Shown piece by piece: positions 1-64,000 of a stretch of DNA of 64,000 nt (position 1 is the first letter of the stretch; the number at the start of each line of letters is the position of its first letter). This DNA comes from Pseudomonas tensinigenes. GTDB lineage: Bacteria > Pseudomonadota > Gammaproteobacteria > Pseudomonadales > Pseudomonadaceae. The position numbers were made by a program, and so were the translations under genes. The notes under the pieces are model-generated. The model did no database searches. It was not told where the DNA came from and was given only the letters and a program-made list of their open reading frames with translations. Where the stretch lies: positions 6,557,779-6,621,778 of the forward strand of contig NZ_CP077089.1 in assembly GCF_014268445.2 (NCBI RefSeq), read 5' to 3'.

Positions 1-251
1 TCGCGCAGCTCGCTGACCGACTCGGCGCCCATGCCCATGGCTACCCGTTCAGGCGTACCGAACAGATTGCCGAGCACCGGAATGTCATAGCCAGTCGGTT
101 TTTCGAACAGCAGCGCCGGGCCCTTGGCTCGCAGCGTGCGGTCGCACACCTCGGTCATTTCCAGCACCGGCGAGACGGGAATCTGGATGCGTTTCAACTC
201 TCCGCGCTGCTCAAGCTGCTGCACGAAATCCCGAAGATCCTTGAATTTCAT
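1..251 (-). CDS. ubiD: UbiD decarboxylase, N-terminal part (cut by window edge)
   Basis: Only the first 83 or so codons are inside the window; the gene runs off the left edge. The protein begins [20 protein letters not shown] and continues with a [11 protein letters not shown] segment and GPALLFE, which are typical of the start of 3-octaprenyl-4-hydroxybenzoate carboxy-lyase. UbiD removes the carboxyl group from the polyprenyl-hydroxybenzoate intermediate of ubiquinone synthesis and uses prenylated FMN supplied by UbiX. The catalytic Glu/Arg region lies outside the window. The 80 bases between this gene and the acyltransferase upstream hold nothing recognisable. Confidence 0.93.
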
Positions 252-331
252 TGACGATGGCACCCTCAAAATAGGCGTACATCCTACCTGCTCTGACGGG
301 CAAACAGCAGCCCGTCAGGCACCGGCATCGC

Positions 332-2287
332 TCAATTGTGCCTCGTGCCCAGCAGCAGCGGTGCAAACAGCGGGCTCAGTCGGGCACTGCCGGCATCCGA
401 CAGGTGATCCTCATCCTTGTACTGCGAATGACCATTGACCTCGATACTGCAGACTCCGTTCGCACACATCAGCGGTGTTGGATCGATCACGTGAACCCCC
501 GGATCGGCGGCGCTCATGGCGTCGAACAAGGTACTGAGGAACTGCTGTCGCGCCAGATGCTCTTCAAGCGGACGGCCCAGCCCTTCGGCCGAACGCCCGA
601 TGCGCGCCAGACTGGTCAACCGGTTGATGATGCCTTTACGTTGTAAAGGCACTTCTTTGAACAACCAGACTTGCGCGCCCGCCGCTCTCAGCGCGGCCAC
701 TCGCGCCTTGAGTGCAACGGCCATGCGTTGCTCGGCCTGGGCAGTAGTGTCGTGGGCGTTGAGCAGTACTTTTTTATCGCCGTCTTCACGGCCGTACACA
801 TAAAGGCTCCAGTTCGAGGCCAGCACTACGTCCTTGATACCTAGGCTGCGCACACGCTCCATGGTTTGTTCGTTGAAGTCTTTGCAACGCTGACGCGGAT
901 CATCGCTCAGAATCGGTGGGCAGGCACTCATGCTGTACAGCCACACCGGACGCCCTTCGCGGCGGGCATTGCTTTCGATGGCCGGCAGCAACGCAGCGGT
1001 GTGGCTGTCGCCCCAGAACAATTGCGTGGCCGGGACATCCTCGCGACCACCCACCAGGCATGCCTTGTCCAGCGACTTGTCCTGGGTGACCAACATGCAC
1101 TTCATCTGCCCGGCGCGCCATTCCCGCGACTGTGCATATTCCAGCGCTTTGCCGGTCAGCCGTTGTGGCACACCGTCAGCTGAACGGATCGCCGAGCCCG
1201 TCGCCACCAACACGACAATCGCAGCCACAGCCCCGGCCAATATGGCGTTACGTCCGGCCAGCAGGCGTTTTTCCCGAAACGGCAACTCGACATAGCGCAG
1301 GCTCAGCCACGCCAGTCCCAGCGCCATGGCCATCCAGGCGAACGCCTCGACAGGCTGAATACCGTCGATGGAAATCGCGTTGGCGTAGACAAAGACCGGC
1401 CAGTGCCACAGGTACAGCGAATAGGAGAGCAACCCGACCCAGACCAACGGCCGCAGGCTCAAGAGTTGCGCGGTCCAGCTCTGACCCTGCGCGCCCGACC
1501 AGATCAATGCCGTGGTACCCAGTACTGGCAGCAACGCCGCCCAGCCCGGAAACACCGTAGATTTGTCGAACGCAAACACCGCAAACAGCACGGCAGCCAG
1601 ACCCGCGATGCCAACCGTTTGATACAACCATGGGCGCACCGCCTGCTTCGGCGCCGGCGTCACCGCGAGCATCGCGCCGCAGAGCAGCTCCCAGGCCCGG
1701 GTCGGCAGCGAGAAGAAGGTGAATTCCGGTTTGTGTTCGATATACGCGATATTCAAGCCGAACGACACCAGCAACACCGCAAACAACATCCAGCGCCAAT
1801 GCCGGACATAACGGATCAGCACCGCCATCAGCAGTGGAAAGAAGATGTAGTACTGCTCTTCTACCGCCAGCGACCAGGTATGCAGCAGCGGCTTCAGATC
1901 GGAGGCCGGCTGGAAGTAGCCATCCTCACGCATGAACAGGATGTTGGAGATGAACAATGACTGATAGCGCACCGTTCGCCCAAGCTCGGAGAAGTCCTTG
2001 GCCGTCAGCAGCAGCCAGCCCAGCGCCAACGTGACCAGCATGACCACGCTCAGCGCAGGAATGATGCGACGGGCACGGCGCGCCCAGAAATCAATGAAAC
2101 TGAAGCGCTGTGCGCTGATTTCTCGGAACAGAATGGTGGTGATCAGGAATCCGGAAATGACGAAAAAGACGTCCACCCCGACAAATCCGCCACTGAATGT
2201 ACTGAATCCGAAATGAAACAGTACGACAGGAATAACCGCCAGTGCCCGTAATCCGTCGATATCACGGCGATTGCCAAACGTGTGCAT
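332..2287 (-). CDS. OafA-type acyltransferase with C-terminal SGNH domain
   Basis: A 651-residue inner-membrane O-acyltransferase, predicted to acetylate a surface polysaccharide. The N-terminal half is acyltransferase-3: RRDIDGLRALAV near residue 8, VDVFFVISGFLIT near 40, then about ten membrane segments. The C-terminal domain is SGNH-like, with GDSH at 426-429 and DEDH ending in His628 as the catalytic Asp/His pair. In this architecture the membrane domain is thought to pass the acyl group across the membrane and the periplasmic SGNH domain to transfer it. I chose the ATG at 2287 because GAGAAAGG lies just upstream and the IDGLRA motif normally sits about ten residues in. A longer reading frame would run into rho. 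The acceptor sugar cannot be told from sequence. Confidence 0.9.
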   Translation of the reverse strand: MHTFGNRRDIDGLRALAVIPVVLFHFGFSTFSGGFVGVDVFFVISGFLITTILFREISAQRFSFIDFWARRARRIIPALSVVMLVTLALGWLLLTAKDFSELGRTVRYQSLFISNILFMREDGYFQPASDLKPLLHTWSLAVEEQYYIFFPLLMAVLIRYVRHWRWMLFAVLLVSFGLNIAYIEHKPEFTFFSLPTRAWELLCGAMLAVTPAPKQAVRPWLYQTVGIAGLAAVLFAVFAFDKSTVFPGWAALLPVLGTTALIWSGAQGQSWTAQLLSLRPLVWVGLLSYSLYLWHWPVFVYANAISIDGIQPVEAFAWMAMALGLAWLSLRYVELPFREKRLLAGRNAILAGAVAAIVVLVATGSAIRSADGVPQRLTGKALEYAQSREWRAGQMKCMLVTQDKSLDKACLVGGREDVPATQLFWGDSHTAALLPAIESNARREGRPVWLYSMSACPPILSDDPRQRCKDFNEQTMERVRSLGIKDVVLASNWSLYVYGREDGDKKVLLNAHDTTAQAEQRMAVALKARVAALRAAGAQVWLFKEVPLQRKGIINRLTSLARIGRSAEGLGRPLEEHLARQQFLSTLFDAMSAADPGVHVIDPTPLMCANGVCSIEVNGHSQYKDEDHLSDAGSARLSPLFAPLLLGTRHN

Positions 2288-2380
2288 GAAAACCTTTCTC
2301 TTTTTGGATACAGCGTCCCTGGAAAGCGCGAAAGTTATCAGCAGCGTACATTTCAATCCAGACACAAATAATCCGGCGCA

Positions 2381-2412
2381 AAAAAAAACGCCCCTTTCGG
2401 GGCGTTCTTTTT
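2381..2412 (-). terminator. Intrinsic terminator of rho
   Basis: AACGCCCC-TTTC-GGGGCGTT hairpin directly after the rho stop codon. It has an A-run on one side and a T-run on the other, so it is a good terminator for rho on the minus strand. It separates rho from the acyltransferase gene downstream. Confidence 0.85.
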
Positions 2413-2427
2413 CAAACCGCTTACGTA

Positions 2428-3687
<1,260 letters not shown>

Positions 3688-3741
3688 ATAGGAATGACGT
3701 AATCATTTATGGAGGGGGGGAAATTAAGCTTTTGGCTTAAT
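3688..3741 (-). promoter_or_regulatory. rho mRNA leader: hairpin plus C-rich run, no clear Shine-Dalgarno
   Basis: Read on the minus strand, a perfect 7-bp inverted repeat (ATTAAGC-loop-GCTTAAT, 3723-3741) is followed by a C-rich run (TTTCCCCCCCTCC) and about 25 bases later by the rho ATG. No AGGAGG-like site precedes the ATG. Rho is autoregulated in E. coli and prefers C-rich unstructured RNA, so this leader may be where Rho limits its own synthesis. The repeat and C-run are seen; the regulatory role is inferred. Confidence 0.4.
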
Positions 3742-3885
3742 GAGGCCGCGCCGCGGAGAAGGCGACAGGATCGCGAACTAATTCGAAAAGGAGTGCGTCG
3801 GCGACGGCTAGCAGGGGGCAATGGAGAAACCAGTGCGGGGCCGAATGTACCACCTGAGTTTCGGAGCGTCTAGCCCTGAATACGC

Positions 3886-3917
3886 AAAAAGCCCCGCTAT
3901 TTTGCGGGGCTTTTTTT
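3886..3917 (-). terminator. Intrinsic terminator of trxA
   Basis: GCCCCGC-TATTT-GCGGGGC hairpin flanked by an A5 run and a T7 run, 20 bases after the trxA stop codon. Confidence 0.85.
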
Positions 3918-3937
3918 CAGGCACTTTACAGCGACGC

Positions 3938-4267
3938 TTAGATGTTGGCGTCGAGGAAAGCAGCCAGTTGCGACTTCGACAGGGCGCCGACTTTGGTCGC
4001 TTCAACGTTGCCGTTCTTGAACAGCATCAGCGTCGGGATACCACGCACGCCGTGCTTGGCCGGGGTTTCCTGGTTCTCGTCGATGTTCAGTTTGGCAACG
4101 GTCAGCTTGCCTTTGTAAGTCTCGGCAATCTCGTCCAGAACCGGAGCGATCATTTTGCAAGGACCGCACCATTCGGCCCAGTAATCGACCAGGACAGCGC
4201 CTTCGGCCTTGAGGACGTCAACGTCGAAGCTAGCGTCGGTGACGTGTTTGATAAGATCGCTGCTCAT
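3938..4267 (-). CDS. trxA: Thioredoxin 1
   Basis: A 109-residue cytoplasmic thiol-disulfide reductase that supplies electrons to ribonucleotide reductase, PAPS reductase and other enzymes, and is itself reduced by thioredoxin reductase. The WCGPC active site has Cys34 and Cys37, and the cis-proline loop is GIPTLM near 76. The length and the start MSSDLIKHV match the family. The gene has its own terminator and a candidate promoter, so it is probably a single-gene unit next to rho, as elsewhere in Pseudomonas. Confidence 0.98.
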
Positions 4268-4303
4268 GGAATTCTCCAGGTTGTAAGCAAAAAAACGTGG
4301 CCC

Positions 4304-4332
4304 ATCATAGCCGCCCTTCCCCTGTTCAGGAA
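4304..4332 (-). promoter_or_regulatory. Candidate sigma-70 promoter of trxA
   Basis: On the minus strand a TATGAT -10 box stands 17 bases after a poor -35 (TTCCTG), about 40 bases upstream of the trxA start. Only the -10 is convincing. Confidence 0.35.
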
Positions 4333-4387
4333 GCCGCAGTTGATTGAGTCTTGCTATGGCACTCGATGAGTTTGGGTATAGCTCAAG

Positions 4388-5095
4388 TCACGCCGTGGCG
4401 GGGGCGATGAAGGAAATTCCGGTACGCAGGGCGGCGTTGCGCACGTGTTCCTGCATGGCTTTTTGCGCCGCACCCGACGCCCGGCGCGCGAGGGCGCGGA
4501 GGATCTTGCGGTGTTCCTGCCAGGTTTCCATGGCGCGTTCGGCACGGATGAACGGTAGTTTCTGGCTTTCCAGGAACATTTCAGCGCTGGCCGTAAGGAT
4601 GCTCAGCATCGCCTGATTGCCGCTGGCCAGTAGAATGCGTCGGTGGAACTCGAAGTCGAGTTTCGCCGCCGCGTCAAAGTCGCCGGCCTTCAACTGATCG
4701 CGCATGGCCGCGACATTGTCTTCCAGCGCATCCAGATCGAACGTGCTCAACGTCACCGCCGCCAGCCCCGCCGCAAATCCTTCCAGCGCATAGCGCAGTT
4801 GAAAGATGTCCAGTGGCGACGCCTGCGCCGCGAACGACCAGCCCGGTGCGTTTTCGCCACGCGACAATTCCACTGGCGACTGCACGAACACGCCCTTGCC
4901 CGGCTGAATACTGACCACACCCAGCGCACTCAGCGACGACAACGCCTCACGCAACGACGCCCGACTCACGCCCAATTGCAGCGCCAGATCCCGCTGCGAC
5001 GGCAAGGCATCACCCGCGCCGAAACCCTGCTCGGTGATCAGTTTGCGGATCGCTTGCAGCGCCACTTCGGGTACCGCACGGGAAATCGAATTCAT
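4388..5095 (-). CDS. FadR/GntR-family transcriptional regulator
   Basis: A 235-residue DNA-binding repressor or activator. The winged helix-turn-helix lies at about 10-75 (LPSQRDLALQLGVSRASLRE, then a PGKGVFV wing). The C-terminal FCD ligand-binding domain (about 95-225) carries the acidic and histidine residues of the metal-binding type (LDFEFHRRI, QEHRKIL, MQEHVRNA). It is divergent from the amino-acid ABC transporter operon at 5352-8198, so it probably controls that operon in response to the transported compound or a relative. The inducer is unknown. Upstream of the ATG there is only a weak ribosome-binding site. Confidence 0.85.
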   Translation of the reverse strand: MNSISRAVPEVALQAIRKLITEQGFGAGDALPSQRDLALQLGVSRASLREALSSLSALGVVSIQPGKGVFVQSPVELSRGENAPGWSFAAQASPLDIFQLRYALEGFAAGLAAVTLSTFDLDALEDNVAAMRDQLKAGDFDAAAKLDFEFHRRILLASGNQAMLSILTASAEMFLESQKLPFIRAERAMETWQEHRKILRALARRASGAAQKAMQEHVRNAALRTGISFIAPATA

Positions 5096-5224
5096 GGTTT
5101 TTCAGACGCGCCAGGCCAATGTGCGGCTAGTTGTAAAGCTATTCGCCGAGTCCGGCAAGTCGTGCCCCAGCGGGGTTCGGTGCTGCGGAGCGATGCGCGA
5201 TAGCGGTGCGAAAAACAACCTGAC

Positions 5225-5235
5225 TGTTCAGACCA
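5225..5235. promoter_or_regulatory. Candidate FadR-type operator
   Basis: TGTTCAGACCA is an imperfect 11-bp palindrome that differs at one position from TNGTNNNACNA, a pattern reported for several FCD-type GntR regulators. It lies in the 256-bp divergent region between the regulator and the transporter operon. It is a single site found by eye. Confidence 0.3.
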
Positions 5236-5351
5236 GTAAGACCGAACAAACCCGCTGAAACCGCGGCCTGCCACGACGAAAGCCACGTATTGGCACGGCC
5301 CATGCTCTGTCCGAACGCAGAAATCACTTCCCGCCGATCCGGAGATTGTTC

Positions 5352-6137
5352 ATGACTAAGCGTTACAGCGCCCTCCTCGCCGCCCTGTTTTCTTCTTTGT
5401 TGCTCAGCCAGGCTCCCGCTCACGCCGACGGTCTCGACGACGTGGTCAAACGCGGCACGCTGAAAGTCGCCGTGCCCCAGGACTTCCCGCCGTTCGGCTC
5501 GGTCGGCCCGGACATGAAACCTCGTGGTCTGGACATCGACACGGCGAAATTGCTGGCCGACCAGCTCAAGGTCAAACTCGAACTGACCCCGGTCAACAGC
5601 ACCAACCGCATTCCGTTCCTGACCACCGGCAAGGTCGACCTGGTGATTTCCAGCCTCGGCAAAAACCCTGAGCGCGAGAAAGTCATCGACTTCTCCCGCG
5701 CTTATGCACCGTTCTACCTCGCCGTGTTCGGCCCGCCGGACGCCGCCATCACCAGCCTCGACGACCTCAAGGGCAAGACCATCAGCGTCACCCGTGGCGC
5801 CATCGAAGACATCGAACTGACCAAAGTCGCCCCCGAAGGCGTGACCATCAAACGCTTCGAAGACAACAACTCGACCATCGCCGCCTACCTCGCCGGCCAG
5901 GTCGACCTGATCGCCAGCGGCAACGTGGTGATGGTCGCGATCAGCGAAAAGAACCCGAAGCGTGTGCCGGCGCTGAAAGTGAAGCTCAAGGATTCGCCGG
6001 TCTACGTCGGTGTGAACAAGAACGAAGCGGAGCTGCTGGCCAAGGTCAACGACATCCTGACCACCGCCAAGGCTGACGGCGCGCTGGAAAAGAATTCGCA
6101 GACCTGGCTGAAAGAGCCGCTGCCGGCCGATCTCTGA
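5352..6137 (+). CDS. Amino-acid ABC transporter, periplasmic binding protein
   Basis: A 261-residue family-3 extracellular solute-binding protein. The signal peptide runs to APAHA near residue 26. The mature protein starts DGLDDVVKRGTLKVAVPQDFPPF, followed by GLDIDTAKLLADQL and VDLVISSLGKNPEREKVIDFS, as in polar amino-acid binders. I chose the ATG at 5352 because GGAG lies eight bases upstream; a TTG two codons earlier is less likely. It opens a four-gene operon with two permeases and an ATPase. The ligand is probably a polar amino acid or derivative but cannot be specified. Confidence 0.92.
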   Translation: MTKRYSALLAALFSSLLLSQAPAHADGLDDVVKRGTLKVAVPQDFPPFGSVGPDMKPRGLDIDTAKLLADQLKVKLELTPVNSTNRIPFLTTGKVDLVISSLGKNPEREKVIDFSRAYAPFYLAVFGPPDAAITSLDDLKGKTISVTRGAIEDIELTKVAPEGVTIKRFEDNNSTIAAYLAGQVDLIASGNVVMVAISEKNPKRVPALKVKLKDSPVYVGVNKNEAELLAKVNDILTTAKADGALEKNSQTWLKEPLPADL

Positions 6138-6158
6138 TCGACTGAGCGGGAGACCTTC

Positions 6159-6827
6159 ATGGCTTATCAGTTCGATTTCATGCCGGTGGTGGAAAACACC
6201 GACCTGTTGCTGCGCGGGGCGCTGTTTACCCTTGAGCTGACGGCCATCGGAGCGCTGCTCGGGGTTGGCGTCGGGATTGTCGGGGCGCTGGTGCGGGCGT
6301 GGAACATCCGCCCGTTCTCGGCAATCTTTGGCGTCTACGTCGAGTTGATCCGCAACACGCCGTTTCTGGTGCAGTTGTTCTTCATCTTCTTCGGTTTGCC
6401 GTCGCTTGGCGTGCAGATTTCCGAATGGCAGGCGGCGGTGCTGGCGATGGTGATCAACCTCGGCGCCTATTCGACCGAGATCATTCGCGCCGGCATTCAG
6501 GCGATCCCGCGCGGGCAACTGGAAGCCGCAGCGGCGCTGGCGATGACGCGCTTCGAGGCGTTTCGTCATGTGGTGCTGCTGCCGGCACTGGGCAAGGTCT
6601 GGCCGGCGCTGAGCAGCCAGATCATCATCGTCATGCTCGGCTCGGCGGTGTGTTCACAGATCGCCACGGAAGAGCTGAGCTTCGCCGCCAACTTCATTCA
6701 GTCGCGCAACTTCCGCGCTTTTGAAACCTACGCGCTGACCACGCTGATCTATCTGTGCATGGCGCTGCTGATCCGCCAACTGCTCAACTGGATCGGTCGC
6801 CGCTACATCAGCAGGAGCCGCGCATGA
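6159..6827 (+). CDS. Amino-acid ABC transporter permease (first of pair)
   Basis: A 222-residue HisMQ-type inner-membrane permease with about five membrane segments. The conserved EAA loop is visible as GQLEAAAALAMTRFEAFRHVVLPA-like sequence around residue 112-135. It carries the TGALLTLELTAIG-type N-terminal helix typical of the family. GGGAG precedes the ATG. Its stop codon overlaps the start of the next permease (ATGA), so the two are translationally coupled and probably form the heterodimeric channel. Confidence 0.9.
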   Translation: MAYQFDFMPVVENTDLLLRGALFTLELTAIGALLGVGVGIVGALVRAWNIRPFSAIFGVYVELIRNTPFLVQLFFIFFGLPSLGVQISEWQAAVLAMVINLGAYSTEIIRAGIQAIPRGQLEAAAALAMTRFEAFRHVVLLPALGKVWPALSSQIIIVMLGSAVCSQIATEELSFAANFIQSRNFRAFETYALTTLIYLCMALLIRQLLNWIGRRYISRSRA

Positions 6828-7474
6828 GCGATTTCACCTTCTGGGACATCCTGCGCAACCTGCTCGTCGGCCTGCAATGGACGCTGGCGCTGTCGCTGGT
6901 GGCGTTCATTGGCGGTGGGATCGTCGGGCTGCTGATCCTGATCATGCGCATCTCGAAAAACTCTCTGCCAAGCAGCATCGCCCGCACCTGGATCGAGCTG
7001 TTCCAAGGCACGCCACTGTTGATGCAGCTGTTTCTGGTGTTCTTCGGCGTGGCGCTGGCCGGGATCGAAATCTCGCCGTGGATGGCCGCAGCGATTGCGC
7101 TGACCTTGTTCACCAGCGCCTATCTGGCAGAGATCTGGCGCGGCTGCGTCGAGTCGATCTCCAATGGCCAGTGGGAAGCCTCGGCGAGTCTGGCGCTCAA
7201 TCCGCTGGAGCAGCTGCGCTACGTGATCCTGCCGCAAGCGCTGCGCATTGCCGTGGCGCCGACCGTGGGCTTCTCGGTGCAAGTGGTCAAAGGCACCGCC
7301 GTCACCTCGATCATCGGCTTCACCGAGCTGACCAAGACCGGCGGCATGCTTGCCAACGCCACGTTTGAACCGTTCATGGTCTACGGCCTCGTCGCCCTCG
7401 GCTACTTCCTGCTCTGCTACCCCTTGTCCCTCAGTGCGCGCTACCTGGAAAGGAGACTGCATGCCTCTGCTTAG
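6824..7474 (+). CDS. Amino-acid ABC transporter permease (second of pair)
   Basis: A 216-residue HisMQ-type permease that begins MSDFTFWDILRNLLVGLQWT. The EAA loop is GQWEASASLALNPLEQLRYV around residue 125. I chose the ATG at 6824, preceded by AGGAG, over an upstream in-frame ATG inside the previous gene. It overlaps the first permease by four bases and the ATPase gene by fourteen, which shows a tightly coupled operon. It is predicted to pair with the first permease to form the membrane channel. Confidence 0.9.
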   Translation: MSDFTFWDILRNLLVGLQWTLALSLVAFIGGGIVGLLILIMRISKNSLPSSIARTWIELFQGTPLLMQLFLVFFGVALAGIEISPWMAAAIALTLFTSAYLAEIWRGCVESISNGQWEASASLALNPLEQLRYVILPQALRIAVAPTVGFSVQVVKGTAVTSIIGFTELTKTGGMLANATFEPFMVYGLVALGYFLLCYPLSLSARYLERRLHASA

Positions 7475-8198
7475 AATTTCCGCCCTGCATAAATACTACG
7501 GCGATCACCACGTGCTCAAAGGCATCGACCTCAGCGTCGAAGAAGGCCAGGTCGTGGCAATCATCGGCCGCAGCGGCTCGGGCAAATCCACCCTGCTGCG
7601 TACGCTCAATGGTCTGGAGTCGATCAACGACGGCGTGATCGAAGTCGACGGCGAATACCTCGACGCCGCCCGCGCTGATCTGCGCAGCTTGCGGCAGAAG
7701 GTCGGCATGGTGTTTCAGCAATTCAACCTGTTCCCGCACCTGACCGTGGGCGAAAACGTCATGCTCGCGCCGCAGGTGGTGCAGAAAGTGCCGAAAGCCA
7801 AAGCGGCGGAACTGGCGCGGGAGATGCTTGAGCGGGTTGGTCTCGGAGAAAAATTTGATGCCTTCCCGGATCGGCTGTCCGGCGGGCAACAGCAACGCGT
7901 GGCGATTGCCCGGGCGCTGGCGATGTCGCCGAAGGTTTTGCTCTGCGACGAGATCACCTCGGCGCTCGACCCGGAACTGGTCAATGAAGTGCTCAGCGTG
8001 GTGCGGCAATTGGCCAAGGAAGGCATGACGCTGATCATGGTCACCCACGAAATGCGCTTTGCCCGCGAGGTGGGAGACAAATTGGTGTTCATGCACCATG
8101 GCAAGGTGCATGAGGTGGGGGATCCTAAGGTGTTGTTTGCCAATCCGCAGACGGCGGAGTTGGCGAACTTTATTGGCACGGTGGAAGCGACAGCCTGA
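7461..8198 (+). CDS. Amino-acid ABC transporter ATP-binding protein
   Basis: A 245-residue ATPase of the HisP/GlnQ class. It has Walker A GRSGSGKST near 35, a Q-loop (MVFQQFNLFPHLT), signature LSGGQQQR, Walker B VLLCDEITSALD and switch His in VTHEMRFA. AAGGAG precedes the ATG at 7461, which lies inside the end of the upstream permease gene. It powers import by the two permeases. It is the last gene of the operon, followed by a repeat pair and no obvious terminator. Confidence 0.93.
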   Translation: MPLLRISALHKYYGDHHVLKGIDLSVEEGQVVAIIGRSGSGKSTLLRTLNGLESINDGVIEVDGEYLDAARADLRSLRQKVGMVFQQFNLFPHLTVGENVMLAPQVVQKVPKAKAAELAREMLERVGLGEKFDAFPDRLSGGQQQRVAIARALAMSPKVLLCDEITSALDPELVNEVLSVVRQLAKEGMTLIMVTHEMRFAREVGDKLVFMHHGKVHEVGDPKVLFANPQTAELANFIGTVEATA

Positions 8199-8225
8199 AA
8201 TAGCCGTAGTGATGGGGCGGACGCC

Positions 8226-8290
8226 TTCGCGAGCAGGCTCGCTCCCACAGGGGATATGCATTCCAATGTGGGAGCGAGCCTGCTCGCGAA
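8226..8290. repeat. Inverted REP pair (GAGCAGGCTCGCTCCCAC family)
   Basis: Two REP copies face each other (TTCGCGAGCAGGCTCGCTCC and its complement), separated by about 20 bases, in the gap between the transporter operon and ppx. This is one of nine such loci in the window. Confidence 0.9.
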
Positions 8291-8407
8291 TGGCCACGCT
8301 GCGGTCTCAAGCTTTTCTGCGCTGAATCAACGGTTTGAACCGTGCGCGTTGGCGCCAGCGTTTGATCGTGGCACGATGACGGGGTTATCGACCGAGACCC
8401 CCTGACC

Positions 8408-9910
8408 ATGCCGCAATCCCAAGCCAAGAATCTGTCCCTGATCGCCGCAATCGACCTGGGCTCGAACAGCTTTCACATGGTCGTGGCCAAGGCCCAGAAC
8501 GGCGAAATCCGCATTCTCGAGCGCCTCGGCGAGAAGGTTCAACTGGCTGCCGGCATCGACGATGAGCGCAAACTCAACGAAGAATCGATGCAACGCGGCC
8601 TCGATTGCCTAAAGCGTTTTGCCCAACTGATCAACGGTATGCCGCTGGGCGCCGTGCGCATCGTCGGCACCAACGCCCTGCGTGAAGCGCGCAACCGCCT
8701 CGAATTCATCCACCGCGCCGAAGAAATCCTCGGCCACCCGGTGGAAGTCATTTCCGGCCGTGAAGAGGCGCGACTGATTTATCTGGGCGTGTCGCACACC
8801 CTCGCCGACACCCCGGGCAAACGTCTGGTCGCCGACATCGGCGGCGGCAGTACCGAGTTCATCATCGGCCAGCGCTTCGAGCCACTGCTGCGCGAAAGTC
8901 TGCAAATGGGCTGCGTCAGCTTCACCCAGCGTTACTTCAAGGACGGCAAGATCACCCCGGCCCGCTACGCCCAGGCATACACCGCGGCGCGGCTGGAGAT
9001 CATGAGCATCGAACACGCCCTGCACCGCCTGACCTGGGATGAAGCCATCGGCTCCTCGGGCACCATCCGCGCCATCGGCCTGGCACTGAAGGCCGGCGGC
9101 CATGGCACTGGCGAAGTGAATGCCGAAGGTCTGGCGTGGCTCAAGCGCCGGCTGTTCAAGCTCGGTGACGTCGACAAGATCGATTTCGAAGGCATCAAGC
9201 CTGATCGCCGGACCATTTTCCCGGCGGGCCTGGCGATTCTCGAAGCGATTTTCGACGCCCTCGAACTGCAACGCATGGATCACTGCGACGGCGCGCTGCG
9301 TGAGGGCGTGCTCTACGACCTGCTCGGCCGCCATCATCACGAAGACGTGCGCGAACGTACGTTAACTTCGCTGATGGAGCGCTATCACGTCGATCTGGAG
9401 CAGGCGGCGCGTGTGGAACGCAAAGCGTTGCACGCATTTGATCAGGTGGCGGTGGACTGGGAACTGGATGACGGCATCTGGCGCGAACTCCTCGGTTGGG
9501 CAGCGAAAGTGCACGAAGTCGGCCTCGACATCGCGCACTATCATTACCATAAGCACGGCGCTTATCTGATCGAGCACTCGGACCTTGCCGGGTTCTCCCG
9601 CGAAGACCAACAGATGCTCGCGCTATTGGTGCGCGGCCACCGCCGCAACATTCCCAAGGACAAGTTTGCCGATTTCGGCGACGACGGCGACAAGCTGATT
9701 CGCCTGTGCGTGCTGCTGCGCTTTGCGATCCTGTTCCACCATATTCGTGGCACCCAAGCGATGCCGCAGGTGGTGCTGCACGCCAAGGGCAACACCCTGG
9801 ATGTGGAATTCCCGGAGAACTGGCTGGATGAGAATCAGCTGACTCAGGCGGATTTCGGGCTTGAGGCGGATTGGCTGACGCGGGTGGGGATTGTGCTTAC
9901 GGTGCATTGA
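8408..9910 (+). CDS. ppx: Exopolyphosphatase
   Basis: A 500-residue Ppx/GppA phosphatase that removes terminal phosphates from polyphosphate and may also act on pppGpp. The actin-like ATPase fold shows [14 protein letters not shown] at the N-terminus, [12 protein letters not shown], and [10 protein letters not shown] near 145. The C-terminal helical HD-like domain carries [16 protein letters not shown]. The length matches E. coli Ppx. The ribosome-binding site is weak. It is convergent with ppk, the enzyme of opposite function, and the two genes share a short repeat-containing gap. Confidence 0.95.
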
Positions 9911-9927
9911 GTTAGTGAGTCAGGCAC

Positions 9928-9959
9928 AAAAAAGGCGATCCGTTGGGATCGCCTTTTTA
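9928..9959 (+). terminator. Intrinsic terminator of ppx
   Basis: AAAAGGCGATCC-GTT-GGGATCGCCTTTTT hairpin with a T-run, 18 bases after the ppx stop codon. Confidence 0.85.
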
Positions 9960-9991
9960 TTGGGTTCGACTTGAGTGAAGAGGTGAACCTT

Positions 9992-10141
9992 CCCCCTCAC
10001 CCCAGCCCTCTCCCGAGGGAGAGGGAGCCGATCGCCGTTGGCTTCAAGGCCTGAGTTCGACTCGGTAGTTCAGGTCGGCGTAACTCGCCCATCCAACCCG
10101 GTCAGTCCCCTCTCCCTCCGGGAGAGGGCTAGGGTGAGGGG
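9992..10141. repeat. Large inverted repeat in the ppx-ppk gap
   Basis: Two copies of a CCCCTCACCCCAGCCCTCTCCC-type repeat (9992-10025 and 10107-10141) stand in opposite orientation. Each contains its own short palindrome (CTCCCGAGGGAG; CTCCCTCCGGGAG). They differ from the REP family found elsewhere in the window, and this type recurs between genes in many proteobacteria. Transcripts from either convergent gene would fold into a long stem here. Confidence 0.75.
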
Positions 10142-10159
10142 CTTTTGACCTTCAAGGCT

Positions 10160-12385
10160 TTAGCTGCTCACCGGCAATATCGGACTACCCAACCGCTCCA
10201 GCAACGTCGCCTGCGCACTCCTCGGGTTCTGGTTACCGGTCGGCGTGTTGCGGATGTAACGGCCATCCGACTGCAAGCTCCAGCTATGAGTGTTATCAGT
10301 CAGATACAGCTCCAGCTCTTTCTTCACCCGGGTCAGCAGTTTCTTGCCTTCGACTGGGAAGCAAGTCTCGACACGCTTGTCGAGGTTGCGCTCCATCCAG
10401 TCGGCACTGGAAAGGAACATCTGCTCATCACCGCCATTGAGGAAGTAGAACACCCGCGTGTGCTCAAGGAAGCGGCCGATGATCGAGCGCACATGAATGT
10501 TGTGCGAAACCCCGGCAATCCCCGGACGCAGACAGCACATGCCGCGCACCACCAGGTCGATACGCACACCGGACTGGCTGGCCTTGTACAGCGCGCGAAT
10601 GATCTTCGGATCGGTCAGCGAGTTGAACTTGGCAATAATGTGCGCCGGCTTGCCTTCAACAGCGAACTGGGTCTCGCGGGCAATCATGTCGAGCATGCCC
10701 TTCTTCAGGGTGAACGGCGCATGCAGCAGCTTCTTCATGCGCAGGGTTTTACCCATGCCGATCAGCTGGCTGAACAGTTTGCCGACGTCTTCGCACAAGG
10801 CGTCGTCGGAGGTCAGCAGGCTGTAGTCGGTGTACAGCTTGGCGTTGCCGGCGTGGTAGTTACCGGTGCCGAGGTGCGCGTAGCGGACGATTTCGCCGGC
10901 TTCGCGACGCAGGATCAGCATCATCTTGGCGTGGGTCTTGAAGCCGACCACACCGTAAATCACCACCGCACCGGCCGCTTGCAGACGGCTGGCCAGTTGC
11001 AGGTTGGACTCTTCGTCGAACCGCGCACGCAGCTCGATGACCGCCGTCACTTCCTTGCCGTTACGCGCGGCATCCACCAGCGCATCGACGATCTCGGAGT
11101 TGGCGCCGGAGCGGTACAGGGTCTGACGCACAGCGAGAACGTGCGGGTCTTTCGCCGCCTGACGCAGCAGGTCGACCACCGGGGTGAACGACTCGAATGG
11201 GTGCAGCAAGAGGATGTCCTGCTTGCTGACCACGCTGAAGATGTTTTCACTGTTCTGCAGCAGTTTCGGGATCTGCGGGGTGAACGGCGTGTATTGCAGC
11301 TCCGGATGGCTGTCGAGCCCGGTGATGCTGAACAGCCGCGTCAGGTTGACCGGGCCGTTGACCTGATACAGCTCGCTCTCGCTCAGGTTGAACTGCTTGA
11401 GCAGGTAGTCCGAAAGATGTTTCGGGCAAGTGTCGGCGACTTCCAGACGTACCGCATCACCGTAACGACGCGAGAACAACTCGCCACGCAGGGCGCGGGC
11501 CAGGTCTTCTACATCTTCGGAGTCGAGCGCCAGGTCGGCGTTTCGGGTCAGACGGAACTGGTAGCAGCCTTTTACCTTCATGCCTTGGAACAGGTCATCG
11601 GCGTGGGCGTGGATCATCGACGACAGGAACACATAGTTGTCGCCCGGGCCGCCAACTTCTTCCGGCACCTTGATGATCCGTGGCAGCAGGCGCGGCGCCG
11701 GGATGATCGCCAGACCGGAGTCGCGACCGAAGGCGTCGATGCCTTCCAGTTCGACGATGAAGTTCAGGCTCTTGTTCACCAGCAACGGGAACGGGTGCGT
11801 CGGGTCGAGGCCGATCGGCGTGATGATCGGTGCGATCTCGTCGCGGAAATAACGGCGCACCCAGGTTTTGATCTTGACCGTCCAGTGCCGGCGACGAATA
11901 AAGCGCACCTGATGCTTTTCCAGCTCCGGCAACAGAATGTCGTTGAGGATCGCGTATTGACGGTCAACGTGACCATGGACCAGCTCGCTGATCCGCGCCA
12001 GCGCCTGATGCGGTTGCAAGCCATCAGCTCCGGCCTGCTCACGGGCGAAGGTGATCTGCTTCTTCAGACCGGCGACGCGAATTTCAAAGAATTCGTCAAG
12101 GTTGCTGGAGAAGATCAGCAGGAACTTCAGGCGTTCCAGCAACGGATAGGACTCGTCCAGCGCCTGTTCCAGCACGCGGATATTGAATTGCAGTTGCGAA
12201 AGCTCACGGTGGATGTACAGGCTGCTGTCATCCAGGCCCGGTATCGCAATCACTGGCGCCGCCGCGACAGGTTCGGTGACTGGCGCGGGTGGCGCAGGCT
12301 CCAGTTCCGGCGGGGTCTCGGTGATTTGCTCGACCACCGGTTGAGCTTCTTTTACTGCAACTTCCGTGAGTCCTTCGGTATTCAT
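10160..12385 (-). CDS. ppk: Polyphosphate kinase 1
   Basis: A 741-residue enzyme that makes polyphosphate from the gamma phosphate of ATP. The N-terminal domain (starting [19 protein letters not shown] near residue 57), head domain and the two C-terminal phospholipase-D-like domains are present. The phosphohistidine region is THAKMMLI followed by [11 protein letters not shown], and a second histidine lies in LEHTRVFYF. The first 50 residues are a low-complexity Pro/Glu/Ala extension. AGGA precedes the ATG. It lies 18 bases downstream of hemB on the same strand, so the two are probably cotranscribed. Confidence 0.96.
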
Positions 12386-12403
12386 TGAATGTTCCTGGGA
12401 GGG

Positions 12404-13543
<1,140 letters not shown>

Positions 13544-13552
13544 TCACGTCGA

Positions 13553-13583
13553 GACACATTTGGACACTTTCATGAATGTGTCC
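13553..13583. promoter_or_regulatory. Strong palindrome upstream of the DedA gene, probable operator
   Basis: Positions 13562-13583 form a 22-bp palindrome with 20 symmetric positions: GGACAC, T, TTCATGAA, T, GTGTCC. A further half-site-like GACACATT precedes it at 13553. It ends 41 bases before the DedA start in the hemB-DedA divergent region. No T-run follows, so it is not a terminator. A TGACAGTTAT direct repeat lies further upstream (13452 and 13485). The binding protein is unknown. Confidence 0.5.
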
Positions 13584-13624
13584 GAAGGGTTAGGCTGCGC
13601 GTTCATTTCGCCAGCACCCAGACA

Positions 13625-14275
13625 ATGCTCCAACAATTTCTGCATGACTTTGGCTACTTTGCCTTGTTCCTCGGCACGTTTTTCGAAGGCGAAACCATTC
13701 TGGTGCTCGCGGGCTTCCTCGCGTTCCGTGGATACATGGACATCAATATGGTGGTGGTCGTGGCGTTCTTCGGCAGCTATGCCGGTGATCAGCTGTGGTA
13801 TTTCCTGGGACGCAAGCACGGACGCAAATTGCTCGCGCGCAAACCGCGCTGGCAGATGATGGGCGACCGCGCGCTGGAGCACATTCGCAAGCATCCGGAC
13901 ATCTGGGTTCTGAGCTTCCGCTTCGTCTATGGCTTGCGCACAGTGATGCCCGTGGCGATCGGCCTGTCGGGTTATCCGCCGGGGCGTTATCTGCTGCTCA
14001 ACGGCATCGGTGCAGCGATCTGGGCGACCGCGCTGGCCGCTGCGGCTTACCACTTCGGGGCGGTGCTGGAAGGCATGCTCGGCAGTATCAAGAAGTACGA
14101 GCTGTGGGTGTTGGGTGCATTTCTGGTGCTGGGCGTTGGCTTGTGGCTGCGCCGTCGTTTCAAGAATGCCCGTCTCGCCAGGCAGGTCTACGCCGACGAG
14201 CAAGCCGCAAAAGCTGCACTGCTGAATCAAGCTGAAGTGACCAAACCTGCCGAACCGAAGACGCCAGCCGAGTAA
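13625..14275 (+). CDS. DedA-family membrane protein
   Basis: A 216-residue inner-membrane protein. DedA proteins are implicated in undecaprenyl-phosphate or phospholipid flipping and envelope homeostasis. The family motifs are FFEGETILVLAGFLAFRG near 18-35, GSYAGDQLWYFLGRKHGR near 51-68, and FVYGLRTVMPVAIGLSGYPPGRY near 99-121. About five hydrophobic segments are followed by a basic and then Ala/Glu-rich cytoplasmic tail. No strong Shine-Dalgarno precedes the ATG. It stands alone, divergent from hemB, with a striking palindrome upstream. Confidence 0.9.
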   Translation: MLQQFLHDFGYFALFLGTFFEGETILVLAGFLAFRGYMDINMVVVVAFFGSYAGDQLWYFLGRKHGRKLLARKPRWQMMGDRALEHIRKHPDIWVLSFRFVYGLRTVMPVAIGLSGYPPGRYLLLNGIGAAIWATALAAAAYHFGAVLEGMLGSIKKYELWVLGAFLVLGVGLWLRRRFKNARLARQVYADEQAAKAALLNQAEVTKPAEPKTPAE

Positions 14276-14554
14276 CTCGCTGGCGACTGGCGTACAGCCC
14301 TGTGCACAGCGCGGGCTGGCCGCCTCTTTCAGTCATTTATCCCCCTCTGCGCTCGCGGACTTCCGTTCGTCAGCGGCGTTCTCACGCCAAAAATCACCCG
14401 TTCATCACGCAACAGACTTGCCAAATAATGAACACCCCGCCGTTGTTGCGATCCATGTAGAAAGCGCTCCATGCAGGTGCAGCCGCGACTTGGGCCTATG
14501 GCAACGCGCGACAATTTAGTGGACATTTAGCGCCATGAATCTGGAGAGAAACCC

Positions 14555-15223
14555 ATGAGCAAAAAAGTTGCAGTGATCCTGTCCGGCAGTGGCGTGTACG
14601 ACGGCGCCGAGATCCATGAAAGCGTCATCACCCTGCTGCGCCTCGACCAACGCGGCGCGCAGGTGCAGTGCTTCGCCCCGAACATCGCGCAATTGCATGT
14701 GATCAATCACCTGACCGGCGAAGAAATGCCCGAGTCGCGCAACGTCCTGGTGGAATCGGCACGCATTGCCCGAGGCAACATCAAGGACATCCGTGAAGCC
14801 GATGTCGACGACTTCGATGCGCTGATCGTGCCGGGTGGGTTTGGTGCGGCGAAGAACCTTTCGAACTTTGCTGTTGAAGGCGCTGGCTGCAGCGTGCAGC
14901 CGGAAGTGCTGGCACTGGCCGAGGCGTTTGCCGAAGCGGGCAAACCGGTGGGCCTGATGTGCATCTCGCCGGCATTGGCGGCGAAGATCTATGGCCCAGG
15001 CGTAACTTGCACCATCGGCAACGACGCCGACACGGCCACGGCAATGAACAAGATGGGCGCCACCCACGAAGACTGTGCGGTGACGGAGATTATCGAAGAC
15101 AAGGCGCGCAAACTGGTGACAACCCCGGCTTACATGCTGGCGCAGAACATCAGTGAAGCGGCGTCGGGGATCAATAAACTGGTCGACCGCGTCCTCGAAC
15201 TGACCCACGAAAACGACGCCTGA
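14555..15223 (+). CDS. elbB: ElbB (glyoxalase/DJ-1-like protein)
   Basis: A 222-residue member of the DJ-1/PfpI class-I glutamine-amidotransferase-like superfamily. The nucleophile elbow is GLMCISPA with Cys136, and the glycine-rich loop is VPGGFGAAKNLS. Glu19 (GAEIHE) probably contacts the cysteine as in other members. E. coli ElbB (YhbL) has been linked to isoprenoid synthesis and has low glyoxalase activity; the true role is unsettled. GGAGAG precedes the ATG. The 279-base gap upstream holds no gene. Confidence 0.9.
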   Translation: MSKKVAVILSGSGVYDGAEIHESVITLLRLDQRGAQVQCFAPNIAQLHVINHLTGEEMPESRNVLVESARIARGNIKDIREADVDDFDALIVPGGFGAAKNLSNFAVEGAGCSVQPEVLALAEAFAEAGKPVGLMCISPALAAKIYGPGVTCTIGNDADTATAMNKMGATHEDCAVTEIIEDKARKLVTTPAYMLAQNISEAASGINKLVDRVLELTHENDA

Positions 15224-15248
15224 TCTCCAACTGCGTACAAAACCAAAG

Positions 15249-15336
15249 GTGGGAGTGAGCCTGCTCGCGAAGGCGGTGTGTCATTCAACTCTATGTTGTC
15301 TGATACAACGCATTCGCGAGCAGGCTCGCTCCCACA
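15249..15336. repeat. Inverted REP pair
   Basis: GTGGGAGTGAGCCTGCTCGC faces GCGAGCAGGCTCGCTCCCAC across about 45 bases, between the convergent elbB and DUF188 genes. Confidence 0.9.
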
Positions 15337-15353
15337 GAGGATTTGTGTAGGGC

Positions 15354-15809
15354 TTAAGGTTTGCGCGTCAGTCGAGTGAGGATCCGGTCCAGCGCATTGG
15401 CAAACGCTTGTTTCTCGCGATCGCCAAACGGTGCAGGTCCACCGCTCATCTGGCCTTGTTCACGCAGGTCAGTGAACAGATTGCGCACCGCCAGCCGCTC
15501 ACCCATATTTTGCGCATCGAACTCCTTGCCGCGCGGATCCAGCGCCGCGACGCCCTTCTTCACCAGCCGGTCGGCCAGCGGGATATCGCTGCAAATCACC
15601 AGCTCACCCGGTACCGCGTGCTCGACCAGATAGTCGTCTGCTGCATCCGGGCCGCTCGGCACCACGATCAGTTTGACGATGGCCAGCCCCGGCTTGATCT
15701 GCGGCTGCCCGGCCACCAGCACCACTTCAAACTGGCGCTTGAGCGCAAACTTCACCACCAGATCCTTCGCCGCCCGTGGGCAGGCGTCGGCATCGATCCA
15801 TACACGCAT
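15354..15809 (-). CDS. DUF188 / YaiI-YqxD family protein
   Basis: A 151-residue protein of the UPF0178 family, related to PIN-like NYN nuclease folds but without proven function. The family signature is MRVWIDADACPRAAKD at the N-terminus. Others are VPSGPDAADDYL and SDIPLADRLVKKG, and the MSGGPAPFGDREKQ segment near 129. I chose the ATG at 15809, with GGAGG eight bases upstream; a longer in-frame start adds seven unsupported residues. It is flanked by REP pairs on both sides. Confidence 0.88.
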   Translation of the reverse strand: MRVWIDADACPRAAKDLVVKFALKRQFEVVLVAGQPQIKPGLAIVKLIVVPSGPDAADDYLVEHAVPGELVICSDIPLADRLVKKGVAALDPRGKEFDAQNMGERLAVRNLFTDLREQGQMSGGPAPFGDREKQAFANALDRILTRLTRKP

Positions 15810-15830
15810 TTTTCTAACCTCCAAAAACAA

Positions 15831-15894
15831 TTCGCGAGCAAGCTCACTCCCACAGGTTACGCGTAAACCCTGTGGGAGCGAGCCTGCTCGCGAA
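15831..15894. repeat. Inverted REP pair
   Basis: TTCGCGAGCAAGCTCACTCC faces GGAGCGAGCCTGCTCGCGAA across a short spacer, between the FTR1 gene and the DUF188 gene. Confidence 0.9.
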
Positions 15895-15914
15895 TGTGAG
15901 CGCAGCGAATGCTG

Positions 15915-17810
15915 TTAAGCGACTACCCGTCGCTTCTCAGCCATCCAACTGCGCCCGTACAACACCACAATCGCCAGAATCGCCACCGCCTGCGCCGTCA
16001 ACGAATACGCATCGGCATGAATGCCCAGCCAGTCGAATTCAAAGAACGCCACCGGCCGCGTGCCGAAGATCCCGGCTTCCTGCAAGGCCTTCACACCGTG
16101 CCCGGCAAACACCACCGACAGCGCACACAGCAGCGCCGCGTTGATGCTGAAGAACAGCGTCAGCGGTAGTTTCGCCGAACCGCGCAGAATCACCCACGCC
16201 AGACCCACCAGCAGCACCAGCGCCGTCGCCCCGCCCGCAAGCACCGCGTCATGCCCGGCCGGGCCAGCCTGCAGCCACAGGGTTTCGTAGAACAGGATCA
16301 CTTCGAACAACTCGCGATACACCGAGAAGAACGCCAGAATCGCGAAACCGAAACGTCCGCCGCCACCGACCAGACTGCTCTTGATGTAATCCTGCCAGGC
16401 CGCTGCGTGGCGACGGTCATGCATCCACACACCCAGCCACAAGACCATGACACTGGCGAACAGCGCCGTCGCGCCTTCGAGCAGTTCACGCTGCGAACCA
16501 CTGACATCGATGACATACGCCGCCAGCGCCCAAGTGCCCAAACCCGCCAGCAGCGCGAGGCCCCAACCGACGTTGACGCTGCGCACCGCCGATTGCTGGC
16601 CGGTGTTGCGCAGGAACGCGAGGATCGCCGCCAGCACCAGAATCGCTTCCAGACCTTCGCGCAGCAGAATCAGTAAACCGGAGATGTAGCTCAGCGACCA
16701 GCTCAGACCATCGCTGCCAAGCAGGCCGGCAGACTCTTTCAACTTGGCCTTGGCCACGTTCAGGCGCTGCTCGGCCTGCTCGACCGGCAAGCCGTCCTGC
16801 AACGATTGCCGATACGCCATCAGCGATTTTTCAGTGTCCTTGCGCACGTTGGCGTCGACGTTATCCAGCGAACTCTCGACCAGTTCGAAGCCTTCCAGAT
16901 ACGCCGCGACCGACAGGTCATAAGCCTGATCGTGTTCGCCGACGCGGTATGCGGCGAGGCTCTTGTCCAGGGTTGCCGCGGTGTAGTCGAGCAACTGCGC
17001 CGGGCCACGCTTGACCTGCGGCGGCTGCGCGCGTTGCGCACGGAACGTCGCCGCCGCTTGCGGGCCATCGGCGGCCTGTACCTCGGCCGGTGTCTGGCGA
17101 GCCAGATCGGCGATGTTGTAGCTCTTCTCCGACTTGGCCGCCGCCGGATCGGCGCTGAAGCCGGCGATGTAAGTCGCCAGATCCCAACGCTGGCGATCAT
17201 CGAGCTGATCGGCAAACGCCGGCATGTCGGTGCCTTCGACGCCTTGGCCGAGGGTGTTGTAGATCGCGTACAGGCTCAGGTGATCCAACCGCGCCGCATC
17301 ACGCAGATTGGCCGGTGCCGGGGTCATGCCGAGTCCCGCCGGGCCGTCACCCGCGCCGCTGTCACCGTGGCACACCGAGCAATTCTGCGCATAGAGCGGT
17401 GCGCCGCGGGTCGGATCCGGAGTGATGATCGGTGCCTGGCTGACTTCATACGCCACCGCCAGTTGCGCGCCCAGTTGCCGCGCCTGACGGGCCACTTCGG
17501 CGCCGTCCTGCTTCGCGGTGATCGCTGTTTTCAATGCGCTGACACCTTGCTCCAACGCAGCTTTTTCAGGCTTGGCCGGCATGCCGGCGATCAAGCCTTG
17601 CAGCGCTTGGGTGAACTCCAGTTGCTCGCGATATTCGGAGTCATCGACCACCTTGCCTGCGGCTACCGTCGGCGGGTAGTCGGCGCTGATGTAGTCGAGC
17701 AGGTGCAGCGCTTGCGGTGCGCCTTCCACGGTATCGGCCAGCAGATTGAAGCTGCTCAGGGCAAACAGCGGGAACACCAGCCAGGCCAGAAAACGGGACG
17801 AGGCAGTCAT
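15915..17810 (-). CDS. FTR1-family iron permease fused to a cytochrome c domain
   Basis: A 631-residue envelope protein with a signal peptide (to LLADT), a c-type cytochrome domain (about 130-225, haem motif CSVCH at 144-148, likely axial Met197 in TDMPAF) and a helical linker. A C-terminal FTR1 permease has about seven membrane segments (370-625). The iron-passage motifs REGLE (384-388), RELLE (441-445) and RELFE (499-503) are present. FTR1 permeases import ferric iron after oxidation of ferrous iron, and the fused haem domain could serve as the electron acceptor; this is inference. No EfeO or EfeB gene is adjacent, and I found no convincing Fur box upstream. Confidence 0.9.
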   Translation of the reverse strand: MTASSRFLAWLVFPLFALSSFNLLADTVEGAPQALHLLDYISADYPPTVAAGKVVDDSEYREQLEFTQALQGLIAGMPAKPEKAALEQGVSALKTAITAKQDGAEVARQARQLGAQLAVAYEVSQAPIITPDPTRGAPLYAQNCSVCHGDSGAGDGPAGLGMTPAPANLRDAARLDHLSLYAIYNTLGQGVEGTDMPAFADQLDDRQRWDLATYIAGFSADPAAAKSEKSYNIADLARQTPAEVQAADGPQAAATFRAQRAQPPQVKRGPAQLLDYTAATLDKSLAAYRVGEHDQAYDLSVAAYLEGFELVESSLDNVDANVRKDTEKSLMAYRQSLQDGLPVEQAEQRLNVAKAKLKESAGLLGSDGLSWSLSYISGLLILLREGLEAILVLAAILAFLRNTGQQSAVRSVNVGWGLALLAGLGTWALAAYVIDVSGSQRELLEGATALFASVMVLWLGVWMHDRRHAAAWQDYIKSSLVGGGGRFGFAILAFFSVYRELFEVILFYETLWLQAGPAGHDAVLAGGATALVLLVGLAWVILRGSAKLPLTLFFSINAALLCALSVVFAGHGVKALQEAGIFGTRPVAFFEFDWLGIHADAYSLTAQAVAILAIVVLYGRSWMAEKRRVVA

Positions 17811-17999
17811 GGAGGATTCTCAAATGGAAATGCGAAGTTACATATTGTTCACTTCGAACGCGTTTCCCTCAAGCTTTGTCGACGTAGCGCCACACATGAC
17901 GCGAGCCATCGGCCTACAAAAATGCCACATCACTTAGCCACTATTGCACCCTATACTGCGCGACCTGTCGCATTTCCCGCTCAAGGATGAACCCCTTTC

Positions 18000-19400
18000 A
18001 TGCGCCATCGCTTGCACTTGCCCCTGTTGATCGCCGCCGTTGTGCACCTGAGCGGCTGCGGTGCGTATCGCAATTACGATCTGGAACTGCAACAGACCAC
18101 CGATCAGTTCAAGGCCGGCAACATCGACAGCACCCTGTCCGTGATCGAGGCGAACAACCCGGCTGCGGAAAAAGACCTGCTCTACTATTTCGAAAAGGGC
18201 ACTGTACTGAGTGCCGGCGGCGAGTTTGCGCAGAGCCAGACAACCTGGCGCAGCGCCGAGCAGATGATCATCGAGCGCCAAGACACCATTGAAACCACCG
18301 GCGACAAGTTGCTCGCCGCCATGGGCGATCACTGGGGCAGCATCATCAATGACAAGCTGCGCCGCTACGATGGCTACGACTACGAAAAAGTCATGCTGAC
18401 CACGCAAATGGCCCTCAACCAACTGGCCATGAATGACTTTGACGGTGCTCGCGCCGACATCAAGAAAACCCACGAGCGCGAAGCGCTTATAGCCCGCCAG
18501 CGGGAGCTGGAATACGAGCGTGTCGAAGAAGCGGCCAAGGCCCAGGGCGCGCGCGTGCATTACAAGGATCTGCAGGGTTACCCCGTGGTAATGCTCGAAT
18601 CGCCTGCGGTGATTGCTCTGAAAAACGGTTACCAAAGTGCATTCAGTCACTATCTCGCCGGCTTCACTTACGAAGCGCTGGGCGAGAAAGATCTGGCAGC
18701 GCCCGGCTATCGTCAGGCAATAGAACTGCGCCCGGACATGGCGTTTTTCCAACAGGCATTGCGCGACCTCGACAGCCCTGGCTTGAAGGCAGACGAAAGC
18801 GATGTGCTGATCATCGTGCAGAGCGGCCTGGCGCCGGCCCGCAGTTCCGTGCGCGTGCCCTACCCGGTGAAGCTCGCGGACGGGCAAGTCATCGTCGCCA
18901 ATGTTTCGTTTCCCGTGATGGTGCCCGACACCTCGACCCCGGCATTCAATCAAGTGGCCATTGATGGTCGACAGAAAAAGCTGATTGCGGTCAACAGCAT
19001 TACCGACATGTCCCTGCGCACCCTGCGTGACGACATGCCGGGCATTATCCAGCGCACAACCTATCGGGCATTTCTGGCGGCCGATGTTCAGGCTACGGAC
19101 AATCGACGCGATCCGAGCAAAGCCTCCTACGTCACGCACTGGGATGGCTTCGAGCAGGCCGACACCCGCACCTGGCGCACCCTGCCCAACCTCACCCAGG
19201 TCGTGCGCCTGCGCCTGAAAAAAGGTGACCACCTGATCAGCCTGCCTAACGCGTCCGGGGCTGCGCCACTGAAAATCCGTATCGACCAGAACCGCCAGGT
19301 TATCGGCCTGCGTGCCTTGGGTGATCGGGTGTTTGCCAATGGCAGCGCATTTCAGTCGGATGGGGCGCCGGCAAAGAGCGTGGTATCCAACCTGAAATAA
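18000..19400 (+). CDS. COG3014-family lipoprotein (first copy)
   Basis: A 466-residue predicted outer-membrane lipoprotein. The signal peptide ends in the lipobox LSGC (Cys20), followed by GAYRNYD. It contains TPR-like helical repeats: DLLYYFEKGTVL, YDYEKVMLTTQMALNQLAMND, and FSHYLAGFTYEALGEKDLA. A C-terminal beta-rich part shares DDMPGI, TRTWRTLP and VVRLRLKKG with the copy at 19608. Family function is unknown. It is divergent from the FTR1 gene across 189 bases. A separate promoter lies after it, so it is probably transcribed apart from the second copy. Confidence 0.85.
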   Translation: MRHRLHLPLLIAAVVHLSGCGAYRNYDLELQQTTDQFKAGNIDSTLSVIEANNPAAEKDLLYYFEKGTVLSAGGEFAQSQTTWRSAEQMIIERQDTIETTGDKLLAAMGDHWGSIINDKLRRYDGYDYEKVMLTTQMALNQLAMNDFDGARADIKKTHEREALIARQRELEYERVEEAAKAQGARVHYKDLQGYPVVMLESPAVIALKNGYQSAFSHYLAGFTYEALGEKDLAAPGYRQAIELRPDMAFFQQALRDLDSPGLKADESDVLIIVQSGLAPARSSVRVPYPVKLADGQVIVANVSFPVMVPDTSTPAFNQVAIDGRQKKLIAVNSITDMSLRTLRDDMPGIIQRTTYRAFLAADVQATDNRRDPSKASYVTHWDGFEQADTRTWRTLPNLTQVVRLRLKKGDHLISLPNASGAAPLKIRIDQNRQVIGLRALGDRVFANGSAFQSDGAPAKSVVSNLK

Positions 19401-19437
19401 GTAATGGCACCAAACTAACAAGTGCGATTAAAAAGCT

Positions 19438-19467
19438 ATTACATAGCCAGCACCGCCTGCTTATAAT
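19438..19467 (+). promoter_or_regulatory. Sigma-70 promoter of the COG3014-ycfL-lpoB operon
   Basis: ATTACA (19438-19443), an 18-base spacer and a consensus TATAAT (19462-19467). The leader of about 135 bases contains a hairpin TCCTCA-GGTTA-TGAGGA at 19503-19519 before the start at 19608. Confidence 0.55.
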
Positions 19468-19607
19468 GCCGCGCCCGCGTTATTGCGATCGGGCATTAAA
19501 GCTCCTCAGGTTATGAGGAATTGGCAGGAGGCCAACGCCACTGTCGATGGGTCACACCAGCCCGACCAGCATTCGCGGCTGTTTTACTCCAGGGAAGAAG
19601 TACCCCC

Positions 19608-21002
19608 ATGGCATTCCGCGCCCCCACCTTGATCGCGCTCAGCGCCGTCACTCTGCTGTCCGGCTGTTCGGCGTTTCGCAACTACGACTCCGAACTGGCA
19701 CAGACCAACCAGCAACTGGCCTCCGGCAACGTCGACGCCGCGCTGACTCTGCTGGAAAAGAACAACACCGGCCCAGACAAAGACCTGCTCTATTACTTCG
19801 AGAAAGGTGAGTTGCTGCGCGCCAAGGGTGACCTCTCCGGCAGCCAGAATGCCTGGAGCAGCGCCGATGGGGTGGTCGGTCAGTGGGAAGACGCCGTCAA
19901 GCTCGACACCGGGAAGTACCTGGCCCAGTTCGGCAGCTTCATCGTCAACGACAAAGTGCGTCGCTACGAAGGCTACGACTACGAAAAAGTCATGCTGACC
20001 ACGCAGATGGCCCTGAATCTGCTGGCGGTCAATGACTTCGACGGTGCGCGTACCGCGATCAAGAAGACTCACGAACGTGAAGCGGTGATCGCCGAGTTGC
20101 GTGACAAGGAATACCTCAAGAGCGAAGAAGAGGCCGAGAAAGAAGGCATCAAGACGCAGTACAAAGACCTGCAGGGCTATCCGGTCGCCAGTCTCGACGC
20201 GCCGGAAGTGGTCGGTCTGAAAAACAGCTACCAGAGTGCGTTCAGCCATTACCTGTCCGGTTTCGTCTATGAAGCCCTGGGCGAAAAAGGCCTGGCTGCA
20301 CCGGGCTACCGCAAGGCCGCCGAACTGCGTCCGAACACGCCGCTGCTGGAGCAGGCGCTGGTCAATCTCGACAAGCCGAGCAAGTCCGACGACAGCGACA
20401 TCCTCATCGTTGTCCAGAGCGGTCTGGCCCCGGCCCGTGACTCGATCCGAGTGCCGTTGCCATTGCCGATCTCCAACAACGTGGTGATCACACCGTTGTC
20501 GTTCCCGATCATCAAGCCTGACACCTCCACGGCGACTTTCGCGCAGATCGGCGTCGACGGTCAGCAGGTCGATCTGACCGCGCTCAACAGCACCACCGCG
20601 ATGTCCCGCCGCGCCCTGCGCGACGATATGCCGGGAATCATTGTGCGCACCACCGTGCGGGCGATCACCAAGGGTGTAGCGCAGAAGCAGATCAACGAAA
20701 CCAACCCGCTGGCCGGTCTGGCCGTCGGTATCTCTTCAGCTGTGCTCGAAGGTGCCGATACCCGTACGTGGCGCACCCTGCCGGATTACACCCAAGTGGT
20801 GCGTCTGCGTCTGAAAAAGGGTGAGCATCAGGTTACCCTGCCAAGCGCCGTCGGCGGTTCAGTGGTCAAGGTCACTGTCGATCAGCGTTATCAAGTGATC
20901 ACTCTGCGCGCCGTGGGCAACCAGGTGTTCGCCGGTGGCCTCGCCGCACACGTCATCCCGAGCGCCAGCGCGACCAACGTCGCCAGCCTCAAACAACCTT
21001 AA
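19608..21002 (+). CDS. COG3014-family lipoprotein (second copy)
   Basis: A 464-residue lipoprotein clearly paralogous to the one at 18000. It has lipobox LSGC followed by SAFRNYD, and the same YDYEKVMLTTQMALN, KKTHEREA, YKDLQGYPV, IVVQSGLAPAR and TRTWRTLP blocks. I chose the ATG at 19608 because a GGGAAG site precedes it and the signal peptide starts there; upstream in-frame codons are unsupported. It is followed at 15 bases by ycfL and then lpoB, suggesting an operon for an outer-membrane assembly, perhaps acting on the peptidoglycan side. No member of the family has an assigned activity that I know of. Confidence 0.88.
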   Translation: MAFRAPTLIALSAVTLLSGCSAFRNYDSELAQTNQQLASGNVDAALTLLEKNNTGPDKDLLYYFEKGELLRAKGDLSGSQNAWSSADGVVGQWEDAVKLDTGKYLAQFGSFIVNDKVRRYEGYDYEKVMLTTQMALNLLAVNDFDGARTAIKKTHEREAVIAELRDKEYLKSEEEAEKEGIKTQYKDLQGYPVASLDAPEVVGLKNSYQSAFSHYLSGFVYEALGEKGLAAPGYRKAAELRPNTPLLEQALVNLDKPSKSDDSDILIVVQSGLAPARDSIRVPLPLPISNNVVITPLSFPIIKPDTSTATFAQIGVDGQQVDLTALNSTTAMSRRALRDDMPGIIVRTTVRAITKGVAQKQINETNPLAGLAVGISSAVLEGADTRTWRTLPDYTQVVRLRLKKGEHQVTLPSAVGGSVVKVTVDQRYQVITLRAVGNQVFAGGLAAHVIPSASATNVASLKQP

Positions 21003-21017
21003 GAACGGAGTCTTTGC

Positions 21018-21392
21018 ATGCGCTTCAAACTCATCGCCGTCGCCGCCCTCGCCTTGTTGGCGAGCGGCTGCGCCACCCCGCCACCGCCAGAGCCGGGCAG
21101 CGCCGCGAGCAAAGTCGTGGCCATGGGTCCGCAGAAACACATCGTCGTCGGCGCCATGCGCGTCGCTCGCGAAAATGGTTTCATGACGGTCAATGTGCAG
21201 TTGAGCAACACCCTCAACAGCAACAAGATTTTCTACTACCGCTTCGCCTGGCTCGGCGCGGAAGGTTTCCCGATCGCCGAAGAAGAAGTGTGGAAAAGCC
21301 AAATGATGTACGGCGCCCAGACCAGCTTCATTCAAGGCATCGCCCCGACCCCGAAAGCCGTGGACTTCCGTCTGGAAATCAAGACGCCGTAA
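21018..21392 (+). CDS. ycfL: YcfL-like lipoprotein (DUF1425)
   Basis: A 124-residue lipoprotein with lipobox ASGC (Cys19) and a Pro-rich linker. A single beta-sandwich domain follows: MTVNVQLSNTLNSNKIFYYRF, then FPIAEEEVWKS and a basic end. In E. coli ycfL lies directly upstream of lpoB, and that adjacency is kept here. The domain resembles small immunoglobulin-like folds, and its function is unknown. GAACGGAG precedes the ATG. Confidence 0.85.
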   Translation: MRFKLIAVAALALLASGCATPPPPEPGSAASKVVAMGPQKHIVVGAMRVARENGFMTVNVQLSNTLNSNKIFYYRFAWLGAEGFPIAEEEVWKSQMMYGAQTSFIQGIAPTPKAVDFRLEIKTP

Positions 21393-21428
21393 GCCTGCCA
21401 CCCTATTCCTGATTTAGAGAGCATTCCC

Positions 21429-22016
21429 ATGTTTGCACGCTTTTCCTGCATCGCCGTTATCGCCCTGCTGGCCTCCGGTTGCGCCAACACTTCGCCGACC
21501 CTGGGCAGCAAGAACATCAGCTACGGCGACACCAAAGCGGTTGAAACCGTGACCAACGAATTCGGTTCGACCGACCTGCAAATGATCGCCGAGTCGATGA
21601 CCCGCTCGCTGGCTCAGTCCGGCATCCTGCAGGGCCGTCCGGTGGTTCAGGTCTACGACGTGAAGAACAAGACCAGCGAGTACATCGATACGCGCGAAAT
21701 CACCACCAGCATCAAGACTCAGTTGATGAAGACTGGCGTAGCGCGCTTCGCCAGCGACAACAACGCAATGCAAAGCCAGGTTGACCAGCTCAAGCTGCAA
21801 AACCAGAGCGGTCTGTACAAGAAAAGCACCGTGGCCAAGACTGGCAACATGGTTGCCGCCAAGTACCGCATCGAAGGTTCGATCAGCTCGATCGTCAAGC
21901 GCAGCAGCGACTACAAGGACGTCTTCTACAAATTCAGCCTGCAACTGATCGACGTTGAAAGCGGTCTGGCCGAGTGGATGGACGAAAAAGATATCCGCAA
22001 AACCACGGAGCGTTAA
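21429..22016 (+). CDS. lpoB: LpoB-like penicillin-binding protein activator
   Basis: A 195-residue outer-membrane lipoprotein with lipobox ASGC (Cys18). The LpoB/CsgG-like alpha/beta domain shows STDLQMIAESMTRSLAQS, RPVVQVYDVKNKTSEYIDTREITTSIKTQL and AKYRIEGSISSI. E. coli LpoB crosses the periplasm to stimulate PBP1b. Pseudomonas also has a different activator (LpoP) for that enzyme, so the partner here is uncertain. It is translated just before the LpoB-like gene at 22020. Confidence 0.85.
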   Translation: MFARFSCIAVIALLASGCANTSPTLGSKNISYGDTKAVETVTNEFGSTDLQMIAESMTRSLAQSGILQGRPVVQVYDVKNKTSEYIDTREITTSIKTQLMKTGVARFASDNNAMQSQVDQLKLQNQSGLYKKSTVAKTGNMVAAKYRIEGSISSIVKRSSDYKDVFYKFSLQLIDVESGLAEWMDEKDIRKTTER

Positions 22017-22019
22017 TTG

Positions 22020-22763
22020 ATGCGCGCATGGATTGGCATGATGGCCCTGGCTTGCGCGTTCAGCGCGCAAGCGGCCCCAAAAGTCGCGGTGACGGATCTG
22101 GCTTACCAGGAACGTGTGGAGCAATACATCCACATCGTTTCGGCCCAGAGCAATCATCGCGAGGGTTACTACAGCTCCAGTGGCTCTTCGAGCTACAACG
22201 AGATTGAAGCAACGACCAGCTACATCGAACAGACCGAGCTGCGCAAATTCACTGGCGACATCAAGGGTGAAATTCTGCGTACCGGCATGTTCCAGCTGGT
22301 GCAGGGCACGCCGTACACCGCGTCGTCCAAGGGTGACGTCTACGACGTGATCAAGCGCATCAAGGCCGGCAACTTCAAAGGCGCCGACTATGTGCTGTTC
22401 GGCACTGTTTCGGACATCGACTTCACCCAGGACATCAACGAGCTGGCGAACACCGACAGCTATTCGGCGGTGCTGGGCCTGACGCTGGTGGCGGACTTCA
22501 GCCTGATCAACACCAAGACCTTCGAAATCACCTCGGCCTTCACGGCGATGGGTGAAGCGCAGGACACCAAACTGGTGAACCACCGCGACATCAAGATCTC
22601 GCTGAACCGTCCTCGGGTGGTGCGTGACGTGTCCAAGGCCTTGGGTGAAGACGTGGCCGGGCAACTGAGCATGCAGCTCGGTGGCGGCGGTTACGAGCAG
22701 CCGCGCGAAGCACCGCAGCGCAACAATCTGCCGCGTGATACCGCGCCGGTGATTTTGCGCTGA
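22020..22763 (+). CDS. Periplasmic LpoB/CsgG-like protein without lipobox
   Basis: A 247-residue protein with a signal peptide (MRAWIGMMALACAFSAQA) and no lipobox cysteine, so it is predicted to be soluble in the periplasm. The core (KVAVTDLAYQE, TELRKFTGDIKGEILRTGMFQLVQG, GADYVLFGTVSDI) has the fold signature shared by LpoB and CsgG-type proteins. It starts three bases after the lpoB stop. An overlapping TTG at 22017 is possible, but the ATG at 22020 fits better with GGAG upstream. It ends in a Gly- and Pro-rich tail. The role is unknown; context suggests it works with LpoB and YcfL. Confidence 0.8.
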   Translation: MRAWIGMMALACAFSAQAAPKVAVTDLAYQERVEQYIHIVSAQSNHREGYYSSSGSSSYNEIEATTSYIEQTELRKFTGDIKGEILRTGMFQLVQGTPYTASSKGDVYDVIKRIKAGNFKGADYVLFGTVSDIDFTQDINELANTDSYSAVLGLTLVADFSLINTKTFEITSAFTAMGEAQDTKLVNHRDIKISLNRPRVVRDVSKALGEDVAGQLSMQLGGGGYEQPREAPQRNNLPRDTAPVILR

Positions 22764-22832
22764 TGACTGGCCCCTGATCTTTCCCATGCACCGCGTGGGA
22801 ATGCATCCCGGAACGCTCCGCGTTTCAGCCAC

Positions 22833-22864
22833 AAAAAAGGCGACCCGCAAAGGTCGCCTTTTTT
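22833..22864 (+). terminator. Intrinsic terminator of the lpoB operon
   Basis: AAAAAGGCGACC-CGCAAA-GGTCGCCTTTTTT hairpin with a T-run, placed between the operon and the convergent LysE gene. It could serve both directions. Confidence 0.85.
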
Positions 22865-22877
22865 CTGCCTGCGATGT

Positions 22878-23510
22878 TTACGCCGCCGCTTTACGCAACG
22901 TCGCCATAAACGCCGCGGCACCGATGAACAGCCCGGCAAACGTGCGGTTCATGCGCTTCTGCTGCTGCGGTGTGCGCAACAGACGCAACACCTTCGACGC
23001 CAGACCGGTGTAGCCGGCCATCACGATCAGGTCGACGCAGACCATGGTCACGCCAATCACCAGATATTGAATCAGCAACGGCGCATGCGGGTTGATGAAC
23101 TGCGGCAGCACCGCGAGCATGAAGACCAAAGCCTTGGGGTTGCTGATGTTCACCAGAAAGCCACGGAATATTAGCGCCAGCGGTTTGCCGATCGGCCGCA
23201 CCGCCGCGTCATCACTCATGTCCATGGGCTCTGCGCGCCATTGCTTGATGGCCAGATACACGAGGTAAGCCACACCAAACCATTTGATCGCGTGGAAGGC
23301 CGTTGCCGAAGCGGTCAGGATCGCGCCAACACCGGCGCCGACAATCGCGATTTGCACCGCCAGGCCAATCTGCAGGCCGAGGGCGTTCCAGTAACCGCGC
23401 CAGAAACCGTATTGCAGACCGCTGGACATCGACGCAATGGCGCCAGCACCCGGAGACAGACTGATCACCCAGCAGGCGGCAAAAAACGCCAGCCATGTTT
23501 GAAGCTCCAT
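22878..23510 (-). CDS. LysE/RhtB-family amino-acid exporter
   Basis: A 210-residue inner-membrane protein with about six membrane segments. The family signature SLSPGAGAIASMSSGLQYGFWRG lies near residues 17-39. FLVNISNPKALVFMLAVLPQF near 114-134 is the second conserved block. It probably exports an amino acid or homoserine-like compound; the substrate is not readable. I chose the ATG at 23510 with GAGG upstream; longer in-frame starts add a hydrophilic stretch foreign to the family. Confidence 0.88.
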   Translation of the reverse strand: MELQTWLAFFAACWVISLSPGAGAIASMSSGLQYGFWRGYWNALGLQIGLAVQIAIVGAGVGAILTASATAFHAIKWFGVAYLVYLAIKQWRAEPMDMSDDAAVRPIGKPLALIFRGFLVNISNPKALVFMLAVLPQFINPHAPLLIQYLVIGVTMVCVDLIVMAGYTGLASKVLRLLRTPQQQKRMNRTFAGLFIGAAAFMATLRKAAA

Positions 23511-23570
23511 CGCACACCTCGCATCTGAATCGTGACAGACGCTCAAGCTAATGCGGATTGGGGCTAAAAG

Positions 23571-23650
23571 CAAAAGATCGCAGCCTGCGGCAGCTCCTAC
23601 ACGGGATTGACGTTCACCCTGTAGGAGCTGCCGAAGGCTGCGATCTTTTG
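23571..23650. repeat. Inverted repeat pair, GTAGGAGCTGCCGAAGGCTG family
   Basis: A second repeat family: AAAGATCGCAGCCTGCGGCA and its complement around a short spacer, at the 3' end of the MscS gene. A single copy of the same unit is at 51517. Confidence 0.85.
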
Positions 23651-23666
23651 ATCTTGCTTGGAAAAT

Positions 23667-24248
23667 CTACTTCTCGAATCCGCTGGAAGGAAACACATCC
23701 GTCCCGCGCCAACGCCGCACCGAGCGCTGGAAGAACAGACTGTTGGGCACTTGCACCATGGCGCTGCCAGTCCCCAGCTCTTCAGCCTCGATCAACGTGG
23801 TGTAGAGCAGATTGATCGCCACCACCCGGCCTTTGACGCCCGGCTTGTCCGTGGTGTCCACCAGCTCAACGATATCGCCCAGCCGAAACGGCCCGACCGT
23901 GAAGATCAGAATCGCGCAGAGCAAATTCGACAACACACTCCACATCGCGAAGAACGCCACCGCTGCCACCGCAACGAAACCCGACAGCGCCGTCCACAAC
24001 ACCGTGGCCGAGACACCGAGGCGCTCCAATACGAAGATCAGCGCGCTGCCCATGATCAACCAACGCAGCACGCCACGCAGCGGCATCAGCAACTGCGGCG
24101 GGAACGGATAGCGCTCGCCCAACCGGGTCAGGCCTTTGGCGACGAAGCGCTGGGTGAGATAGCCGGCCAGCAGGATCAGCAGAATCTGCACCGTAAACCA
24201 GATCGGCTCGACCCACACCGCCGGCAGCGGCAGCTTGAACGCTTCCAT
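23667..24248 (-). CDS. Small MscS-type mechanosensitive channel protein
   Basis: A 193-residue inner-membrane protein. It has three or four hydrophobic segments, then the MscS pore-helix and beta-domain region (GFVAVAAVAFFAMWSVLSNLLCAI, then PFRLGDIVEL and VKGRVVAINLLYTTLI). It ends soon after the beta domain, so it lacks the C-terminal cage of full MscS. The ATG overlaps the stop codon of the ABC-F gene (TGATG), which indicates translational coupling. It probably relieves osmotic pressure; gating properties cannot be inferred. Confidence 0.85.
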   Translation of the reverse strand: MEAFKLPLPAVWVEPIWFTVQILLILLAGYLTQRFVAKGLTRLGERYPFPPQLLMPLRGVLRWLIMGSALIFVLERLGVSATVLWTALSGFVAVAAVAFFAMWSVLSNLLCAILIFTVGPFRLGDIVELVDTTDKPGVKGRVVAINLLYTTLIEAEELGTGSAMVQVPNSLFFQRSVRRWRGTDVFPSSGFEK

Positions 24249-26158
24249 CAGGACAGCGCCTCCAGCTCCGCCTGCATGCTTTCCAGCACCTCGAGGGCTT
24301 CCATCCACGCTTCTTCCAACTCGCCTTCGCGAACCTTCAGTTTGGCCTGCTCGGCCAACAGATCGCGTAATTCGTTCTTGCGCGCTGGCTCGTAGATGTC
24401 GCTGTCGCCAAGGCTCGCATCGACCTTGGCGAGTTTCTCGTGGAGCTTGCCCAGTTCGGCTTCGAGCTTGTCGGCTTCACGCTTGTGCGGGGCCAGTTGC
24501 TGACGCAACGCGGCGGCCGCCTGACGCTGAGCCTTCTTGTCGGTCTTGTCCGGATTGACCGGGGTGTTGCTGACCGGCGCGTTGCGCTGGCGGTATTCCA
24601 CCAGCCAGCGTGCGTAGTCTTCGAGGTCGCCATCGAACTCTTCGACCTTGCCGTCAGCGACCAGGTAGAAATTGTCGGTGGTGCTCTTGAGCAAATGCCG
24701 ATCGTGAGACACCACCAGCACCGCGCCGCTGAATTCCTGCAGCGCCATGGTCAGCGCCAGGCGCATTTCCAGATCGAGGTGGTTGGTCGGTTCGTCGAGC
24801 AGCAACAGGTTCGGACGTTCCCAAGCGATCAGCGCCAAGGCCAGACGCGCCTTTTCGCCACCGGAGAAATTCAGTACCGGCTCATCGATGCGCGCGCCAC
24901 GGAAGTCGAAACCACCGAGGAAATCACGCAGGGTCTGCTCGCGTTCGGTCGGCGCCAGACGCTGCATGTGCAACAACGGGCTGGCCTTGGAATCCAACGA
25001 GTCGAGTTGATGTTGAGCGAAATAGCCGACCACGGTGTTCTCGCCACGGGTCAGGCGCCCGGCGATCGGTGACAGTTCGCCGGCGAGGTTCTTGATCAGT
25101 GTCGATTTACCCGCGCCGTTCGGGCCAAGCAGGCCGATCCGCGCACCCGGGGTCAGTTGCAGCTTGACCTTCTCGAGGATGGTTTTTTCGCCGTAACCCA
25201 AGCTGGCATCGGACAGGTCGATCAGCGGGCTGGAGATCTTGGTCGACTCGCGGAAGACGAAATCGAACGGTGAATCAACGTGGGCCGCCGACAACTCTTC
25301 CATCCGTTCCAAGGCTTTGATCCGGCTCTGCGCCTGACGGGCCTTGGTCGCTTGCGCCTTGAAGCGGGCGATGTAGCTTTCCATGTGCGCACGTTGCGCC
25401 TGCTGCTTCTCGTAGGCCTGTTGCTGCTGGGCCAGACGTTCGGCACGGGCGCGCTCGAACGCGGTGTAGCCGCCGCGATACAAGGTGATTTTGCGCTGAT
25501 CGACGTGGGCCACGTGATCGACGACTTCGTCGAGGAAATCGCGGTCGTGGGAGATCAGCAGCAAGGTGCCCGGATAGCTTTTCAGCCAATCTTCGAGCCA
25601 GATGATTGCGTCGAGGTCCAAGTGGTTGGTCGGTTCGTCGAGCAACAACAGGTCCGACGGGCACATTAATGCCTGCGCCAGGTTCAGACGCATCCGCCAG
25701 CCGCCGGAGAAATCCCCGACCTGACGATCCATCTGCTCGTTGGTGAAACCGAGACCGGCCAGCAGCTTGCGCGCCCGCGCATCGGCGGTGTAACCGTCGG
25801 CGCTGTCGAGTTCGGAATGCAGACGGGCCTGAGCGGCACCGTCGTGCGCCGCTTCGGCGGCGGCGAGGTCACGTTGCACCTCACGTAGACGCAAGTCGCC
25901 ATCGAGCACATAGTCGACGGCAAGGCGCTCAAGCGTCTCGATTTCCTGGCGCATGTGGGCGATGCGCCAGTCAGCCGGCAGGAAGCAATCACCCGAGTCG
26001 GGGTGCAGCTCACCCCGAATCAGGGCAAACAGGCTCGATTTGCCGGCGCCGTTGGCACCGATGAGGCCGGCTTTGTGGCCGGCGTGCAGGGTCAGCTCGG
26101 CGTCTTCTAGCAGACGTTGCGGGCCACGCTGTAAAGTCAGGTTCTGAAGTCGGATCAT
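24248..26158 (-). CDS. yheS: ABC-F family ATPase (YheS-like)
   Basis: A 636-residue soluble protein with two ABC domains and no membrane segments. Domain 1 has GANGAGKSS, FSGGWRMRLNLAQAL and LLLLDEPTNHLD. Domain 2 has GPNGAGKST, FSGGEKARLALAL and LLLLDEPTNHLD. The charged linker (about 235-300, rich in Gln, Arg and Ala) and a C-terminal coiled coil (about 540-636) match YheS. ABC-F proteins bind the ribosomal E site and modulate translation. The gene is followed by and coupled to the MscS-type gene. Confidence 0.93.
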   Translation of the reverse strand: MIRLQNLTLQRGPQRLLEDAELTLHAGHKAGLIGANGAGKSSLFALIRGELHPDSGDCFLPADWRIAHMRQEIETLERLAVDYVLDGDLRLREVQRDLAAAEAAHDGAAQARLHSELDSADGYTADARARKLLAGLGFTNEQMDRQVGDFSGGWRMRLNLAQALMCPSDLLLLDEPTNHLDLDAIIWLEDWLKSYPGTLLLISHDRDFLDEVVDHVAHVDQRKITLYRGGYTAFERARAERLAQQQQAYEKQQAQRAHMESYIARFKAQATKARQAQSRIKALERMEELSAAHVDSPFDFVFRESTKISSPLIDLSDASLGYGEKTILEKVKLQLTPGARIGLLGPNGAGKSTLIKNLAGELSPIAGRLTRGENTVVGYFAQHQLDSLDSKASPLLHMQRLAPTEREQTLRDFLGGFDFRGARIDEPVLNFSGGEKARLALALIAWERPNLLLLDEPTNHLDLEMRLALTMALQEFSGAVLVVSHDRHLLKSTTDNFYLVADGKVEEFDGDLEDYARWLVEYRQRNAPVSNTPVNPDKTDKKAQRQAAAALRQQLAPHKREADKLEAELGKLHEKLAKVDASLGDSDIYEPARKNELRDLLAEQAKLKVREGELEEAWMEALEVLESMQAELEALS

Positions 26159-26208
26159 AATGGCGGCGGAGTCTACCAGCTTCGCTCACAACTGGCGCGA
26201 GTAGCACG

Positions 26209-26670
26209 ATGTCCTCTGACCTGTGGAGCTTTTCCCTTGCCACCTACGCCCGACCGGGCGTGGAAGATGCTTGTCTGCAACTGCAAACGGCGGGCGCGAA
26301 TGTGTGCCTGCTGCTGTGTGGTTTGTGGCTGGAACAACGCGGGGTGACTTGCGATGAACAACGCGTAAGGCAGCTTCAGGCGCTGACCGGTCAGTGGGAT
26401 ATCGAGGTGGTGCAGCCGCTGCGAACCCTGCGCATGCAATGGAAAGCGCGGGCGGTGGATGACGCGGTTTTGAAAGGCATGCGCGAGCAGATCAAATCAC
26501 TGGAGCTGGAAGCTGAGCGAGCGTTGCTGTCACGGCTTGAGGGTGTGGCGCAGGAGTGGATGGAAAACGACGCAGGCTCGGAAACCTGGCTGGAAGAATT
26601 GGCCGGCACGGCAGCCAGCCCGAACCGCGACGCGCTGCAAGTGCTGCGCGTCGCGGCAACCGACACTTAG
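26209..26670 (+). CDS. TIGR02444-family protein (DUF2390)
   Basis: A 153-residue cytoplasmic, mostly helical protein that begins MSSDLWSFSLATYARPGVEDACLQLQ and has LLLCGLWLEQRG near 35. The family is found next to the ABC-F and algP genes in Pseudomonas; its function is unknown. It is divergent from the ABC-F gene. Its stop codon overlaps the convergent algP stop by four bases. Confidence 0.85.
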   Translation: MSSDLWSFSLATYARPGVEDACLQLQTAGANVCLLLCGLWLEQRGVTCDEQRVRQLQALTGQWDIEVVQPLRTLRMQWKARAVDDAVLKGMREQIKSLELEAERALLSRLEGVAQEWMENDAGSETWLEELAGTAASPNRDALQVLRVAATDT

Positions 26671-27890
26671 GAAGCGCTGGTTGGGTTGTTGCTGGTGCTC
26701 GACACAGCGGCTGGCGATGGCGCAGTCGATGGCGTCGAGGTAGTCGCGGCTGGAGCAGCTGCCGATGGCGCAGCCGACGCTGCCGGTGCGGCAGGCTTAG
26801 CGGCAGGCGCGGTAGCCGGTTTAGCGGCAGCTGGTTTGGCAGCGGCTGGTTTGGCAGCGGCTGGCTTTTTAACGGCTGGTTTTGCAGCTGGTTTTGCAGC
26901 TGGCTTGGCGGCTGGTTTTGCAGCAACAGGTTTGGCAGCAGCATTCGCTGGCTTGGCAGCAGCGGCCGGTTTAGCGGCTGGCTTGGCTGCCGGTTTGGCG
27001 GCGGCATTCACGGCTGGCTTGGCAGCAGCTTTTGCTGGTGCTTTTGCAGCTGGTTTGGCGGCAGCTGGTTTAGCGACAGTCTTGGCAGCTGGTTTTGCAG
27101 CAGCAGTTTTAGCAGCAGGTTTTGCGGCAGCTTTGGCAGCAGGTTTAGCTGCGGCGGTTTTCGCTGGAGCAGCTTTTGCTGCAGCTGGTTTGGCGGCTGG
27201 TTTTGCAGCGGCGGCACGGGTAGCCGGCTTGGCAGCGGCAGTACGCGCAGCAGGTTTTGCCGCCGTGGTTTTAACCGCTGGTTTTGCAGCGCTCGCCGCA
27301 GCAGGTTTCTTCGCTGCAGGTTTTGCGGCCGCTTTGGCAGCTGGTTTTGCAGCGGCTTTTACCGGTGTTTTTGCAGCTGGCTTGGCAGCGGTTTTAGCAG
27401 CAGGCTTGGCCGCTGCGGTTTTCGCTGGAGCTTTTGCAGCAGCAGGTTTGGCTGCAGCTTTCTTCGCCGGTGCCGCTGCCGGTTTGGCTGCGCGGGTGGA
27501 CAATACTTTGCCCACGGCTTCTTGAACGCGACCAACACCCTGAGCCAGTTTCAGGCTTTCCTGGGCATCGCGCTTGAGTTGCAGAATGTAGCTGCGAGTG
27601 TCGGACTGACGATCCTTCAAGGCATCGAGCAGGTCTTCCAGTTCTTTCACGGCGCCTTTGGCTTTGGTCTGTGCCTTGGCTTTGCCGGCGGCAGCTGCGT
27701 CCTGCAATTTGGTGCGGGACTTGTGCAGTTTTTCTTGCGCCTTGCCGCGTTGCTTTTCCAGTTTGGCGAGCAGTTTTTCAGCATCAGCCAAAGCTTGAGA
27801 GCAAGCGTTTTCCAGATGCTCGAGCAAGCTGCCCGAGAGTTGTTGGAGTAAGTGCAACGGAGTATTTACAGGCTTCTTGGTGGCCGACAT
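26667..27890 (-). CDS. algP: AlgP, histone H1-like protein with KPAA repeats
   Basis: A 407-residue protein. The first 130 residues form a charged helical, probably coiled-coil region (LLQQLSGSLLEHLENACSQA, LEKQRGKAQEKLHKSRTKLQ). The remainder is about 55 tandem KPAA-like units (AAKPAAKPAA, AAAKPAAKT) that resemble histone H1 tails. In P. aeruginosa AlgP (AlgR3) binds DNA and affects alginate transcription. The repeat DNA is built from short GC-rich units and is likely to vary in length between strains. It ends on the stop of the TIGR02444 gene. Confidence 0.93.
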   Translation of the reverse strand: MSATKKPVNTPLHLLQQLSGSLLEHLENACSQALADAEKLLAKLEKQRGKAQEKLHKSRTKLQDAAAAGKAKAQTKAKGAVKELEDLLDALKDRQSDTRSYILQLKRDAQESLKLAQGVGRVQEAVGKVLSTRAAKPAAAPAKKAAAKPAAAKAPAKTAAAKPAAKTAAKPAAKTPVKAAAKPAAKAAAKPAAKKPAAASAAKPAVKTTAAKPAARTAAAKPATRAAAAKPAAKPAAAKAAPAKTAAAKPAAKAAAKPAAKTAAAKPAAKTVAKPAAAKPAAKAPAKAAAKPAVNAAAKPAAKPAAKPAAAAKPANAAAKPVAAKPAAKPAAKPAAKPAVKKPAAAKPAAAKPAAAKPATAPAAKPAAPAASAAPSAAAPAATTSTPSTAPSPAAVSSTSNNPTSAS

Positions 27891-28082
27891 GGTTTACCTC
27901 CTGGCTGACGTGAGTGCGGCTCATACTAGACCTCTGCAGTTACCGCCGCTAGGGCATCTTGACAGTATCGATTGCGTTGCGTTGCACCGAATCGAAAATG
28001 TTCTGCGCGAAGTCAAAAGCAGTTCACCGTTGGCGACGTTCGCGCTGGCATAATCCACCCCATCTCAGGACGGAGAGTGCCC

Positions 28083-28748
28083 ATGTCGCGCTACTTTTTT
28101 TTATCCCTCTGGATGATTTTTTCGGCCGCTCATGCGGACGAAAAAACCACCGCGAATGATGCTCACGATCTGGCCTACAGCCTCGGTGCCAGCCTCGGTG
28201 AACGGCTGCGCCAGGAAGTCCCGCAATTGCAGATTCAAGCGTTGGTCGACGGCTTGCAGCAAGCCTATCAAGGCAAGCCGCTGGCATTGAGCGAGGCCCG
28301 CATCGAGCAGATTCTGGCCGATCACGAATCGCAGAATGCCGAACACTCGGCACAGCCTTCGAGCGACGCGGCGATGGAAAACGAACAGCGTTTTCTCACC
28401 GCTGAAAAAGCCAAACCAGGCGTGAAGGAACTGGCCGACGGCATCCTGCTCACCGAGCTGACGCCTGGCACCGGCACCAAGGCCGGGCCTGACGGAAAGG
28501 TGCAGGTGCTGTATGTCGGGCGACTACCCGACGGGACAGTGTTCGATCAGAACACTCAGCCGCAATGGTTCAATCTCGACAGTGTGATTGCCGGGTGGCG
28601 CACTGCGTTGCAGAACATGCCGGTGGGCGCGAAATGGCGTCTGGTGATTCCATCGGATCAGGCCTATGGCGCCGACGGTGCCGGCGACTTGATCGCACCG
28701 TTCACACCGCTGGTGTTCGAAGTCGAATTGCGTGGTGCGACCAGTTGA
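28083..28748 (+). CDS. fklB: FKBP-type peptidyl-prolyl isomerase
   Basis: A 221-residue periplasmic protein. The signal peptide ends near AAHADE. A helical dimerisation domain (about 25-115: DLAYSLGASLGERL) is followed by an FKBP domain (about 115-221). FKBP motifs visible are VQVLYVGRLPDGTVFDQN, VIAGWRTALQNMPVGAKWRL and IPSDQAYGADGAGDLI. It probably helps fold envelope proteins, as do FkpA and Mip. I chose the ATG at 28083 with GGAG upstream, which gives the signal peptide. It is divergent from algP and convergent with algQ. Confidence 0.88.
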   Translation: MSRYFFLSLWMIFSAAHADEKTTANDAHDLAYSLGASLGERLRQEVPQLQIQALVDGLQQAYQGKPLALSEARIEQILADHESQNAEHSAQPSSDAAMENEQRFLTAEKAKPGVKELADGILLTELTPGTGTKAGPDGKVQVLYVGRLPDGTVFDQNTQPQWFNLDSVIAGWRTALQNMPVGAKWRLVIPSDQAYGADGAGDLIAPFTPLVFEVELRGATS

Positions 28749-28756
28749 TCGGGCAA

Positions 28757-28792
28757 CAAAAAACGGTGCGCTTGGGGGCGCACCGTTTTTTT
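28757..28792 (+). terminator. Intrinsic terminator between fklB and algQ
   Basis: AAAAACGGTGCGC-TTGGG-GGCGCACCGTTTTTT hairpin, with A- and T-runs on both sides, so it can terminate both convergent genes. Confidence 0.85.
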
Positions 28793-28806
28793 GATCAGGG
28801 TTCGGA

Positions 28807-29265
28807 TCAGGCCTGAACCGGATCCTCTTCCTTGTGTGCTGTGTGCAGCACTTCAATCAGGCAGTCTTCGAGTTCGAAGCGCTCGTGCAACAGGCCACCG
28901 AGTTCCTTGAACTTCTCGGCTACGCACTTGCCTTCATCGCACAGATCGTTGAAGGCGAGCAGCTTCTCGGTGATGACGTCGATGCGCGGATAGATCGTCT
29001 CGGCGAGCTCCAGACCGCGCTTGTCGTTGAACGCCTTGGCTTCGCCAGTCAGCTGTTCATAGATTTCGAAGTGCCCGGCCGATACATAATCGACCAACAC
29101 ACCGCAGAATTCCTGCAAGGGCTTGCGGCTCTCGGACAGCGACTCAGGCTGTGCGCCGAGCTTGTCGTAGGCGCCGATCAGCTCTTCACGCTCCTGCAAC
29201 CAGCGGTCGATCAGCAGATGAACTCCACCCCAGCGTTCCTGAGCATTCTGACAACTTTCGAGCAT
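28807..29265 (-). CDS. algQ: AlgQ, Rsd-family anti-sigma-70 regulator
   Basis: A 152-residue helical protein that starts [20 protein letters not shown], the Rsd/AlgQ signature. Rsd binds region 4 of sigma-70 and shifts RNA polymerase toward alternative sigma factors. AlgQ (AlgR2) in P. aeruginosa influences alginate and siderophore genes. [16 protein letters not shown] lies near the C-terminus. I chose the ATG at 29265 because it begins exactly at the family start; an upstream in-frame ATG adds nine residues. Together with algP this reproduces the P. aeruginosa arrangement. Confidence 0.93.
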
Positions 29266-29448
29266 GGCGATCTCTCTTCCCTTGTGGGTCATGCTGCTCT
29301 ACACCCGCGCCCCTCTTTTGATTTTGACTTGGGGGACGGCCGGGCAGAGCGTCATCGAGCAACATAAATCCAATGACACGTGCGGGCCAGATTATGCCCG
29401 CACGCCTATGGCTTCAAGGTACGCAGGAGATAAAGTTCATACAAGTGT

Positions 29449-30000
29449 TTAATCCCGCAGCAGCTGCCGGTGCGACGCTTCGCCGCTGAGCGGGCGTTGC
29501 AGAGCACTCCAGACCAGCCGTAACAATTGATATACCGCCAGTATCGATACCGCGACAAAGAACAACAGGCTCCACTCCGGGATGCTCAGGTCGAACAGCG
29601 TCCAGGATATTTCCGCGCAATCGGTGCCGCCGCTAAACATCCTTTGCAAGGCGCAGATCCAAGGCAGACCACTGAACAATGTCTCGGGGTGCGGGGTACA
29701 TTTGAGCAGTTGCAGCATCGGGTCACTCTGTATCAATACCTGTCGCCAGGCAGCCGTAGTGCCGCCCAGGCTCGCGACCAGCGTCAACAGCCAGTAGAAC
29801 CACAAACCGACACGCCCGGGGCCGTGCACCGCTGCCATGCCACTGGACACGCACAGCAGCGTGAGGAACAGGCGCTGCACCAGACACAGGCTGCACGGCG
29901 TCAGACCGACAGCATATTCAAGATAATAGGAAGCTCCCAGAGCAAAGGCCCCCGCAGTGAAAGCCATGAAGAACAAGGAGCGTGAGCAGGCCAACGACAT
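29449..30000 (-). CDS. dsbH: DsbB-family disulfide bond formation protein (DsbH)
   Basis: A 183-residue inner-membrane protein with four membrane segments that reoxidises DsbA and passes electrons to quinone. The first cysteine pair is CSLC (Cys36, Cys39). The second pair is Cys101 and Cys128 in the large periplasmic loop (LLKCTPHPETLF, GGTDCAEISW), with a further Cys116. The gene sits upstream of algQ, where P. aeruginosa carries the DsbB paralogue named dsbH. A separate DsbB is expected elsewhere in the genome. Confidence 0.9.
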   Translation of the reverse strand: MSLACSRSLFFMAFTAGAFALGASYYLEYAVGLTPCSLCLVQRLFLTLLCVSSGMAAVHGPGRVGLWFYWLLTLVASLGGTTAAWRQVLIQSDPMLQLLKCTPHPETLFSGLPWICALQRMFSGGTDCAEISWTLFDLSIPEWSLLFFVAVSILAVYQLLRLVWSALQRPLSGEASHRQLLRD

Positions 30001-30192
30001 GGCTTTTCCGTAACAGTAGAGACAGACGGTTACGGTAGAGGAAAGCGTGTCAGCCTTTCAAGGCGAGGCCCTGCCGACAGTTCACCAGAGGTGTAGGGAA
30101 AACCCGACAGATTCAAGAGGAAATGGTGTAGCCCGCTGTAGGACTTTGCCTGGGACGATTGCTGAAGTTGAAATTTCAGCCACAAAAGGTAA

Positions 30193-30214
30193 GCGAGGGA
30201 GCGAGCTCCCTCGC
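30193..30214 (-). terminator. Hairpin at the 3' end of the hem operon
   Basis: GCGAGGGAG-CGAG-CTCCCTCGC, a perfect 9-bp stem five bases after the hemY stop. On the minus strand it is followed by TTACCTTTTG, only a weak T-run. It may be a terminator or an mRNA-stabilising end derived from a repeat. Confidence 0.5.
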
Positions 30215-30218
30215 CACT

Positions 30219-31457
30219 TCAGACCTGCGCTGGAACCGGCAACGGCGCGGCCAGCAGGCGTTCGTCCAGCAGACCGAGGCCTTCCTGGAACAACTGATTG
30301 CTGCGTTCGGTATCGCCCAACTGTGCAAGCAGGCGCGCCAGCTCTGCACAGGCCTCCGGATTGCGCTGCACACGCAGGCTGCTTTCCAGATAATCCCGCG
30401 CTTTACCCCAAAGGCTGGTTTGCAGACACAACCGACCGAGGGTCAACAGCAAGCTCGGATCGTTCGAATGTTCCTTCAGCCAGCCTTCGGCAGTTTGCAA
30501 CTGACGGGCCGGATCGCTGCCGCGCACCAGACCATAGAGACGGGCCAGATGGCTGTCGTACTTGCGCTTGAGGGCAGTGCGCAGCACTTCTTCCGCTTCG
30601 ACCTGAGCGCCCAACTGCCGCAACTGTTCGGCATACGCCAGCACCAACGGCGGTTCCTGACGCTGTGCCGAGGTGAGTTGCTCCCAGGCGCGCGTGAGCG
30701 ACTGCAAACCAACGCTGCCATCCTCTTCACGCTGTGCGGCCAGCGACAGGTTTTCACCCCAGGCGCGGCGTTCGAGTTCGGCCAGTTCAGCACGCGGCAG
30801 GACTTTGTCCTTGCGCAATTCCGGCAGCAAACGAATCACCGCCGACCATTCGCCGCGCTGCTGATACAAGCGCTGCAACTGACGCAGTGTCTGCGCATTG
30901 TGTGGATGCCGATCATGCATCGCTTGCAGGGTCACCAAGGCACCGTCGGTATCACCACGATCGGTCTGCAACTGCGCATGGCTCAGAGCGATCGCCAGCT
31001 CTGCCTGCGGCTGACGCTCCAGTGCGCGCTCCAGCAAACGATCGCACTCTTCGTAATTGCCTTGCTCGTTGGCCGCGCGGGCAGCGCCGAGGTAATACAG
31101 CAATGGCTGGCGCTCGGCTTCAGCCGCTCGATACAGATGACGCTGCGCGCTGGCCCAGCGACCTTCGGCCAGATCCAGTTGACCGTGCTCGATCGCCACT
31201 TGCACGCGACGACTGCGGTTGCGTCGCGACCAGGGATTGACCACGCCACTGGAGGTCATGACCAGCTCGACCAAGGCCTTGATGCCCCAGATCAGCAGCC
31301 ACAACACCGCGATCACCGCCAGCGTTGCCCAAAGACTCGCTTCGTAACGGAAGCTCTTGTAGGCAATCAGCACGTAGCCGGAATGCTGGGCCACTGCAAA
31401 GCCCAGTGCCGCCGTCGCCGCGATCACCAGAAACACGATCACATACAGGCGTTTCAT
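30219..31457 (-). CDS. hemY: HemY, haem-biosynthesis-associated TPR membrane protein
   Basis: A 412-residue protein with two N-terminal membrane helices (about 3-25 and 40-62) and a long cytoplasmic tetratricopeptide-repeat region (RWASAQRHLYRAAE, EECDRLLERALERQPQA, WGKARDYLESSL). HemY of this proteobacterial type is not the protoporphyrinogen oxidase of Bacillus; its role in haem synthesis is unclear. Its ATG overlaps the hemX stop (ATGA), so it is coupled to hemX as the last gene of hemC-hemD-hemX-hemY. Confidence 0.92.
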   Translation of the reverse strand: MKRLYVIVFLVIAATAALGFAVAQHSGYVLIAYKSFRYEASLWATLAVIAVLWLLIWGIKALVELVMTSSGVVNPWSRRNRSRRVQVAIEHGQLDLAEGRWASAQRHLYRAAEAERQPLLYYLGAARAANEQGNYEECDRLLERALERQPQAELAIALSHAQLQTDRGDTDGALVTLQAMHDRHPHNAQTLRQLQRLYQQRGEWSAVIRLLPELRKDKVLPRAELAELERRAWGENLSLAAQREEDGSVGLQSLTRAWEQLTSAQRQEPPLVLAYAEQLRQLGAQVEAEEVLRTALKRKYDSHLARLYGLVRGSDPARQLQTAEGWLKEHSNDPSLLLTLGRLCLQTSLWGKARDYLESSLRVQRNPEACAELARLLAQLGDTERSNQLFQEGLGLLDERLLAAPLPVPAQV

Positions 31458-32596
31458 GGCGTGGCCTCCTGCGCAGTATTGGCCGCAGGTTTGGCAAAGG
31501 GTTTCACCGACTCTTCGGCGTTGACGTTGCGTCGCTCAAGGTAGGCTTGCACGGCACTGAGGGTGCCGGCCAGATCAGGCGTCGTGACTGTGACCGGTTC
31601 CTTGCTCAACTCACCGACCTGTTCCAGCATCACTTTGCTTTGCGGATTGTCCGGATTGAAATTGCCCTTGAGCACATCGCGCGCTTCGGCCAGTGCCTGG
31701 GTGTAGACCGGCGCCTGCCCGTTGAGGGCGGCCCACTGTGCCTGCTCCAGTGCCAGGCTCAGCGCCAGGCGCACCTGACTCAGGCTCTGCCCGGCCAGCA
31801 GCGGCCGCACATTTTTGTCGGCGTTGAAATCGATACGGATGTAGCGCGAGACCTGATCCCACCATTGCGCCCAACGACTGGCACCGTCACCGTCAGCGGT
31901 CAGGCCCAGCAGTGATTCGCCGCGATCCTTGTACTCCGGCGCCAGCTCGGTGAGTTCGATGACTTGATCACGCAGTGCGCCGAGACGCAGGAACAGTCCG
32001 GTGCGATCCGGCTGCGCGGTGCTGCGCAGCGCCACCAGGGTTTTTGCCACTTGCTCGCGAGCAGCAAAAGAGCCGGGATCGTTCTGCTCACGGAGGATTT
32101 CGTCAGCGCCCTGCACCAGTGCCTGAGCACTGCTGATGTCCTGCAACGCCGAAAGACGCAAGCTGGCCAGACGCAGCAGGTGCTCGGCCTCGGCCAGACG
32201 CCAGTCCTTGCGGCTGGCACCGAGAACCGTTTCCAGACGCTGATTAAGGCGCTGTTGATCGCCCTGAAGTTGCGTCACCAGACGCTGGCGCTCGGCAAGT
32301 TCGTCGGCCCCCGGTAGCTGCGCGAGGCGCTCGGTCAGGCGCTGCTCATTGAGCTTCAGGCTCTGCGCCTGATCGTTCAATGCCTGCACTTCACCGGACT
32401 GCTGCTGAGTATTGGTCTGCAGGTGACGGACCTGCCAGACACCCCAGCCACCGATCGCGACGCCGGCAGCGCCGAGCAACAGGGCGACGATGGCCAGTCC
32501 ATTGCCTCGGCGCGGCTCTATGGCCGGCGGTGGAGTTTCAACCTGGGTTTCAATCACAGGTTGCACATCATCTTTAGGCAAGGCTGTTTCGCTCAC
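31454..32596 (-). CDS. hemX: HemX, membrane protein of the hem operon
   Basis: A 380-residue protein with a Pro/Glu-rich start, one membrane helix (about 32-55, GLAIVALLLGAAGVAIGGWGVW), a coiled coil (about 60-135) and a large periplasmic helical domain. It is often labelled uroporphyrinogen-III C-methyltransferase, but I see no SAM-binding methyltransferase motifs, so that name should not be taken as enzymatic. It may act as a scaffold with HemY. It lies 16 bases downstream of hemD. Confidence 0.9.
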   Translation of the reverse strand: MSETALPKDDVQPVIETQVETPPPAIEPRRGNGLAIVALLLGAAGVAIGGWGVWQVRHLQTNTQQQSGEVQALNDQAQSLKLNEQRLTERLAQLPGADELAERQRLVTQLQGDQQRLNQRLETVLGASRKDWRLAEAEHLLRLASLRLSALQDISSAQALVQGADEILREQNDPGSFAAREQVAKTLVALRSTAQPDRTGLFLRLGALRDQVIELTELAPEYKDRGESLLGLTADGDGASRWAQWWDQVSRYIRIDFNADKNVRPLLAGQSLSQVRLALSLALEQAQWAALNGQAPVYTQALAEARDVLKGNFNPDNPQSKVMLEQVGELSKEPVTVTTPDLAGTLSAVQAYLERRNVNAEESVKPFAKPAANTAQEATP

Positions 32597-32612
32597 GTAT
32601 CCATCCTTTGCA

Positions 32613-33374
32613 TTAGAAAACGGGTACGGGATGCTCCCGTAGCGCCGTCAGCAAAGCCGCGGCACTCGCGCCGCGGCAATCCACAACTGTTTGAGCCCCG
32701 GTGGCAAATGCCTGCTCGGCGACTCTTGGGCTTGGTACAAACAACGGCAATTGCGCGATTGTCGGCCAGGCATCGCCGGCCATCTGACGCAGGTGCTCGA
32801 AACCCTGTCCACTGCTGACCACCAGCCCGTTCAAGCGTTCCGCTTCGATCCGCCGCGACAGTTCCTTCGGGGCGTAGGCTGGCAGATCACGTCGATACAA
32901 CTCCAGATACTCGACACTAGCACCTAGCTCGCGCAGGCGCTCGGCGAGTAGTTCGCGGCCGCCCTCACCGCGCAGGATCAACACCCGCGCACCGGACTGG
33001 CCGACCGCCTCACGCAGACGCGGCAATTGCAGCAAGGCTTCGCTGTCATCACCGGCGGCCGGGAAATTCGCGTCCAGACCGTGATCCAGCAGAATCTGCG
33101 CGGTCGCCGCGCCGACACTGAACCAAGGCATCGTCAGCGCAGAACTGCCGTCGAGCAGATCCAGCGCAATACGTGCCGCGGGCTTGCTGACGACGATCAC
33201 TGCGCTGCAACCGGACAGTTGCGCCATCGACTGACGCATTTTGTCAGAGACTGGCAGCGGGACAATTTCCAAAAGCGGCAGGCAACTGCTGAAAATCCCC
33301 TGCGCGGCCAACGTCGCGGCCAGCGCCGCACAGTCTTGCGCAGGGCGTGTCAGCAGCAGGCGCCAGCCAGTCAC
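32613..33374 (-). CDS. hemD: Uroporphyrinogen-III synthase
   Basis: A 253-residue enzyme that cyclises hydroxymethylbilane with inversion of ring D. The sequence is poorly conserved in this family, but the start [20 protein letters not shown], the linker [17 protein letters not shown] and [17 protein letters not shown] fit the two-lobed fold. Its ATG overlaps the hemC stop by four bases, as expected for the hemCD pair. Position between hemC and hemX supports the call. Confidence 0.93.
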
Positions 33375-34312
33375 TCGTGACCTGCCTCGCCGTAGACCGC
33401 TTTGAGAATGTCGTCGGCGCCCTGGCTGAGCAAGTCTTCAGCGACCTTGACGCCCAATGCTTCGGCATCGGTACGCGGCGCGCGCGCCTCAGCGCTCAGC
33501 AGCTTGCCGCCACTCGGTTCACCGACCAGACCACGCAACCATAACTGCTCGCCTTCGAGCACCGCATAGCAGGCGATCGGCACTTGGCAGCCGCCATTCA
33601 AATGTTTGTTGAGGGCACGTTCAGCGGTGACCCGCGACGAGGTATCGGCGTGATGCAGCGGCGCGAGCAAGGCGTGGATTTCAGTGTCGGCGCTACGGCA
33701 TTCAATGCCGACCGCACCTTGGCCACCGGCCGGCAGACTGTCGTCGACGCTGATCGCCGAGGTGATGCGGTCTTCGAAACCAAGACGGATCAGACCGGCC
33801 GCCGCGAGGATGATCGCGTCGTACTCACCGGCATCGAGCTTGGCCAGGCGCGTGTTGACATTGCCACGCAAGAAGCGGATTTGCAGGTCCGGACGACGGG
33901 TCAGCAACTGTGCCTGACGACGCAGACTCGACGTGCCGACAATGCTGCCGGCAGGCAACGCCTCCAGGCTGGCATAGGTGTTGGAGACGAAAGCATCACG
34001 CGGATCTTCACGCTCGCAGATGCAGAACAGGCCAAGGCCTTCAGGGAAGTCCATCGGCACGTCTTTCATCGAGTGCACAGCGATATCGGCTTCGTTTTCC
34101 AGCAGCGCGGTTTCCAGTTCTTTGACGAACAGGCCCTTGCCGCCGATCTTCGACAGGGGCGAATCAAGCAGCTTGTCGCCGCGACTGACCATGGGCACCA
34201 GCGTCACCAGCAAACCCGGATGGGCCGCTTCCAGACGAGCTTTGACGTATTCGGCCTGCCAGAGGGCCAGCGCACTTTTACGGGTGGCGATGCGGATTTC
34301 GCGAGAGGACAT
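33371..34312 (-). CDS. hemC: Porphobilinogen deaminase (hydroxymethylbilane synthase)
   Basis: A 313-residue enzyme that joins four porphobilinogens into hydroxymethylbilane. Motifs include [43 protein letters not shown] and [12 protein letters not shown]. The cysteine that carries the dipyrromethane cofactor is in [12 protein letters not shown] near residue 242. It is the first gene of the hemCDXY operon and lies downstream of, and on the same strand as, algR. A 138-base gap with a hairpin separates the two. Confidence 0.97.
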
Positions 34313-34435
34313 GGATCAATCCGTACTGAATAGATACGGCGGATAATAACAGCTCAGCCAAATCCACTTTGACTTGAATCAGAAACGGCGTGGCCTCCCT
34401 GGCCGGCAATGCCTGGTAAATAGAATGAAGAACCG

Positions 34436-34450
34436 CCCGGAATGACCGGG
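34436..34450 (-). terminator. Candidate terminator of algR
   Basis: CCCGG-TCATT-CCGGG hairpin (minus strand) placed against the algR stop codon, followed by GCGGTTCTTCATTC. The stem is short and the T-run poor. Confidence 0.4.
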
Positions 34451-35197
34451 TTACAGCCCCTGCATCATCTTGCGCACACCGGCCACATGCCGACGGCTGA
34501 CGATCAGCGCATCACCATTGAGACCTTTGAGGAACAACTGGAAATGCCCCAGCGGCGTACGTTGCAGCCGCTCGATACGATCGCGGGCAACCAGCGCGTT
34601 GCGGTGGATACGCACGAAGCGTTCACCGAATTCGTCTTCGAGGGCCTTGAGCGGCTCGTCCAGTAACACTTCACCGGCCTCGTGACGCAAGGTCACGTAT
34701 TTGTGGTCGGCGATGAAGTAGACCACCTGATCCAGCGGGATCAGTTCGATGCCTTTGCGGGTACGGGCACTGATGTGGCTGCGCGGGCCGGTGCCGCTTT
34801 CGGCAGCGGGACGGGTCAGGGCCGAGAGTTGCGTCCGATTGGGACGTTCAGCCCGTTTCAGGGCGTCATGCAGATGTTCAGTTCGCACGGGTTTCACCAC
34901 ATAGCCCACGGCGCTGGCCTGCAGGGCTTCCACGGCAAATTCATCGGGGCTGGTGCAAAACACCACGGCCGGCGGCGTTTCGCGTTCGCACAGACGGGCA
35001 GCGACCTGCAGGCCATCGAGGCCTGGCATACGGATATCGAGTAGCACGATATCCGGCTTGTGGCTGTCGATCAGTGCCAACGCCTCTTCGCCATTCGTGG
35101 CGCTGGGCTCCAGAACTGTATAACCCTCGAGCTCGCTCACCATTCGGCTGAGGCGCTCGCGAGCCAGTGGTTCGTCATCAACGATCAGGACATTCAT
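34451..35197 (-). CDS. algR: AlgR, LytTR-family response regulator
   Basis: A 248-residue DNA-binding response regulator. The receiver domain (1-120) has DDE at 7-9, phosphoacceptor Asp54 in VLLDIRMPG, and KPVRTEHL. The C-terminal LytTR domain (about 140-245) shows IELIPLDQVVYFIADHKYVTL and RIHRNALVARDRIERL. AlgR controls alginate, twitching motility, rhamnolipid and c-di-GMP-related genes in P. aeruginosa. The ATG at 35197 gives the family length. The cognate sensor AlgZ is not intact upstream: a C-terminal remnant overlaps this start codon. Confidence 0.96.
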   Translation of the reverse strand: MNVLIVDDEPLARERLSRMVSELEGYTVLEPSATNGEEALALIDSHKPDIVLLDIRMPGLDGLQVAARLCERETPPAVVFCTSPDEFAVEALQASAVGYVVKPVRTEHLHDALKRAERPNRTQLSALTRPAAESGTGPRSHISARTRKGIELIPLDQVVYFIADHKYVTLRHEAGEVLLDEPLKALEDEFGERFVRIHRNALVARDRIERLQRTPLGHFQLFLKGLNGDALIVSRRHVAGVRKMMQGL

Positions 35198-35337
35198 ATT
35201 GCGCTGGATTCCTGCGTGAGTCTCGCACAAGGATAGCGTAGACAGGTGAAGTGACGTCCGTCACCGCGATCCACGCTAAGACTAGCCCGAGCGCCAAAAA
35301 GTGCCGTACGTCGGCCAGCAATATTTGCCAGTGTCCG
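35194..35337 (-). pseudogene. algZ: 3' remnant of the sensor kinase gene algZ (fimS)
   Basis: About 46 codons end in TGA overlapping the algR ATG (ATGA). The peptide contains TLANIAGRRTALFGARASLS and DRGDGRHFTCLRYPCARL. It resembles the end of LytS-type histidine kinases, where GLANIRRRL precedes an ALFG turn and a DGRHFT strand. Nothing kinase-like is found upstream: the frame continues as unrelated residues to 35397, and argH starts at 35669. In P. aeruginosa a complete algZ lies exactly here. The similarity is read by eye; whether the loss is shared by related species cannot be judged here. Confidence 0.6.
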
Positions 35338-35668
35338 GGTCGTACTGCTCAAAGCCCGCTGTTTCCTGCGTTTTTCACGGGGATTGCCGAAGGACAATTA
35401 CACCCATCCCCTCTTCTTATAGTCGGCGTCCAGGCCTTTGCCCGATCCAAGTCACACCGACCCTTATGTCCAACTGTAGACGCTCGCCGGGCTGATATTG
35501 CTCAATCGAAAAATATCCTTGCGCAAAACCTCCGGGGCCAGCGCCGACTATGACTGAGCGGATGAGAAAAAAACGTATCGACCAGTGTCAGCGACAGGAT
35601 TGGCAACCCTGTTATCATCCGCGCCAGCGTTTCACGCCTTTTTTCTTCAAGCCGATACGAGCGAATTC

Positions 35669-37063
35669 ATGAGCACTGACAAGACCAATCAGTCCTGGGG
35701 CGGCCGCTTCAGTGAACCCGTCGACGCCTTCGTCGCCCGCTTCACCGCCTCCGTCACTTTCGACCAGCGCCTGTATCGCCACGACATCATGGGCTCGATC
35801 GCCCACGCCACCATGCTGGCCAAGGTCGGCGTGCTGACCGATGCCGAGCGCGACAGCATCATTGATGGCCTGAACACCATTCAGGGAGAAATCGAGGCCG
35901 GCCAGTTCGACTGGCGCATCGACCTCGAAGACGTGCACATGAACATCGAAGCACGCCTGACCGATCGCATTGGCGTCACCGGCAAAAAGCTGCACACCGG
36001 GCGTAGCCGCAACGACCAGGTCGCCACCGACATCCGCTTGTGGCTGCGTGACGAAATCGACCTGATCCTCGCTGAAATCACCCGCCTGCAGAAAGGCCTG
36101 CTGGAGCAAGCCGAGCGCGAAGCTGCGAGCATCATGCCCGGCTTCACCCACCTGCAGACCGCGCAGCCGGTGACTTTCGGGCACCACATGCTGGCCTGGT
36201 TCGAGATGCTCAGCCGCGACTACGAGCGCTTGGTCGACTGCCGCAAGCGCACCAACCGCATGCCACTGGGCAGCGCCGCCCTGGCCGGCACCACCTACCC
36301 GATCGACCGCGAATACACCGCGCAACTACTCGGCTTCGACGCTGTCGGCGGCAACTCGCTGGACAACGTTTCCGATCGCGACTTCGCCATCGAATTCTGC
36401 TCGGCCGCGAGCATCGCGATGATGCACTTGTCGCGCTTCTCCGAAGAGCTGGTGCTGTGGACCAGCGCGCAATTCCAGTTCATCGATCTGCCGGATCGTT
36501 TCTGCACCGGCAGTTCGATCATGCCGCAAAAGAAAAACCCTGACGTGCCAGAGCTGGTGCGTGGCAAGACCGGCCGTGTATTCGGCGCACTGATGGGCCT
36601 GCTGACCTTGATGAAGGGCCAACCGCTGGCCTACAACAAGGACAATCAGGAAGACAAAGAGCCGCTGTTCGACGCCGCCGACACCCTGCGCGACTCGCTG
36701 CGGGCCTTTGCCGACATGATCCCGGCGATCAAGCCGAAACACGCGATCATGCGTGAAGCGGCGCTGCGTGGCTTCTCCACCGCGACTGACCTGGCGGATT
36801 ATCTGGTGCGCCGTGGTCTGCCGTTCCGTGATTGCCACGAGATCGTTGGTCACGCCGTGAAATACGGTGTCGACACTGGCAAGGATCTGGCCGAGATGAG
36901 CCTGGAAGAACTGCGTCAGTTCAGCGATCAGATCGAGCAGGATGTGTTTGCCGTGCTGACCCTGGAAGGCTCGGTGAATGCCCGTGACCATATCGGCGGC
37001 ACTGCGCCGGCGCAGGTCAAGGCAGCGGTGGTACGCGGCCAGGCGCTGATCGCCAGCCGCTAA
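35669..37063 (+). CDS. argH: Argininosuccinate lyase
   Basis: A 464-residue homotetrameric enzyme that cleaves argininosuccinate into arginine and fumarate. The fumarase/aspartase-superfamily signature [12 protein letters not shown] lies near 280-292, with [13 protein letters not shown] and [11 protein letters not shown] upstream. I chose the ATG at 35669, which begins [20 protein letters not shown] as in the family; the 28 in-frame codons upstream look non-coding. The gene is divergent from the algZ remnant and algR. Confidence 0.97.
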
Positions 37064-37074
37064 AAGCCAAAAGC

Positions 37075-37164
37075 TTCGCGAGCAGGCTCGCTCCCACAGG
37101 TTCTGCGTCGAACACGTAATCGTGTTTCAGCACATAATTCTGAGGGAGCGAGCCTGCTCGCGAA
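37075..37164. repeat. Inverted REP pair
   Basis: TTCGCGAGCAGGCTCGCTCC and GGAGCGAGCCTGCTCGCGAA, separated by about 50 bases, between the convergent argH and GST genes. Confidence 0.9.
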
Positions 37165-37189
37165 TGCGATCTTCAGAACAGCAAAAAAC

Positions 37190-37849
37190 TCACTTCTTGG
37201 CAGCGATCATCGCCAAAAACGCCGGCATCGCCGCTTCCTTGTCCGCCGCAATCTTCTGCACATGCGGATTCTGCTCAAGCCGCTCCAGCAGCGCCTTCGC
37301 CTGTGGCATTTCCGCCAGCAAATCGATCCCGAACAGCTTCTGCCCGACCGCACAGGCCAGCGGCACGCTGTAAAGGAAGTACAAATCGGCAATGCTCAAA
37401 CTGTCGCCCGCCACGTACGGGGCGAATTTGCCATGCCGGCCCAGCGCCGCAAAACCCAGCTGCAATTCAGTCTTGGTCTTTTCCTTGATCGCCTCCGGCA
37501 GGGTCATGCCAAAGAACGCTTCGCCGTAACAAGCGCGTCCCGGCAACTCGATGTACAGCTCGATTTCCTTGGCAATTGCCAGCACCTGTGCGCGCTCGAA
37601 CGGATCGCTCGGCAGCAGCGGCGTGCCCTTCTGGGTCTGTTCGACGTATTCGAGAATGATCGCGGTCTCGTTAATGAAACCGGCGTCCACGCCCAGCACC
37701 GGTACCTTTCCGCGCGGGCTGATGGCCAGTGATTCCGGGGTCTGCGCCGGGTAGAACGTGACCTCCTCGAACGGCAGGCCTTTTTCCAGCAGCGCCAGTT
37801 TGACCATGTTGTAGTAGTTGCTGACTGAGAATCCGTAAAGCTTGAACAT
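37190..37849 (-). CDS. Glutathione S-transferase family protein
   Basis: A 219-residue cytosolic protein. The thioredoxin-like domain (1-78) begins MFKLYGFSVSNYYNMVKLAL, with VPVLGVDAGFINETAIILEYVE, the family's glutathione-binding turn. The helical C-terminal domain contains DSLSIADLYFLYSVPLA. The substrate is unknown. I chose the ATG at 37849 because GGAGG lies eight bases upstream; a GTG immediately before it is possible. Confidence 0.88.
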   Translation of the reverse strand: MFKLYGFSVSNYYNMVKLALLEKGLPFEEVTFYPAQTPESLAISPRGKVPVLGVDAGFINETAIILEYVEQTQKGTPLLPSDPFERAQVLAIAKEIELYIELPGRACYGEAFFGMTLPEAIKEKTKTELQLGFAALGRHGKFAPYVAGDSLSIADLYFLYSVPLACAVGQKLFGIDLLAEMPQAKALLERLEQNPHVQKIAADKEAAMPAFLAMIAAKK

Positions 37850-37972
37850 CACATAGCCTCCAGGCCGTGCGGGGTGGGCAGTGCCTGTTTATAGATCGCT
37901 CAGGCGATTCCCGCTAGCAGCATCACGCCGCTGAATGCGGGTAAACTGGCGCCTTTCCTTGAGGAGCCTGCC

Positions 37973-38263
37973 ATGAGCGAGCCGACAGACATCGACAACG
38001 ACAATGACGAAGAAGAGTTCGCCGAGGCTACGTTGATCGAAGCCATCGAGAACCAGATCGAAAGCGACAACCCGCCAGCGGCCAAAGCGACTTTCAACAA
38101 GCTGACACTGGTCGGAACCGAGCGTGAAGAAATCCTCAACCTGATGGCGCATGTGCTGGCCTATGAGATTGACGCGATGCTCGATGAAGACCGCGCGTTC
38201 AATACCGAATGGTACGAAGCGGCGTTGCGTGCATTGCCGGAATTACCGCCAGAAAAGCATTAA
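37973..38263 (+). CDS. Small acidic protein of unknown function
   Basis: A 96-residue, strongly acidic protein (MSEPTDIDNDNDEEEFAEAT at the start) with a helical core (LTLVGTEREEILNLMAHVLAYEIDAM) and ending in PELPPEKH. GAGGAG precedes the ATG, and the codon use matches the neighbours, so I take it as real. I do not recognise a family. It is divergent from the GST gene and followed by a REP pair. Confidence 0.75.
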   Translation: MSEPTDIDNDNDEEEFAEATLIEAIENQIESDNPPAAKATFNKLTLVGTEREEILNLMAHVLAYEIDAMLDEDRAFNTEWYEAALRALPELPPEKH

Positions 38264-38280
38264 GCCAAACACATCACCCT

Positions 38281-38368
38281 GTGGGAGCGAGCCTGCTCGC
38301 GAATGCCGTGTATCAGCAAAAACCACGCTAAATGACACACCGCTTTCGCGAGCAGGCTCGCTCCCACA
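38281..38368. repeat. Inverted REP pair
   Basis: GTGGGAGCGAGCCTGCTCGC faces GCGAGCAGGCTCGCTCCCAC across about 50 bases, after the small acidic protein gene. Confidence 0.9.
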
Positions 38369-38523
38369 CAATTTGTCACCCATCCATCCAGCCAACTCCC
38401 CGGCCGCGACTACACTGGAATCCGCCTCAAGACAAAATCCCTGATCTGAGCACTGGACATGCCGCAAAAGCGGGTTCACCTTAGGGACGCTGTCGTCCAA
38501 TTCCTAGAAAGTCTGGAGTCCTT

Positions 38524-38769
38524 ATGTCGCTTACCCCTGAGTTGGTTGCCGAACTGGAAGTCCTCGCACTCTTCAACCTGGACAGTTCCCAGGAAGGTCT
38601 GAAAATTCATCAGACCGCTGCCCCGAAACACATTGCTGCAGCCAAACGCCTCTTTGAAAAAGAACTCACCGACCAGCCCGATGGCGGTTATCTGACCAGC
38701 CTCGGTCGCGACGCTGCACAAAATGTGCAAACCGTGCTCACTATTCTGAGAGAGCAGGAAACCGCCTGA
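38524..38769 (+). CDS. TIGR02647-family small protein
   Basis: An 81-residue protein (MSLTPELVAELEVLALFNLD at the start, then DGGYLTSLGRDAAQNVQTVL). The pattern of a helical half followed by GGYLTSLG resembles a winged-helix dimer, and the family has no assigned function. The ATG follows a run containing GTCTGGAGTC, a GGAG site. It lies between the REP pair and cyaA. Confidence 0.75.
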   Translation: MSLTPELVAELEVLALFNLDSSQEGLKIHQTAAPKHIAAAKRLFEKELTDQPDGGYLTSLGRDAAQNVQTVLTILREQETA

Positions 38770-38951
38770 TCCCCCTGACTTCGCCCACGGGAACTCCTGC
38801 CACGGGATTTCCGCGGGCCTGCCCGGCCTACCGCGATATAAATCTGACGTCAAAAAACAAATTCAGCTTAAAAGTCCCGCTGCGCTAAGGCTAAACTGCC
38901 TGACATTCCGAGACCCTCTACGTCCGAGCCTGCGAGCCGGTTTGAGCTGAC

Positions 38952-41795
38952 ATGACGCGCACCCACGAAATCCGCCCCGACCTGGACGAAGGCATTGACC
39001 GCAAGGTCCTCAGCCAGCTGCGCGCGCGTTTTCTCAAACTCAATGAAGGCCGCCTGGGCCGCGCCCTGGAAGGTTTGTCGACGCGCCAACAGAGCGTGTT
39101 GACGCTGTTGCCGCTGTTCTTCCACGTCAACCATCCCCTGCTGCCGGGTTATGTCTCGGGCAGTACACCGGCCGGTCTGTCGAATTACGAGCCGGACACC
39201 AATACGCTTGCCGAAGCGCAACGCCTGACCCGCTCGTTCTCCTACAAGCCGCGCCACGGCAGCAACCCGCCACGACCGATCCACGGCCTGTTCCTGATGG
39301 GCAGCCTTGGCACGCTGGCACAGGCCGATCAGAGCGACATGGACGTGTGGGTCTGCCACGCGCCTGACTTGAGCGAAAGTGAACTCAGTGAGCTGAGCAA
39401 GAAATGTCAGTTGCTCGAAACCTGGGCTGCGAGCCAAGGCGCCGAAGCGCATTTTTTCCTGATCGACCCGGAGCGCTTCGTCAAAGGCGAACGCGACACC
39501 CAGCTCAGCTCGGAAAACTGCGGCAGCACTCAGCACTATCTGTTGCTGGACGAGTTTTACCGCACCGCAATCTGGCTGGCCGGGCGCACGCCGATCTGGT
39601 GGCTGGTGCCGGTTTACGAAGAAACCGCCTACGACCTCTACACCCACACCCTGCTGTCCAAGCGTTTCATCCGCGCCGACGAAACCCTCGACCTTGGCCA
39701 TCTGGCGAGAATCCCGCCAGGCGAGTTCATCGGCGCCGGATTGTGGCAGTTGTTCAAAGGCATCGAGTCACCGTACAAATCGGTGCTCAAACTGCTGCTG
39801 ACCGAGGTCTACGCCAGCGAACACCCGCAGGTGCAGTGCCTGAGCCTGCGCTTCAAAAAAGCCGTGTTCGCCAACCAACTGGATCTGGATGAACTGGACC
39901 CGTACATGGTCGTGTACCGGCGTATCGAGGAATACCTCACCGCGCGCAACGAGCCGGAGCGGCTGGAACTGGTGCGCCGCGCGCTGTACCTGAAGATCAA
40001 CCGCAAGCTCACCGGCAACAGCCGCACCCAGAGCTGGCAACGCACGTTGCTGGAACGGCTTGCCAGCGAGTGGCATTGGGATCAGCGACAACTGACCCTG
40101 CTCGACAGCCGCAGTCAGTGGAAAGTCCGCCAGGTCAGCGCCGAACGCCGCGCGCTGGTCAATGAGCTGAACTACAGCTATCGCTTCCTGACCCAGTTCG
40201 CCCGCACCGAGCAGACCGTCAGCCTGATCAACAAGCGCGACCTCAATGTGCTCGGCCGTCGGCTCTACGCAGCCTTCGAGCGCAAGGCCGACAAGGTCGA
40301 GTTCATCAACCCCGGCATCGCCCCGGATCTGGCCGAAGACACCCTGACGCTGGTGCAGTCGCGTAACAAAAAGGAACCGGGGCAAACCCAGTGGGGCCTG
40401 TACAACGGCAGCCTGACCGCATTGGAGTGGGAACACTTCGCGCCAATCAAGCGCAGCCGCGAGTTACTGGAGCTGTTGACCTGGTGCCACCGCAACGGTG
40501 TGATCGACAGCAGCACTCGCCTGGCTTTGCATCCCGGCACCAGCGACCTGAGCGAATTTGAGCTGTTCAACCTGCTCGGCAGCCTGCAACAGTGCATCGC
40601 CCTGCCCCTGCCTACAGTGGCTGAAGAGCCATTGCTGCGCGCCGCGGTGCCGAGCGAAGTGCTGATTCTGGTCAACGTAGGGATTGACCCGCTAAAACAT
40701 CACCGCGACCTCAATATCCTGATGACCACCGAGCGTACCGACTCGCTGAGTTACGCCGGCGTGCGCGAAAACCTCGTGTTGACCCTCGATCAAGTCACGC
40801 TCAACAGCTGGAACGAAGTGCTGGTCAACCGCTTCGATGGCCCCCACGCCCTGCTCGATTGCCTGCGCGATTACCTCAACAACCTGCCACGCGGGGCCTT
40901 GCAGCCGTCGTTGAAGGTGCGCTGCTTCTGCCACAACCGTGCACAGTTCATCGCCCGTCGCGTCGAGGAAATCATCGACACCGCGCAGAATCTGTTGCTC
41001 AGCGAGTTGAATCATCGCTACCTGATTCAGGTGCAGCAGCACTATCACGTGCTGGAGTTGGTGCCGGGCCAGGTCAACCATATCGCCCTCGCCACCCTGC
41101 CGGCCCTGCTCGATTACCTCGGTGAAGAACAGCCGCGCTACAGTCCGCTGCACCTGGATCCGATGGCGCTGGAAGATCACGACCTCGCGCTGATCCTGCC
41201 GATGGGTCAGCCGGAATGTATTCAAGTGTTCTACCGGATCACCGAACAGCAGGCCGAGTTGTACGTATTGGATGAGTTCAATGCGCTGTGGCAGCAACAT
41301 TTGCCCTATCACGACGAGCAGAGTCTGTTGGTGCCGTTGCAGCGTTTCCTGCAATCGATTCTGTTCCGCCGCGAAGCCGTGCTGCCGATGGACGCCGGCC
41401 CGGATAGCCGCCTTGAAACTTTGTATTACCAGTTATTGCCTTCCGGCCCGGGGCGCGCACGACGGGTCGAAGCACGGCCGGCACCGCAGACGCCAGTGAA
41501 CAAGCCGTTCTACGACGTGCAGGCGATCGTCGGCAAAGCCGCACCGGGCGAAGTGCAGGTCACCCTGTATTGCAATCAACGGGAATTCAGCGAGCTGGAA
41601 CATGGCGACCAGCTGTTCAGCGTGGTCGCCCGGGAGATTGTCGAACAGCGCCGCGAGAGCGAACGCTATCGCTGCTACATCACCGACCTCGACCTTTCAG
41701 GCCTGCTCGGTGACGGGCAGAGTTCAAGCAATCTGTATCTGCGCTACAAGGCTGACCTGGAGCGCGCCCTGAACGAGGCACTCGAACAGGTCTGA
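38952..41795 (+). CDS. cyaA: Class I adenylate cyclase
   Basis: A 947-residue cytoplasmic enzyme that makes cAMP from ATP. The catalytic N-terminal half (about 1-540) contains GSLGTLAQADQSDMDVWVC near 117-135, with the acidic metal-binding residues. The C-terminal regulatory half is full length compared with E. coli CyaA (848 residues), so this is somewhat longer. In Pseudomonas cAMP acts through Vfr; a second, membrane-bound cyclase (CyaB) is known in P. aeruginosa. It is convergent with rnk. Confidence 0.95.
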   Translation: MTRTHEIRPDLDEGIDRKVLSQLRARFLKLNEGRLGRALEGLSTRQQSVLTLLPLFFHVNHPLLPGYVSGSTPAGLSNYEPDTNTLAEAQRLTRSFSYKPRHGSNPPRPIHGLFLMGSLGTLAQADQSDMDVWVCHAPDLSESELSELSKKCQLLETWAASQGAEAHFFLIDPERFVKGERDTQLSSENCGSTQHYLLLDEFYRTAIWLAGRTPIWWLVPVYEETAYDLYTHTLLSKRFIRADETLDLGHLARIPPGEFIGAGLWQLFKGIESPYKSVLKLLLTEVYASEHPQVQCLSLRFKKAVFANQLDLDELDPYMVVYRRIEEYLTARNEPERLELVRRALYLKINRKLTGNSRTQSWQRTLLERLASEWHWDQRQLTLLDSRSQWKVRQVSAERRALVNELNYSYRFLTQFARTEQTVSLINKRDLNVLGRRLYAAFERKADKVEFINPGIAPDLAEDTLTLVQSRNKKEPGQTQWGLYNGSLTALEWEHFAPIKRSRELLELLTWCHRNGVIDSSTRLALHPGTSDLSEFELFNLLGSLQQCIALPLPTVAEEPLLRAAVPSEVLILVNVGIDPLKHHRDLNILMTTERTDSLSYAGVRENLVLTLDQVTLNSWNEVLVNRFDGPHALLDCLRDYLNNLPRGALQPSLKVRCFCHNRAQFIARRVEEIIDTAQNLLLSELNHRYLIQVQQHYHVLELVPGQVNHIALATLPALLDYLGEEQPRYSPLHLDPMALEDHDLALILPMGQPECIQVFYRITEQQAELYVLDEFNALWQQHLPYHDEQSLLVPLQRFLQSILFRREAVLPMDAGPDSRLETLYYQLLPSGPGRARRVEARPAPQTPVNKPFYDVQAIVGKAAPGEVQVTLYCNQREFSELEHGDQLFSVVAREIVEQRRESERYRCYITDLDLSGLLGDGQSSSNLYLRYKADLERALNEALEQV

Positions 41796-41801
41796 GGCGG
41801 G

Positions 41802-42221
41802 TTACTCGGGAAAAGCGCCACCATTGGCCGGTTGCGATTCGACTTCGAGCAAGGTTAGTTTGAGGGTCTTGCCACCGGGTGCCGGCCAGTCAATGTGCTG
41901 ACCGACCTTCAGACCCAACAGCGCGCTGCCGACCGGGGCCAGGATCGAGATCTTGCCTTCATCGGCGTTGGCATCCTTCGGATAGACCAGCGTCAGGTGG
42001 TAATCCTTGCCACTGCCTTCTTCGCGGCAATGCACACGGGAATTCATCGTCACGACATCGGCGGGCACTTCATCGTGGCCGACCACGGTATCGGCGCGGT
42101 CCAGTTCGGTTTGCAGCGCAATCACGCCCGGCGCAGCCTGGTCTTTATCGTTCAGGCTATCGATCAGGCGCTCCAGACGTTGCACGTCCAGACGGGTAAG
42201 GGTGATGGAAGGTGCGGTCAT
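41802..42221 (-). CDS. rnk: Rnk, nucleoside diphosphate kinase regulator
   Basis: A 139-residue GreA/GreB-like protein with an N-terminal helical stretch (ITLTRLDVQRLERLIDSL) and the GreA C-terminal fold (EEGSGKDYHLTLVYPKDANA, ISILAPVGSALLGLKVGQ). Rnk binds RNA polymerase in competition with Gre factors; in P. aeruginosa it was found through effects on Ndk and alginate. I chose the ATG at 42221, with GGAG upstream; an upstream in-frame ATG would add ten odd residues. Confidence 0.92.
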   Translation of the reverse strand: MTAPSITLTRLDVQRLERLIDSLNDKDQAAPGVIALQTELDRADTVVGHDEVPADVVTMNSRVHCREEGSGKDYHLTLVYPKDANADEGKISILAPVGSALLGLKVGQHIDWPAPGGKTLKLTLLEVESQPANGGAFPE

Positions 42222-42260
42222 GATCCGGGCAGACTCCTTTCTTCTGCACACAAAAAAAGC

Positions 42261-42288
42261 AAAACCCCGCCAAAAAAGACGGGGTTTT
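42261..42288. terminator. Terminator-like hairpin upstream of rnk
   Basis: AAAACCCCG-CCAAAAAAGA-CGGGGTTTT hairpin. It lies between the rnk start and the DUF1289 gene, so it most likely ends transcription of the minus-strand cyaY-DUF1289 unit before rnk. Confidence 0.65.
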
Positions 42289-42368
42289 CACCAGGCCTCG
42301 ATGGGTTGAGGCGTGTTCGGACACTATCACAGCTCAAAAAATATACAAGTCACCCACCCGGCCGGCCC

Positions 42369-42590
42369 CTACATTGAGGAATTGCGGCGGTCTGCGGCTT
42401 GGGCGCAGATGACCCGGCGGCGTTGATCGTCCGCCGAACGCCATTCGCGAATGTCTTCGACATGGCGGAAGCAGCCGAGGCAGACCTTTTGCTCGTCCAG
42501 TCGGCATACACCGCTGCACGGCGAAGGCACTGCCGGGCTGATGTTGCTGTAGAGCGGCTTCGGAGGCCGGGCGGGAGCAGTCTCAGTCAC
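42369..42590 (-). CDS. DUF1289-family small Cys-rich protein
   Basis: A 73-residue protein with the DUF1289 pattern: PSPCSGVCRLDEQKVCLGC followed by FRHVEDIREW. The four cysteines suggest a metal or cluster site. I take the GTG at 42590 as start, four bases after the cyaY stop with GAAGG about ten bases upstream. The downstream residues include no better start. The likely operon with cyaY is of interest because frataxin handles iron for cluster assembly, but a link is only inferred. Confidence 0.7.
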   Translation of the reverse strand: MTETAPARPPKPLYSNISPAVPSPCSGVCRLDEQKVCLGCFRHVEDIREWRSADDQRRRVICAQAADRRNSSM

Positions 42591-42594
42591 GGAA

Positions 42595-42927
42595 TCACAG
42601 ACCTTCGAAATCGAATTCGGCGCCGGCCTGCTGCTTGACGATGCGCTCGAGCATTTCGCCCAATTGCTCTTCGCTCTTGTCGCACATCCAGCGCTCGCTT
42701 TCTTCGTCGTAGTCGAAGTGGAAACCACCGGATACCGCCGCCAGCCACAGCTGACGCAGCGGCTCCTGGCGGCTGAAGATCAGCTGCGAGCCGTTTTCGA
42801 ACTTGACGGTAAGCACACCGGCCGAGCTCTCCAGATCGATATCCAGATCACTTTCGTCAAAGATGTCTTCCAGTTTTTCCTGGGTTTCATCGACCAGATC
42901 GTGAAAACGGGCTTCGGACAAACTCAT
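42595..42927 (-). CDS. cyaY: Frataxin homologue CyaY
   Basis: A 110-residue iron-binding protein that regulates iron-sulfur cluster assembly. It begins MSLSEARFHDLVDETQEKLE with an acidic first helix (EDIFDESDLDIDLE), and the beta sheet shows GVLTVKFENGSQLIFSRQEP and WLAAVSGGFHFDY. I chose the ATG at 42927, with GAGG upstream and the standard family length. A longer reading frame upstream runs into the REP pair and is rejected. Confidence 0.95.
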   Translation of the reverse strand: MSLSEARFHDLVDETQEKLEDIFDESDLDIDLESSAGVLTVKFENGSQLIFSRQEPLRQLWLAAVSGGFHFDYDEESERWMCDKSEEQLGEMLERIVKQQAGAEFDFEGL

Positions 42928-43043
42928 TGCGGCAACCTCAAAAAATGTCTGATCAGGCACAAGCGCCGAAAGATACGGACGCTGCCGGCCGATTGCAAAG
43001 ATTAACGACCAAGCACCGGTCAGGGCATCGAACACCCAACCCT

Positions 43044-43130
43044 GTGGGAGCGAGCCTGCTCGCGAATGGCCGGCACATTCAACATTATTGTTGCCTGACA
43101 CACCGCCATCGCGAGCAAGCTCGCTCCCAA
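43044..43130. repeat. Inverted REP pair
   Basis: GTGGGAGCGAGCCTGCTCGC faces GCGAGCAAGCTCGCTCCCAA, between cyaY and lptM in a divergent region. Confidence 0.9.
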
Positions 43131-43181
43131 AGGGTTACCAGTGCTCACGAACAAGCCCCGCCGGACGGGAGGGCCATCACA

Positions 43182-43210
43182 TAGGCAAGCCGCCGGGTGG
43201 CCGGTATACT
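43182..43210 (+). promoter_or_regulatory. Candidate sigma-70 promoter of the lptM-lysA-dapF operon
   Basis: TAGGCA (four of six matches to the -35 consensus), 17 bases, then TATACT, about 35 bases upstream of the lptM start. Confidence 0.5.
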
Positions 43211-43244
43211 CCGGCGCAATTAACGCATTTTCAAGGATTTCGCC

Positions 43245-43418
43245 ATGAAGCGCCTGATCTCTTCCCTTGCTGCGCTCGTCGCGGTTGCCTGCCTTGTTTC
43301 GGCCTGCGGTCAAAAAGGCCCGCTGTACCTGCCCGATGATGATCAGGACCCAGCCGAGCAAGCCCAGTCTTCGCAAAAGCAGCCTGCTTCGAAAGCACAC
43401 AAGCACGACGTTTACTAA
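43245..43418 (+). CDS. lptM: LptM (YifL/LppL) small lipoprotein
   Basis: A 57-residue lipoprotein, too short for most ORF cut-offs. The signal peptide [20 protein letters not shown] ends at Cys21, followed by GQKGPLYLP, the LptM signature. The rest is Gln/Lys/Asp-rich. In E. coli LptM assists maturation of LptD, the outer-membrane LPS translocon. The gene lies ten bases upstream of lysA, the same order as lppL-lysA in P. aeruginosa. AAGGAT precedes the ATG. Confidence 0.93.
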
Positions 43419-43427
43419 GGGATCGCC

Positions 43428-44675
43428 ATGGACGCTTTTAACTACCGTGGCGGGGAGCTGTTCGCGGAAGGCGTGGCGCTGTCAGCCATCGCCGACCGTT
43501 TCGGCACGCCCACTTATGTTTATTCGCGCGCGCACATCGAAGCCCAGTATCTGGCCTACGCCGATGCGCTGGCCGGCATGCCACATCTGGTTTGCTTCGC
43601 GGTCAAAGCCAACTCCAACCTCGGCGTGCTGAATGTCCTGGCCCGTCTCGGGGCCGGTTTCGACATCGTTTCCCGTGGTGAGCTGGAACGCGTTCTCGCC
43701 GCTGGCGGCAGTGCTGACAAGATCGTCTTCTCCGGTGTCGGCAAGACCCGTGACGACATGCGTCGCGCACTGGAAGTCGGCGTGCACTGCTTCAACGTCG
43801 AATCCACCGATGAGCTCGAGCGCCTGCAAGTGGTTGCCGCCGAACTGGGCGTTCGCGCACCGGTGTCGCTGCGGGTGAACCCGGACGTCGATGCCGGCAC
43901 CCACCCGTACATTTCCACCGGTCTCAAAGAGAACAAGTTCGGCATCGCCATCGCCGACGCCGAAGACGTGTACGTGCGCGCCGCGCATCTGCCGAACCTC
44001 GAAGTGGTCGGCGTCGACTGCCACATCGGTTCGCAACTGACCACGCTGCCACCGTTCCTTGATGCCCTTGATCGCCTGCTGGATCTGGTCGATCGCCTCG
44101 GCGACTGCGGCATTCACCTGCGCCACATCGATCTTGGTGGTGGTTTGGGCGTGCGTTATCGCGATGAAGAGCCGCCATTGGCTGCCGACTACATCAAAGC
44201 CGTACGCGAGCGTCTCAACGGTCGTGATCTGGCGCTGGTGTTCGAGCCGGGCCGTTTCATCGTTGCCAACGCCGGCGTGCTGCTGACGCAGGTCGAGTAC
44301 CTCAAGCACACCGAACACAAAGATTTCGCCATCGTCGACGCGGCAATGAACGACCTGATTCGCCCGGCGCTGTATCAAGCGTGGATGGACGTTACCGCGG
44401 TCAAACCGCGTGACACCGCTGCGCGCAAATACGACATCGTCGGCCCGATCTGCGAAACCGGCGACTTCCTCGCCAAGGATCGCGAACTGGCCCTGGCCGA
44501 AGGCGATCTGCTGGCCGTGCATTCGGCCGGTGCCTACGGTTTTGTAATGAGTTCCAACTACAACACCCGTGGCCGTGCGGCCGAAGTGCTGGTAGACGGT
44601 GACCAGGTTTTTGAAGTGCGCCGCCGCGAAACCGTGGCTGAGCTGTTTGCCGGCGAAAGCCTGCTGCCGGAGTAA
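43428..44675 (+). CDS. lysA: Diaminopimelate decarboxylase
   Basis: A 415-residue PLP enzyme that makes lysine from meso-diaminopimelate. The PLP lysine is Lys60 in CFAVKANSN. The glycine-rich phosphate-binding loop is [10 protein letters not shown], with [11 protein letters not shown] and the cysteine-glutamate motif ICETGDFLA of the alternate active site. It follows lptM in an operon with dapF, which supplies its substrate. Confidence 0.97.
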
Positions 44676-44678
44676 CCC

Positions 44679-45509
44679 ATGCTGCTGCGTTTTACTAAAA
44701 TGCACGGCTTGGGCAATGACTTCATGGTTCTCGACCTGGTCAGCCAGCACGCGCATATTCAGCCAAAGCACGCCAAGCAATGGGGCGACCGCCACACCGG
44801 TATCGGTTTCGACCAGTTGCTGATCGTCGAGGCGCCGAGCAACCCGGACGTGGATTTCCGTTACCGGATCTTCAATTCCGATGGCTCGGAAGTCGAGCAG
44901 TGCGGCAACGGTGCGCGCTGTTTTGCGCGCTTCGTGCTCGACAAGCGTCTGACCGCCAAACGGCAGATTCGCGTCGAGACCAAGGGCGGCATCATCGAAC
45001 TGGACGTGCGTAACGACGGCCAGATCGGCGTAAACATGGGCGCCCCGCGCCTGGTGCCGGCGGACATTCCGTTCGAAGCGCCGGCGCAGGCCAGCAGCTA
45101 TCAGCTGGAAGTCGACGGCACCACGGTCGAACTGGCCGCCGTGTCGATGGGCAACCCGCATGCGGTATTGCGCGTGCAGGACATCAACAGTGCACCGGTG
45201 CATGAACTGGGGCCGAAAATCGAACACCATCCGCGCTTCCCAGCGCGAGTGAACGTCGGTTTTCTCCAGGTCATCGACCGCAACCGTGCGCAGTTGCGCG
45301 TGTGGGAACGCGGTGCTGGGGAAACCCAGGCCTGCGGTACCGGTGCCTGTGCAGCGGCTGTCGCTGCGATCAGCCAAGGGTGGATGGATTCGCCGCTATT
45401 GGTCGACCTGCCCGGCGGGCGTCTGTCCATTGAATGGGCAGGCCCTGGCCAACCGGTACTGATGACCGGTCCGGCAGTGCGTGTATACGAAGGACAAGTG
45501 CGTCTTTGA
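44679..45509 (+). CDS. dapF: Diaminopimelate epimerase
   Basis: A 276-residue cofactor-independent epimerase that interconverts LL- and meso-diaminopimelate. The two active-site cysteines are Cys75 (EQCGNGARC) and Cys219 (QACGTGACA). The start [19 protein letters not shown] is conserved. Three bases separate it from lysA, and DUF484, xerC and a HAD gene follow closely. The dapF-DUF484-xerC order is common in gammaproteobacteria. Confidence 0.97.
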
Positions 45510-45522
45510 GTGAGCAGAAACC

Positions 45523-46248
45523 ATGACCGATAAGCCTCAGGTACCCGCCCGACAGTCCGACGAATCAGCGTCCGAGAGCCTCGAGGCGGCAGCGGTTGCC
45601 GCATACCTCGAGGCGCATCCGGACTTCTTCGTCGAGCACGAAGAACTGCTGCCCGCCCTGCGCATTCCTCACCAGCGCGGTGACACCGTTTCGCTGGTCG
45701 AGCGGCAGATGACTATCCTGCGCGACCGCAACATCGAGATGCGTCACCGCCTCTCGCATTTGATGGACGTCGCCCGCGACAACGATCGCCTGTTCGACAA
45801 GACCCGTCGTTTGATCCTGTCCCTGATGGACGCCAGCAGCCTGGAAGACGTGGTGATCAGCGTCGAAGACAGTCTGCGCCAGGATTTCCAGGTGCCTTTT
45901 GTCAGCCTGATTTTGCTCGGTGACAACCCGGCACCGGTTGGCCGCTGGGTCACTCACGCCGACGCGCAGGTCGCCATCGGCGGCTTGCTCACCGAAGGCA
46001 AAAGCGTCAGCGGCAGCCTGCGCGAGCACGAACTGGACTTCCTCTTCGGCGAAGAACAGCGCAAGCAGATCGGCTCCACCGCCGTGGTCGCGGTCAGCCA
46101 TCAAGGCATCCACGGCATTCTGGCGATCGCCAGCCGTGATCCGCAGCACTACAAGAGTTCGGTGGGTACGCTGTTTCTCAGCTACATCGCCGAAGTCATG
46201 GGCCGCGTGCTGCCACGGGTCAACAGCTCCCTGCGCTCGGTACGCTGA
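45523..46248 (+). CDS. DUF484-family protein (GAF-like)
   Basis: A 241-residue protein. The N-terminal helical part has [22 protein letters not shown] and [17 protein letters not shown]-like domain (about 85-235) shows [36 protein letters not shown] and [14 protein letters not shown]. Members are always near dapF and xerC, and function is unknown. The gene ends two bases before xerC. Confidence 0.88.
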
Positions 46249-46250
46249 AC

Positions 46251-47150
46251 ATGGAACGGCAACTGGACGCTTACTGCGAACACCTGCGCAGTGAGCGACA
46301 GGTGTCGCCGCACACGCTGTCGGCCTACCGCCGCGACCTCGACAAAGTCCTCGGCTGGTGCGTGAAACAGAACATCGGCAGCTGGGCCGCGCTGGATATT
46401 CAACGCCTGCGCAGCCTGATCGCCCGTTTGCATGCGCAGGGACAATCCTCGCGCAGCCTCGCGCGGCTGCTGTCGGCAGTGCGCGGGCTCTATCACTATC
46501 TCAATCGCGAAGGTCTTTGCGACCATGATCCGGCCACGGGTCTGGCACCGCCGAAAGGCGAGCGCCGACTGCCGAAAACCCTCGACACCGATCGTGCGCT
46601 GCAACTGCTTGAAGGTGCGGTCGAGGATGATTTTCTTGCGCGGCGCGATCAGGCGATTCTGGAGTTGTTCTATTCCTCCGGCCTGCGCCTTTCCGAACTG
46701 ACCGGGCTCAATCTTGATCAGCTGGATCTTGCTGACGGTATGGTTCAAGTGCTCGGCAAGGGCAGCAAAACCCGCCTGCTACCGGTGGGTAAAAAGGCCC
46801 GCGAAGCACTGGAACAATGGCTACCGTTACGGGCCATGACCAACCCCGCAGACGACGCCGTATTCGTCAGCCAGCAAGGTCGACGCCTTGGCCCGCGAGC
46901 GATTCAGGTGCGGGTCAAACTGGCCGGCGAACGTGAGCTGGGGCAGAACCTGCACCCGCACATGCTGCGGCACTCTTTCGCCAGCCACTTGCTGGAATCC
47001 TCGCAAGACCTGCGTGCGGTGCAGGAACTGCTCGGCCACTCCGACATCAAGACCACGCAGATCTACACCCATCTGGACTTCCAGCATCTGGCGGCGGTCT
47101 ACGACAGTGCCCATCCACGGGCCAAACGCATGAAAGGCGACGATTCATGA
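46251..47150 (+). CDS. xerC: Tyrosine recombinase XerC
   Basis: A 299-residue recombinase that acts with XerD at dif to resolve chromosome dimers (called Sss in Pseudomonas, where it also affects root colonisation). The SAM-like N-terminal domain is about 1-90. The catalytic set is present: Arg in [12 protein letters not shown], Lys in [41 protein letters not shown] with His and nucleophile Tyr. It overlaps the HAD gene by four bases. Confidence 0.96.
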
Positions 47151-47854
47151 GCATCCAGTTAATCACCTTCGACCTCGACGACACGCTATGGGACACCGCC
47201 CCGGTGATCGTCAGCGCCGAAGCGGTATTGCGCGAATGGCTGAGCGAACATGCGCCGAATCTGGGCGCGGTGCCGGTGGAGCATTTGTGGGCGATTCGCG
47301 AGCGGGTGCTGGCCAACGAGCCGGGACTCAAGCATCGGATCAGTGCTCTACGCAGGCGGGTGTTGTTTCATGCAATGGAAGACGCCGGGTACGCCCATAG
47401 CGAAGCATCCGACCTGGCCGACAAGGGTTTTGAAGTGTTTCTGCATGCGCGGCATCAGATCGAAGTGTTTCCTGAAGTCGAGCCGGTGCTGGAGATTCTT
47501 GCCAATCACTACTCGCTTGGCGTAGTCACCAATGGCAATGCCGATGTGCGCCGGTTGGGGTTGGCGGATTACTTCAAATTTGCGCTGTGTGCGGAAGATA
47601 TCGGCATCGCCAAACCGGATGCCCGGTTGTTCCACGAAGCCTTGCAGCGCGGTGGAGCCACGGCCGAAACCGCCGTACATATCGGTGATCACCCGGGCGA
47701 TGACATCGCCGGGGCGCAGCAGGCCGGATTGCGGGCGATCTGGTTTAACCCGGCGGGTAAAACCTGGGAAGCGGATCGCTTGCCGGACGCCGAAATCCGT
47801 AGCCTGAGCGACCTGCCAGCGGTGCTCGCACGCTGGAATGCCCCCTCGAACTGA
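47147..47854 (+). CDS. HAD-family phosphatase (YigB-like)
   Basis: A 235-residue HAD hydrolase with motif [11 protein letters not shown] near 8-17, motif II VTNGNAD, motif III lysine in IAKPDARLF and motif [11 protein letters not shown]. The cap is a C1 helical type, as in YigB, a flavin-pathway phosphatase that follows xerC in E. coli; the true substrate is not proven here. It starts within the xerC stop (ATGA) and is the last gene of the operon before a REP pair. Confidence 0.88.
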
Positions 47855-47867
47855 TCTACTACACCCT

Positions 47868-47956
47868 GTGGGAGCGAGCCTGCTCGCGAAGGCATTCTGT
47901 CATTCAATACTGATGTTGACTGACCCACCGCTTTCGCGAGCAGGCTCGCTCCCACA
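47868..47956. repeat. Inverted REP pair
   Basis: GTGGGAGCGAGCCTGCTCGC faces GCGAGCAGGCTCGCTCCCAC, between the convergent HAD and sutA genes. Confidence 0.9.
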
Positions 47957-47996
47957 AGGGAATTGCATTTACTTCAGTTGCTTTATTCCAGACATG

Positions 47997-48026
47997 AAAA
48001 AGCCCGCAGCGACGGCGGGCCTTTTC
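47997..48026 (-). terminator. Intrinsic terminator of sutA
   Basis: AAAAGCCCGC-AGCGAC-GGCGGGCCTTTT hairpin, 20 bases after the sutA stop codon. Confidence 0.75.
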
Positions 48027-48045
48027 AGCAAGCCAGCGGCACGCC

Positions 48046-48372
48046 TCAGATAGGGCGGCTGCCGTACTTGTTGTCTGGCTTCTTCGGTGGATCGGCGACC
48101 ACATTGGCCTCCACTTCCTGCACTTTTCCGCCGCGCGACAGGAACTCTTCCATGGCCTTGGCCAGGGCGTCGCGCTCCTTGTTCTTGGCTTCAATGCTCG
48201 GCAACTCATCAACCGACACCGCAGCCTTGGCTTTGCCTTTGGCAGCCGGGGCCGGCGTATCGTCACCGCCATCGTCGTCAGCAACGTCTTCCGCTGCTGC
48301 TTCCAGGCCTTCCTCGGCCTCGTCTTCGTCGCCTACTTCGAGGTCGTCGTTTTCCAGATCATCGTCGCTCAT
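48046..48372 (-). CDS. sutA: SutA, RNA polymerase-binding regulator
   Basis: A 108-residue protein with a very acidic disordered N-terminus (MSDDDLENDDLEVGDEDEAE), a middle helix (SVDELPSIEAKNKERDALAKAMEEFL) and a C-terminal tail ending PDNKYGSRPI. This is the SutA layout of Pseudomonas. SutA binds RNA polymerase and raises ribosomal and maintenance gene transcription in slow growth. The gene is a single unit with its own terminator. Confidence 0.88.
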   Translation of the reverse strand: MSDDDLENDDLEVGDEDEAEEGLEAAAEDVADDDGGDDTPAPAAKGKAKAAVSVDELPSIEAKNKERDALAKAMEEFLSRGGKVQEVEANVVADPPKKPDNKYGSRPI

Positions 48373-48474
48373 GTTCTACCTCATGACTTGCGAAAAGCAG
48401 ATTAGTTATAGACCAGCTTTGGCAACTGTCGAAAGTCGCCGTTAAAAAATCAGTAACCATTGGTGACCAACGGT

Positions 48475-48900
48475 TTATGCCCCTTCACCGTGCAAGGTGT
48501 CGAGGACTTTTCGGGCACCGCCATGATCACGGTGCTCGCCCAGATAAACGCCTTGCCAGGTCCCCAGTGCCAGTCGCCCTGCCGACACCGGCAGACTGAT
48601 CTGGCAGCCAAGCACGCTGGCCTTGAAGTGCGCCGGGAGGTCGTCCAGGCCTTCGTCGTTATGCTCATAGCCGTCTGTTCCTTGTGGGATCAGACGATTG
48701 AAAAATCGTTCGAAGTCGCGACGTACCGCCGGATCGGCGTTCTCGTTGATGGTCAACGACGCCGAGGTATGCTGCAGCCACAAATGCAACAGACCGACCC
48801 GGCACTCCCTGAGTTCAGGCAGCCCCGCGAGTAACTCGTCCGTTACCAGATGAAAGCCCCGGGGCCGAGCCCGCAGGGTTATCAGAGTCTGTTGCCACAT
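48475..48900 (-). CDS. yjbQ: YjbQ (UPF0047) family protein
   Basis: A 141-residue protein with the family motifs LQHTSASLTINENADPAV, GYEHNDEGLDDLPAHFKA and LGTWQGVYLGEHRDHGGAR. The conserved histidines suggest a metal site. E. coli YjbQ has weak thiamin phosphate synthase activity, but the natural role is unsettled. I chose the ATG at 48900 where homology begins; upstream in-frame codons are not conserved-looking. Confidence 0.9.
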   Translation of the reverse strand: MWQQTLITLRARPRGFHLVTDELLAGLPELRECRVGLLHLWLQHTSASLTINENADPAVRRDFERFFNRLIPQGTDGYEHNDEGLDDLPAHFKASVLGCQISLPVSAGRLALGTWQGVYLGEHRDHGGARKVLDTLHGEGA

Positions 48901-49071
48901 ACAGTTCTCCGCACGTTCGGGGCGCATTCTAGCGCGCTCTGGGAAAAAACAAAGGCCCTAATATTCCTGCAATGATGTAAGCCATTGGCCGCAGAAAAAC
49001 GCTCGTCGTAAACACGACCAAAGCCGTACGAAAAATCCTTTCAGCTGTTCTCTCTGCGACAAATTCCAGAC

Positions 49072-49104
49072 AAAAAAATGCCCGGCGAACCGGGCAAGTT
49101 TTTT
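49072..49104 (-). terminator. Intrinsic terminator of glnK-amtB
   Basis: AAAATGCCCGG-CGAA-CCGGGCAAGTTTTTT hairpin, immediately after amtB. Confidence 0.8.
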
Positions 49105-49115
49105 AATGCGCGTAC

Positions 49116-50453
49116 TTACAGGTTGTAGCCGCGTTCGTTGTGTTGTGCCAGATCGAGGCCAACCGACTCTTCTTCCTCGGTCACACGCAGACCCATGACG
49201 GCGTCCAGGACCTTGAGGATGATGAAGGTGACGATCGCGGTGTAGATCACCGTGAAGCCAACGCCTTTGACCTGAATCCAGACCTGCGCGCCGATATCGG
49301 TAACGGTGCCGAAACCACCCAAAGCAGGTGCAGCGAACACACCAGTGAGGATTGCGCCGAGGATACCGCCGATACCGTGTACGCCAAATGCGTCGAGGGA
49401 ATCGTCATAACCGAGTTTGCGTTTCAGGGTGGTGGCGCAGAAGAAGCACACCACGCCCGCCGCCAGACCGATCACCAGTGCGCCCATCGGGCCCACGGTG
49501 CCGGCAGCCGGAGTGATCGCTACCAGACCGGCAACCACACCCGAAGCGATGCCCAGCGCGCTTGGCTTGCCGTGGGTGACCCACTCGGCAAACATCCAGC
49601 CCAGTGCAGCAGCAGCGGTCGCGATCTGGGTGACCAGCATCGCCATGCCGGCGGTGCCGTTGGCCGCTGCAGCGGAACCGGCGTTGAAGCCGAACCAGCC
49701 GACCCACAGCATCGCCGCGCCCATCAGGGTGTAACCGAGGTTGTGCGGGGCCATCGGGGTGGTCGGGAAGCCTTTACGCTTGCCCAATACCAGGCAGGCA
49801 ATCAGACCGGCGACACCGGCGTTGATGTGCACCACGGTGCCGCCCGCGAAGTCGAGCACGCCCCAGTCCCACATCAGGCCGCCGTTGCCGGACCAGACCA
49901 TGTGCGCGATCGGTGCATAAACCAGGGTGAACCAGATAGCCATGAAGATCAGCATCGCGGAGAACTTCATCCGCTCGGCGAACGCACCGACGATCAGCGC
50001 CGGGGTGATGATCGCGAAGGTCATCTGGAAGGTGATGAATACCGCCTCAGGGAACAGCGCCGCAGGACCAGTCAGGCTCGAAGGCGTGACACCGGCGAGG
50101 AACGCCTTGCCCATGCCGCCGAAGAACGAGTTGAAATTGACGACGCCCTGCTCCATGCCGGTGGTGTCGAACGCAATGCTGTAGCCATAAATGACCCACA
50201 GGATGCTGATCAGACCGGTAATGGCGAAGCACTGCATCATCACGGAAAGAATGTTTTTCGAGCGAACCATGCCGCCGTAGAACAGCGCCAGGCCGGGGAT
50301 GGTCATGAACAGCACAAGTGCCGTTGAGGTGAGCATCCAGGCAGTGTCGCCAGAATTGAGGACTGGGGCCGCCACTTCGTCTGCCGCCATAGCAAGGCCG
50401 GGCATTACGATAGACAACAGGGCTCCTAGCCCTGCGAATTTACGCAGAGTCAT
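49116..50453 (-). CDS. amtB: Ammonium transporter AmtB
   Basis: A 445-residue trimeric inner-membrane channel for ammonia/ammonium. The signal-like N-terminus is followed by eleven membrane helices. The twin pore histidines are in TVVHINAGVAGL and FGVHGIGGILGA, and the Trp/Phe S1 site region includes FQMTFAIITPALIVGA. It is cotranscribed with glnK, whose product plugs the channel when nitrogen is plentiful. The C-terminal tail (VTEEEESVGLDLAQHNERGY) is the GlnK contact. Confidence 0.96.
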   Translation of the reverse strand: MTLRKFAGLGALLSIVMPGLAMAADEVAAPVLNSGDTAWMLTSTALVLFMTIPGLALFYGGMVRSKNILSVMMQCFAITGLISILWVIYGYSIAFDTTGMEQGVVNFNSFFGGMGKAFLAGVTPSSLTGPAALFPEAVFITFQMTFAIITPALIVGAFAERMKFSAMLIFMAIWFTLVYAPIAHMVWSGNGGLMWDWGVLDFAGGTVVHINAGVAGLIACLVLGKRKGFPTTPMAPHNLGYTLMGAAMLWVGWFGFNAGSAAAANGTAGMAMLVTQIATAAAALGWMFAEWVTHGKPSALGIASGVVAGLVAITPAAGTVGPMGALVIGLAAGVVCFFCATTLKRKLGYDDSLDAFGVHGIGGILGAILTGVFAAPALGGFGTVTDIGAQVWIQVKGVGFTVIYTAIVTFIILKVLDAVMGLRVTEEEESVGLDLAQHNERGYNL

Positions 50454-50491
50454 ATTGTTTTCTCCTGGGGCGTTGGGGTTTGTGGCGGCGC

Positions 50492-51244
<753 letters not shown>

Positions 51245-51505
51245 ATGCTCGCGCCCAAAGACTTCCTCGACGCCCTGAGCGGCACCGCCTCCCGCCTCTT
51301 CAGCGGCGACACCCCGCTGCCGAAAGCCGAAATCGAAAGCCAGTTCAAGATGCTGCTGCAGAGTGCCTTCAGCAAACTCGACCTGGTCAGCCGCGAAGAA
51401 TTCGACAGCCAGATGGTCGTACTGGCCCGCACTCGCGCCCGCCTCGAAAGCCTCGAAGCCAAAGTCGCCGAGATGGAAGCCAAGCTGACACCGCCCGCTG
51501 AATAA
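51245..51505 (+). CDS. ubiK: UbiK (YqiC-type) ubiquinone biosynthesis accessory factor
   Basis: An 86-residue protein: an N-terminal membrane-interacting part (MLAPKDFLDALSGTASRLFS) and a C-terminal coiled coil (EEFDSQMVVLARTRARLESL, KVAEMEAKLT). E. coli UbiK helps the Ubi metabolon under oxygen and forms trimers by its coiled coil. In the related gene order it directly precedes comM; here about 2.9 kb of other DNA lies between them. Confidence 0.88.
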   Translation: MLAPKDFLDALSGTASRLFSGDTPLPKAEIESQFKMLLQSAFSKLDLVSREEFDSQMVVLARTRARLESLEAKVAEMEAKLTPPAE

Positions 51506-51516
51506 TCCGCGCCCCC

Positions 51517-51550
51517 TGTAGGAGCTGCCGAAGGCTGCGATCTTTTGATC
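51517..51550 (+). repeat. Single copy of the GTAGGAGCTGCCGAAGGCTG repeat
   Basis: CTGTAGGAGCTGCCGAAGGC followed by TGCGATCTTTTGATC, the same unit as the inverted pair at 23571-23650 but unpaired. It sits just after ubiK, at the left edge of the accessory region. Confidence 0.8.
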
Positions 51551-51636
51551 CTCAGCCCTTCAACCATCCCGGCAACGTCCTACAACCTGCACCACCGCCG
51601 TCCGATTGCGCCGAAAAGCCCAGGTTTCTAAGCTCA

Positions 51637-51849
51637 CCCGATGCTGAAAGTTCAGCACCGGGTTTGGCGACCCGAACAGCTTAAGGCGCACGACAACCAT
51701 GATGGCGGCTACATTTACCGCCACATCGTTTCATGGCGGTTGTGCGTGGGAGACCTTCGGGTCTGCCGGGTTCCTTTTGCTCCGGTTCGCCAACCCGCGT
51801 ACAACTGCCACCCAATCGTTTGGCGACGATTGAGGGCAGCCCCTTAAGC
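51637..51849 (+). ncRNA. C4-like antisense RNA leader of the BRO-N gene
   Basis: A highly structured, gene-free leader 16-230 bases before the BRO-N start. Seen: hairpin TGCTGAA-AG-TTCAGCA (51642-51657), and a long stem of TGGCGGTTGTGCG (51734-51746) with CGCGTACAACTGCCA (51796-51810). This stem encloses AGACC-TTCG-GGTCT (51751-51764) and GGGTT/AACCC. TTTGGCGAC occurs twice (51663, 51819), each followed by a TTAAG block. The loop CGCCAA (51788-51793) is complementary to both TTTGGCGAC copies, and GCTTAAGG (51679-51686) pairs with CCTTAAGC (51842-51849) next to the ribosome-binding site. The layout matches the C4 RNA of phages P1/P7, which silences an antirepressor gene. Recognition is from memory. 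Confidence 0.7.
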
Positions 51850-51864
51850 AAGAGGAACTGCTCA

Positions 51865-52392
51865 ATGAATCAAGAAGAGACTTATCTGACCCCGCACATC
51901 TTTACCCGCCACAAACTCCCCCTCCACGCCCTCCTCATCCAGAACCAACCCTGGTTCTGCGCCCGAGACCTGAGTCGCCTGCTACACATCTACCTCAACG
52001 AACGCATGCTGCGAAAACTCGACCCCGACCAATACCAGACCCGCAAAACCCTGATCCACAATCAAATCGAAAACACCCTGCTGATCAGCGAATCCGGCAT
52101 CTACGCCCTCCTCGTCTACCACTACTGCCCCGAATACCGTGCGCTACGCGAATGGCTCACCCACCAGGTCATCCCCACCCTGCGCGACGCCCAACACCCC
52201 ACCACAAGCGAACGTCCACACCTCAGCTTGCTCAGTTGGCCGGACATGACGTTGAGTTTGTTGCACTGGAATAACCAGCCGTGGATACGGCTGCAGGATG
52301 TGCCGTTGATGGTGGTGGAACGGGAACAGACCAAGCGCCCAATGACGGGGCCATGGTGGAAAAGAGCTTCGCGGATGCTGCAATCGCTATAA
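51865..52392 (+). CDS. BRO-N domain protein (prophage antirepressor-like)
   Basis: A 175-residue protein with a BRO-N domain in its first half: PLHALLIQNQPWFCARDLSR, ENTLLISESGIYALLVYHY and REWLTHQVIPTLRDAQ. The C-terminal half repeats the pattern (LLHWNNQPWIRLQDV) in a shortened form, so it may be a degenerate second copy. BRO-N is typical of phage antirepressors such as P1 Ant. AGAGG precedes the ATG at 51865, and an RNA of the C4 type precedes it. No other phage gene is adjacent. Its stop overlaps the convergent higA stop. Confidence 0.85.
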   Translation: MNQEETYLTPHIFTRHKLPLHALLIQNQPWFCARDLSRLLHIYLNERMLRKLDPDQYQTRKTLIHNQIENTLLISESGIYALLVYHYCPEYRALREWLTHQVIPTLRDAQHPTTSERPHLSLLSWPDMTLSLLHWNNQPWIRLQDVPLMVVEREQTKRPMTGPWWKRASRMLQSL

Positions 52393-52656
52393 ACCCGCAT
52401 GCCGGAACTGGGCTCTGCGCAAATCGTAAGTCGATTGGAGATTCATCCAGAACTCAGGCGTAGTGTTGAGATGAATGGCAAGGCTGATTGCCAGATCGGC
52501 GCAGATCCTGAGCTGGCATTTCACAAGCTTTTCGATCTCACTTTCGGGCCAGTTCGTGGGCATGGCCAGATCCATGACAGTCATGCCCAACGGCTCCATG
52601 AATTCCTTATTCAAAACCTCGCCCGGATGAATCGGGCGCATACCATTGCGATCCAT
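52387..52656 (-). CDS. higA: HigA-type antitoxin, no HigB partner seen
   Basis: An 89-residue XRE-like DNA-binding protein with the HigA/VapI pattern: MRPIHPGEVLNKEFMEPLGM, then an altered helix-turn-helix (MTVMDLAMPTNWPESEIEKL) and the C-terminal NTTPEFWMNLQSTYDLRRA. GGAGG precedes the ATG. In higBA loci the toxin lies just upstream of higA on the same strand, but the 200 bases upstream here hold no toxin frame. It overlaps the BRO-N gene end by six bases. It may be an orphan antitoxin or a general repressor. Confidence 0.8.
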   Translation of the reverse strand: MDRNGMRPIHPGEVLNKEFMEPLGMTVMDLAMPTNWPESEIEKLVKCQLRICADLAISLAIHLNTTPEFWMNLQSTYDLRRAQFRHAGL

Positions 52657-52753
52657 TTTTCGCCTCCAGAGGCTGCGTTGAGTGGCCAAACTGGAACATC
52701 CGACTCCCGGATACAAGACCTTCACCCCCCTTTCGCCGGCGTCCTACAACTAT

Positions 52754-52768
52754 TAGGGCATGGCCCTA
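52754..52768. promoter_or_regulatory. Short perfect palindrome between higA and the first 56-residue gene
   Basis: TAGGGC-ATG-GCCCTA (6-bp arms) lies in the divergent gap, about 100 bases from either start. It could be an operator (for HigA, for instance) or a small hairpin; no T-run follows. Confidence 0.3.
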
Positions 52769-52857
52769 CAAACATCAGCGTCTGCACCCAGTTACGCAGC
52801 CCTTACGCATGTCATTACATTGGCAAACGAAATATGCCCGTCAAGATGGAGGTATCT

Positions 52858-53028
52858 GTGAAAGATAAGAAGAGGAAAGAAAAGCTATTTCAAATTGTTG
52901 ATTTGCACCTCGAAGCACTCCGTTTGGCTGGGAATATGTCAGCCAACCAACGGCGATTTATTGAAGTTGCTGTTACATGTGGGCCAGCGCTTGAGCCCAG
53001 CGGCGCGCTGGCCGGTAGAAGGTCCTGA
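52858..53028 (+). CDS. 56-residue small protein, first of two paralogues
   Basis: The GTG at 52858 has GGAGG six bases upstream and gives a 56-residue basic-start protein (VKDKKRKEKLFQIVDLHLEA). Its C-terminal half NMSANQRRFIEVAVTCGPAL, then EPSGALAG, matches the protein at 54053. Aligned without gaps the two share 24 of 56 residues. An intrinsic terminator follows, which supports a real gene. I do not recognise the family. The same stretch can be read as the end of a longer frame from 52399, but that frame starts antisense to higA and is rejected. Confidence 0.65.
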   Translation: MKDKKRKEKLFQIVDLHLEALRLAGNMSANQRRFIEVAVTCGPALEPSGALAGRRS

Positions 53029-53037
53029 GTGAAAAAT

Positions 53038-53067
53038 AAAAAAGGCGTCCATAGGACGCCTTTTTTT
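53038..53067 (+). terminator. Intrinsic terminator after the first 56-residue gene
   Basis: AAAAGGCGTCC-ATA-GGACGCCTTTTTTT hairpin ten bases after the stop codon. Confidence 0.85.
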
Positions 53068-53068
53068 G

Positions 53069-53484
53069 TTCGGAGGAATAGTCGCAGCGATTCTTTAGCT
53101 CCTGGCTTTACGGCCTTGGGTTCAGAATCCGACAGGCTAGCCCGTCGTCACTACTTCAGAGAAACCAGCTTTCTCTGCTGCCAAAAATGCGGGGGAGCTT
53201 TGCTGGTGCCCAGTCCCGACGAATGCGCAGTTGCAGTCCTCGAGCGTGAGGATCCTTCAGTACCGCTCAGGAGTCAAAGCTCATTTACGATCGAGAGCAG
53301 CGCAAAACCCTCATCCATGCCGGTATAAAGTATTGCCTCTCCGCCCTCTCACACCCTGAACTGCCATCTCCAACGTCCTTCACTAACGCAAGCACAGTCC
53401 TACGAGGACCGTCCCCTACGTCTGATTACGTAAGCATCAATGCCTTCGATATCGTCTGCATATTGATCCCGACAGAACAAGACG
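53069..53484. other. 416-base gap without a supported gene
   Basis: Between the terminator and the GNAT-like gene. The open frames here have no ribosome-binding site and unlikely composition (Arg/Ser-rich runs). The stretch looks lower in GC than the core genes. I see no repeat, tRNA or clear promoter. It may be decayed accessory DNA. Confidence 0.5.
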
Positions 53485-54018
53485 ATGCGAAGAAAAGGCA
53501 AAGGTACCGAGCTTCGAAATCAGACACTCAAATCTGAATCGCGCAAACTTGCACATCAAACAATGTCCATGGACCCAGAAGCCCTGGCAGCTGGAGTTGA
53601 TACCCTATCACTCAGGATCGATCCGATTACTCCAGTAGCAATCAACGCATTCCACCAGTGGACCGGCCCCGTTGGGTATCCCTGGGACGCTGTTTTGGAC
53701 TGGAAGACCAAAGATGCAAAAGGGCTGGACTTGGCGTTTTGGTACGAAGAAGAACTGTGCGGACTGTGCTACGCAACGCCGCGAAGAAGCACGATCTGCG
53801 TGAAAATCGTTTTACAGGGACACACATGCAAGACGAATACCTTGCGGGGCTGGATCGCGCCGATGGCATTGCTGACAACAGAGTTCTACGCCCGGAAGCT
53901 GGGGTGCACGCAAATCGAAGTACAAGAGCCAGACTCAGGCGCCATTCCTTACTATCAAACGCTGGGATTTTATTTTGATACAACCGGTCGCCTTGTCTTT
54001 CCATTGGACGACCAATAA
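53485..54018 (+). CDS. GNAT-like N-acetyltransferase (tentative)
   Basis: A 177-residue protein. The N-terminal 25 residues are basic and helical (MRRKGKGTELRNQTLKSESR). Then come LSLRIDPITPVAINAFHQWT, FWYEEELCGLCYATPRRST and a C-terminal ALLTTEFYARKLGCTQIEVQ and GAIPYYQTLGFYFD. The last block is like the end of GNAT acetyltransferases (YYxxLGF). The acetyl-CoA loop (Q/RxxGxG/A) is not clear, so activity is doubtful. No good ribosome-binding site precedes the ATG. It lies between the two 56-residue genes, 34 bases before the second. An internal start near 53563 is possible. Confidence 0.6.
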   Translation: MRRKGKGTELRNQTLKSESRKLAHQTMSMDPEALAAGVDTLSLRIDPITPVAINAFHQWTGPVGYPWDAVLDWKTKDAKGLDLAFWYEEELCGLCYATPRRSTICVKIVLQGHTCKTNTLRGWIAPMALLTTEFYARKLGCTQIEVQEPDSGAIPYYQTLGFYFDTTGRLVFPLDDQ

Positions 54019-54052
54019 GATCGAATCAAGCATCCCGGCACGTGAGGTGTTT

Positions 54053-54223
54053 ATGAAGCAGAAGAAGCAGAAAACCCAACCGGCACGGGTGTCCAAACCG
54101 GGTACCGAGGCACTCGGTTTGCCGGACAGAGTTTCAGCCAGTCAGCGACATTTTTTGAAAGTGGCCGCGACCTATGGCAAGGAAATGGAGCCCGACGGTT
54201 GGCTCGCCGGTGGTGGAACCTGA
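54053..54223 (+). CDS. 56-residue small protein, second of two paralogues
   Basis: A 56-residue protein (MKQKKQKTQPARVSKPGTEA at the start) with the conserved half RVSASQRHFLKVAATYGKEM, then EPDGWLAGGGT. It has exactly the same length as the protein at 52858, and 24 of 56 residues are identical in a gap-free alignment. GAGG lies five bases before the ATG. A terminator hairpin follows at 54240. The N-terminus is Lys/Gln-rich and the C-terminal half probably helical. Function unknown. Confidence 0.72.
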   Translation: MKQKKQKTQPARVSKPGTEALGLPDRVSASQRHFLKVAATYGKEMEPDGWLAGGGT

Positions 54224-54239
54224 GTACCGCAAAAATGAC

Positions 54240-54260
54240 CGCCTAACAGGCGTTTTTTTT
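54240..54260 (+). terminator. Intrinsic terminator after the second 56-residue gene
   Basis: CGCCT-AAC-AGGCG hairpin followed by eight T, 17 bases after the stop codon. The stem is short. Confidence 0.7.
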
Positions 54261-54396
54261 ATACCTGCAGGTTATTGTCTCCTGCAACATCCGGTGAAAA
54301 TTCGCTCATAGAACCCACCTACCAACATCCCCTCCCCCGACTACCCTTCAAAAAACCCGCAGGAAGCGGCTCCCCGATTCAGCTCAAGGAACGACC

Positions 54397-55890
54397 ATGT
54401 CCCTCTCCATCGTCCACAGTCGCGCCCAGATAGGCGTGGAAGCCCCCGCTGTCACCGTCGAAGTCCATCTGGCCAACGGTCTGCCGTCGCTGACCATGGT
54501 CGGCCTGCCCGAGGCGGCGGTGAAGGAGAGCAAGGATCGGGTGCGCAGCGCGATCATCAATTCCGGGCTGCAGTTTCCGGCGCGGCGGATCACTTTGAAT
54601 CTGGCGCCGGCGGATCTGCCAAAGGATGGCGGGCGGTTTGATCTGGCGATTGCCTTGGGGATTCTGTCGGCGAGTGTGCAAGTGCCGTGTCTGACGCTGG
54701 ATGATGTGGAATGTCTGGGTGAGTTGGCGTTGTCCGGCGCCGTACGAGCGGTGCGTGGCGTGTTGCCGGCAGCACTTGCGGCGCGCAAGGCGGGTCGTGC
54801 GCTGGTGGTGCCGCGGGCGAATGCCGAGGAGGCGTGCCTGGCTTCGGGGTTGAAGGTGTTTGCGGTGGATCATTTGCTGGAGGCGGTGGCGCATTTCAAT
54901 GGGCATACGCCGGTTGAGCCCTATGTATCAGACGGGTTGATGCATGCCAGCAAGCCTTATCCCGACTTGAATGAAGTGCAGGGGCAAGTGGCGGCGAAAC
55001 GAGCGCTGCTGATTGCTGCTGCGGGCGCCCATAACTTGCTGTTCAGCGGGCCGCCTGGGACGGGTAAGACATTGTTGGCGAGTCGCCTGCCGGGGCTGTT
55101 GCCGCCGCTGGCCGAGAGTGAAGCGCTAGAGGTGGCGGCGATTCAGTCGGTCGCCAGTGGCGCGCCGCTGACCCATTGGCCGCAGCGTCCCTTTCGTCAA
55201 CCGCACCACTCGGCATCCGGGCCAGCGCTGGTGGGTGGCAGTTCGAAACCGCAACCTGGTGAGATTACCCTCGCCCACCATGGCGTGCTGTTTCTCGATG
55301 AGCTGCCGGAGTTTGATCGCAAGGTATTGGAGGTTTTACGCGAGCCTTTGGAGTCAGGACATATCGTCATCGCCCGGGCCAAGGATCGCGTGCGCTTTCC
55401 GGCGCGATTCCAGCTTGTGGCAGCAATGAACCCCTGCCCCTGTGGATATCTTGGTGAGCCCAGCGGCAAGTGCTCGTGCACACCGGACATGGTGCAGCGC
55501 TATCGCAACAAGCTATCGGGGCCGTTGCTGGATCGGATTGATCTGCACCTGACGGTGGCGCGGGAGGCGACGGCGTTGAATCCGGCAATTAAACCCGGCG
55601 AGGACAGCGCCAGCGCCGCAGCACTGGTAGCCGAGGCTCGCGAACGACAGCAAAAGCGTCAAGGCTGCGCCAACGCGTTTCTCGATCTGCCAGGACTGAA
55701 AAAACACTGCAAGTTATCCACAGTCGATGAGAAATGGCTGGAATCAGCCTGTGAACGGCTGACGTTATCGCTGCGCTCAGCACACCGGCTACTCAAGGTC
55801 GCCCGCACTCTGGCAGACCTTGAGCAAGTCGATGCAATCAAACGCGAACACTTGGCCGAGGCGCTGCAATATCGGCCGGCGACACCTTAA
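54397..55890 (+). CDS. comM: ComM (YifB) Mg-chelatase-like AAA+ helicase
   Basis: A 497-residue hexameric branch-migration helicase that promotes integration of taken-up DNA in natural transformation. The N-terminal Lon-like domain (about 1-165: VEVHLANGLPSLTMVGLPEA) precedes the AAA+ Mg-chelatase core with Walker A GPPGTGKTLLASRLPGLLPP, Walker B GVLFLDELPEF and MNPCPCGYLGE. It ends with a C-terminal Mg-chelatase domain. It overlaps the convergent DUF4432 gene by four bases. Confidence 0.95.
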   Translation: MSLSIVHSRAQIGVEAPAVTVEVHLANGLPSLTMVGLPEAAVKESKDRVRSAIINSGLQFPARRITLNLAPADLPKDGGRFDLAIALGILSASVQVPCLTLDDVECLGELALSGAVRAVRGVLPAALAARKAGRALVVPRANAEEACLASGLKVFAVDHLLEAVAHFNGHTPVEPYVSDGLMHASKPYPDLNEVQGQVAAKRALLIAAAGAHNLLFSGPPGTGKTLLASRLPGLLPPLAESEALEVAAIQSVASGAPLTHWPQRPFRQPHHSASGPALVGGSSKPQPGEITLAHHGVLFLDELPEFDRKVLEVLREPLESGHIVIARAKDRVRFPARFQLVAAMNPCPCGYLGEPSGKCSCTPDMVQRYRNKLSGPLLDRIDLHLTVAREATALNPAIKPGEDSASAAALVAEARERQQKRQGCANAFLDLPGLKKHCKLSTVDEKWLESACERLTLSLRSAHRLLKVARTLADLEQVDAIKREHLAEALQYRPATP

Positions 55891-57101
55891 TGCTCGGTCA
55901 GATCCACCAACGGCGTCTGCCGCACTTCGGTCTCGCGCCCCGCCTGAATCTCGGTCACACGCTTCAAGGCCTTATCCACAGCACCTTTGTCCGCGAGCAG
56001 GCTGTAGCTGATCTGGAACTGTTTGTGTTCCTTGGGTGCGATGGTCGGCACCAGATTCAGCGGACGCTGATAGCGGCGGTTGTAAGAAAAACTGGTGCCC
56101 GGTTCCAGCCCCGTGACATAGCCCTGCCCTTGGGTGTCAGTGTTTTTCCACAGGGAAAACACCGGCAACTGCTGGGTATTGAAGCCAACAGAAACACCCA
56201 GGCTGCCGGCCTTGTTATGCAGAACAGTCAGGGTTTCGCCTTTGGCGTCGGCATAGGGCACGACGTTGTAGACGGTTTCGTCGTAGTCCTTGGTCGGTGC
56301 GCGGTAGGTCTGCCAGTCTGGCAAATCACCCTTGGCCTTGTCGTTGAACGGCGACACCTGTTTCACCGGAGCGGCAAATCGTGCGCCTTGCTCGAGGAAC
56401 GGCGTACTGAAGTTGCTGTGATACAGCGCCTGGTATTCCTTCGGATAGTCGCCGTTGTTGGTCAGCGTATCGTTGAGTGCAAAGCGCACGCTGCCAGGCT
56501 CGGTGACCAGTTCCGTGACCACCGAAAAGTCGACTTTCTTGAAGGCTTGCTCTTTCAGCTCGCCGCGCAGACTGATGGCGTACGGTGGCTTTTCGTCGAT
56601 GTGCAGCATGACGGTACTGGCCGGGATGTTGGCGGCGCGGCCGTGCAGGGTCAGCAGTTCGCCATTGTCCATGCCGGGATGGCCGACCCATTCGTACCCG
56701 CAGCGGGTCACCAGCTCGTTGAAACCTTCCAGCCAGCCCAGCCCACCGCGTCCGTTGAGTTCGATGAACGCCGGGTTGACCACGTCCTTGACCGGCGAAT
56801 CCCACCCCATGCGCACATTGCCGACAGAGGCTTGCAAGACATTCATGCCTCGGGTTGGTACCACCGAGAGTTTCATCGTGCCGTTATCGATATCAACGAT
56901 GCTGACACCTTCCTGCCGCCCACCGTGCAAGGTACGCAGGCTTACGGAGAAGGGTTTGTCGGTTTTCACACCGAGCTGTTCACTGGTGATGCTCCAGTTT
57001 TGTGCGGGCTTGTTGGTATCGAGAAGGACGTAATCCCAAGCCATGGCGTGGGAAGCAGCAGTGAAAGCGCCGAGGGCGACGGCGAGTTTGAGCGGGGTCA
57101 T
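55887..57101 (-). CDS. Periplasmic DUF4432 protein (aldose-epimerase-like fold)
   Basis: A 404-residue protein with a signal peptide (MTPLKLAVALGAFTAASHAMA). The DUF4432/galactose-mutarotase-like beta-sandwich shows VPTRGMNVLQASVGNVRMGWDS, GGLGWLEGFNELVTRCGYEW, NNGDYPKEYQALYHSNF and TGLEPGTSFSYNR. It probably acts on a periplasmic sugar, but the substrate and reaction are unknown. There are no sugar genes next to it. Its stop overlaps that of comM. Confidence 0.82.
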   Translation of the reverse strand: MTPLKLAVALGAFTAASHAMAWDYVLLDTNKPAQNWSITSEQLGVKTDKPFSVSLRTLHGGRQEGVSIVDIDNGTMKLSVVPTRGMNVLQASVGNVRMGWDSPVKDVVNPAFIELNGRGGLGWLEGFNELVTRCGYEWVGHPGMDNGELLTLHGRAANIPASTVMLHIDEKPPYAISLRGELKEQAFKKVDFSVVTELVTEPGSVRFALNDTLTNNGDYPKEYQALYHSNFSTPFLEQGARFAAPVKQVSPFNDKAKGDLPDWQTYRAPTKDYDETVYNVVPYADAKGETLTVLHNKAGSLGVSVGFNTQQLPVFSLWKNTDTQGQGYVTGLEPGTSFSYNRRYQRPLNLVPTIAPKEHKQFQISYSLLADKGAVDKALKRVTEIQAGRETEVRQTPLVDLTEH

Positions 57102-57212
57102 GGCAGCAGCCTTTATTGGAGTTGTGCCATTTTTATAGCGCTGCGGAAACGTTTCAGCAAGTGTATTAGATCGACAGATCGCATGTTCTGCCGAAGATCT
57201 TCATTGATGCAA

Positions 57213-57302
57213 TCGCGAGCAGGCTCGCTCCCACAGGGGATCCGGGTCTTCACAAAATCTGTGAATCACACCGAACACTGTGGGAGCGAGCTTGCTCGCG
57301 AA
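57213..57302. repeat. Inverted REP pair
   Basis: TCGCGAGCAGGCTCGCTCCC faces GGGAGCGAGCTTGCTCGCGA across about 50 bases, between the DUF4432 and chemoreceptor genes. Confidence 0.9.
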
Positions 57303-57320
57303 AGCTATATCAAGGCTGTA

Positions 57321-59297
57321 TCAACGGAAGCGATCAACCTCGGAACGCAAATCCGCCGCCAGTTTCTCCAGCTCTTTAGCCGTAACAGCCAGGTTCGACA
57401 CAACCTCACGCTGCTCACTGTTGGCCAACGCAATGCTCTGCAAATTACTGCTCAACAACGTCGCGGTGCTGCTCTGCTCCTGAGTCGCCGTGGTAATCGC
57501 GGCAAACTGTTGCCCCGCCGAACGGCTCTGCTCATCGATGCGAGCCAGCGCCGAGGCGACATTGGCGTTGCGCGACAAGCCTTCCTGCATCAGCACATTG
57601 CCCTGCTCCATGGTGCTGATCGCGTTGCCGGTTTCCTGCTGGATGCTGTGGATCATGCTGGAAATTTCATCGGTGGCCTGACGAGTACGCGAGGCCAGGC
57701 TGCGCACTTCATCGGCTACCACGGCAAAGCCGCGACCTTGTTCGCCGGCGCGGGCAGCTTCGATTGCTGCGTTAAGTGCCAGAAGGTTGGTTTGCTCGGC
57801 AATCGACGTAATCACACCGACGATGCCGCCAATTTCCTGCGAACGCTGACCGAGGGTGTTGATCACCGTTGCGGTGCTGTTCAGGGCGCCAGCGATTTGC
57901 TCCAGCGAGGACGACGCTTCTTCCATCGAGCTGCGGCCAATTTGGGTTTGCTGGGCATTTTCCTGTGCCAGACGCTGGGTTGCGCCCATGTTGTCGGCAA
58001 TGTTCAGCGAGGTCGCGCTGAACTCTTCCACCGCACCCGCCATGCTAGTGATTTCGCCAGACTGCTGCTCCATGCCTTCGTAAGCACCACCGGACAGACC
58101 GGACAGGGCCTGGGCACGGCTGTTGACCTCTTCCGAAGAGCGGCGGATATGCTCGACCATGGTCGACAGCGCCTGGCTCATCTGGTTGAACGCGCGGGAC
58201 AACTGACCGATTTCGTCATTGCTCGATACGTTCAGACGCACGCTCAGATCGCCAGCACCCAAAGCTTCGGCCTGACGCACCAGGTCACTCAGTGGCGCCA
58301 GTTTGCTGCGCAGCAGCCAGACCACCGAACCGACCGCCAACAGCATCGCCAACAGACTGCCGATCGCCAGTTGCGTACCGACGCTCCAGGTCACTGCACG
58401 GATTTCGGCTTTCGGCATGCTCGCCACCACCGACCACGGCCCGCCGTCGAAAGGTACGGCAACGCTGTAGAAATCCTCGGATTTGTCAGCCCAGAACTGA
58501 CCTTTGCCCGGCGTCTTGGCCAGACCAGTGATCACCGGAATCGACTGATCCAGCGCCTGCACACTGGCTGGCGCGACCAGCCATTTGCTCTGCTCGTCGA
58601 GCAGCGCCAGCGAGCCGGTCTGACCGATGCGGAAACGCTTGAGGTTGTCGAACTGGGCGTTCTGCGCGTCGGTGTAATCGAAACCGACGAACAGCACCGC
58701 AATCACCTTGCCGCTGCCATCGCGCACCGGGGTGTATTGGGTCATGTAGGAGCGCTCGAACAACAAGGCGCGACCGACGTAGCTTTGTCCTGCCATCAGC
58801 TTCGCGTAGGCCGGGTGCGCGTGATCAAGCAAGGTGCCGATGGCGCGAGTGCCGTCCTGTTTGGTCAGCGAGGTGCTGACCCGTACGAAGTCTTCGCCGC
58901 TGCGCACAAACAACGTGGCGACGCCGGCAGTCATTTGCTTGAACTCGTCGACTTCCTTGAAGTTGTTGTTCAACACTTCGCTGCCCAGGTGCAGGCCCGG
59001 GGTCTGGGTGCCGGCGACTGTCACCGGTTCACTCGGGTGAATGCTCAGACCCGCGCTGAAGCGCTTCTCGAACAACCCGCTCAGGCGCTGGGTGCTTTCA
59101 CGCAGCGTGCCGTGAAAGGTGCTCAGTTGGTCGGCCAGCAGCCGCGCCTCACTGGCCAGATGCTCTTCACGGGTAGCGAGGTTGGCGGAATCCAGCGAAC
59201 GCAGGGCGAACACCGTACTGCCACTGATGACTATCGCCAGTATCACGGCGAGGGCGAGGCCTAACTGTGAGGCGATCCGAGCGCGAGGTTGAGACAT
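57321..59297 (-). CDS. Methyl-accepting chemotaxis protein with Cache sensor domain
   Basis: A 658-residue chemoreceptor: membrane helix (about 10-35), periplasmic Cache_3-Cache_2-type domain (about 40-310; [39 protein letters not shown]), second membrane helix, HAMP (about 330-385) and signalling domain (about 400-658). The hairpin tip has [20 protein letters not shown], the CheA/CheW contact. The ligand is unknown. I chose the ATG at 59297, with AGGAG upstream; a longer reading frame upstream is discarded. Confidence 0.93.
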
Positions 59298-59479
59298 GAC
59301 AGCTCCTGGCCGAACTTTCCGATCCTCCTTGATCGCAGCTCGGATAATTTTTAATAGTGGGGGTGAATCGTGGATACCGGCACGACGGTTCCACATGCAC
59401 GTATTCGGCGGTAAAGCGGAATACTTGAGCGAGCAGCAGGGTTATGGCACAAGGCCGCCATTGTGGCGGCTCGAACGTT

Positions 59480-60400
59480 TCAGCTCAAGCGTGTTACAGC
59501 CGGAAGTTCCATGGCGCGGACTTCGCCTTGCAGGAAGTCGCTGAGGCGGCGCAAACGTTCACCTCCCGGACGGGTTTTTGGCCACACCAGGTAATAATTC
59601 AGTCCGCTGGCGACGGCCGTCGGCCACGGCAAGCTCAGTCGTCCCTGCGCCACATCTTCGGCGACCATCAACAGGTCGCCCATCGACACACCATAACCGC
59701 GCGCCGCGGCGATCATCCCTAACTCGAGGGTATCGAACACCTGTCCGCCCTTGAGCGACACCTGATCGGACAGCCCCATGTGCTCCAGCCAACTGCGCCA
59801 GTCACGACGATCCGGGGTCGGGTGGAGTAATTCGGTGGACGCCAGCCGGGCCAAATCCCATGGCTGATCATTCAGCAGGTTTGGCGCACCCACCGGAATC
59901 AGTTCTTCGGGAAATAACAGGCTCGCCTCCCAGTCCGGTGGAAAATGCCCGTCACTCAACAGCACAGCGCAATCAAAAGGCTCATCGTTGAAGTCCACCG
60001 AATCCACATCCATCCAGGCGCTGGTCAGTTGCACTTCGTTGCCCGGTTGCAAATGGCGGAAGCGACTGAGCCGCGCCAACAGCCAGCGCATGGTCAGGGT
60101 TGACGGGGCCTTCATGCGCAAGATGTCGTCCTCGGCGCGCAAGGTATTACAGGCCCGCTCAAGTGCCCCAAACCCTTCGCGGATTCCCGGCAACAGTAAC
60201 CGCGCCGCTTCGGTCAGCTGCAGATTGCGCCCGCTGCGATGAAACAGCCGACAGGCGAAGTGATCTTCCAGGGTGCGAATATGCCGACTCACTGCACTTT
60301 GGGTAATCGACAGTTCCTCGGCAGCCCGGGTGAACGAACTGTGTCGCGCCGCCGCTTCAAATGCGCGCAGGGCATACAAGGGAGGAAGACGACGAGACAT
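59480..60400 (-). CDS. LysR-family transcriptional regulator (GcvA-like)
   Basis: A 306-residue regulator. The helix-turn-helix lies at about 18-40 (SSFTRAAEELSITQSAVSRH) after MSRRLPPLYALRAFEAAAR, typical of the GcvA/AmpR branch. The effector domain is about 90-300. It is divergent from the MATE exporter, as in P. aeruginosa PA5293-PA5294, so it may control it. I chose the ATG at 60400, the family start; the longer frame is rejected. Ligand unknown. Confidence 0.9.
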   Translation of the reverse strand: MSRRLPPLYALRAFEAAARHSSFTRAAEELSITQSAVSRHIRTLEDHFACRLFHRSGRNLQLTEAARLLLPGIREGFGALERACNTLRAEDDILRMKAPSTLTMRWLLARLSRFRHLQPGNEVQLTSAWMDVDSVDFNDEPFDCAVLLSDGHFPPDWEASLLFPEELIPVGAPNLLNDQPWDLARLASTELLHPTPDRRDWRSWLEHMGLSDQVSLKGGQVFDTLELGMIAAARGYGVSMGDLLMVAEDVAQGRLSLPWPTAVASGLNYYLVWPKTRPGGERLRRLSDFLQGEVRAMELPAVTRLS

Positions 60401-60553
60401 GCAGAAAGCTCCTACAGCGGGATGCAGCCGACGTGAAAGAATGTGTTCAAGATGAGTTTTAATCATGCCACCCATCCTTTTTATCCCTTTGTGCAAAGCC
60501 TGCCAAGCGCCGAGAATCCTCGATCTCCTGTTCCCTCTGAAAATCGAGTGGTG

Positions 60554-61957
60554 ATGACCATGCAGCATCCTGTGCGTACTGAACTCTGGGCCATTCTGCG
60601 GCTGTCGGGGCCGTTGATTGCTTCACAGTTGGCGCACATGTTGATGGTGCTGACCGACACCCTGATGATGGCGCGCATCAGCCCCGAAGCACTGGCCGGC
60701 GGCGGTCTGGGCGCGGCGAGCTATTCGTTCGTGTCGATCTTCTGCATCGGCGTGATCGCAGCCGTCGGCACGCTGGTGGCGATCCGCCAAGGCGCAGGCG
60801 ACATTCTGGGCGCTGCACGCCTGACCCAAGCAGGGTTGTGGCTGGCGTGGCTAATGGCGCTGGGCGCCGGTTTATTGCTGTGGAATCTGAGACCGGTGTT
60901 GTTGCTGTTCGGCCAGACCGAAACCAACGTCAACGCTGCCGGGCAATTCCTGATCGCCCTGCCCTTCGCCCTGCCCGGCTACCTGAGCTTCATGGCCCTG
61001 CGCGGCTTCACCAGCGCAATTGGCCGGGCGACACCGGTGATGGTCATCAGCCTCGGCGGCACAGTGGCTAACTTTCTGCTCAATTACGCGCTGATTACCG
61101 GCATGTTCGGCCTGCCGAAACTGGGGTTGATGGGGATCGGGCTGGTCACAGCGATTGTCGCCAACTGCATGGCGCTGGTGCTGGCTTGGCATATTCGCCG
61201 GCATCCAGCCTACGACGCTTATCCGTTGCGCGCGGGCCTGTCGCGGCCCAATCGGCAATATCTGAAGGAACTGTGGCGCCTCGGCCTGCCGATTGGCGGC
61301 ACCTACGCGGTGGAAGTCGGGCTGTTTGCCTTTGCAGCGCTGTGTATGGGCACCATGGGCAGCACGCAAATGGGCGCGCACCAGATTGCCCTGCAGATCG
61401 TTTCGGTAGCGTTCATGGTGCCAGCCGGTATGTCGTATGCGATCACCATGCGTATCGGCCAGCATTACGGCGCCGGTCAGTTGCTGGATGCACGCATGTC
61501 GGGCCGGGTCGGCATCGCGTTCGGCGCGGTGGTGATGCTGGCGTTTGCCATGGTGTTCTGGCTGTTGCCGAATCAGTTGGTCGGCTTGTTCCTCGACCAT
61601 AACGATCCGGCGTTTGCCGAGGTGATCCGCCTCGCGGTGAGCCTGCTGGCCGTGGCGGCGTGGTTTGAGTTGTTCGACGGCACGCAGACGATTGCCATGG
61701 GCTGCATTCGTGGGCTCAAGGATGCGAAAACCACGTTCCTCGTCGGGCTCGCCTGCTATTGGCTGATCGGTGCGCCGGCGGCGTGGTGGATGGCGTTCCA
61801 CCTCAACTGGGGGCCGACGGGCGTCTGGTGGGGATTGGCGTTGGGGTTGGCGTGTGCGGCGGTGAGTTTGACGCTGGCGTTTGAATGGAAGATGAAGCGG
61901 ATGATTCGGCTGGAGCCTGCGTCATCAAGTCAGTTCACTGTCCCGCAGACCGACTGA
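60554..61957 (+). CDS. MATE-family multidrug efflux protein (NorM-like)
   Basis: A 467-residue antiporter with twelve predicted membrane helices in two halves. It starts HPVRTELWAILRLSGPLIAS, and contains ISPEALAGGGLGAASYSFVS, LMGIGLVTAIVANCMALVLA and TMGSTQMGAHQIALQIVSVA. It should export cationic drugs with sodium or proton exchange. I prefer the ATG at 60554 (or 60560, two codons later); a frame open from 60443 adds a Pro-rich start not seen in the family. It is divergent from the LysR regulator. Confidence 0.9.
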   Translation: MTMQHPVRTELWAILRLSGPLIASQLAHMLMVLTDTLMMARISPEALAGGGLGAASYSFVSIFCIGVIAAVGTLVAIRQGAGDILGAARLTQAGLWLAWLMALGAGLLLWNLRPVLLLFGQTETNVNAAGQFLIALPFALPGYLSFMALRGFTSAIGRATPVMVISLGGTVANFLLNYALITGMFGLPKLGLMGIGLVTAIVANCMALVLAWHIRRHPAYDAYPLRAGLSRPNRQYLKELWRLGLPIGGTYAVEVGLFAFAALCMGTMGSTQMGAHQIALQIVSVAFMVPAGMSYAITMRIGQHYGAGQLLDARMSGRVGIAFGAVVMLAFAMVFWLLPNQLVGLFLDHNDPAFAEVIRLAVSLLAVAAWFELFDGTQTIAMGCIRGLKDAKTTFLVGLACYWLIGAPAAWWMAFHLNWGPTGVWWGLALGLACAAVSLTLAFEWKMKRMIRLEPASSSQFTVPQTD

Positions 61958-61970
61958 GATCCCTTGTAGG

Positions 61971-62055
61971 AGTGAGCCTGCTCGCGATAGCGGTGTGTCA
62001 GACAACTCATCATTTCTGACACACCGCTATCGCGAGCAGGCTCACTCCTACAGGG
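61971..62055. repeat. Long inverted REP pair (variant with TAGGAG)
   Basis: TTGTAGGAGTGAGCCTGCTC faces GAGCAGGCTCACTCCTACAG, and the inner arms (GCGATAGCGGTGTGTCAGA and complement) also match, giving a nearly perfect stem of about 38 bp. It lies between the convergent MATE and GGDEF-EAL genes. Confidence 0.9.
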
Positions 62056-62064
62056 GTTATGCGT

Positions 62065-63738
62065 TTAACTGACGATTTCGAGGGCTGGCTGCTGGCTTGA
62101 GCCGAAAGTTAGATATTCAACCAGTTCCGCCAACGGCAACGGCCGACTGATCAGATATCCCTGCACCTGATCGCAGCCAAACCCGCGCAACAGCTCCAGT
62201 TGCTCCGGCGTCTCAACCCCTTCCGCCACCACTTCCAGATGCAGGTTGTGCGCGAGATTGATCATCGCGTGCACCAGTTTGCGGTTCTCTTCGCGCTGCT
62301 CCATGCCACCGACAAAGCTCTTGTCGATTTTCAGCAAGGTGATCGGCAGGCTGTTGAGGTGCACGAACGAGGAAAACCCGGTGCCGAAGTCATCCAGCGA
62401 AAAGCGCACGCCGAGGCGACCAAGCGCATCCATGGTCTGCTTGACCAGATCGCTGCGGCGCATCACCGCGGTTTCGGTCAACTCGAATTCCAGCCATTGC
62501 GCCTCGACGCCGCGTTCGGCGATCAAGCGGCTCAATGTCGGTAACAACTGACTGTCCTGAAACTGGCGGAACGACAGGTTGATCGCCATGTGCAGCGCCG
62601 GCAATCCGCGTTCGCGCAGCGCCTGCATATCGCGCAGGGCCCGGGAAATCACCCAGTAACCCAACGGCACGATCAAACCACTCTGCTCGGCCAGTGGCAC
62701 GAACTCGCTCGGCGGCAACAGGCCGCGCTCGCTGTGACGCCAACGTACCAACGCTTCGAGGCCGACAATCTGGCCGTCCTGCATGTTCAGACGGGGCTGG
62801 TAATGCAGCTCCAGCTCATCGCGGCGCAAAGCCCGGCGCAGCTCGCTTTCCAGATCAGCCATGCTCCGCGCATTGCGGTTGATGCGTTCGTTGAAGATAT
62901 GAAAGGTGCAGCCCTGCGTACTCTTCGCCTGCTGCATGGCGATGTGCGCGTGCCACATCAACGGATCGGCACCGCCCTGCGCACGGGCATGGGCGATGCC
63001 GAGGCTGGAGCCGATCAGCAGGCTTTCGCCATCGACCCAATACGGTTCGGCGAGCGCTTCGGTGATGCGTTCGGCCATCCACTCGGCGCGCTGCGGCGCA
63101 CGGCGGGTGTCGATCAGCAAAGCGAATTCATCGCTGCCCAGCCGCGCCAGTTGATCACCGGCCTCCAGCTGGCTTTTCAGCCGCGCGACCACTTGCAGGA
63201 TCAAGCGGTCGCCGGCCTGATGGCCAAGCGCATCGTTGGCATGACGGAAGTTGTCGAGATCGAGATGCCCGAGAGCCAGGCCGCGACCATCGTTTTCCGC
63301 GAGGCGCGCGGCGAGCAAGGTCTGAAAACCCTGGCGATTGGCGATGCCGGTCAACGGATCCTGTTCGGCGAGGCGTTGCAGGGTGTTTTCGAGAACGCCG
63401 CGTTCGCGCACATGGCGCAGGCAACGGCGCAGCATGCCGGCGTCGAGAGCGTCGAACACCAGCCAGTCGCTGACGCCAACCGGTGCGGTGTCCGGTTCGT
63501 GTTCCAGCAGCAAGACCGTCGGCAGGCTGCAACGGCCCGGTGCCGGTTGCAATGCCGGAAGGGTCAACAACACCGCATTGCGGTTGTCTTCGAACAAACT
63601 GCTGACCGAGTCCCAGCTCGGCGCGCTGATCAGCACCGCCGCGCTCCCCATCGGAGCCAGACACTCGCGCAATAACGCTGTCCACGCTGGCTCTTCGGCC
63701 AGTAGCAGCAAACGCAAGGGTTCGACAGGCGTAGACAA
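62065..63738 (-). CDS. proE: GGDEF-EAL c-di-GMP phosphodiesterase (ProE-like)
   Basis: A 557-residue cytoplasmic protein: a degenerate receiver-like N-terminus (about 1-120), GGDEF domain (about 130-295) and EAL domain (about 300-545). The GGDEF signature reads GSDEF, and no RxxD inhibitory site precedes it, so cyclase activity is doubtful. The EAL side looks complete: GLEALVRW, NLSFRQF, ELTETAV, LDDFGTGFSS, KIDKSFV, AEGVETPEQ and QGYLISRP. It should hydrolyse c-di-GMP. It holds the place of P. aeruginosa PA5295 (ProE), a phosphodiesterase that affects exopolysaccharide. Confidence 0.88.
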   Translation of the reverse strand: MSTPVEPLRLLLLAEEPAWTALLRECLAPMGSAAVLISAPSWDSVSSLFEDNRNAVLLTLPALQPAPGRCSLPTVLLLEHEPDTAPVGVSDWLVFDALDAGMLRRCLRHVRERGVLENTLQRLAEQDPLTGIANRQGFQTLLAARLAENDGRGLALGHLDLDNFRHANDALGHQAGDRLILQVVARLKSQLEAGDQLARLGSDEFALLIDTRRAPQRAEWMAERITEALAEPYWVDGESLLIGSSLGIAHARAQGGADPLMWHAHIAMQQAKSTQGCTFHIFNERINRNARSMADLESELRRALRRDELELHYQPRLNMQDGQIVGLEALVRWRHSERGLLPPSEFVPLAEQSGLIVPLGYWVISRALRDMQALRERGLPALHMAINLSFRQFQDSQLLPTLSRLIAERGVEAQWLEFELTETAVMRRSDLVKQTMDALGRLGVRFSLDDFGTGFSSFVHLNSLPITLLKIDKSFVGGMEQREENRKLVHAMINLAHNLHLEVVAEGVETPEQLELLRGFGCDQVQGYLISRPLPLAELVEYLTFGSSQQPALEIVS

Positions 63739-64000
63739 GCTAGCTCCCTAGACTCTGCAATGATGTGGGCGGGGCATTATGCCGTTGCGCCGTTCAATGA
63801 CCAAATGACAACGGTTATCAAAACGTTATTTTGTGTCACGAATGAGAACATTAGCCGCAAAATCACCGCGCATCCTCCGCGAAAGTAACAAAACCGGCAA
63901 ATTTGAATCGCGTGGTACGTCACAAGTCGGAGAGAGCAGCACAAATCGCTGAGCCTGTTAAAATGCCGGCCCATTTCGTCAACGACTCCCGAATTTTCGT
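63739..64000. other. Right-edge non-coding region
   Basis: 262 bases with no supported gene. A TAAAAT box at 63958 in a GTTAAAATGCCGGCCC context may be the -10 of a plus-strand gene that begins outside the window; a good -35 was not found. In P. aeruginosa the rep helicase gene follows PA5295. Confidence 0.4.

Follow-up and report, generated by a model that had tools for sequence, protein, structure and literature searches.

The window analysed here is a stretch of 64,000 nucleotides from Pseudomonas tensinigenes, whose genome of 6.62 Mb is assembled as a single contig. Within the window, a gene encoding a BRO-N antirepressor-like protein is preceded by a 228-base leader (51637-51864) that contains a C4 antisense RNA (Table 1). 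Comparison with Rfam yielded a match to the C4 family (RF01695) at 51729-51815 scoring 88.1 bits, relative to a gathering cut-off of 45 (E value for the window, 4.7e-16). As model positions 1-87 of 87 are covered, the match is full length, and the C4-like antisense RNA that a preliminary description of this DNA had placed before BRO-N is indeed found there. Two families named for Pseudomonas were also matched by Rfam in the window.

Table 1. Features of the C4 leader and the BRO-N gene (positions in the window).
Feature	Position	Strand	Basis or remark
Promoter-like candidate: TTGCGC (51606-51611), 17-base spacer, TAAGCT (51629-51634)	51606-51634	+	Read from the sequence
Short 5' hairpin (ATGCTGAA..TTCAGCA), immediately before a1	51641-51659	+	Sequence, fold
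a1, upstream target copy GTTTGGCGAC	51662-51671	+	Complementary to a'; exact
b1, upstream b-target copy AGCTTAAGG	51678-51686	+	Imperfect: two central mismatches relative to b'
C4 antisense RNA (RF01695), three-stem structure	51729-51815	+	Covariance model; covariation
b', loop of stem P3, GTTCCTTTTGCT	51770-51781	+	Complementary to ribosome-binding region
a', single-stranded C4 junction TCGCCAA	51787-51793	+	Complementary to a1 and a2
a2, downstream target site GTTTGGCGAC	51818-51827	+	Complementary to a'
b2, AGCAAGAGGAACT, contains ribosome-binding site AGAGG (51851-51855)	51847-51859	+	Complementary to b'
BRO-N antirepressor-like protein, 175 aa	51865-52392	+	Pfam Bro-N, 1.2e-11; PHROG anti-repressor families; omega 0.19

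The BRO-N protein scores 45.5 bits against Bro-N (PF02498), above the Pfam cut-off of 25.6, and its similarity to PHROG anti-repressor families suggests that it may be a phage antirepressor. The gene begins 49 bases after the end of C4, with no small first ORF at the position of icd in P1. Beside it lies a lone HigA-like antitoxin ORF (52390-52659, minus strand), matched to phrog_1381 (1.2e-20) and to no Pfam family. The earlier statement that no other phage gene is present is therefore upheld only in part: among the neighbours compared with Pfam (seven ORFs) and with PHROGs (three ORFs), this was the one further phage-like match. Searches of NCBIfam with six proteins and of defence-system models with four returned no match.

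Two copies of TTTGGCGAC, at 51663-51671 and 51819-51827, flank the C4 RNA, and both are complementary to TCGCCAA at 51787-51793, as had been proposed for the loop CGCCAA. The arrangement is that of a C4 RNA, in which a' is complementary to a downstream site and b' to the ribosome-binding site of the gene predicted to be controlled. Together with flanking bases, b' can form up to 13 pairs with b2, one of them G-U. In the upstream target set, a1 is exact and b1 carries its mismatches; b1 follows b' on average in orthologous leaders, matching it better in some (e.g., L084, L099). A different second contact, between GCTTAAGG (51679-51686) and CCTTAAGC (51842-51849), had been put forward. These strings are present and complementary, yet both occur in only 12 of 77 ortholog leaders, so that the pair is not a conserved contact and was rejected. 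The contact of the P3 loop (51770-51781) with the ribosome-binding site (51847-51859) is the better supported b interaction.

Fold and covariation of the C4 RNA

The leader folds at -110.3 kcal/mol, as compared to -76.9 (sd 4.7) for shuffled sequences (z -7.1; none of 200 shuffles as stable), in line with the stable stems described earlier. Covariation among homologous loci, which the preliminary description had left to be sought, was found. In an alignment with 52 distinct rows, made up of the window C4, one paralog and 55 of the 77 ortholog C4s, 98.6% of stem cells are paired, 30 cells are changed on both sides as compared to 7.0 in shuffles, and the covariation score is 0.136 as compared to 0.104. 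Two of the five measures are weak, namely, pairs changed on both sides (5 versus 3.4, with 30 of 500 shuffles reaching 5) and further pair types (21 versus 19.5, with 68 of 500 shuffles reaching 21). The ortholog signal lies mainly in P1, with one doubly changed pair in P2 and none in P3. Among 46 distinct paralogs, P1 contains 55 double changes, relative to a shuffle maximum of 30. Membership in the C4 family is thus reflected in a score above the gathering cut-off and in covariation of the three-stem structure, for P1 mainly. Because the automatically derived structure of model R1 omits stem P3, R1 served only for locating C4 RNAs and pairs were not judged by it.

When the leader is folded whole, its minimum-energy structure pairs the 5' strand of C4 with sequence lying upstream of C4. 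This anti-C4 pairing scored no better within loci than between them (16.15 versus 15.99; 6,240 of 20,000 permutations at or above the own value), a null that an invariant conserved pairing would also give; a two-state leader is therefore not claimed.

Conservation of the locus in Pseudomonas

Orthologous loci were collected by searching one genome per species with the window protein, a scan that covers close relatives only; the best 80 of 87 relatives were retained. All 80 are from Pseudomonas, with orthologs at 98% identity among them. BRO-N is preceded by amtB, glnK and ubiK in 76 of the 80 loci and followed by comM in 77. Of the four loci lacking ubiK, L090, L106 and L136 start at a contig end and L098 does not; in the three lacking comM (L120, L137 and L149), the sequence stops 1.2-3.6 kb past the gene start. 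C4 precedes BRO-N in 77/80 loci, being missing from L090, L098 and L137.

From the start of the match onwards, 72 loci contain an open frame of 160-186 aa and the other eight do not, the match in L160 being a fragment. For 2,503 pairs drawn from the loci with an open frame and the window (dS 0.1-1.5), the median omega is 0.19 and no pair reaches 1. BRO-N is, as such, under purifying selection. Among the orthologous loci, neither the length nor the content of the interval separating BRO-N from comM is constant. A relative of the HigA-like ORF is found in 55/80, and the stretch 53485-54223 of the window holds an 82-aa ORF, with relatives in 49/80, and a 177-aa ORF with no Pfam match that appears acetyltransferase-like by eye, with relatives in 18/80.

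The two loops behave differently. The a' 7-mer TCGCCAA is identical in all 77 ortholog leaders with a C4, while b' takes 24 forms, two of which depart from the commonest solely by an N and by register, respectively. Represented once each, these b' forms pair on average better with their own ribosome-binding region (20.69) than with those of other classes (13.60) and, more weakly, with their own b1 (15.38 versus 13.83); none of 20,000 permutations, which treat related leaders as independent, reached either own value. No foreign site outscores the own one in 13 of 24 classes for b2 and in 8 of 24 for b1. Taken together, C4 presence, synteny, open frames, omega and covariation across loci make the locus look old, vertically kept and constrained in both RNA and protein. 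Survival on the chromosome, as claimed earlier, is accordingly borne out as far as maintenance is concerned; the solitary status also claimed is not, as considered below.

C4 RNAs elsewhere in the genome

The implied singularity of the locus proved wrong. Across the whole genome, 48 C4 matches were found, 47 of them above the cut-off. An ORF of at least 60 aa starts 30-75 bases behind C4 at 44 of the 48 places, the start of one having been set by hand before Pfam assignment. These ORFs comprise 35 encoding DUF6124, three Bro-N, two DUF3077 and four without a Pfam match. The last (at L022, L045, L048 and L050) are of about 100 aa and have no NCBIfam match; those of L045 and L050 resemble each other. 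Viewed from the other side, 36 of 39 DUF6124 places stand behind a C4 (one of the 39 is below the Pfam cut-off, and one fragment row was left out).

When excised at a fixed position, the a' 7-mers of the 47 distinct C4 sequences take 26 different forms, a few being register shifts of one another. For these 47 RNAs, mean helix scores of a' with own sites were higher than with those of other loci at both a1 (17.97 versus 12.69) and a2 (17.87 versus 11.83). The same held for b' at b1 (17.71 versus 14.07) and b2 (19.40 versus 13.02). In each test, again treating related leaders as independent, 0 of 20,000 permutations reached the own mean. At strict thresholds of 14 for a and 16 for b, 37 of 48 C4s make both contacts with their own leader, as compared to 26 of 2,256 foreign combinations, and 33 of 48 have no foreign target. 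Thresholds of 14/14 gave 42 own and 56 foreign matches, with 21 C4s lacking a foreign target, and thresholds of 12/14 gave 43, 123 and 6, respectively. Considered alone, a' crosses in 337 foreign combinations. Among the strict cross-matches, the window C4 fits the leader of place 37, and the window leader is matched by the C4 of place 5. As reflected in these counts, the privacy of the predicted loop codes is clear on average but incomplete. Because loop sequences vary among the approximately 47 leaders, each C4 is predicted to control chiefly its own gene, cross-matches occurring in some cases.

The C4 places are dispersed, with 27 of 48 on the plus strand, a median spacing of 110 kb and six gaps of less than 10 kb. 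Relative to the C4 start, dispersed paralogs align from about -210 to +490/630 in the longer cases; for all 206 paralog alignments through C4, the median span is shorter, at about -165 to +250. This fits duplication of promoter, leader and gene as one cassette. Several features of these cassettes were noted by eye. Hairpins comparable to that before a1 in the window stand at many other C4 places, and TAAGCT or TATGCT is seen at the same place in many paralog leaders, the upstream hexamer falling outside many of the stretches compared. Moreover, many DUF6124 cassettes (e.g., L013, L017 and L028) carry a conserved block, GCCAGAATCCGCCGGCTTGTGCG, a possible regulator site that either overlaps their promoter-like region or lies before it. 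A plasmid origin was set aside, as a search with one DUF6124 protein returned no plasmid match.

Distribution of C4 and DUF6124

C4 was found in 138 of 149 Pseudomonas genomes. In a set of 19 Pseudomonas genomes, 18 contain 1 to 48 copies and one contains none (median of the 19, 15). Outside the genus, 2 of 10 genomes from other genera of the same order have C4, in one copy each. At class level, C4 was found in 18 of 274 sampled genomes, including the one studied here, the other 17 having 1-6 copies. C4 and DUF6124 numbers rise together across the 19 genomes (Spearman 0.86). One Pseudomonas genome, G009, has 38 C4 copies and only two DUF6124 genes; hence, genes other than DUF6124 are probably also under C4 control.

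Viral C4 loci

Pseudomonas phage records and viral contigs also carry C4, with the P. aeruginosa phage loci L162 and L163 containing the a' TCGCCAA. The pattern used to collect the viral set was taken from the C4 of the window itself, so that window-like RNAs are favoured in it; the 43 copies obtained comprise 21 distinct C4 sequences, nine of which have this a'. Antirepressor domains are encoded in five viral C4 loci, namely, Bro-N (L172 and L195), P22_AR_N (L184 and L179) and Rha (L189). All but L172 (TTACCAA) share the a' of the window, and in four of the five small ORFs come first, that of L172 and of L195 being 52-56 aa.

Pairing was scored on 19 viral leaders, corresponding to 18 of the 21 distinct sequences and phiAH14b, with the L166 leader shortened at an early ATG. 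The window C4 reaches both thresholds on eight of these, more than any other of the 48 chromosomal C4s. Its b' scores below the virus's own b' on 17 of the 19. The exceptions are L161, where the window b' is higher but the pairing of a' is shifted, and L187, where b' is tied but a' fails. Because the sample derives from a window-like pattern, the fit of the window C4 to viral antirepressor leaders is suggestive only. A second viral scan, with a pattern containing the window a', added at least 77 new loci, 21 of 77 being matched to C4 by model R1; as these share a' by construction, they were used for no count.

When phage records were searched with one DUF6124 protein, a single match was obtained, in Pseudomonas phage DVM-2008 (48% identity, 78% query coverage), where the gene stands behind the C4 of L164. 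By eye, G+C-rich stems followed by T runs, resembling early terminators, lie between b1 and C4 in two phage leaders (L162, at about 2890-2970, and L161, at about 2960-3000).

Discussion

The structure, complementarities, co-evolution, synteny and purifying selection computed here are best read as reflecting a C4-type antisense module of phage origin that became fixed on the Pseudomonas chromosome and keeps an antirepressor-like BRO-N gene silent, a reading assigned a probability of about 0.8. We infer transcription, processing and repression by the RNA, as well as antirepressor activity of the protein, in the following manner. The leader and BRO-N would be transcribed together, and the C4 portion would fold into three stems before being cut out, by RNase P if the analogy with P1 applies. 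The a' junction would then bind a2 and the P3 loop b' the ribosome-binding site, leaving BRO-N untranslated, and the upstream a1 and b1 copies would be able to bind the same C4 loops. By analogy with P1/P7 (PMC5320573 and PMC12197685), BRO-N would remain silent until C4 became scarce or was titrated. The P1/P7-like antisense logic suggested by the preliminary description is thus in agreement with the covariance model and with the complementarity of a' to a1 and a2 and of b' to the ribosome-binding site.

Alternatively, C4 may be kept mainly for action in trans, repressing antirepressor operons of incoming or resident phages with the same a' and b' sites and so conferring immunity, with BRO-N a passenger or trigger. 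That a' is identical in 77/77 orthologs despite 24 b' forms argues for such a role, as do the nine of 21 viral C4s with TCGCCAA, four of them before antirepressor genes (L195, L184, L179 and L189), and the eight of 19 viral leaders on which the window C4 reaches both thresholds, the highest number for any of the 48 chromosomal C4s. Yet, the viral set was drawn with a window-derived pattern, the window b' falls below the viral b' on 17/19 leaders, BRO-N itself is under purifying selection, and its two cis partners could also hold a' fixed. This role is considered rather unlikely to be the main one.

The cassettes could also be selfish elements or products of gene duplication, with promoter, C4 leader and small ORF spreading together and the C4 code diverging as copies separate. 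The long paralog alignments, the dispersal of copies over both strands with few short gaps, and a copy number that ranges from 0 to 48 within Pseudomonas all point in this direction. By contrast, the BRO-N copy, the sole copy tested, kept its place in the sampled species, and this origin is judged unlikely.

A broader proposal is that the large Pseudomonas repertoire of C4 riboregulators, each unit combining a promoter, a C4 leader and a small gene and most having private two-part codes, might be a chromosomal RNA system for sensing or blocking phages with the same codes, the BRO-N copy being aimed, through TCGCCAA, at a common Pseudomonas phage code; this is advanced tentatively, as a doubtful extension. 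Finally, a decaying prophage remnant without function today, as the eight of 80 loci lacking the frame, the three lacking C4 and the absence, the HigA-like ORF excepted, of other phage genes among the neighbours tested might suggest, is highly improbable given the selection on BRO-N (median omega 0.19, 72/80 frames open) and the co-evolution of loops with their targets.

If BRO-N is held silent by a C4 module as favoured here, and the paralogous RNAs work as predicted, Pseudomonas would supply a collection of natural antisense switches, ready for use and cross-matching to a limited degree, and would allow a test of whether bacteria retain phage immunity RNAs against the phages from which these came. 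The C4 design is found in dozens of chromosomal copies, with matched loop codes, beside DUF6124 and DUF3077, families to which no function has been assigned. In an open-access library of papers, nothing was found on C4 arrays in Pseudomonas, on matched loop codes or on DUF6124 or DUF3077 under C4 control; no paper in it named DUF6124 and one named DUF3077.

C4 became known as an immunity RNA of two coliphages. The operon order in P1 is c4-icd-ant, with the small icd ORF between C4 and the antirepressor gene. The RNA described here is matched by the same covariance model as that of P1/P7 and shares with it the three stems, the loops a' and b', target sites to either side, a b2 that covers the ribosome-binding site and an antirepressor-like gene within control range. 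It differs in being chromosomal, with no rest of a phage seen and many copies per genome and, unlike P1, in having BRO-N directly behind C4 with no icd-like ORF. Viral C4 operons from IMG/VR share its a' (L195, L184, L179 and L189; TTACCAA in L172) and its association with antirepressor domains (Bro-N, P22_AR_N or Rha); these lie on viral contigs, four of the five with at least one small ORF between C4 and the antirepressor gene. According to PMC5320573, RNase P releases the P1/P7 C4 RNA, of about 77 bases, from a longer transcript.

The c4-a1b1 motif, described from gamma-Proteobacteria and phages (Weinberg et al. 2010, PMC2864571), consists, by its name, of C4 with an upstream a1/b1 region, as found here; the accessible part of that description gives no Pseudomonas copy number, gene family or loop co-evolution. 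A further parallel is offered by Acinetobacter baumannii, where the group 1 C4-like small RNAs comprise 21 similar sequences in one genome, with a variable a' region and an RNA-seq pattern consistent with processing (PMC5320573). Many C4 RNAs per genome are hence common to both; in the parts of that source consulted, the A. baumannii RNAs are not each assigned a target pair of their own or a family of downstream genes, whereas the leaders considered here have their own a1/a2 and b1/b2 sites and, in most cases, a DUF6124 gene behind them. The C4 family, including its multi-copy form in A. baumannii (PMC5320573), is therefore known, and it is the many-copy chromosomal array in Pseudomonas that is the unexpected part.
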